Below are positions 1 through 25,989 of a stretch of 25,989 nucleotides of DNA, in pieces. Under the pieces are notes generated by a model. It was not told where the DNA came from, did not search any database, and saw only the letters and a program-made list of their open reading frames with translations. Source of the stretch: a virus; the IMG/VR virus record IMGVR_UViG_3300017818_000096, positions 1-25,989 of that record; one strand, given 5' to 3'. A program made the position numbers and the translations under genes. Every line of letters begins with the position of its first letter. Positions within the stretch are counted from its first letter, which is position 1.

Positions 1-351
1 AAAAATGGTTTAGACGCATATACAGCATATTACAAAGCAAGTGAAAAAATGCAGTTTGATCCTGCTATGGTATTTGATTGGATGGGTTCAGAATTTAAAG
101 ACGAAGAACTTGAAGACTTTATTCCTATAGAATATGAACGTGATTGGATAAAACGTGCAGAATTAGGAATGTCAGAAAACTTTGCCGACGGTAAAAAGCC
201 TGGTAGGAAGGGACTTGCAAAACGCAAAGGCGTTAATTGTAGTCAAAGCGTAACAAAACTACGTAAAATAGCAAAGAACAGCAGTGGTGAAAAACAAAGA
301 ATGGCTCACTGGTGTGCCAATATGAAATCAGGCAAGAGCAAGAAAAAGTAA
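1..351 (+). CDS. Small basic phage protein with Cys/Lys-rich C-terminal module (5' end missing)
   Basis: The frame is open from the first base of the window, so the true start lies upstream; the first internal ATG is at 49. An acidic N-terminal part (DEELEDFIPIEYERDW) is followed by a strongly basic tail with two Cys (GVNCSQSVTKLRKIA, then HWCANMKSGKSKKK). I recall this tail as a recurring module at the ends of otherwise different marine T4-like phage proteins, but I cannot confirm that here. Three more genes downstream end in different Lys/Cys-rich tails, which suggests a shared location, perhaps virion or prohead. Function unknown. The reading frame is certain; the role is not. Confidence 0.75.
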   Translation, partial: KNGLDAYTAYYKASEKMQFDPAMVFDWMGSEFKDEELEDFIPIEYERDWIKRAELGMSENFADGKKPGRKGLAKRKGVNCSQSVTKLRKIAKNSSGEKQRMAHWCANMKSGKSKKK

Positions 352-370
352 ATATAGCAAAGGAGTACCA

Positions 371-946
371 ATGCTAGAACATTTTTTACTACCAGATTTA
401 AAAATAGACAAAGAACATTTTACAAAGAAAGTCCATGAACAGTGTCATACATGGGGATGGTTTGGTACAGGCCGTTTTAAGTTTTTTGTAGGTTTACCAG
501 ACGATGACACACTAGATATTTTAGACACAATATTTCAAAACGCTGGCGATATTATTGTTAGAGTTAATTTCAACAGAGTAAAAGCAACACAAATTATTGG
601 TCCGCACACAGATTACGAAAGCGGTTGTACAATCAATATTCCTATTTGTGGTAACTTTGCAGGTAGTAGCTTAGATCACTATGAATGGACAGATCCTGTA
701 ACTGTTATAAGTCCTAGTCAAAACTTTGACGAAGTTCCTGAAAGTAGATTTTATCCACACAGTGAAATTTTAGAACAAATTAGTTATACTGATCCTATTT
801 GTTTTGACACACGTACTCCACACGGTGTAACTAATCAAACAAATGAGGATAGATTCATATTAGGATGTAGTTTCGATATGAAACTACAAACAAGTGATCT
901 AAAACGTATGTATGACAATGGAGAGTTACTTAAATGTCAATTATAA
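371..946 (+). CDS. 2OG-Fe(II) oxygenase-like protein
   Basis: This 191-residue protein has the facial-triad pattern of 2-oxoglutarate/Fe(II) dioxygenases: H79-x-D81 (GPHTDY), distal H151 (TPHGVTN), and R161 ten residues later, as expected for binding the 2-oxoglutarate carboxylate. The family hydroxylates protein, nucleic-acid or small-molecule substrates; nothing in the sequence shows which. The ATG at 371 follows an AAGGAG ribosome site at about 360-365, and the 3' end overlaps the next gene by 13 bases. It sits among small virion-like genes. A second, different oxygenase lies at 15117-15725. The fold assignment is fairly secure and the substrate is open. Confidence 0.65.
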   Translation: MLEHFLLPDLKIDKEHFTKKVHEQCHTWGWFGTGRFKFFVGLPDDDTLDILDTIFQNAGDIIVRVNFNRVKATQIIGPHTDYESGCTINIPICGNFAGSSLDHYEWTDPVTVISPSQNFDEVPESRFYPHSEILEQISYTDPICFDTRTPHGVTNQTNEDRFILGCSFDMKLQTSDLKRMYDNGELLKCQL

Positions 947-1116
947 ACGGTAAATACATACAACCATGTGTATATGAAAGTGGATTGTGGGTTACTGGTA
1001 TGTTACCACATTGTAGCACAGAGTCTAAACAGTTAATTATTAAAGATCACATATGGTTAAAGCAAGAACGCAAAGAAGGTATCTTTGCAGAAAGTGTAGA
1101 AAATGAAGATAAGTGA
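934..1116 (+). CDS. Small hypothetical protein
   Basis: A 60-residue ORF that starts inside the end of the oxygenase gene, with GGAGAG at 920-925 as a plausible ribosome site, and overlaps the next start at 1103 by 14 bases. Overlaps at both ends match the packing of the neighbours and argue that it is real. The protein has two Cys (residues 12 and 26) and an acidic C-terminus (ESVENEDK), with no motif I recognise. It could be a small structural or accessory protein. Function unknown. Confidence 0.5.
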   Translation: MSIINGKYIQPCVYESGLWVTGMLPHCSTESKQLIIKDHIWLKQERKEGIFAESVENEDK

Positions 1117-1375
1117 ACTTTTAAATGAAACAACAGCTGGTGGCGTAGCGGCTGTAGCAATGCCTATAGGAGCAATACAATCAAGAACAGGTCCTAAAAA
1201 GAAGAAAAAGAAAAAAGAAGATATTGAAACTGATGAAAGTGGCTTACAACGCTATACTGGTATTAAAAAGTATGGTAAAAAAGGGTTTGAAGCACTACAA
1301 AAAGCTGGTAGAGATGGCGCAAGCGAAGAAGAAAAAGGTGCTATCAAGGACAAGTATTTAAAAAAGAAAAAGTAG
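1103..1375 (+). CDS. Small Lys-rich phage protein
   Basis: A 90-residue protein beginning MKISELLNE, a start I associate with virion proteins of marine T4-like phages (recollection, not checked). The next part is low-complexity glycine/alanine, then a run of Lys, then a module TGIKKYGKKGFEALQKAG ending in a KKKK tail. The high Lys content suggests nucleic-acid contact or a disordered virion component. There is no catalytic motif. Its start overlaps the previous gene; its stop TAG at 1373-1375 touches the late-promoter motif of the next gene. Confidence 0.65.
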   Translation: MKISELLNETTAGGVAAVAMPIGAIQSRTGPKKKKKKKEDIETDESGLQRYTGIKKYGKKGFEALQKAGRDGASEEEKGAIKDKYLKKKK

Positions 1376-1382
1376 ATAAATA
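1375..1382 (+). promoter_or_regulatory. T4-late-type promoter motif GATAAATA
   Basis: GATAAATA matches the NATAAATA/TATAAATA late-promoter element recognised by gp55-type late sigma factors in T4-like phages. It lies 23 bases before the ATG at 1405, and the sequence after it (CTACTGTA) resembles that after the motif at 25018 (CTGTAGTA). The core is flanked by a short inverted repeat, AGTAG at 1371-1375 and CTACT at 1383-1387. The late role is inferred from the motif alone. Confidence 0.5.
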
Positions 1383-1404
1383 CTACTGTAATCCGGAGTT
1401 AATT

Positions 1405-2124
1405 ATGAGAGAAGCAGAACTTAAAAACAAACAAGCAGTTAAAGAAGGCGGACTTGCTGATATGGCTGACATGGCCGAACGTGATCATGAAGTACAAATG
1501 GCAAGAGCAGAACTATACAAAATTGCCAAGTATGCTATTAAACTTCACGACATGCTAAAAGGTGTAAGCGAAGCAGAAGGTATGGAAGGTTGGCAACAAT
1601 CTAAAATTACAAAAGCCGCAGACTATATTGGTTCTGTGTATCATGCTATGGATTACGACATGAAATTCGAAACAACAAACGAAGCTAAAGAAAGTCCTGC
1701 TACTTGTGGTTGTAAAGCTGGTTGTGGACACTGCGGTGGCAATCATACAATGGCAGAAGTAGGTAAAGAGTGCGGTTGTTGTGGAAATAAAATTTACGAA
1801 AGAAAAAACAAACCGCTAAAAGCAGGAATTACTAGTTCTCCTGAAGTAAATGCGGCGGCATCAGCACAACAATCAGATTGGAAATCCAATCCAAGTTTTA
1901 CATCAGAAAGTTATAAAGATGTATTATCAAAAAAACTTGCAGAAAGTGTAGCAGATATTGTTGAAGCTGAAAGTTTATGTCCAGAATGCGGTAAGCCTAG
2001 TTACAAATCATTACCAGAAGAAAAGCAAAAAGGTGTTGATGGCAAAGTATGCTGGAAGGGCTACAAGCGCATGGGCACAAAGAAAAAAGGCGGCAAGACT
2101 GTTGATAACTGCGTAAAGATGTAG
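1405..2124 (+). CDS. Probable virion-associated protein with Cys clusters and basic tail
   Basis: A 239-residue protein behind a GGAG site at 1394-1397. Residues about 25-90 form a helical region (RAELYKIAKYAIKLHDML, then SKITKAADYIGSVYHAMDYD) that I recall from marine T4-like phage structural proteins. Next comes a Cys/His cluster (C101, C103, C107, H109, C110, then C123, C125, C126), a second cluster C192-x-x-C195, and a basic tail with C216 and C236 (CWKGYKRMGTKKKGGK). The clusters could bind zinc. The segments LAE, IVE and LPE between residues 170 and 205 resemble T4 gp21 prohead-protease sites ([I/L]xE), so processing is possible. No enzymatic motif is visible. Confidence 0.7.
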   Translation: MREAELKNKQAVKEGGLADMADMAERDHEVQMARAELYKIAKYAIKLHDMLKGVSEAEGMEGWQQSKITKAADYIGSVYHAMDYDMKFETTNEAKESPATCGCKAGCGHCGGNHTMAEVGKECGCCGNKIYERKNKPLKAGITSSPEVNAAASAQQSDWKSNPSFTSESYKDVLSKKLAESVADIVEAESLCPECGKPSYKSLPEEKQKGVDGKVCWKGYKRMGTKKKGGKTVDNCVKM

Positions 2125-2126
2125 TC

Positions 2127-2411
2127 ATGCGTTTTGCGGAACTAGACAAAAAAACAATCAAAAAAGCACACAAGACTGCTGATAAAATTCTTGACAAACC
2201 AAAAGCCAAAAAAAATATAGCAAAATGGGCTAAAGAAAAAGGGATGGATCCAGAAGGTGCGATCTATGCTATTGCTACAAATATGGCTAAAAAGAAAAAG
2301 GGCGAGTCAGTTGACGAAAAATGGAGTAAAAAGTACAAACGCTCTATAAATTGTAATAATCCAAAAGGTTTCAGCCAGAAGGCCCACTGTGCAGGAAGAA
2401 ATAAGAAATAA
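2127..2411 (+). CDS. Small basic phage protein with SINCNNP...HCAG tail
   Basis: A 94-residue, very Lys-rich protein whose ATG lies two bases after the preceding stop. The N-terminal 55 residues look helical and basic. The C-terminus carries a module (KWSKKYKRSINCNNPKGF, then HCAGRNKK) with two Cys. I recall similar tails on other marine phage proteins, where they appear as a movable end piece. It belongs to the series of small basic proteins at 1-2411 and probably works with them. DNA binding in the virion is one possibility; no function can be assigned. Confidence 0.7.
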   Translation: MRFAELDKKTIKKAHKTADKILDKPKAKKNIAKWAKEKGMDPEGAIYAIATNMAKKKKGESVDEKWSKKYKRSINCNNPKGFSQKAHCAGRNKK

Positions 2412-2598
2412 CAAAGAAGCATATCGTTTATTCTGGATGGTCAAAGGACATATAAACACTACCCACGAGACGATTATTGCTTCACAAAACGGATATTTCA
2501 AAAGATTATGGATTGACGGAAGTAATGGTGCTCCTTTAGCAGACTATGAAGAAGGTTTTGAAGAAGCATTTCAAAAACTACTTGACAAATACTCATAA
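2389..2598 (+). CDS. Small hypothetical protein
   Basis: A 69-residue ORF starting at GTG 2389, inside the end of the preceding gene in another frame, with AGAAGG at 2377-2382 as ribosome site. The next in-frame ATG (about 2436) would remove the first 16 residues. The protein is compact and mixed alpha/beta in appearance (HETIIASQNGYFKRLWIDG, then an acidic helix EEGFEEAFQKLLDKYS), without known motifs. Its last codons hold the -35 box of the promoter for the next gene. I see no sign of frameshifting from the upstream gene. Confidence 0.5.
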   Translation: MQEEIRNNKEAYRLFWMVKGHINTTHETIIASQNGYFKRLWIDGSNGAPLADYEEGFEEAFQKLLDKYS

Positions 2599-2610
2599 TT
2601 ATTATATAAT
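2582..2610 (+). promoter_or_regulatory. Perfect sigma70-type promoter TTGACA-17-TATAAT
   Basis: The -35 TTGACA at 2582-2587 and -10 TATAAT at 2605-2610 are separated by 17 bases, the full bacterial sigma70 consensus. It begins in the end of the upstream gene and points to the DsbA-like gene at 2637, so transcription would start near 2617. A phage promoter this close to consensus should be read by unmodified host RNA polymerase early in infection. Confidence 0.8.
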
Positions 2611-2636
2611 ACTACAATAACAAATGGAGGCTTACT

Positions 2637-2900
2637 ATGAGTAACCGTGTATACGGCCCTGAAGAAAAGGCAAAACTAGAAAGGCTAGTTAATGAAGGCG
2701 TTACAGTTCTTCAAGAAATTGAAGACCTACAAGCAGGATTGAAAGATACTGTTAAAGCTGTAGCAGAAGAACTTGACGTAAAACCAAGTTTAATTAACAA
2801 GGCAATTAAAATTGCACAAAAAGCTGATTGGGAGAGAGTTGCAACTGAGTTTGACGATTTAGAAACACTTGTTGTAACAGTTGGCAAAGACAAAGTGTAA
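2637..2900 (+). CDS. DsbA-like small DNA-binding/transcription protein
   Basis: An 87-residue, mostly helical protein with the ATG after a strong GGAGG at about 2626-2630. The middle (KAVAEELDVKPSLINKAI) looks like a helix-turn-helix or small DNA-binding bundle. Its size and pattern resemble the T4 DsbA family (double-stranded DNA binding, linked to late transcription), which marine T4-like phages carry as proteins of about 85-90 residues. I assign it from this general resemblance, not from a diagnostic motif. The perfect early-type promoter directly upstream makes it the first gene of a transcription unit. Its stop overlaps the next ATG by one base. Confidence 0.5.
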   Translation: MSNRVYGPEEKAKLERLVNEGVTVLQEIEDLQAGLKDTVKAVAEELDVKPSLINKAIKIAQKADWERVATEFDDLETLVVTVGKDKV

Positions 2901-3181
2901 TGCAAAAAGTAAAAGACTTTTGGATTAATAGCTACAAGTCTGATAAAGTTGCATTTGCATTTGAACTTATCAGTTTTGTTTTTACAGTGACAGCGAGTTT
3001 AACACTTGCTTTGACTGCATTAGATCCTAATATGTTAATTGTTTATCCGTTCTTCTTTGTAGGATCGGTAACACAGTGCTACGCATCTGTACGAAGAGGT
3101 GCGGCATGGGTAATGTTACTTACAGGATACTTTGCTGTTATAAATGTGTTTGGATATGGAGTTGCGGCTTCATGGTGGTAA
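2900..3181 (+). CDS. Small integral membrane protein (3 TM)
   Basis: This 93-residue protein starts at the ATG overlapping the previous stop (TAATG). After a charged N-terminus of 16 residues there are three hydrophobic stretches: residues 17-41, 45-63 and 68-89. The loop VRRG between the second and third is positive and would be expected on the cytoplasmic side. It overlaps the next membrane-protein gene by 10 bases, so the two are translationally coupled and may act together in the host inner membrane. I do not recognise the family; a transporter, superinfection-exclusion or holin-like role cannot be told apart. Confidence 0.65.
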   Translation: MQKVKDFWINSYKSDKVAFAFELISFVFTVTASLTLALTALDPNMLIVYPFFFVGSVTQCYASVRRGAAWVMLLTGYFAVINVFGYGVAASWW

Positions 3182-3390
3182 AACCCTATCAATGGCTAGC
3201 GTGGCTGAGTACAGCATGTCTGTTAACAGCCGCAACACTAGCCGCCTTTAATGTCTACCCTTTGTACATTTGGGCATTCATTATTAGCAATAGTCTTTGG
3301 ATACTAGTTGGTATTCTATGGAAAGAAAAAAGTCTTATTGTAATGAATGCAGGTTTGACCTTTATTTACGTAGCAGGATTAGTTCTGTGA
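3172..3390 (+). CDS. Small integral membrane protein
   Basis: I place the start at ATG 3172, giving 72 residues; longer readings in this frame run through the preceding gene and are less hydrophobic. The product is almost entirely membrane-embedded, with hydrophobic segments at about 8-25, 28-49 and 53-72, and a Lys/Glu pair (WKEKSL) in the last loop. The three-segment pattern with Trp/Tyr at the edges resembles the protein encoded just upstream in layout but not obviously in sequence. Its TGA overlaps the GTG start of the next gene. Function unknown. Confidence 0.6.
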   Translation: MVVKPYQWLAWLSTACLLTAATLAAFNVYPLYIWAFIISNSLWILVGILWKEKSLIVMNAGLTFIYVAGLVL

Positions 3391-3968
3391 AAGTATTAAT
3401 TGCAGGGGATAGCTTTGCGGCAGAATGGCCAGGTATAAACGGTTGGCCAAAACTTCTTGCAGATAAATTTGATGTTACAAATGTTGCCCAAGCAGGCATT
3501 AGTGAATATAAAATTTTAAAACAAATACAAAATGCAAAACTAGACGAATACGATGCAATTATTGTAAGTCATACTAGCCCAAGTAGAGTACACACATTAA
3601 AACATCCGTTGCCAAGAGAAGAATTACACAAAGACTGTGATTTAATTTGGAGTGATATAGAAAACAGAAGTAGTTTTTTAAATCCAAGTTTGAAAGCGGC
3701 GAAAGGATACTTCGAACATCATTATGATGATAACTACTACCAAACTATCTACAGTCTTTTTAGAAAAGAAATATATACTTTATTAGCAAAGAAAAACTAT
3801 TTAAGTATGTCACATATAGAAATAGCTAAGTTTTTTATATGGGAAGACAATCATTTAGACTTTAGTAATTTTTGGCAGGCAAACAAAGGCAAAGAAAATC
3901 ATTATTCAGAAGAAGGCAACAAAAAAATATTTAAAATAGTTGTTGACAATATTGAAAAAATTTGTTAA
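3387..3968 (+). CDS. SGNH/GDSL-hydrolase-like protein
   Basis: I choose the GTG at 3387 (193 residues) because the SGNH block I, KVLIAGDSFAAEW, then begins at residue 2; an upstream TTG in the same frame would add 30 residues that overlap a membrane gene. S9 in GDSF is the expected nucleophile. A Gly follows at block II (QAGISEY), and H172 (ENHYSEEGN) fits the catalytic His of block V, though the usual Asp three residues before it is Glu-Asn instead. Such enzymes remove acyl groups from glycans or lipids. A second, unrelated-looking GDS protein lies at 16336-17157. Substrate unknown. Confidence 0.55.
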   Translation: MKVLIAGDSFAAEWPGINGWPKLLADKFDVTNVAQAGISEYKILKQIQNAKLDEYDAIIVSHTSPSRVHTLKHPLPREELHKDCDLIWSDIENRSSFLNPSLKAAKGYFEHHYDDNYYQTIYSLFRKEIYTLLAKKNYLSMSHIEIAKFFIWEDNHLDFSNFWQANKGKENHYSEEGNKKIFKIVVDNIEKIC

Positions 3969-3971
3969 TAT
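3943..3971 (+). promoter_or_regulatory. Probable sigma70-type promoter for DNA polymerase
   Basis: TTGACA at 3943-3948 is followed after 17 bases by TAATAT (3966-3971), four of six matches to the -10 consensus. It lies in the last codons of the SGNH gene and points to the polymerase gene. A perfect 6-bp inverted repeat, TTGTTA-ATA-TAACAA (3962-3976), overlaps the -10 and the upstream stop codon and could be a binding site or a weak hairpin. Confidence 0.5.
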
Positions 3972-4010
3972 AACAATACACGCCGTTTTAATATAGGCAT
4001 GCAGATGGTA

Positions 4011-4028
4011 CGTTGGCCATAAACAACG
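4011..4028 (+). promoter_or_regulatory. Putative gp43 translational operator hairpin
   Basis: CGTTG (4011-4015) and CAACG (4024-4028) form a perfect 5-bp stem closing an 8-base loop, GCCATAAA. The stem ends directly against the AGGAG ribosome site (4029-4033) of the polymerase gene. T4 gp43 represses its own translation by binding a hairpin with a 5-bp stem and 8-base loop at the same place. The geometry matches; the loop sequence differs from T4, as expected for a diverged polymerase. Autoregulation is inferred. Confidence 0.55.
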
Positions 4029-4038
4029 AGGAGAATGA

Positions 4039-6711
4039 ATGAGTTACGTAGATGCATTATTTGATCGCGACCAAGATCTGATTAGAGTCGTAGAACGAAA
4101 AGATGGAAAAAGACATTTCCACGAATATCCAGCAAAATATACATTTTATTATAAAGATCCTAGAGGCAAGTACAAAAGTGTCTACGGCGATCCATTACAA
4201 CGAATAGTTTGTAAAAACACCAAAGACTTTCGTAAAGAAGTTGCAATTAATAAGAACAAGGATTTATTTGAATCAGATATTAATCCAATTTTTCAATGTC
4301 TAAGTGAAAACTATCTCAATCAAGACGCTCCTAAACTAAACATTGCATTTTTCGACATTGAGACTGACTTTGATCCGGAACGTGGATTTGCTGATCCAAG
4401 CGATCCTTTTATGCCAATCACTGCTATTACTGTACATTTACAGTGGATGGACGCACTTGTAACTTTTGCTGTACCTCCAAAAACACTTAGTATGGAACAA
4501 GCACAAGAACAAGTCAAAGACTTTGACAACACATATCTCTATGCTAAAGAAGGTGATATGTTACAAGCATTTCTCGACATAATTGAAGATGCTGATGTAA
4601 TATCAGGTTGGAACAGTGAAGGTTATGATATTCCGTATACTGTTAATCGTGTAAGTCGTGTATTAAGCAAAGATGATACAAGACGTTTCTGTTTGTGGAA
4701 ACAACTTCCTAAGAAACGTGAATATGAAAAGTATGGTAAATCAGCTGAAACCTATGACCTAGTAGGCAGAGTGCATTTAGATAGTTTGGAATTATATCGT
4801 AAATACACATATGAAGAAAGACACACTTACAGGCTTGATGCTATTGGAGAACTTGAAGTTGGTGAAAAGAAAACTGTGTATGAAGGCACACTCGATCAAC
4901 TTTATAACAATGACTTCAGAACGTTTATCGAATACAACCGACAAGACGTTGCACTACTGGACAAGCTGGACAAAAAACTAAGATTTATTGATCTTAGTAA
5001 CGAACTTGCACACGCAAATACTGTTTTGCTACAGACAACTATGGGTGCAGTAGCAGTTACAGAACAAGCAATCATTAACGAAGCACATCACAGAGGACTA
5101 CAAGTTCCTAATAGACCAAAACGTGATGATGAAAATACAGCGGCCGCAGGTGCTTATGTTGCATTTCCTAAAAAAGGAGTTCATAAATGGATTGGTTCAA
5201 TGGACTTGAACAGTCTGTATCCTAGTGTAATTAGAGCTCTTAACATGGCGCCGGAAACTATTGTAGGACAACTACGTCCTGTGATGACAGAAGCACGTAT
5301 ACATGAAGATATGACACTTAAAAAGAAGAGTTTTGCAGGTAGTTGGGAAGGACGTTTTAGTACAGAAGAGTATGAAGCAGTTATGGAAAAACGTAAAGAT
5401 GTTTCTATTACTGTTGATTTTGAAAATGGCGACAGTCGTGTAATGAGCGGTGCTGAAATCAACAAACTTATATTTGATAGTAACATGCCCTGGATGCTAA
5501 GTTCAAACGGTACAATATTTACAACAGAGTTTGAAGGTGTTATTCCAGGTATCCTAAAGCGTTGGTATTCAGAACGTAAAGAATTACAGGCAATGCTTAA
5601 GAAAGCAAAAGACGCAGGAAATGATATCGAAATTGCGTTTTGGGATAAACGTCAGCTAGTAAAGAAAATTAACCTAAATAGTTTGTATGGTGCTATTTTG
5701 AATCCTGGTTGTAGGTTCTTTGATAAACGCATTGGACAATCAACTACATTGTCAGGTAGGACTATTGTTAAACATATGAGTGCAGAAGTAAACAAAGTTA
5801 TTACTGGTACATATGATCACACTGGACAAAGTGTTATATACGGTGATACAGATTCTGTATATTTTAGTGCATATCCTACTCTAAAAGAACAAATTGATAG
5901 AGGAGAATTGCCTTGGACAAAAGAAAATGTAATCACACTTTATGATCAAATAGCAGATGAAGCAAATAGTACATTTAGTGACTTTATGGCTGAAGCATTT
6001 CACTGCCCAGAATCAAGAAGTGATGTTATTGCGGCAGGTAGAGAAATTGTTGCTGAAAGCGGACTATACATTACAAAGAAACGTTATGCCGCACTAGTGT
6101 ATGATGTAGAAGGTTTCCGTTCTGATGTAGATGGAAAGCCGGGTAAAGTAAAAGCAATGGGCTTAGACTTGCGTAGATCAGATACACCTGTGTTTATGCA
6201 AGAGTTTTTAAGTGAAGTACTTATGATGGTACTGCAAGAAAAAGATGAAAAAGATATTCTAGAACGCATTACACAATTTAGAAAAGAATTTTCAGAACGT
6301 CCAGGATTTGAAAAAGGTTCGCCTAAACGTGCTAACAAAATTGGACACTATCAACGACTTGAAGAAAAGCAAGGCAAAGCAAACATGCCAGGACATGTTA
6401 GAGCAAGCATCAACTGGAATACACTCAAGCGTATGAACGGAGACAAGTATTCGCAAGAGATTGTAGATGGTATGAAAGTTATTGTGTGCAAGCTCAAGCA
6501 GAATCCGCTGGGTTATACTAGTGTTGCATATCCAACTGATCAGTTGCGTCTACCAGATTGGTTTAAAGAACTTCCGTTTGATGATGCGGCAATGGAAGAA
6601 ACAATCATTGACAACAAACTAGATAATTTAATTGGTGTGCTTAATTACAATCTTGAAGATACAAAACAGCATAACACATTCCATAGTTTGTTTGATTTTG
6701 GAGATGTATGA
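4039..6711 (+). CDS. 43: T4-like family B DNA polymerase (gp43)
   Basis: The replicative phage DNA polymerase with 3'-5' proofreading, 890 residues (T4 gp43 has 898). All expected motifs are visible in order: Exo I FFDIETDFD with D106 and E108; Exo II GWNSEGYDIPY; Exo III YNRQDVALLDKL; polymerase motif A SMDLNSLYPS with D389; motif B KINLNSLYGA with N545; motif C YGDTDSVYF with D603 and D605; then the KKRY motif. Exonuclease and polymerase sites are both intact, with no intein or split. ATG 4039 follows AGGAG; a competing ATG at 4035 is out of frame. The next gene overlaps by ATGA. A promoter and operator-like hairpin precede it. Confidence 0.97.
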   Translation: MSYVDALFDRDQDLIRVVERKDGKRHFHEYPAKYTFYYKDPRGKYKSVYGDPLQRIVCKNTKDFRKEVAINKNKDLFESDINPIFQCLSENYLNQDAPKLNIAFFDIETDFDPERGFADPSDPFMPITAITVHLQWMDALVTFAVPPKTLSMEQAQEQVKDFDNTYLYAKEGDMLQAFLDIIEDADVISGWNSEGYDIPYTVNRVSRVLSKDDTRRFCLWKQLPKKREYEKYGKSAETYDLVGRVHLDSLELYRKYTYEERHTYRLDAIGELEVGEKKTVYEGTLDQLYNNDFRTFIEYNRQDVALLDKLDKKLRFIDLSNELAHANTVLLQTTMGAVAVTEQAIINEAHHRGLQVPNRPKRDDENTAAAGAYVAFPKKGVHKWIGSMDLNSLYPSVIRALNMAPETIVGQLRPVMTEARIHEDMTLKKKSFAGSWEGRFSTEEYEAVMEKRKDVSITVDFENGDSRVMSGAEINKLIFDSNMPWMLSSNGTIFTTEFEGVIPGILKRWYSERKELQAMLKKAKDAGNDIEIAFWDKRQLVKKINLNSLYGAILNPGCRFFDKRIGQSTTLSGRTIVKHMSAEVNKVITGTYDHTGQSVIYGDTDSVYFSAYPTLKEQIDRGELPWTKENVITLYDQIADEANSTFSDFMAEAFHCPESRSDVIAAGREIVAESGLYITKKRYAALVYDVEGFRSDVDGKPGKVKAMGLDLRRSDTPVFMQEFLSEVLMMVLQEKDEKDILERITQFRKEFSERPGFEKGSPKRANKIGHYQRLEEKQGKANMPGHVRASINWNTLKRMNGDKYSQEIVDGMKVIVCKLKQNPLGYTSVAYPTDQLRLPDWFKELPFDDAAMEETIIDNKLDNLIGVLNYNLEDTKQHNTFHSLFDFGDV

Positions 6712-6959
6712 AATTGAGTGAAGAACAAAAACTTATACTAATAACTGACTTTATTGAACAGAAGTTACGTAAAGAGAAAGAACTAGAATTTTATCTAGAA
6801 GAATTGCAAAAATTACAAGTCAAGATTGGCTATCTCCGGAGAGAAGTTGACCTGACTAACACTATTATAGGCATGATTAAAAGCGAACAAGTTTACGACA
6901 TTAAAGATAATATGTTAACAAAAGACAACGTAATTAAATTACCCGAGGAGGACAAATGA
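6708..6959 (+). CDS. Small coiled-coil protein
   Basis: An 83-residue protein whose ATG overlaps the polymerase stop (ATGA), so it is probably translated by coupling. Residues about 3-62 are rich in Glu, Lys and Leu with heptad-like spacing (KLRKEKELEFYLEELQKLQ), indicating a coiled coil. There are no Cys residues and no catalytic motif. Location between the polymerase and a nucleotidyltransferase gene gives no firm hint; a small partner of the replication proteins is possible. It overlaps the next gene by four bases (ATGA). Confidence 0.6.
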   Translation: MKLSEEQKLILITDFIEQKLRKEKELEFYLEELQKLQVKIGYLRREVDLTNTIIGMIKSEQVYDIKDNMLTKDNVIKLPEEDK

Positions 6960-7360
6960 AAGTAGGATTTACTTGTAGTACATTTGATTTGTTACATGCT
7001 GGACATGTAATTATGTTGCGCGAAGCTAAAGAACAGTGTGATTATCTTATATGCGGATTGCAAATTGACCCTAGTGTAGATAGAAAAGAAAAAAATGCTC
7101 CTGTACAGACTGTAGTTGAACGCTACACTCAACTTAAAGCAGTCGGATATGTTGATGAAATTATTCCATATGCTACTGAAAGAGATTTAGAAGATCTATT
7201 ATCTATGTATCCAATTGATGTCAGAATATTAGGTGAAGAGTATAAAAACAAAACATTTACAGGACGATCTATTTGTCTTAAAAGAGGAATAGATCTATAC
7301 TATAATAAAAGAGAACATCGTTTCAGCACTTCAGATTTAAGGAGAAGAGTTTGTGAATAG
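6956..7360 (+). CDS. Glycerol-3-phosphate-cytidylyltransferase-like nucleotidyltransferase
   Basis: This 134-residue protein has the hallmarks of the small cytidylyltransferase family (TagD-like): GFTCSTFDLLHAGHV with the HxGH signature at residues 14-17, and RFSTSDLRRRV near the end, equivalent to the family's (I/F)STSxxxxR(I/V) motif. These enzymes join CTP to glycerol phosphate or a related sugar or alcohol phosphate, giving a CDP-activated product. A strong GAGGAGG precedes the ATG. It is the first of three overlapping sugar-activation genes (with the HAD/PMM and epimerase genes), so a CDP-activated building block for glycan or DNA decoration is likely. The exact substrate cannot be read. 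Confidence 0.8.
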   Translation: MKVGFTCSTFDLLHAGHVIMLREAKEQCDYLICGLQIDPSVDRKEKNAPVQTVVERYTQLKAVGYVDEIIPYATERDLEDLLSMYPIDVRILGEEYKNKTFTGRSICLKRGIDLYYNKREHRFSTSDLRRRVCE

Positions 7361-8069
7361 ATATATTTTTGATGTAGACGGAACTTTAACCCCTAGTAGA
7401 GGATTTATTGATCATAAATTTAAATACTGGTTTTTAGATTTTGTATACAGTAACAATGTATATTTAATAACAGGTAGCGATTATCCTAAAACAGAAGAAC
7501 AACTAGGTACAGTTCTTTGTAATGCAGTTGAACGTGTATATAACTGTTCCGGTAATGACGTTTGGGAAAATGGCCGAAATGTTAGAACAGATGATTGGAA
7601 GTTACCAGTTTCTGCTAGAACATGGTTAGAAGATAAGTTAGAAGAAAGTTCTTTTTCTTTACGTACAGGTTTACATATAGAAGAACGTCCTGGTATGATT
7701 AATTTTAGTGTTGTAGGACGTAATGCAACACATGACGAACGCAAACTGTATGTAGAATACGATCAAGCTCATAATGAAAGAGATACAATAGCTGATTTAT
7801 TTAAATTAGAATTTCCAACATTAGATGCAAGACCAGGCGGCGAAACGGGTATTGATATAGCACCAATAGGAAAAGACAAAAGTCAAATTGTAAACGATTT
7901 TGATTACAATGATGTTTTATACTTTTTTGGTGATAGGATGGATAAGTTCGGTAACGATTATCCTTTAAAGAAAGTCATTATAGAAAATGACTTAGGGTTT
8001 GCTTACCAAGTAACTGGTTGGCAAGACACATGGGAGAAACTTGATGCACATCATGTTAACAGGCCATAG
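7353..8069 (+). CDS. Phosphomannomutase-like HAD enzyme (eukaryotic PMM type)
   Basis: A 238-residue HAD-superfamily protein starting at GTG 7353 after AAGGAGAAG. The N-terminal FDVDGTLTP has the nucleophile D7 and acid/base D9. Further on are ERPGMINFSVVGR, PGGETGID (residues 161-168) and FFGDRMDKFGNDYP (D194, N201, D202). This combination is typical of the eukaryotic-type phosphomannomutase (about 245 residues), which interconverts mannose-6-P and mannose-1-P for GDP-sugar synthesis. That type is unusual in bacteria, where PMM is a larger unrelated enzyme. It overlaps the genes on both sides. A sugar phosphatase of the same fold is the main alternative. Confidence 0.7.
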   Translation: MNRYIFDVDGTLTPSRGFIDHKFKYWFLDFVYSNNVYLITGSDYPKTEEQLGTVLCNAVERVYNCSGNDVWENGRNVRTDDWKLPVSARTWLEDKLEESSFSLRTGLHIEERPGMINFSVVGRNATHDERKLYVEYDQAHNERDTIADLFKLEFPTLDARPGGETGIDIAPIGKDKSQIVNDFDYNDVLYFFGDRMDKFGNDYPLKKVIIENDLGFAYQVTGWQDTWEKLDAHHVNRP

Positions 8070-8787
8070 AGGTTATATAGGTAGTAGATTATTAACTAGG
8101 CTTAAAAAAGAAAACAGTGTAGTTGGATTTGATTTAAAAGACGGTCAAGATCTAAAAACTTGTGAATTAAATGAAAATTTTGATTTAATTATTCATCTTG
8201 CAGGTAAAAGTGGTGTAAGAGAAAGTATTACAGATCCTGGAGGATATTGGCGTAATAATGTAGAAGTAAGTAAAAGAATATTTGCACGTTATCCTGACAC
8301 AAGAATATTATATGCAAGTTCAAGTAGTGCATATGAACCGGATTTAAATCCATATGCGGCAAGTAAGTTTATTGTAGAAGAAGCCGCTGAAAGATATCCA
8401 AATACATTGGGAATGAGATTTCATACTGTATATGATGAAAAGCCTAGAAAAGGAATGTTCCTACAAAAATTATTTGATAATGAATTAGAATATGTAACAA
8501 ACCATCACAGAGATTTTGTACACATAGAAGATGTATGTGATGCAATAGAATTATTAATTAGAAGCACATTCACAGGGATAGTAGATATTGGATCAGGACA
8601 TCCTTTTAAGGTATCAGACTTTGCACCAGACTTGCCCATTCGCCTAAATACACCAAATGAACGTAGTTGGACTTGTGCAAATATGGATAGAATGAAGGGT
8701 TTAGGCTATAAACCTAAATATAGTATAGAAAAAGTCTTGACAAACAACAAGTTAGATAATATAATAAACTTTACAAATGGAGAATAA
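8044..8787 (+). CDS. NAD-dependent sugar epimerase/dehydratase (extended SDR)
   Basis: A 247-residue extended short-chain dehydrogenase. The N-terminal MLTGHRGYIGSRLL is the Rossmann GxxGxxG motif (G7, G10, G13), followed by HLAGKSGVRES, YASSSSAYEP (catalytic Ser region) and Y104-A-A-S-K108, the YxxxK catalytic pair. The C-terminal part has RDFVHIEDVCDAI, typical of UDP-glucose epimerase relatives. It is shorter than the usual 310-330 residues. I start at ATG 8044 behind GGGAGA (8033-8038); a TTG at 8041 and an ATG at 8053 are alternatives. It closes the sugar-activation cassette. A perfect promoter for the next gene lies in its last codons. Confidence 0.85.
   Translation: MHIMLTGHRGYIGSRLLTRLKKENSVVGFDLKDGQDLKTCELNENFDLIIHLAGKSGVRESITDPGGYWRNNVEVSKRIFARYPDTRILYASSSSAYEPDLNPYAASKFIVEEAAERYPNTLGMRFHTVYDEKPRKGMFLQKLFDNELEYVTNHHRDFVHIEDVCDAIELLIRSTFTGIVDIGSGHPFKVSDFAPDLPIRLNTPNERSWTCANMDRMKGLGYKPKYSIEKVLTNNKLDNIINFTNGE
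8737..8765 (+). promoter_or_regulatory. Perfect sigma70-type promoter TTGACA-17-TATAAT
   Basis: TTGACA (8737-8742) and TATAAT (8760-8765) are separated by exactly 17 bases. The promoter sits inside the 3' end of the epimerase gene and gives the clamp-like gene its own transcription unit, starting near 8772. That is only about 17 bases before the start codon at 8789. Confidence 0.75.
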
Positions 8788-8788
8788 T

Positions 8789-9517
8789 ATGAAAGACATT
8801 TTACAAGATATCGTTGCTCATACACATGCACTAGGTTTTCTTAGTCTTGTTAAAATTAGTAACGAAGAAGGCACTGCTATTGACTCAATGGCAGAAGACC
8901 GTTCAGTTATTTTAAGCGGAGGTACACACTCGCCAGTAGCTGAATTTAAAGGAACTTTTGGTATGCCTAACTTAGATAAGTTAGCACTACACCTTAAGAA
9001 TCCAGAGTATCAAAAAGATGCAAAGATTCAAGTAGTTGAAGCAGAGCGTAATGGTGAAGTTGTTCCTACACACATTCACTTTGAAAATACAGCAGGCGAT
9101 TTTGAAAATGATTATCGCTTTATGAATAAAGCAATTATTGAAGAAAAACTTAAAACTGTAAAATTTAAAGGCGCACAATGGAGTGTAACTTTTCAACCAA
9201 GTGTAGCATCAATTGCAAGAATGAAGTTAATGAGTGCGGCACACAGTGAAGAGCCTACATTTAATGTAAGCACAAAGGACGGTAACTTGGTATTTGCATT
9301 TGGTGATGCAAGCACACACGCAGGTGAATTTGTATTCCAACATGGTATTGAAGGAACACTTGCACACACTTGGAGTTGGCCTGTAGCACAAGTGCAAAGC
9401 ATTTTGAGCTTGGATGGTGATTTAACTATGAGCATTTCAGATCAAGGTGCTATGATGATTTCAGTAGACAGTGGTATGGTCAAGTATGATTATATTCTGC
9501 CAGCACAGAGCAAATAA
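8789..9517 (+). CDS. 45: Probable sliding clamp (gp45-like)
   Basis: A protein of 242 residues, close to T4 gp45 (228). I choose ATG 8789 because GGAG at 8779-8782 is well spaced for it; ATG 8777 overlaps that site. The pattern fits a PCNA/gp45-fold clamp: FGMPNLDKLALHL in the first half, and in the second half PSVASIARMKLM, TKDGNLVFAFGDA and a terminal DQGAMMISVDSGMVKYDYIL strand pair like the end of clamps. It would encircle DNA and hold the polymerase encoded upstream. No motif is strictly diagnostic, so the call rests on length, strand pattern and context. No clamp-loader genes (gp44/gp62) are seen in this window. Confidence 0.65.
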   Translation: MKDILQDIVAHTHALGFLSLVKISNEEGTAIDSMAEDRSVILSGGTHSPVAEFKGTFGMPNLDKLALHLKNPEYQKDAKIQVVEAERNGEVVPTHIHFENTAGDFENDYRFMNKAIIEEKLKTVKFKGAQWSVTFQPSVASIARMKLMSAAHSEEPTFNVSTKDGNLVFAFGDASTHAGEFVFQHGIEGTLAHTWSWPVAQVQSILSLDGDLTMSISDQGAMMISVDSGMVKYDYILPAQSK

Positions 9518-9676
9518 ATGAGTGAACAACAAAACTATTGCACAACAAAAGGACTATTACCAGCATTTTTAATCATTACATTTTTTATTGTTGGGGTTCC
9601 TTTTTTGTTAGTTGATAATGCACGTTATTGTAAACAAAGCATTATTCCTTGCTATCCGTGGGTAACGCCAGAATGA
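9518..9676 (+). CDS. Small single-pass membrane protein
   Basis: A 52-residue ORF whose ATG directly follows the clamp-like gene's stop and whose TGA overlaps the next ATG. It has a short N-terminus (MSEQQNYCTTKG), one hydrophobic segment at about residues 13-32 (LLPAFLIITFFIVGVPFLLV), and a tail with two Cys (RYCKQSIIPCYPWV). The tail may be outside the membrane, where the Cys could form a disulfide. Its tight packing supports a real gene. It could act in host membrane remodelling; no family is recognised. Confidence 0.55.
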   Translation: MSEQQNYCTTKGLLPAFLIITFFIVGVPFLLVDNARYCKQSIIPCYPWVTPE

Positions 9677-11214
9677 ACACAAATCTAACTGCATCACAAA
9701 AAGACTATGCAATTTTTCTTCCAGCTATTAGCGGATTTTTTGCTACTTTTGTAGGCAAACAAAGACGTGAAGAATATGTAGAACGCAGTCGTATACCTAA
9801 ACACTTTCCTGTTGAAGTAGAAAGTATGAACTGGCTTGAACCTAATGCTGGTTTGTTTCAATACAATTGGAGTTTGTATTCAGCAGGTCATGCAGAGTTA
9901 GATGTTAATAAAGATGCACCAAAAGAAGATATGGTGCGTAATAGAGATAGGAACCATAGTTGGTTGCTAGGTGATTCAGGTGGCTTCCAGATTGGTAAGG
10001 GCGTTTGGGAAGGTGATTGGAAAGATCCAAACTGTCCTAAAGCAAAAAAGAAGCGTGAACAAGTATTAACTTGGATGGATGCTTACATGGATTATGGTAT
10101 GATCCTTGATATTCCTGCTTGGGTAGCACGTTCTCCTGCAGGTGCAAAAGCAACTGGAATTGATAATTATCAAGATGCTGTTAACGCTACACGCATCAAT
10201 AACGATTACTTTATGAAAAATCGTAATGGTAATTGTAAATTCTTAAATGTATTACAAGGTGAAAATCATGCTGATGCTGAAGATTGGTATCAGCAAATGA
10301 AAGACTATTGTGATCCTAAAAAATATACTGATCATTTTAATGGATGGTCAATGGGTGGACAAAACATGTGTGACGTTCACCTTGTACTTAAAAGATTAGT
10401 AGCTCTTAGACATGATGGTTTATTAGAAAAAGGATTGCATGACTTTATGCACTTCTTAGGTACAAGTAAACTAGAGTGGGCTACCCTACTTACAGACATT
10501 CAAAGAGCAGTACGCAAACATCACAACGAAAACTTTACAGCAACGTTTGATTGTGCTTCTCCATTTTTAGCTACTGCAAATGGTCAAATATATTGTGAAC
10601 TTGAAACCCAAGATAGAAAAAAATGGGTATATAGAATGGTTCCTAGTATAGATGACAAAGGTCTTGCATCGGACACTACTCCTTTTTCTGATGCATTTGT
10701 AAGAGAAGGTAAACACTCTAGTTTCTTAGATTCTCCAATTACTAAAGGATTGAGTGCAAAAGACATTTGCATTTATGCTCCTGGAGACTTAAACAAAATT
10801 GGTAAAGAAGGAAAGACATCGTGGGATTCATTTAGTTATGCAATACAAATGGGTCATAATGTATGGAGTCATATTAATGCAGTACAAGAAGCAAATAGAC
10901 AATACGACAATGGAATCATTCCAAACATGCTTGTACAAGAACGCTTTGACAGGTTATTTTTTAGAGATGTTGTGGAAGAAATATTCGCAACTGACAGTAA
11001 AGAAAAATCATTACAACTAATAGAAGAACACAATAAGTTTTGGATGGATATACCAGGTACAAGAGGTGCAATTGGCAAAAAGACTGTAAACTCTAGTACA
11101 TTCTTTGATGCTTTGTTTGAAGTAAATGAAGTAATTACTGAATCCGAAGAAACTTTTGATGAAACTAAACTGGAGGATCTAGAACATGAGCAACTTCACG
11201 GAGCGACACAATAA
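9673..11214 (+). CDS. dpdA: tRNA-guanine transglycosylase-like DNA deazaguanine transferase (DpdA-like)
   Basis: This 513-residue protein carries the core of the TGT superfamily: GDSGGFQIG with D101 (the TGT base-recognition Asp), GWSMGG at residues 224-229 (TGT binding-loop Gly), and TFDCASPF with D293 matching the TGT nucleophile Asp. TGTs exchange guanine for a 7-deazaguanine in tRNA; the phage and bacterial DpdA branch does so in DNA. I see no CxCxxC zinc site. The length (TGT is about 375) and the QueD-like and QueE genes nearby favour DpdA over a tRNA enzyme. ATG 9673 overlaps the upstream TGA. It would replace a fraction of G in phage DNA as protection from restriction. Confidence 0.75.
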   Translation: MNTNLTASQKDYAIFLPAISGFFATFVGKQRREEYVERSRIPKHFPVEVESMNWLEPNAGLFQYNWSLYSAGHAELDVNKDAPKEDMVRNRDRNHSWLLGDSGGFQIGKGVWEGDWKDPNCPKAKKKREQVLTWMDAYMDYGMILDIPAWVARSPAGAKATGIDNYQDAVNATRINNDYFMKNRNGNCKFLNVLQGENHADAEDWYQQMKDYCDPKKYTDHFNGWSMGGQNMCDVHLVLKRLVALRHDGLLEKGLHDFMHFLGTSKLEWATLLTDIQRAVRKHHNENFTATFDCASPFLATANGQIYCELETQDRKKWVYRMVPSIDDKGLASDTTPFSDAFVREGKHSSFLDSPITKGLSAKDICIYAPGDLNKIGKEGKTSWDSFSYAIQMGHNVWSHINAVQEANRQYDNGIIPNMLVQERFDRLFFRDVVEEIFATDSKEKSLQLIEEHNKFWMDIPGTRGAIGKKTVNSSTFFDALFEVNEVITESEETFDETKLEDLEHEQLHGATQ

Positions 11215-11389
11215 AATCGCAGTACATTTACAAGAGCTATATCGGAAACATAGAGCTCTTGACGACGAAATAAAAACAATGTATAATACATTCGAACGTG
11301 AAGAAAACATACATAGGCTTAAAACTAAAAAACTTTGGTTTAAAGACGAAATACATAGATTGGAAAGAGAGCTGAAAAGTTTAGGATGA
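11186..11389 (+). CDS. Small coiled-coil protein (DUF465/YdcH-like)
   Basis: A 67-residue protein starting inside the 3' end of the DpdA-like gene with GGAGG at 11171-11175. The sequence is charged and helical, with a heptad-like pattern (HLQELYRKHRALDDEIKTM, then LKTKKLWFKDEIHRLERELK). The layout, a hinge between two helices and an LKxxKLxLKDEIxRL-like second helix, is that of the DUF465 (YdcH) family of small bacterial coiled coils of unknown role. Overlaps on both sides suggest coupled translation with dpdA and the next ORF. Confidence 0.6.
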   Translation: MSNFTERHNKIAVHLQELYRKHRALDDEIKTMYNTFEREENIHRLKTKKLWFKDEIHRLERELKSLG

Positions 11390-11514
11390 TAACACTTAAA
11401 GAACTAAAAGCCATTTTTATTGAAAACAAATTGGAATTTTTTATTGCTAGTAATGAAAAAGGTATTGTAAAAATAAACGTTATGGTTAAGGATGAAGATG
11501 AAAAGAAATTATAA
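11386..11514 (+). CDS. Very small hypothetical protein
   Basis: A 42-residue ORF starting with ATG overlapping the preceding TGA (ATGA) and overlapping the following gene by 23 bases. It reads MITLKELKAIFIENKLEFFI and continues to KKL. It is acidic/basic mixed with a possible helix followed by a strand (GIVKINVMV). GC and codon use match the neighbours. It is too short to assign; the ATGA junction is the main support. Confidence 0.4.
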   Translation: MITLKELKAIFIENKLEFFIASNEKGIVKINVMVKDEDEKKL

Positions 11515-12013
11515 TCAAGGAATAAAAGATGATGTTATTTACTTTGTAGGACGTGAAGTAGAAAAAACTCCTGCATACGGAATGGCAACGTTATTTGTTA
11601 CTGGTGTTCAACCTGCAAATGAAATACAAGAAAGATTAGGAGATGGAATTAAACATATCTTCTTTGGTGCTAATCATAGTTTTAATCCTAAAACAGATGA
11701 CGAATGGCGAGCATGGGAAAATATGATCAAAGCATATCTAGCAACTGATAAATTATGTAGCTTAGATATTCCTATTGCTCTTGCAGAAGAATTTTTAGAA
11801 TCCGGTTTAACCGAATATGAGAACTTTATCCCACAACTTCGTGTTCCAGTGCCTTACGTGAAACTGTGGAATTACAACACTATGTTGAAAATTGATGATA
11901 AAGATTTTAAGGCAACCAACCCAGGCGTCTGGTGTCATAGTTTGCATGATTTGATGGATAGAGAAAAATTCACAGATTGGACAAAATATGGACTTGACAA
12001 ACCACTAAAGTGA
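11492..12013 (+). CDS. Conserved-looking hypothetical protein, possible deazaguanine-pathway partner
   Basis: A 173-residue protein I do not recognise. It begins with a basic stretch, then DDVIYFVGREVEKTPAYGM and ATLFVTGVQP, and HIFFGANHSF. The second half has a helix (IALAEEFLESGL), then a strand-like run (FIPQLRVPVPYVKL) and NPGVWCHSLHDL. The repeated strand-helix pattern suggests an alpha/beta fold. There are no P-loop, HExxH or CxxC motifs. It lies between the DpdA-like and QueD-like genes, so a role in the deazaguanine pathway is a reasonable guess but only that. Its final codons contain the -35 of the promoter at 11994. Confidence 0.6.
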   Translation: MKMKRNYNQGIKDDVIYFVGREVEKTPAYGMATLFVTGVQPANEIQERLGDGIKHIFFGANHSFNPKTDDEWRAWENMIKAYLATDKLCSLDIPIALAEEFLESGLTEYENFIPQLRVPVPYVKLWNYNTMLKIDDKDFKATNPGVWCHSLHDLMDREKFTDWTKYGLDKPLK

Positions 12014-12022
12014 GCGTATAAT
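11994..12022 (+). promoter_or_regulatory. Perfect sigma70-type promoter overlapping a start codon
   Basis: TTGACA (11994-11999) and TATAAT (12017-12022) are exactly 17 bases apart. The first two bases of the ATG at 12021 are the last two of the -10 box, so a transcript from here would begin near 12029, after that ATG. The downstream gene would then have to use an internal start (ATG 12054, 12063 or 12066), while read-through transcripts could use ATG 12021. Confidence 0.65.
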
Positions 12023-12539
12023 GAATAAACAAAATGAAAGATACTATGAAGGTATGCTACGCATGATGCGAGAAGAAGATAAAAAACAATATATGGAAAA
12101 TAAGGTAAATAGATCCATATGGGTAACATTCAAAAAGGAAGGGATACACAAGTATCCTGCGGCACTAGATGATCCAAAACTTGCGACAGGTGACTGGGAT
12201 GATGTTTCGTTTCTTGGTTATCCTCATCGTCATATTTTCCATTTCAGGGTGCGTATCGGAGTGTACCACAACGATAGAGACATCGAGTTCATCCAGTTCA
12301 AACGATGGCTCGAAAGACTCTACTCAGGAACCGATAACGGAACAAATAATCAAGGAAGTGAAGGACAGAGCTCAACCGACAGTGAAGTGCTTCTTTTAGA
12401 TTACAAATCATGTGAAATGATTGCTGACGAACTATATGAAAAAATTAATGCAAAGTACCCCGGCCGCTTTGTAGAAATTGAAGTCTCCGAAGACGGAGAA
12501 AATGGCTGTGTTATCTCTTACCCATCAAACAAAGCATAA
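12021..12539 (+). CDS. QueD/6-pyruvoyl-tetrahydropterin-synthase-like protein
   Basis: Up to 172 residues from ATG 12021. The pattern follows the PTPS/QueD fold: a strand with H43 (TFKKEGIHKYP), the paired zinc-ligand-like H69-R-H71 (GYPHRHIFHF), a strand ending in IEFIQFKRWLERL like the family's MVxDFxxLK, then KSCEMIADELYEKI like TxENLAxxI, and E157 in VEIEVSEDGENG like the terminal pterin-binding Glu. QueD makes 6-carboxytetrahydropterin, the step before QueE. The catalytic Cys is not obvious, and residues about 102-122 are low complexity. Start is uncertain: GAAGG at 12048-12052 suits ATG 12063. Alternative: an unrelated HxH metal protein. Confidence 0.45.
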   Translation: MNKQNERYYEGMLRMMREEDKKQYMENKVNRSIWVTFKKEGIHKYPAALDDPKLATGDWDDVSFLGYPHRHIFHFRVRIGVYHNDRDIEFIQFKRWLERLYSGTDNGTNNQGSEGQSSTDSEVLLLDYKSCEMIADELYEKINAKYPGRFVEIEVSEDGENGCVISYPSNKA

Positions 12540-12554
12540 GGACTATATGGTAAA

Positions 12555-12767
12555 ATGGATATTAAATTTAATCGTGAAGCGTATACTAAAGTGTTTAACG
12601 ACTTGGACAAGTATCGCGATTATTGTCGCTTTGAAGGTAAAGTCTTTAATGAAAAAGATTTATACAAAGAAGATGCACCGGTTTGGCAGGCTTATAAAAA
12701 GCATCAAAACTACTTACGTGCCAAAGCTAGAAATACTGCAAGGAAGCAAAACTATCGGAGAAATTAA
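12555..12767 (+). CDS. Small basic hypothetical protein
   Basis: A 70-residue, Lys/Arg- and Tyr-rich protein (MDIKFNREAYTKVFNDLDK at the start, KARNTARKQNYRRN at the end). It looks helical throughout and could contact nucleic acid through its basic end. The stop overlaps the ATG of the glycosyltransferase gene by one base, so the two are coupled. No motif is recognised. Confidence 0.55.
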   Translation: MDIKFNREAYTKVFNDLDKYRDYCRFEGKVFNEKDLYKEDAPVWQAYKKHQNYLRAKARNTARKQNYRRN

Positions 12768-13810
12768 TGACTATCTATATAGTAGATATCGAAGCTGTTG
12801 ATACACGTTATACTAAACAGTGGAAGGAACATCTTCCACGTCAACTTCAACGATCTACAAACGAAAAGGTAGTTACCATCAGTGGTGGAGAAACACCTCA
12901 GGCTACAACACCTGGGGCTTTTCTCAATTTTGGTGGTACTAATGTGTACAAGTCAAAACAACTTGAACAGATAGGAGAAATGTTCTGTGAAGGGAAAATC
13001 AAGACTGGCGATTATTTTTTGTATACCGATGCCTGGAATCCTACAGTGTTACAACTACGCTACATGGCAGAGCTATTGGGTGTTGATGTTCGCATTGGTG
13101 GCTTGTGGCATGCTGGTAGTTATGACCCCCATGATTTCTTGGGACGATTAATAGGTGATAAACCTTGGGTAAGAAATACTGAACAAGCAATGTATGATTG
13201 TTTCGACGATAATTTCTTTGCAAGTGAATTCCACATAGACTTGTTTGCAGAAAGTTTAGATATTGAAGGTAGCAAACCACATCGTGTTGGTTGGCCTATG
13301 GAGTATCTTAAGAATAGTTTAGACAGTTACAAAGGTATGCAGAAGAGGGATCTTATACTCTTTCCGCATCGTATTGCTCCTGAGAAACAAGTTGATATTT
13401 TTAGAGATCTTAAAACACAACTTCCCCAATATGAATTTGTTGTGTGCCAAGAACAGTCATTAAGTAAAAATGAATATCATAATCTGCTAGGCGAAGCTAA
13501 ACTAGTGTTTAGTGCTAACCTACAAGAAACACTAGGTATCAGTTGGTATGAAGGCGCACTAGTAGATGCTATTCCTATGGTTCCTGATAGACTAAGTTAT
13601 TCAGAAATGGCACTACCAGAGTTTAAATATCCTAGTTCATGGACTGAAGATTATTTCTGTTATAATCAATGCAAAGGTGAACTAATGAAACTAATTGTTA
13701 ACTATATGGAAAATTATGAAGACTATCTACCAAGCATTAACAAACAAGTTACGAAACTTAATAAAGAATTCTTCAGCGGAGCCCAGCTATATGACACAAT
13801 CAAACAATGA
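12767..13810 (+). CDS. GT-B-type glycosyltransferase
   Basis: A 347-residue protein whose C-terminal half shows the GT-B nucleotide-sugar domain: RDLILFPHRIAPEKQVDIF (strand, loop and the Arg/Lys phosphate contacts), then YEFVVCQEQSLSKNEYHNLL, and KLVFSANLQETLGISWYEGA, which has the Glu motif near the sugar-binding site. The N-terminal half is a Rossmann-like acceptor domain (MTIYIVDIEAVD). It would transfer an activated sugar to a glycan, protein or DNA base. The sugar-activation cassette at 6956-8787 and the deazaguanine genes around it make DNA-base or host-glycan glycosylation possible, with no sequence feature to choose. It overlaps genes on both sides. Confidence 0.7.
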   Translation: MTIYIVDIEAVDTRYTKQWKEHLPRQLQRSTNEKVVTISGGETPQATTPGAFLNFGGTNVYKSKQLEQIGEMFCEGKIKTGDYFLYTDAWNPTVLQLRYMAELLGVDVRIGGLWHAGSYDPHDFLGRLIGDKPWVRNTEQAMYDCFDDNFFASEFHIDLFAESLDIEGSKPHRVGWPMEYLKNSLDSYKGMQKRDLILFPHRIAPEKQVDIFRDLKTQLPQYEFVVCQEQSLSKNEYHNLLGEAKLVFSANLQETLGISWYEGALVDAIPMVPDRLSYSEMALPEFKYPSSWTEDYFCYNQCKGELMKLIVNYMENYEDYLPSINKQVTKLNKEFFSGAQLYDTIKQ

Positions 13811-14141
13811 TAATAAATTGACTGTTGATGTAGGATATTCGGATTATAGTATTGACTGGCAAAATATGAGTACATCAACTATAACAACTACTCCTATAGA
13901 TACAACTTATTCAATTGGAATTGATGATACTATAGATTTAAGCAACATAACTTTTACTGGTATGGATCAAAAAGCATTTGAAGATACTATGCCTAGTTTA
14001 GATAGAGTTAATAATATGTGTGAAGAATATCCAGCACTAGCAAAAGCATATAATAATTTTAAACATGTATACAAATTATGTGAACAAGACTACAAAGGCA
14101 AACTAAAGGAAAGAGGTATTGATGATGAAATTCCTTTCTAA
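13791..14141 (+). CDS. Conserved hypothetical phage protein
   Basis: A 116-residue protein; I use ATG 13791, behind GGAG at about 13777-13781, because the longer reading runs back through the glycosyltransferase gene. The first 60 residues are polar and Thr/Ser/Asp-rich, probably extended or disordered. The C-terminal half, with FEDTMPSLDRVNNMCEEYPALAK split over a short helix pair, looks folded and is similar to a conserved protein I recall from T4-like cyanophages, unchecked. The end, GIDDEIPF, is acidic. Function unknown. Confidence 0.6.
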   Translation: MTQSNNDNKLTVDVGYSDYSIDWQNMSTSTITTTPIDTTYSIGIDDTIDLSNITFTGMDQKAFEDTMPSLDRVNNMCEEYPALAKAYNNFKHVYKLCEQDYKGKLKERGIDDEIPF

Positions 14142-14604
14142 AATTATGGACAAGCTCGGCAGACGTCGAGTAATTACAGACAGAGACGGAAAGGTACCTT
14201 ATCTTATCCGTTATTATCTATTTTTAAAAGAACGAAAAAACTTTCCATTTAATATTACGCTACACAAAGTTCTAGTTAGTGATGAACCTACACTACATGA
14301 TCATCCTTGGAACTGGGGTGCTTTAATTTTAGTAGGCGGATACTACGAATGGATTCCTGTTCATTCTCAAGAGGGTGCAGTAGTAGGTGCAACTAGAGTT
14401 TGGCGTGGACCTGGTAGTATTAGATTTAGAAAAGCAAATGATTTACATTGGTTAGAACTAGCAAAAGATGAAAACGGAAATGAAATTCCATGTACAAGTA
14501 TTTTCTTTATGGGACGCAAATGTAAAGAATGGGGATTTGTAACCCATAAAAAAACACAAGGTTATCGTTGGATACACAATGAGGAATATTTAAATGCTAG
14601 ATAA
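14122..14604 (+). CDS. Cupin-like metalloprotein
   Basis: A 160-residue protein starting at ATG 14122 (or 14125) behind AAGAGG at 14111-14116. The centre carries the cupin-like pattern: TLHDHPWNWGALILVGGYYE, with H59, H61 and likely E as metal ligands, a Gly-rich turn and a later LHWLEL His. The C-terminus, EWGFVTHKKTQGYRW, completes the barrel in related phage proteins. Cupins include dioxygenases and sugar isomerases; the substrate cannot be read. It is followed directly by the phosphoribosyltransferase gene with a 11-base overlap. Confidence 0.6.
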   Translation: MMKFLSKIMDKLGRRRVITDRDGKVPYLIRYYLFLKERKNFPFNITLHKVLVSDEPTLHDHPWNWGALILVGGYYEWIPVHSQEGAVVGATRVWRGPGSIRFRKANDLHWLELAKDENGNEIPCTSIFFMGRKCKEWGFVTHKKTQGYRWIHNEEYLNAR

Positions 14605-15127
14605 AAAAATTTATACTTGGGAAGATATAGAACGTATGTGTGTAAGCATTGTTAATCAAATGTACACAGACAATTGGCGTCCAGATTATATTGTTGGCAT
14701 CACAAGAGGCGGCAATGTTCCTGCCACAATAATAAGTAACATGACTGGTATACGTTGCGAAGCACTTAAAGTTAGTTTACGTGATGCTGTACATGGTTTA
14801 GAAAGTAATAATTGGATGGCTGTTGATGCACTCGGATATCCAGACAGTGACGCTACAGATATGAAAAAGAATATACTTATTGTAGATGATATTAATGATA
14901 CCGGTGCAACATTTAATTGGATCAAAGAAGATTGGCCTGCAGGGTGTTTACCAAGACATGAAGATTGGAATAATGTTTGGGGTAATAATGTACGCTTTGC
15001 AGTTTTAACAGAAAATTTGTCTAGTGAGTTTGATCAAGTTTCTTACTCATGTGACGAAGTTAACAAATTAGAAAAGGATGTATGGTTAGTATATCCTTGG
15101 GAGAACGTAGGAACATATGCAAATTAA
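14594..15127 (+). CDS. Phosphoribosyltransferase (type I PRTase)
   Basis: A 177-residue protein with the PRPP-binding signature ILIVDDINDTGATF; the acidic pair D98-D99 and loop D102-T106 are intact. An upstream GITRGGNVPATIIS supplies the flexible-loop/pyrophosphate region. Type I PRTases link a purine or pyrimidine base to PRPP; the hood that fixes base specificity is not recognisable, so xanthine/guanine-type salvage is only the closest guess. In this phage it could recycle bases released by guanine exchange or host DNA breakdown (inference). GAGGAA at 14581-14586 precedes the start. Confidence 0.8.
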   Translation: MLDKKIYTWEDIERMCVSIVNQMYTDNWRPDYIVGITRGGNVPATIISNMTGIRCEALKVSLRDAVHGLESNNWMAVDALGYPDSDATDMKKNILIVDDINDTGATFNWIKEDWPAGCLPRHEDWNNVWGNNVRFAVLTENLSSEFDQVSYSCDEVNKLEKDVWLVYPWENVGTYAN

Positions 15128-15725
15128 TATGGACAAATTAGATTTATTTCCTGTGCCTTTACTAGGTACAGAATTTCCTAGTGCAGACATTTTAGCAGAT
15201 GTACTAGTACCAAAGATGAAAGATATTGAGTCAAAAGACCAAAATCCTATTCCTTATAGTGCTAATAGTTATACAAATTACAATCCGTATACACAAGCAC
15301 TAGACATGGAAGAATGTAAAGAATTAAAGTCATTTATTGAAGAATGTGGCAAATCTGCTAACAAGTTAATTGGTATAGATGGCGGAATAATGTTTACAGG
15401 TAGCTGGTTTAGTATTACAAGACAGTTTGGAGTTCATCCTGAACATAATCATATTCCTGCTACTTGGAGTGGCGTGTATTATGTACAAGCAAATGAAAAC
15501 GATTCTCCAATAACATTTTTAGATTCTAACAAAAATAGTAATTGGCCTTGGATGCAAACTAATGAAGCAAATTCATATAATACATCTAGCTACAGTATAA
15601 AACCTAAAACAGGTAGATTAATTTTATTTCCTAGTTGGTTGATGCATCGTGTTGACCAACAAATGGCAGATCAGGAAAGAGTAACAATCAGTTTTAACTT
15701 GGCGGCATTACATGAGCAAAAATAA
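15117..15725 (+). CDS. 2OG-Fe(II) oxygenase-like protein (TIGR02466-type)
   Basis: A 202-residue protein of the type common in marine phages: a short LFPVPLLGTEF start, then GVHPEHNHIPATWSGVYYV with H110-x-H112 near the first metal-ligand site, and GRLILFPSWLMHRVDQ with distal H177, followed by RVTISFN where Arg can bind 2-oxoglutarate. The family's substrates are unknown; related enzymes hydroxylate residues or small molecules. It differs from the oxygenase at 371-946, so the phage has two. ATG 15117 follows AGG at about 15108-15111 and overlaps the previous gene by 11 bases. Confidence 0.65.
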   Translation: MQINMDKLDLFPVPLLGTEFPSADILADVLVPKMKDIESKDQNPIPYSANSYTNYNPYTQALDMEECKELKSFIEECGKSANKLIGIDGGIMFTGSWFSITRQFGVHPEHNHIPATWSGVYYVQANENDSPITFLDSNKNSNWPWMQTNEANSYNTSSYSIKPKTGRLILFPSWLMHRVDQQMADQERVTISFNLAALHEQK

Positions 15726-16143
15726 ACCTTGGACTGATGTATTAATAGATACAAAAGACTTTACAGTTTACAAAGACAAATATCCTGTTACAGAAGGACA
15801 TATTCTTTTTGTACCAAAAGAACAAACATGGCAGGATTTAAGTAAGTGTTTCGAAGCCGCATACAAATGGGGCTATGATTGGGTTGATCGCGGATATTGT
15901 GAAGCATTCAACATTGGACAAAACTGTGGAGAAGCGGCAGGTCAAACTATCGACTGGCCACATGTTCATCTTATTCCACGCCGGAAAGGTGACATGAAAG
16001 ATCCAACAGGAGGCGTTAGGCACGTTATACCAGAAAAAGGCAATTACAAAACAAATGAAATATATAAAAAAATAAACGGCAATTATACTACGCAAGAAGT
16101 TGTAGATGCTACTAATAAGATCTTAGAAGGAGATTTATGTTGA
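15712..16143 (+). CDS. HIT-family nucleotide hydrolase-like protein
   Basis: A 143-residue histidine-triad protein. It has the family layout (DTKDFTVYKDKYPVTEGHIL, then FNIGQNCGEAAGQ) and a catalytic segment QTIDWPHVHLIPRRKGD that lines up with FHIT-type QTVKHVHVHVLPR. The first His of HxHxH is W82 here; H84 (equivalent to the nucleophile) and H86 remain. HIT enzymes cleave nucleoside phosphoramidates, AMP esters or diadenosine polyphosphates. Loss of the first His is unusual but does not remove the nucleophile. It overlaps the neighbours at both ends and may serve nucleotide metabolism. Confidence 0.85.
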   Translation: MSKNKPWTDVLIDTKDFTVYKDKYPVTEGHILFVPKEQTWQDLSKCFEAAYKWGYDWVDRGYCEAFNIGQNCGEAAGQTIDWPHVHLIPRRKGDMKDPTGGVRHVIPEKGNYKTNEIYKKINGNYTTQEVVDATNKILEGDLC

Positions 16144-16343
16144 AACAAAGATTGATTGAAGCGGCAAGAGCCCATGCAGAAGCAGAAGTCAAACTGCATA
16201 AAACAAACATTGATGTATACATGGAAAAAGTTGTAGGCATCGGTGAGCATTCTGACATCATCGAAACTATCCAAAAAGAACTTGATGCTATGGCACAAGC
16301 AGATGATAGATTAGAAATGTTAAACAAATATTTTAATGACTAG
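16137..16343 (+). CDS. Conserved small hypothetical protein
   Basis: A 68-residue helical protein starting at ATG 16137, overlapping the HIT stop, with AAGGAG at 16127-16132 as ribosome site. The sequence has a helix (LIEAARAHAEAEVKLHKTN), a short turn with GIGEHSDIIE, and a second helix to the end (DRLEMLNKYFND). I recall a similar small protein with an IGEHSDI-type core from T4-like cyanophages, unchecked. Function unknown. It overlaps the SGNH gene that follows by eight bases. Confidence 0.6.
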   Translation: MLKQRLIEAARAHAEAEVKLHKTNIDVYMEKVVGIGEHSDIIETIQKELDAMAQADDRLEMLNKYFND

Positions 16344-17157
16344 AACACTTTTTATTGGCGACAGTCATACCTGCGGATACAAAACAAAAGCTGGAGAAGT
16401 TGGTCCTGATAGTTTTACTAACTGGAACGATAACAGCTATGTTTTAGAATATGCAAAATTAAATAATAAAAAATGTATTGTCTATGCTATGCCCGGTGCA
16501 AGTATTAGACAATACACTGATTACATACGAGCAATGTTTAACAAGTACAATGACATTGACGAAGTATTTGTTCTATTAAGTAGTCTTAATAGATTTACAC
16601 TATCTTTTAATCAAAAACTTTCTCCTGATATAGTACCTGTTGATCATTTTACTCACGATGTAGGCACAACTGAAGATGGCCTAGTTGATAGATATATGGA
16701 CAAAACTATTGAAGGAGACTATTTTCAATTATATCAAAAGCCCCATCAAGGAGATTATGAAAATTTTCCTGGACTTAAATTTAGTTATGAACAGGGATTG
16801 ACAGAGCCTGATATAAGAAAATCTTCTTATATGGACATTAAAACTTTCTTTGAATTGAACACACATCTAGAACAAAGAGACTTTTTTAAGGACATTTATG
16901 TATGGGATAATATGTGTGCAGACTATAATGTTCCTTTGTATCTTTTTAAAATGCGTGAAAGAACATTCTTTCCGGAAGGTTATGAATTTTACGGAAAACT
17001 TAAAAACACAACTATTGCAGATCAAAGTATTGAATTATATTTCCAAAACAAGCAAATTAACCACGAAGCATACTTTTTGGAAGATAAAGAGCATTATAAT
17101 ACCAAATTTCACAATCTTATTGCAAAAAATTACATAAAACACTTGACAAAAACCTAA
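16336..17157 (+). CDS. SGNH-hydrolase-like protein (GDSH type)
   Basis: A 273-residue protein with the SGNH block I TRTLFIGDSHTCGY (S10 in GDSH), a Gly-containing block II (YAMPGASIRQYT), an Asn in LLSSLNRF that fits block III, and H253 in KEHYNTKFHN as the possible catalytic His. GDSH-type members act as esterases or acyltransferases on glycans and lipids. It is larger than the other SGNH protein here (193 residues) and shares only the motif. The promoter for queE begins within its last codons. Substrate unknown. Confidence 0.6.
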   Translation: MTRTLFIGDSHTCGYKTKAGEVGPDSFTNWNDNSYVLEYAKLNNKKCIVYAMPGASIRQYTDYIRAMFNKYNDIDEVFVLLSSLNRFTLSFNQKLSPDIVPVDHFTHDVGTTEDGLVDRYMDKTIEGDYFQLYQKPHQGDYENFPGLKFSYEQGLTEPDIRKSSYMDIKTFFELNTHLEQRDFFKDIYVWDNMCADYNVPLYLFKMRERTFFPEGYEFYGKLKNTTIADQSIELYFQNKQINHEAYFLEDKEHYNTKFHNLIAKNYIKHLTKT

Positions 17158-17174
17158 ATATAGTATATTATAAT
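17143..17174 (+). promoter_or_regulatory. Probable sigma70-type promoter for queE
   Basis: TTGACA at 17143-17148 lies in the last codons of the SGNH gene. With a 17-base spacer the -10 is TATTAT (17166-17171, five of six); a full TATAAT at 17169-17174 has a 20-base spacer. Either way the unit starts with queE and can run through the RNase H gene to 20231. Confidence 0.55.
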
Positions 17175-17193
17175 ACAATATAGGAGTAGTAAG

Positions 17194-18087
17194 TTGAAGC
17201 TAAGATATTCAGAAGCATTTTATTCAGTACAAGGTGAAGGCAAATTTGTCGGCGTACCTAGTGTATTTTTACGTACATTTGGTTGTAACTTTCGTTGCAT
17301 GAACTTTGGTACAGATGAGACTAGAGATCGTTGGGAACAACACAAAGACGGAAAAAGGCACAATGCTGAAGTAAAAGCATTACTTGATGCAGATGTGCAT
17401 AAAACTACAGAAAAATTTGAAGACTTGCCTATCATTCACACAGGTTGTGATACATATGCAAGTATCTATCCAGAGTTTAAACACTTCAACAAACTTGCAG
17501 AAGTTGACGAAGTTGTTGAACATCTACTTTCACTTACTCCAGAAGGTAAGTGGACAATGGACAATGGACAAGATGTACACTTGATTATGACAGGTGGTGA
17601 GCCTTTGTTAGCGTGGCAAAAGCTATACATCGAACTATTTGAACATCCACGCATGAGGGATTTGAAAAATGTTACATTTGAAACAAACACTACACAAACA
17701 TTACACGACGAGTTCTTCGATTATCTCAACAATCAAGACAGATTTACAATCACTTGGAGTTGTTCCCCAAAACTTAGCGTTTCAGGAGAACCTTGGGATA
17801 CTGCTATACTGCCTAACATTGCTCATGAGTATAGCCTTGTTGACGGTAGCGACATGTATCTTAAGTTTGTTGTCGCTAACGAAAACGATATTAATGAAGC
17901 TGGTAGAGCTGTCGAAGCATATAAGAAAGCAGGAGTGGAATGTCCTGTTTACTGTATGCCTTTGGGTGGACGCAGTGAAGAATACAATCTTAATGTCAAA
18001 GAAGTCGCAGAAGTCTGTATGCAAAGAGGATGGCGATTTACACCCCGACTCCACATATCGCTATTCGGAAATGCCTGGGGAACTTGA
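17194..18087 (+). CDS. queE: 7-carboxy-7-deazaguanine synthase (QueE), insert-containing
   Basis: A 297-residue radical-SAM enzyme that converts 6-carboxytetrahydropterin to 7-carboxy-7-deazaguanine. Seen: YSVQGEGKFVGVPSVFLR at the N-terminus, then C31-x3-C35, but position 38 is Phe, not the third Cys of CxxxCxxC. The third Cys appears at C85 in TGCDTYAS, after about 46 inserted residues, still followed by the expected D-T. Then MTGGEPLLAWQ (G134-P137). I recall such a split in marine phage QueE but have not checked it. It starts at TTG 17194 with TAGGAG seven bases upstream. It works with the DpdA-like and QueD-like proteins; QueC and FolE are not in this window. Confidence 0.85.
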   Translation: MKLRYSEAFYSVQGEGKFVGVPSVFLRTFGCNFRCMNFGTDETRDRWEQHKDGKRHNAEVKALLDADVHKTTEKFEDLPIIHTGCDTYASIYPEFKHFNKLAEVDEVVEHLLSLTPEGKWTMDNGQDVHLIMTGGEPLLAWQKLYIELFEHPRMRDLKNVTFETNTTQTLHDEFFDYLNNQDRFTITWSCSPKLSVSGEPWDTAILPNIAHEYSLVDGSDMYLKFVVANENDINEAGRAVEAYKKAGVECPVYCMPLGGRSEEYNLNVKEVAEVCMQRGWRFTPRLHISLFGNAWGT

Positions 18088-18178
18088 TTTGTATAAAAAT
18101 AAACAACACGAAAAGGCAATGAAGGCACCAATTAATAAAAACTTAGATGACGATCTAAGGAAGAAAGGACTACTATAA
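18071..18178 (+). CDS. Very small hypothetical protein
   Basis: A 35-residue ORF from ATG 18071, starting inside the end of queE and sharing one base (TAATG) with the next start. It is basic and polar (MPGELDLYKNKQHEKAMKA) and ends in KKGLL. A longer reading of this frame, back to 17669, is only the queE gene in another frame. Support comes from the tight join with the next gene; the ribosome site is weak. Confidence 0.35.
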   Translation: MPGELDLYKNKQHEKAMKAPINKNLDDDLRKKGLL

Positions 18179-18564
18179 TGGGATGGTGGAATAAACTTGT
18201 AAAAGATAAAAAGGCACAAGAAAAAACAGAAGAACCAAAGACACAAAAAGAAATGAGACTAGAAGTTCTTCAAAAAGAAAAAGAGCAAGCAACTGCTGAA
18301 GGGAAACCTTGGGTAGCTGTATTAGACACTCAAGTCAACAAAGATAATATTCGAAATGGTTTTTTTGAATTAGATTGGAATAACGAATTTATTGAACAAC
18401 TTTTAGATGCAGGTTATTCGGGTGAAACTAATGAACAAATAGTTGATGCTTGGTTTAAAACTCTAGCAAGACAGATTTTGGAAGAAGACAATCTTGACAC
18501 AGACCGTGAAATGGGTTATATTAATGTTAAACCCGTAGATAAGGATAAAAGTGAAGTTTCATGA
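18178..18564 (+). CDS. Conserved hypothetical phage protein
   Basis: A 128-residue protein beginning MGWWNKLVKDKKAQEKTEE, a charged, probably disordered N-terminus of about 40 residues. The rest is folded-looking: KPWVAVLDTQVNKDNIRNG and FFELDWNNEFIEQLLDAGY, then a helix before an acidic end. I recall a similar protein next to the RNase H gene in T4-like cyanophages, not checked. No catalytic motif. It overlaps the RNase H start by four bases (ATGA). Confidence 0.6.
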   Translation: MGWWNKLVKDKKAQEKTEEPKTQKEMRLEVLQKEKEQATAEGKPWVAVLDTQVNKDNIRNGFFELDWNNEFIEQLLDAGYSGETNEQIVDAWFKTLARQILEEDNLDTDREMGYINVKPVDKDKSEVS

Positions 18565-19544
18565 GTACATACATATTAGTAGACACAGCAAATACATTTT
18601 TCCGAGCTCGTCATGTTATACGTGGTGACATAGATACAAAAGTTGGTATGGCATTACATATTACATTTAACAGCATTAAAAAGGCGTGGAAAGACTTTGA
18701 CGCAGATCATGTTGTATTTTGCTTAGAAGGTCGTAGCTGGCGTAAAGATTATTATGAGCCCTACAAGCGCAATCGGCAAGAAACACGTGACGCAATGACT
18801 CCTTCGCAAGCAGAAGAAGATAAAGTGTTTTGGGAAATCTTTGATGAGTTTAAAGAGTTCATCGGTACAAAGACTAATTGTACTATGATCCAACATCCGC
18901 AACTAGAAGCAGATGATTTGATAGCAGGATGGGTGCAAAGTCATCCAGATGATGATCATGTAATTATTAGTACCGACGGTGACTTTGCACAACTAATTGC
19001 ACCTAATGTAAAACAATACAACGGTGTACAGAATGTAACTATTACACATGAAGGTTACTTTGATGATAAAGGCAAAGAAGTAATAGACAAAAAAACAAAA
19101 CTTCCTAAAGAAGCGCCTGATCCAGAATGGCTACTATTTGAGAAATGTATGCGTGGTGACACAAGTGATAATGTGTTTAGTGCATTTCCTGGTGTACGCA
19201 AGAAAGGTACACGTAATAAAGTAGGCTTACAAGAAGCATTTGCTGATAAGAATACAAAAGGCTACAACTGGAATAACATGATGCTACAGCGTTGGGTAGA
19301 TCATGAAGGTGTAGAACATCGTGTGCTAGATGATTATAATCGCAACGTAACACTTTGTGATTTATCTGCACAACCAGAAGAAATTCGTAACACAATTAAC
19401 AGTGTAATTAATAGTGTTGAACCAAAAGACATTTCACAAGTAGGTATGAGATTAATGAAATTTTGTGCTAAATGGGATATGCAACGAGTTGCAGACCAGG
19501 CACAAAACTTTGCTGAACCATTACAAGCGAGGTATCCACAATGA
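18561..19544 (+). CDS. rnh: T4-like RNase H / 5'-3' flap nuclease
   Basis: A 327-residue FEN-family nuclease (T4 RNase H has 305) that removes RNA primers from lagging-strand fragments. Motifs: VDTANTFFRAR with D8, EGRSWRKDYYEPYKRNR, LEADDLIAGW with E116, D118 and D119, ISTDGDFAQL with D139 and D141, and GDTSDNV with D200 and D203, then FPGVRKKG, the DNA-binding helix-hairpin-helix region. All acidic metal ligands expected are present. It starts with ATGA overlap and ends with an ATGA overlap to the next gene. It belongs to the queE transcription unit. Confidence 0.93.
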   Translation: MSTYILVDTANTFFRARHVIRGDIDTKVGMALHITFNSIKKAWKDFDADHVVFCLEGRSWRKDYYEPYKRNRQETRDAMTPSQAEEDKVFWEIFDEFKEFIGTKTNCTMIQHPQLEADDLIAGWVQSHPDDDHVIISTDGDFAQLIAPNVKQYNGVQNVTITHEGYFDDKGKEVIDKKTKLPKEAPDPEWLLFEKCMRGDTSDNVFSAFPGVRKKGTRNKVGLQEAFADKNTKGYNWNNMMLQRWVDHEGVEHRVLDDYNRNVTLCDLSAQPEEIRNTINSVINSVEPKDISQVGMRLMKFCAKWDMQRVADQAQNFAEPLQARYPQ

Positions 19545-20008
19545 CAATAAATGCAAAAGAAGTACTAAAAAACAAGTTTTGGATTGTAGAAGAAAACGGT
19601 TCTAAAGTTGGAACCTTAAGTGCAAGCGACGAGTGTTACACTTATACTTGTACACAAGGTACACAAGTTTTTAGTACAATGAATCAAATGAAGAAAGCAC
19701 TAGGTAAAATTACTTGGAGTACAGCAGATAAAAAACCTGCAAACGATTATGATGTTCATGGCTATCCTACTAGTTGTGAACCATTTAATCCTATGTACGA
19801 TGTTAGGAATAAATTACCATTGTTTAGTAAAAGTAACAAATCAAAAAGTTTATATTGTGCGGGATATTACACAATACATTTTGAAAAAGGTTGGGTCAAA
19901 AGTTTTTGTCCTAAACTAATTACAATAGAACGCTACGAACATAGAGGTCCATTTAAGACTGAATTCGAAATGCGTGAGGAGTTATCGCGTGTCAACAGAG
20001 CCTCTTAA
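19541..20008 (+). CDS. Conserved hypothetical T4-like phage protein
   Basis: A 155-residue protein following RNase H by ATGA overlap. The N-terminus reads KNKFWIVEENGSKVGTLSA, a strand-rich, probably beta-sheet domain; the second half has VHGYPTSCEPFNPMYDVRNK, KSKSLYCAGYYTIHF and KGWVKSFCPKLITIERY. I recall a similar gene next to rnh in T4-like cyanophages, which suggests a replication or DNA-related role; that is recollection. Several Cys (32, 36, 84, 107, 120) do not form a clear zinc site. Function unknown. Confidence 0.65.
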   Translation: MTINAKEVLKNKFWIVEENGSKVGTLSASDECYTYTCTQGTQVFSTMNQMKKALGKITWSTADKKPANDYDVHGYPTSCEPFNPMYDVRNKLPLFSKSNKSKSLYCAGYYTIHFEKGWVKSFCPKLITIERYEHRGPFKTEFEMREELSRVNRAS

Positions 20009-20231
20009 TACTAGCTCTATACAGTCTTTTATACAAAATGTAAAAGCCGCTGATGCAGGTAATCAAAAAGAAATTAGATTAACAATGCCGCAAGCAAAAA
20101 GTTTAGCATTTACTTTAGGCATTGTTATGTCTAGACTACACGGCGATTTAGAACTTTATGTTAAAGAAAATGCAAAATCTGCTGAACAAGAACCTATAGA
20201 GGTACAACTTGACGGCGGGAATGACTGGTAA
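19989..20231 (+). CDS. Small conserved hypothetical protein
   Basis: I start at GTG 19989, because GAGGAG at 19976-19981 lies seven bases before it; the GTG at 19974 overlaps that site and leaves none upstream. The 80-residue product has a polar N-terminus, then a helical core (IQSFIQNVKAADAG, MPQAKSLAFTLGIVMSRLHG) and an acidic tail. The overlap with the previous gene is 20 bases. Resembles small proteins next to the preceding gene in T4-like cyanophages, by recollection. Function unknown. Confidence 0.55.
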   Translation: MSTEPLNTSSIQSFIQNVKAADAGNQKEIRLTMPQAKSLAFTLGIVMSRLHGDLELYVKENAKSAEQEPIEVQLDGGNDW

Positions 20232-20256
20232 ACTGCTACTATTACTATAAAAAAGA

Positions 20257-20264
20257 GATAAATA
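20257..20264 (+). promoter_or_regulatory. T4-late-type promoter motif GATAAATA
   Basis: GATAAATA, identical to the motif at 1375, lies 30 bases before ATG 20295 in a short intergenic gap. A T4-like late start about six bases downstream would be near 20270, inside the left arm of the hairpin at 20264-20296. Confidence 0.5.
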
Positions 20265-20296
20265 TATGCGTATATAATTAAAAAGGAAACGCATAT
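20264..20296 (+). promoter_or_regulatory. Start-codon-sequestering hairpin
   Basis: ATATGCGT (20264-20271) and ACGCATAT (20289-20296) are perfect inverted repeats of 8 bases around a 17-base loop. The right arm contains the first two bases of ATG 20295-20297, and the ribosome site (AAGGAAA, about 20282-20288) is in the loop. In read-through RNA the start would be masked; an RNA from the late promoter would lack nearly all the left arm. T4 gene e (lysozyme) and soc are controlled this way. The function here is inferred. Confidence 0.55.
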
Positions 20297-20582
20297 GAGC
20301 AGGCCTAAGCCAAATGTTCTGTTAGAATATGTTAATAAGAAAACATACAGAAGCGAACAAGTATTAGAAGCAGAAGCTATTTGGGCGGTTTTTCATAATA
20401 ATAAACCGTTTAATCTAAAGAGCGCCAATATATTGACAAGCTATCCTGGTCCTAAATATAAGAAAACAAGTTTTTCAAATCCAGGACATGCACACAATTT
20501 AGCCAAAAAAATGAATGAGATGTTTCAGTGTAACGAATTTACTGTTGTAAAACTTACACAAGGTGAAACAGTTAAAGAATGA
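20295..20582 (+). CDS. Conserved hypothetical phage protein (probable late gene)
   Basis: A 95-residue basic protein (MSRPKPNVLLEYVNKKTYRS at the start, YPGPKYKKTSFSNPGHAH mid-protein). The last third is helix then strand (AKKMNEMFQCNEFTVVKL). No catalytic motif. I recall similar proteins in T4-like cyanophages, where the family is uncharacterised. It has its own late-promoter motif and a hairpin masking its start codon, so it should be made only late and may be needed in assembly or lysis (inference). It overlaps the next gene by four bases (ATGA). Confidence 0.65.
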   Translation: MSRPKPNVLLEYVNKKTYRSEQVLEAEAIWAVFHNNKPFNLKSANILTSYPGPKYKKTSFSNPGHAHNLAKKMNEMFQCNEFTVVKLTQGETVKE

Positions 20583-20977
20583 ATTGGAAATTAACCTACA
20601 CAAAAATCTTCTTAAAAAATGCTGACATAACTGTAAATGAAGCAAATATAAAAGAATACATGCCTGTTTGGTGGCAAAACATCAGACAGAAAGAAAGTGG
20701 TGGGTTAAGATTAACAGACGATGGAATAATGTTTGTAAAAGAGAAACTAGGATTATCTACTTACGATGTTCCATTTCCAGCAGATTTTAAATTAACAACA
20801 CAAACACTAATTTGGTTAGACCAATTTATTGATTGTCCGTACTGGTTAGGAACACACGGAATAGTTGTAACAAACGAAAAAAAAGCTGTCGAACTACATC
20901 TTTTCAGTGGAGATGTTAAGAAATACGGCCTCCAAAAAGCATTAACTAGGCAAAAAAAAGAATCCAAAAGTGGTTGA
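20579..20977 (+). CDS. Conserved hypothetical phage protein
   Basis: A 132-residue protein coupled to the previous gene by ATGA overlap. It is aromatic-rich (EYMPVWWQNIRQK, TTQTLIWLDQFIDCPYWLG) with a basic tail (KALTRQKKESKSG). The single Cys and lack of catalytic motifs give no function. The GIVVTNEKKAVELHLF strand pattern suggests a mixed alpha/beta fold. It is probably from the same late unit as 20295-20582. Its last bases hold the -35 of the MoxR promoter. Confidence 0.6.
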   Translation: MNWKLTYTKIFLKNADITVNEANIKEYMPVWWQNIRQKESGGLRLTDDGIMFVKEKLGLSTYDVPFPADFKLTTQTLIWLDQFIDCPYWLGTHGIVVTNEKKAVELHLFSGDVKKYGLQKALTRQKKESKSG

Positions 20978-21002
20978 CCTTTGTTTATAAAGGTGCTATA
21001 TT
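20974..21002 (+). promoter_or_regulatory. Sigma70-like promoter with inverted repeat in spacer
   Basis: TTGACC (20974-20979) and TATATT (20997-21002) are 17 bases apart, ahead of the MoxR gene. A perfect 6-bp inverted repeat, ACCTTT-N6-AAAGGT (20977-20994), overlaps the -35 and fills the spacer, a position where a bound repressor or activator would act. A weak RNA hairpin is the alternative. Confidence 0.55.
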
Positions 21003-21057
21003 AGTATTATACTAATTAAGTATGGCACTGAAAAAAACACAAGAAGAGGAATACACA

Positions 21058-22140
21058 ATGGAAACTACTGCACTACGCACTGTCACTCCTAATGGGGCTA
21101 AGAAAAGTATCCTTAGGGCATTTAAAAAACAACGACCTATCTTTATTTGGGGACCTCCAGGTATTGGTAAGTCAGATATTATTCACCAAATTGGACGTCA
21201 AATTGAAGGTCATGTAATCGATGTTCGTTTATCACTATGGGAACCTACAGATATTAAAGGCATTCCCTATTATGCGGCAAATGACAATATTATGGCTTGG
21301 GCACCACCCGCAGAACTGCCCGATGCAAAACTAGCAAAAAAACATAAATGGATTATTTTGTTCTTAGACGAAATGAATTCAGCCGCTCCAGCAGTACAAG
21401 CCGCGGCATATCAATTAATCCTTAATCGTAAAATTGGTCAATATGTACTTCCAGACAATGTTCTAATTGTTGCGGCAGGTAACAGAGAAACTGACAAAGG
21501 TGTTACATATAGAATGCCTGCTCCGTTAGCTAACCGTTTTGTACACTTAGAAATGGCTGTTGACTTTGATGACTGGTTTGCTTGGGCTGTAGAAAACAAC
21601 CAGCACAAAGATGTAATTGGATACTTAACTTTTGCGAAGAAAGATTTATACGATTTCGATCCTAAGAGTCCGAGTCGTTCATTTGCTACACCACGTAGTT
21701 GGTCATTCGTAAGTGAACTACTTGAAGATGAAGAGGACGAAGTAACCACAACAGATCTTGTTAGTGGTTCAGTTGGAGAAGGATTGGCTGTCAAGTTTAT
21801 GGCGCACCGTAAGGTTGCATCACAAATGCCTAACCCAACTGACATACTTGCAGGTAAAGTTAAAGAGCTTAAAAACCAAGAAATCAGTGCCATGTATTCC
21901 TTGACTATTTCGCTCTGCTATGAACTCAAACAAGCATCAGATAAAAATGATAAAAAGTTTGATTCAATGGTTAACAACTTCCTGCGATTTGCAATGGATA
22001 ACTTTGAAACTGAACTTGTTGTTATGGGTATTAAAGTTGCTATTACACAATACCAACTTCCAATTGATCCAGACGAAGTTGAATGTTTCGATGAATTCCA
22101 TGACCGTTTTGGTAAGTATATTAAGGCGGCAAACACATAA
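21058..22140 (+). CDS. MoxR-type AAA+ ATPase
   Basis: A 360-residue AAA+ ATPase. I use ATG 21058, eight bases after GAGG (21046-21049); ATG 21022 in the same frame has no good site. Walker A is WGPPGIGKS (G32-S39), Walker B ILFLDEMN (D104-E105), sensor 1 VAAGN (N142), and an Arg-finger-like ANRF follows. A C-terminal helical region of about 150 residues finishes it. MoxR ATPases remodel partner proteins, often VWA-domain proteins encoded next door, and a VWA/HExxH gene lies next. The pair is unusual in a phage. Own promoter; the gene is closed by a strong hairpin. Confidence 0.9.
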   Translation: METTALRTVTPNGAKKSILRAFKKQRPIFIWGPPGIGKSDIIHQIGRQIEGHVIDVRLSLWEPTDIKGIPYYAANDNIMAWAPPAELPDAKLAKKHKWIILFLDEMNSAAPAVQAAAYQLILNRKIGQYVLPDNVLIVAAGNRETDKGVTYRMPAPLANRFVHLEMAVDFDDWFAWAVENNQHKDVIGYLTFAKKDLYDFDPKSPSRSFATPRSWSFVSELLEDEEDEVTTTDLVSGSVGEGLAVKFMAHRKVASQMPNPTDILAGKVKELKNQEISAMYSLTISLCYELKQASDKNDKKFDSMVNNFLRFAMDNFETELVVMGIKVAITQYQLPIDPDEVECFDEFHDRFGKYIKAANT

Positions 22141-22166
22141 GGTAAAAGGGGGCAACCCCTTTTACC
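22141..22166 (+). terminator. Strong intrinsic-type hairpin after the MoxR gene
   Basis: It begins directly after the TAA at 22138-22140. GGTAAAAGGGG (22141-22151) and CCCCTTTTACC (22156-22166) form a perfect 11-bp stem closed by GCAA, a GNRA tetraloop, followed by ATTTTACTT. The T tract is short, so termination may be partial, or the stem may protect the 3' end of the MoxR mRNA. Confidence 0.75.
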
Positions 22167-22173
22167 ATTTTAC

Positions 22174-22202
22174 TTGACACAATGGCACATATTTGTTATA
22201 GT
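22174..22202 (+). promoter_or_regulatory. Sigma70-type promoter for the VWA gene
   Basis: TTGACA (22174-22179) and TATAGT (22197-22202) are 17 bases apart, eight bases after the hairpin. The -10 has one mismatch. It lets the VWA gene be transcribed separately from the MoxR gene. Confidence 0.65.
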
Positions 22203-22228
22203 AAATATATAAACAGAGGACATGGCAC

Positions 22229-23539
22229 ATGAGTTATCCGTTAAGAAACATAGAAGGTAAAAAACACTGGCAACCTAATCCAGATATTACACAAGAACAA
22301 CTTGAAGAAATGAGAGTTGAAGTTCTTGATCGTATCATTGTTGCTCGTGTAGGATTGTTGCTAAGACATCCTTTCTTTGGTAATATGGCAACACGTTTGC
22401 GTATTGTTGCCGCAGACGACTGGTGTCCTACAGCCGCAGTAGACGGCAAAAACTTATATTACAATACACAATTCTTTAATGCAATGGATAACAAAGAAAT
22501 TGAATTTGTTATTGCACATGAGATTTTACATTGTGTATTTGACCATTTAGCTCGTAGAGAAGATCGTAATCCGTTAATTTATAATATTTCTGCAGACTAT
22601 AAAGTTAACAATACACTAGTTAGAGAAAAAATAGGCCAGATGCCTAAACTAGTTGATTGCTTCCAAGACTTTAAATATGAAGATTGGACTTCAGAAGAAA
22701 TTTATGACGAGCTGTACAAAAAATACGATGAAGAAGAATTAAAACAACTAGGTGAACTTTTAGACGAACACATTGACTGGGAAAAAGGTGAAGGCGATAC
22801 ACAAGGTGCTAACAGTCAACCTGGCAAAGATAAAAAAGGTAATACTGAAAGTAAAAAGAAACCTAAATATACAAAAGACGAACTAAGAAAAATTAGAGAT
22901 GAAATTAAAGAAAACATGATTTCATCTGCACAATCTGCAGGTGCTGGTAATGTTCCTAGTGGAGTAGAACGTTTAATTAAAGAACTTACTGAACCTAAAA
23001 TGAACTGGCGTGATATACTACGTCAACAAATCCAAAGTACTATTCGTAATGATTATACATTTAGCCGTCCTTCACGTAAAGGTTGGCATACTGGTGCGGT
23101 TTTACCAGGAATGAATTTTATGGAAACTATTGACATTTGTGTTGGACTTGATATGAGTGGTTCAATTGGAAATAGTCAAGCAAAAGATATGATTAGCGAA
23201 ATCAAAGGTATTATGGATGAATACAAAGATTACAACTTAAAAATTTGGTGTTTTGATACTGAAGTTTACAATGAACAAGACTTTAGTGCAGACAATGGTT
23301 CTGATATATCAGATTACGAAATCTACGGCGGCGGCGGTACAGACTTTGAATGTAACTGGAAATACATGAAAGAAAACGATATTGTTCCTAAAAAGTTTAT
23401 CATGTTTACTGACGGTTACGCATGGGGCAGTTGGGGTGACGAAGATTACTGTGATACTGTTTTTATTATCCATGGTAACAAAGATAAATCAATTGTAGCA
23501 CCATTTGGACAAACGGCATACTATGAGGAAAATGCTTAA
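22229..23539 (+). CDS. HExxH metallopeptidase-like protein with C-terminal VWA domain
   Basis: A 436-residue protein with two parts. The N-terminal half has the zinc-peptidase motif AHEILHCVFDH (H97, E98, H101) and resembles the putative metallopeptidase domain found before VWA-like domains (DUF2201 type). A charged linker (about 175-215) follows. The C-terminal half is a VWA-like domain with an intact MIDAS: DMSGSIG (D308, S310, S312), GGGGTDF (T371, D372) and FTDGY (D395). Together with the MoxR ATPase it forms a MoxR/VWA pair, in which the ATPase probably loads or remodels this protein. Protease target unknown. ATG 22229 follows GAGGA at about 22215. Confidence 0.85.
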   Translation: MSYPLRNIEGKKHWQPNPDITQEQLEEMRVEVLDRIIVARVGLLLRHPFFGNMATRLRIVAADDWCPTAAVDGKNLYYNTQFFNAMDNKEIEFVIAHEILHCVFDHLARREDRNPLIYNISADYKVNNTLVREKIGQMPKLVDCFQDFKYEDWTSEEIYDELYKKYDEEELKQLGELLDEHIDWEKGEGDTQGANSQPGKDKKGNTESKKKPKYTKDELRKIRDEIKENMISSAQSAGAGNVPSGVERLIKELTEPKMNWRDILRQQIQSTIRNDYTFSRPSRKGWHTGAVLPGMNFMETIDICVGLDMSGSIGNSQAKDMISEIKGIMDEYKDYNLKIWCFDTEVYNEQDFSADNGSDISDYEIYGGGGTDFECNWKYMKENDIVPKKFIMFTDGYAWGSWGDEDYCDTVFIIHGNKDKSIVAPFGQTAYYEENA

Positions 23540-23795
23540 AGAACCTAACCCAAAAAACGTATTTGAGAACAGGAGTATGCCTGTGCCTCCACCTCATTTT
23601 GAGTATACAGAAATGGAATTTAGGTATAATATGGAAAATGTTGTTCATGATTGGATATATGACAATCTAAAAGGCAGATTCTATGTTGGTAAAAGCACTG
23701 ATCAAACCCACAATACTATGTTAAAAATAGGATTTGAAGAAGGTAAAGAACTTTCCTATTTCAGTTTGGCATGTCCACATCTAAAATACAAATAA
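23523..23795 (+). CDS. Small hypothetical protein
   Basis: A 90-residue ORF starting inside the end of the VWA gene. ATG 23523 and ATG 23532 are both possible, and an upstream in-frame TTG (23505) less so; the ribosome site is weak, so expression may depend on coupling. The protein has a polar N-terminus, a PVPPPHFEY segment and an amphipathic second half (RYNMENVVHDWIYDNLKG, then KELSYFSLACPHLKY). Contact with the VWA/MoxR proteins is possible because of the overlap. No family recognised. Confidence 0.5.
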   Translation: MRKMLKEPNPKNVFENRSMPVPPPHFEYTEMEFRYNMENVVHDWIYDNLKGRFYVGKSTDQTHNTMLKIGFEEGKELSYFSLACPHLKYK

Positions 23796-23798
23796 ATA
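23791..23798 (+). promoter_or_regulatory. T4-late-type promoter motif AATAAATA
   Basis: AATAAATA fits NATAAATA and ends 37 bases before ATG 23836. Its first bases fall in the stop region of the preceding gene. A simple AT-rich motif can occur by chance, so this is weaker than the motifs at 1375 and 25018. Confidence 0.35.
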
Positions 23799-23835
23799 AA
23801 GTACGTATATAACACATTATAACCAGGAGATAATA

Positions 23836-24105
23836 ATGAGCGATACAACAAAAGAAGTAAAAGAAGCAACTTCTACCGAAGCACCAGCTACACAAGCACC
23901 AGCTTCAGAGAAACCTGCTGAACTTACTATTCAAGACTTGCAGGGGCTGAAAACTATCATCGATGTTGCAAGCACTAGAGGAGCATTTAAACCAAATGAA
24001 ATGCTTAGTGTTGGTACAGTATACAGCAAATTAGAAGCATTCTTAAATGCTGTTTCGAAAAACCAAACACCACAACAAGCCCCAGAAGGAGGCAATAATG
24101 GCTGA
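23836..24105 (+). CDS. Conserved small phage protein, Ala/Pro-rich N-terminus
   Basis: An 89-residue protein behind CAGGAG (about 23824-23829). The N-terminal 30 residues are Thr/Ala/Pro/Glu-rich and probably disordered. The rest is helical (LTIQDLQGLKTIIDVASTRG, then TVYSKLEAFLNAVSK), with a Gly/Asn tail. It resembles small proteins of T4-like cyanophages upstream of baseplate genes, by recollection. It overlaps the next gene by eight bases, with the ribosome site of that gene inside its tail. Function unknown. Confidence 0.65.
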   Translation: MSDTTKEVKEATSTEAPATQAPASEKPAELTIQDLQGLKTIIDVASTRGAFKPNEMLSVGTVYSKLEAFLNAVSKNQTPQQAPEGGNNG

Positions 24106-24697
24106 TCTTAAACATGTAGGTAGATTAACTACCAACAACAGAAAATTAATTGTAGCTTATAGAGTCGTTCCTAACGATCCAGAACACTGCCTAGTAGTGC
24201 ATACGGAAAGTTTAGATGCGGCTGATCATGATAGCTTAATCAATCTAGTTGAAAGCAATGCTGGTCAAAGTGAAAATGACTTAGCTAATGCTATGGCTAG
24301 AACACAACTAACAGATGGTTCGAATATGTTAGCTAGATTTCATACAACTGGAAAACTTGTAAAAGTACCTACTAATGTTGTTGAAATGACTCCTAATATT
24401 ACATCAAGAGTAAATCTTGCAGAACTTAACAAGATTATTGCTGACCAACAAGGTGTAACAGTTGCAGACTTAGCAGTAAAATCTACAGCACCTGCACCAA
24501 CGCAAACTACTAGTGAAGCACCAATTGTAGAAGATGCTACACCTGTAGTAGGTGAAGAACCTTTGTCAGACGAACAGTTAGCCGCACAGTACCGTTCGCA
24601 AGCTGATGCTTTATTTAAAGAAGCAAAAGCTCTTAGAGAACAAGCAGAAGAACTTGTTCCTACTAAGAAAAAAGCGAAACAAACGGCGGATGCCTAA
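24098..24697 (+). CDS. Conserved phage protein, probable virion-related
   Basis: A 199-residue protein; I use ATG 24098, behind GAAGGAGG at about 24085-24092, in place of a longer reading that runs back through the preceding gene. The N-terminal 125 residues are folded (HVGRLTTNNRKLIVAYRVVP, NMLARFHTTGKLVKVP, VVEMTPNITSRVNLAELNK). An Ala/Pro/Thr linker follows and then a charged helix (EEPLSDEQLAAQYRSQA) ending in Lys. I recall this gene next to baseplate or tail genes in T4-like cyanophages, not checked. Virion role probable, function unknown. Confidence 0.7.
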   Translation: MADLKHVGRLTTNNRKLIVAYRVVPNDPEHCLVVHTESLDAADHDSLINLVESNAGQSENDLANAMARTQLTDGSNMLARFHTTGKLVKVPTNVVEMTPNITSRVNLAELNKIIADQQGVTVADLAVKSTAPAPTQTTSEAPIVEDATPVVGEEPLSDEQLAAQYRSQADALFKEAKALREQAEELVPTKKKAKQTADA

Positions 24698-24992
24698 CAA
24701 ACTATCAAAAGACGTAATTGCTCATTGGCCGGAGGTATTTAAAGACATTGATGTAAAAACAGTGCCTATTGAATACCTCCAATCCATTACGATATATTTT
24801 AAAGACGGTCGTAAATGGGTAGTCAATGTAGACAAAAAAGCAAAAGCAAATCCAGAATTAAACTACGGTATTGATAGCTTGCTTAAAGAGTACGAAAACG
24901 CTATTGTAAACATCGATTTTAGGCTTAATACAGCTAAAGTACGCAAAGATATAGAAGCACGTACCAAAACATTCCTGAAAAAGCGAAAGTAA
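24690..24992 (+). CDS. Conserved phage protein upstream of tail-fibre gene
   Basis: A 100-residue protein; I use ATG 24690, overlapping the preceding stop by eight bases, because the longer reading lies inside that gene. It has SKDVIAHWPEVFKDIDVK, a strand pair (QSITIYFKDGRKWVVNVD), a helix and NIDFRLNTAKVRKDI, ending in KKRK. Similar proteins precede baseplate genes in marine T4-like phages, by recollection. It is a candidate small virion or chaperone protein. Confidence 0.65.
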   Translation: MPNKLSKDVIAHWPEVFKDIDVKTVPIEYLQSITIYFKDGRKWVVNVDKKAKANPELNYGIDSLLKEYENAIVNIDFRLNTAKVRKDIEARTKTFLKKRK

Positions 24993-25017
24993 TAATATTC
25001 AGTTAGATTGTCAAAGG

Positions 25018-25025
25018 CATAAATA
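25018..25025 (+). promoter_or_regulatory. T4-late-type promoter motif CATAAATA
   Basis: CATAAATA fits NATAAATA and continues as CTGTAGTA, similar to the sequence after the motif at 1375. It lies in the 73-base gap before the tail-fibre gene, 40 bases before ATG 25066, exactly where a late structural gene should have its promoter. Confidence 0.55.
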
Positions 25026-25065
25026 CTGTAGTAAATAATTTATAGATTATTCAGGAGCCACTTTA

Positions 25066-25989
25066 ATGAGTTTAAGAATTAGAAGAGGAACCGACGCAGA
25101 GCGCCAAACGGTCACCTTTCTTGAGGGAGAGTTAGTTTATACTACGGATACCAAGAAAGTATTCATAGGTGACGGTGCTACACTAGGCGGTGTATCGGTT
25201 GACAGTACTACAGGATCGATTAACAATCTAACAGACGTTAATACAGCAGGCGTACAAATAGGACAAATCCTACAATGGAATGGATCTTCATTTGTACCAG
25301 GAGAACAAGGTGAAGGCCGCAGTATATTTGGCCAAGATAGCACACTACTTGTTGATGCAACAAACAGTTCAATTAATTTAGACGGTACAGTAAAAGGCCA
25401 CGTTGTACCAGATCAAAACATTGCTTACGATTTAGGCTCCGCAAGCAACAGATTTAGAGACTTATATTTAAGTGGCACATCTATTAATTTAGGCGGTTCA
25501 ACAATTACTTCAAGTGGTGGTAAAGTTAGTTTTAGTGAACCAGTTGTTGCACAATTTGAACAGTCAGGCAACACAGATTTAAAAGACAATTACATTACAA
25601 ATACAGCAGTAGGCGGTGCAATTAGTTTACGTCCTGCAGTCAATTCTAATATGAATGTAGCTACAACAGGTGGAACAGTTGTATTTAAAGTAGACTTAGC
25701 GGCTAACTCATTTGGTGCTAATGATGACGCAGTTTTACAACTTCCAGTGTTTGAAGCGGCGGACTTTACTGCACATTCAGCTCTAGCTGGACAAGTTGTA
25801 TTTGATAATTCAACAAAAGGTTTAAAAGTATACAACGGTACAGGATGGGCATCTGCAGGTGGTGCAGGTGGCGGAGGTATTGTTGAAGGCAATGCATACC
25901 GTATTAATATTGTAGACGCAGGTAGTACAGTAGTAGTAAACACTGACACTGGTGTTGTTACAGCAAACCTAACAGGTGATGTAACAGGT
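25066..25989 (+). CDS. Tail-fibre-like structural protein (3' end beyond window)
   Basis: The frame is open from ATG 25066 (CAGGAG at about 25052-25057) to the last base: 308 codons without a stop, so the gene is truncated by the window. The N-terminus, SLRIRRGTDAERQTVTF, LEGELVYTTDTKKVFIGDGA, is the short module found at the start of many phage tail-fibre and structural proteins (Mtd N-terminal-like). Then come GIVYDLGS-type repeat elements (NIAYDLGSASNRFRDLYLSG), beta-rich stretches, a Gly-rich segment GGAGGGGIVEG and the start of a TGDVTG repeat. It is probably a host-recognition fibre or baseplate-attached fibre expressed late. Confidence 0.85.
   Translation, partial: MSLRIRRGTDAERQTVTFLEGELVYTTDTKKVFIGDGATLGGVSVDSTTGSINNLTDVNTAGVQIGQILQWNGSSFVPGEQGEGRSIFGQDSTLLVDATNSSINLDGTVKGHVVPDQNIAYDLGSASNRFRDLYLSGTSINLGGSTITSSGGKVSFSEPVVAQFEQSGNTDLKDNYITNTAVGGAISLRPAVNSNMNVATTGGTVVFKVDLAANSFGANDDAVLQLPVFEAADFTAHSALAGQVVFDNSTKGLKVYNGTGWASAGGAGGGGIVEGNAYRINIVDAGSTVVVNTDTGVVTANLTGDVTG

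Follow-up and report, generated by a model that had tools for sequence, protein, structure and literature searches.

Two neighbouring genes of the window (the whole 26 kb virus record analysed, 25,989 nucleotides) specify a MoxR-type AAA+ ATPase and, after it, a protein in which a putative zinc metallopeptidase is fused to a VWA domain and, judged by sequence comparison, the two are a genuine, phage-coded partner pair. The pair is conserved and widespread and has been described before; the evidence on its timing drawn from promoters is the new contribution made here. In our preferred reading, to which we assign a probability of about one half, the two proteins would form an ATP-driven remodelling machine with a zinc peptidase, made early or midway in infection and acting on a host or replication-phase substrate. 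Such a pair had been proposed in the first-pass annotation of this DNA, and the open reading frames, Pfam and PHROGs matches and residue conservation described below bear the proposal out.

Genomic context

The phage behind the window is related to two giant phages, Phosso (from Sinorhizobium) and Atu_ph07 (from Agrobacterium). Its DNA polymerase is 51% identical to that of Sinorhizobium phage Phosso and 43% identical to that of Agrobacterium phage Atu_ph07, and the order of genes around the pair is common to the window and the Phosso/Atu_ph07 neighbourhood. The features discussed are collected in Table 1.

Table 1. Position of the pair, its motifs and its neighbouring signals in the window
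Feature	Position	Strand	Basis
Sigma70-like promoter of MoxR gene, TTGACC-17-TATATT, 10/12	20974..21002	+	kept in relatives
MoxR-type AAA+ ATPase, phrog_1297	21022..22140	+	ORF, 372 aa; Pfam, PHROG, predicted model
Walker A GPPGIGKS	21151..21174	+	G47, K50 invariant
Walker B ILFLDE	21355..21372	+	E117 invariant
Strong terminator-like hairpin GGTAAAAGGGGGCAACCCCTTTTACC between the two genes	22141..22166	+	
Sigma70-like promoter of VWA gene, TTGACA-17-TATAGT, 11/12, TG before -10	22174..22202	+	
Metallopeptidase-VWA fusion protein, phrog_1314	22229..23539	+	ORF, 436 aa; Pfam, PHROG
DUF2201_N putative metallopeptidase domain PF13203, residues 39-285	22343..23083	+	Pfam 1e-43
HEILH putative zinc-binding motif, residues 97-101	22517..22531	+	homologue alignment
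DxxxN (D123, N127), next predicted helix	22595..22609	+	invariant in homologues
VWA-like domain PF09967, residues 304-430	23138..23518	+	Pfam 2e-12
MIDAS DMSGS (D308, S310, S312)	23150..23164	+	homologue alignment
MIDAS T371	23339-23341	+	homologue alignment
MIDAS D395	23411-23413	+	homologue alignment
Small downstream gene, about 90 aa	23523..23795	+	ORF 23505-23795

The MoxR ATPase

Comparison with Pfam matches the MoxR protein to AAA (9e-8) and AAA_5 (above cut-off), with AAA_3 falling just below (24 against 27 bits), while in PHROGs it is assigned to phrog_1297, 'ATPase' (5e-101, 339 bits). The Walker A, Walker B, sensor 1, arginine finger and sensor 2 positions that make up the AAA+ core of MoxR ATPases are all present: G47, K50, E117, N154, R172 and R225 are invariant across 51 nr MoxR homologues, and among these N154 would correspond to sensor 1, with R172 a candidate arginine finger and R225 a candidate sensor 2. 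The near-invariance of Met13 in homologues suggests that the true start of the protein is probably the ATG at 21058.

The predicted structure (mean pLDDT 90.8) lies closest to MoxR/helix-2-insert AAA+ proteins, its fold matching dynein AAA (Z 17.3), CbbQ (Z 15.6) and NorQ (Z 15.6), as well as NorQ-NorD VWA complexes (Z 14-15.6). A sequence profile search with the MoxR protein produced a match to midasin at 9e-26. Two other families scored below their cut-offs, namely the bpMoxR-type ATPase of MoxR-vWA-beta-propeller/VMAP ternary conflict systems (PF20030, 20.5 bits against 27) and EAD7 (20.5 bits against 32). Assignment of the ATPase to the CobS family of the CobS/CobT cobalt chelatase was considered and rejected, phrog_249 reaching just 26.8 bits against the 339 of phrog_1297.

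The metallopeptidase-VWA partner

Both the N-terminal metallopeptidase and the C-terminal VWA-like domains of the partner score over the Pfam gathering threshold, and the protein matches phrog_1314 at 4e-112. Conservation was counted over 69 homologues sharing less than 85% identity. H97 and H101 are found in all 69, E98 and H106 in 68, and D123 and N127 of the DxxxN motif in 69 each. The five MIDAS residues D308, S310, S312, T371 and D395 are likewise each present in 69/69, completing the pattern of a VWA MIDAS. An intact HExxH and an intact MIDAS (D308-x-S310-x-S312, T371, D395) had been noticed together in this protein from its letters, and the alignment of homologues confirms both; the conservation of these residues in the aligned sequences is beyond chance. 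Invariant active-site residues in both proteins imply that the MoxR ATPase and its partner are under strong selection as working units.

The single exception at E98 is Atu_ph07, which reads HQILH in place of HEILH and keeps both histidines; catalysis may thus not be a constant requirement. The change from Glu to Gln could mean that certain phages do without cleavage, but an error of sequencing could also account for it.

In gluzincins, the third zinc ligand is positioned in the helix downstream of the HExxH motif (ExxxD). D123 lies 22 residues past H101, in the next predicted helix of the partner, and we infer that it is the third zinc ligand, placed like that of the gluzincin ExxxD with Asp replacing the usual Glu. 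Zinc would then be bound by D123, and the domain would be expected to have protease activity. By sequence, the nearest solved structures for the peptidase segment are the MJ1213 entries 4qhf-4qhj, which we take to be a minigluzincin, and an M48 peptidase. Each aligns over the HExxH helix, with E values of 4e-4 to 7e-4 for MJ1213 (4qhf) and 1e-3 to 9e-3 for the M48 peptidase. The predicted model of the partner shows a clear VWA fold (best Z 12.6), and the peptidase fold is absent from searches with the whole model because the VWA domain dominates the matches.

The small gene that had been seen to overlap the end of the partner gene does so by 8 or 17 bases, according to whether the ATG at 23532 or that at 23523 is used. 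It is recognisable in 107 of 154 loci, all of them from jumbo-phage relatives, and within the 154 it was not recognised in the N4, G, RaK2 or PBS1 lineages. With this restricted distribution, it is not a core part of the pair.

Distribution and pairing

Homologues of the VWA partner occur in 743 of 50,697 phage records and homologues of the MoxR ATPase in 800. Both genes are present in all 20 annotated phage records inspected (Atu_ph07, Phosso, PA5oct, N4, rV5_ev158, G, RaK2, SCTP-2, GAP32, CRP-7, RHph_Y2_6, PBS1, S-TIM5, phiTE, DL64, 2L372D, nACB1, Vibrio 2.275.O, Thermus phiFa and AR9), the pairing having been checked by profile in the last five of them. Of the 154 loci fetched, 151 contain the two together, with both genes on one strand in 150; in the remaining three the partner gene lies at a contig end, which cuts the locus short. 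A survey of phage genomes had been suggested in the first-pass annotation, with genes rarely found together in relatives as the outcome that would count against the pair; the co-occurrence seen here is the reverse.

The pair occurs across tail types, in short-tailed N4-like, contractile jumbo and rV5-like phages, and recurs in giant phages that are unrelated. In a scan of genome contigs the sole match was a phage-like contig belonging to a MAG of Neomarinimicrobiota. Distant bacterial relatives, at 25-28% identity, are located on plasmids. Distances between MoxR proteins correlate with those between VWA partners at 0.84 in a mirror-tree comparison (48 common loci), a figure that is silent on physical interaction because control gene pairs correlate as highly (0.89 for MoxR and FEN).

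Promoters and timing

The span originally given for the pair, 20974-23795, does not open at a gene start: 20974 is the first base of the -35 hexamer of the MoxR promoter. Each gene of the pair is preceded by its own sigma70-type promoter, and comparable sites recur in relatives. Sites scoring at least 10/12 lie upstream of the MoxR gene in 45 of 65 nr relatives, against a mean of 3.9 in shuffled sequences, and upstream of the partner gene in 40 of 67, against 3.8; at 11/12 or better the counts are 21 for MoxR and 33 of 67 for the partner, against a mean of 0.3. These counts are somewhat inflated by the kinship of the loci, a kinship shared by the control genes in the same loci. Gene by gene, the rate of such sites is 69% for MoxR, 58% for the partner and 69% for the FEN-type exonuclease, a replication gene, against 0-13% for the other neighbouring genes. 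In about 22 of 27 relatives within the clade a hairpin likewise separates the two genes, its stem differing and yet still pairing. The separate promoters and the hairpin between them indicate that MoxR and its partner are probably separate transcription units served by a host-type RNA polymerase.

The T4-late-like motif [TC]ATAAATA, whose use in this clade is an assumption, precedes the Mtd_N-type tail gene in 14 of 28 cases and was found in none of 132 regions upstream of the pair. Elsewhere, N4 gp24/25 have been reported as middle transcripts (PMC4193335), and in the AR9 record an early promoter is annotated immediately before the pair, whose genes there, g028/g029, go unnamed in the text of the AR9 transcriptome paper. 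Taken together, the promoter pattern, N4 and AR9 favour action early or midway through infection, which contradicts the sole published proposal for the pair. Early promoters are compatible with later use of the pair as well.

Possible functions

In the mechanism that we prefer, the MoxR protein would assemble into an AAA+ ring, as is usual for its family, and the partner would dock through its VWA/MIDAS domain in the manner of NorD on NorQ. Docking would set the gluzincin-like zinc peptidase domain beside a substrate pulled by the ring, the likeliest outcome being that one specific protein, or a small number of them, is remodelled and cleaved to a limited extent. The strong sigma70-type promoter belonging to each gene suggests that the machine is most likely made early or midway in infection, by the host RNA polymerase, and that its main substrate is likelier to be a protein of the host, or one that takes part in phage replication or transcription, than a late virion protein. 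A bolder version, which we offer tentatively and hold to be possible rather than probable, would see in the pair a widespread ATP-powered phage zinc protease acting early on one conserved host or replication-phase target in unrelated phages from N4 to phage G. Such an enzyme would be a phage counterpart of the AAA+ proteases, combining a MoxR ring with a gluzincin tethered through a VWA domain.

The published proposal, advanced for these same proteins by Iyer et al. (2021; PMC7824862), draws on the MoxR-VWA system of the Acidianus two-tailed virus and assigns the pair to virion assembly with peptidolytic processing: a chaperone would remodel structural proteins that its peptidase cleaves during maturation. 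We consider this the main rival, though less likely than the early-acting machine. In RaK2 and GAP32 the pair is flanked by virion structural genes, and in the window a tail gene of Mtd_N type follows it at a distance of 1.5 kb. The MoxR protein of PA5oct carries an ESI-MS/MS note, as do the structural proteins of that record, but so does its RNase H. Against the proposal stand the sigma70-type promoters and the late-like motif, absent before the pair and present before the adjoining tail gene, together with the middle expression in N4 and the early promoter in AR9. A role specific to the tail is in any case unlikely, since the pair is found in phages of different tail types.

Activation of a metalloenzyme, or metal insertion as in NorQ/NorD, CbbQ/CbbO and CobS/CobT, is the second rival and less probable still. 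Here the zinc domain would bind and not cleave, and the client could conceivably be an enzyme of dNTP metabolism. CbbQ and NorQ are indeed the best cellular structural matches with a MoxR role, the Atu_ph07 protein has Gln for the catalytic Glu with both histidines intact, and, by raw proximity, several lineages have a gene for thymidylate synthase or dCTP deaminase no more than about 6 kb from the pair. However, the retention of E98 in 68 of 69 homologues would be needless for pure binding, the match to the CobS-like phrog_249 is far weaker than that to phrog_1297, and no constant client gene was found adjoining the pair.

That the partner is an HNH endonuclease, as the description of phrog_1314 and many RefSeq names have it, is refuted on sequence, PF13203 and PF09967 spanning the protein and no HNH family appearing in Pfam at E 0.1. 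Many database records carry this misleading name. The label may have spread by copying: the entry for RaK2 refers to an ORF of a Roseovarius phage named 'putative HNH endonuclease'. The AR9 record names its partner protein a 'zincin-like protease fused to vWA domain'.

Returning to the early-acting remodelling machine, the invariant residues of both proteins offer clean point mutants and N4 on laboratory E. coli is a possible testbed. A long-standing question is now cleanly testable.

Comparison with known systems

The first-pass annotation had called this kind of machine little described. That is not so for the fusion and the pairing, which were published in 2021 (PMC7824862) and figure in core-gene lists of N4-like phages (PMC4193335, PMC7650795), but it stands for function: no experiment on the pair was found in the literature searched, in which few subscription journals were covered. 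Iyer et al. (2021) reported the same pair in group 2.2 jumbo phages as ASV44729.1 and ASV44728.2, which are the Atu_ph07 genes found here (locus L082), so that the pair in the window is not new. The Atu_ph07 and window pairs agree in their families, domain fusion and pairing, and have neighbouring homologues in common. They differ in the HExxH motif, which is full in the window protein and HQxxH in Atu_ph07, and in the role suggested, virion assembly having been published for the one whereas promoters in the clade of the window point to an earlier one.

Escherichia phage N4 gp24/gp25, core genes of the N4-like phages, and their counterparts in other Schitoviridae form a homologous pair in the same order as in the window. 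The N4 proteins are about 24-32% identical to those of the window, are annotated as an ATPase and an 'HNH endonuclease', and are encoded near dCTP deaminase and rII genes. According to PMC7824862, the Acidianus two-tailed virus also has a virus-coded MoxR-vWA pair, which is linked there to the assembly of the virus and is without a peptidase domain; the comparison made here is with that description.

Among cellular systems, NorQ/NorD, CbbQ/CbbO and RavA/ViaA resemble the pair in the window in combining a MoxR ATPase with a VWA partner and in the fold of the ATPase. To our knowledge, the VWA partners in these systems are without the N-terminal HExxH peptidase domain. These bacterial pairs serve NO reductase, Rubisco and complexes of respiration or decarboxylation as their clients.

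Annotation and motif variation of the partner protein

The VWA-metallopeptidase protein encoded beside the MoxR-type ATPase is named 'HNH endonuclease' in phrog_1314 and in many RefSeq phage records, those of N4 gp25, RaK2 and phage G being examples. Pfam reveals no HNH domain in this protein; the name is an annotation error, probably a propagated one. In Agrobacterium phage Atu_ph07, HQILH replaces HEILH in ASV44728.2 (positions 5941-7230 of the fetched locus L082), alone among 69 homologues, and this protein is itself the type example cited by Iyer et al. 2021 (PMC7824862).

Genomic surroundings

The window also carries giant-phage metabolic genes and, at its end, a truncated gene that probably codes for a tail protein or a receptor-binding protein. 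Upstream of this last gene, in the window and in half of the relatives, stands a T4-late-like ATAAATA motif.

Additional features of the window
Feature	Position	Detail
Metabolic genes	6956-8787 and 14119-18087	Include nucleotidyltransferase-like, phosphomannomutase (PMM), NAD-dependent epimerase, cysteine dioxygenase-like, phosphoribosyltransferase, 2OG-Fe(II) oxygenase and QueE-like radical SAM
Truncated gene with Major tropism determinant N-terminal domain (Mtd_N)	25066-25989	Mtd_N E 5e-10

Genes for thymidylate synthase or dCTP deaminase occur within ~6 kb of the ATPase-partner pair in several phage lineages that are unrelated to one another (comparison loci L086, L089, L091, L093, L095 and L157), a co-location that may be due to chance.

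PBPT01000016.1 (L085), a 335 kb contig filed under a bacterial MAG (Candidatus Neomarinimicrobiota), shares this block of genes with 74% identity; it is probably a giant-phage contig that was binned with the MAG. The partner gene is also found in the E. coli record CP057073.1, filed as a plasmid; both its 25% identity there and the size of the record (137,565 bp) match those of rV5-like phages, and the record is possibly a phage genome inside a plasmid collection.
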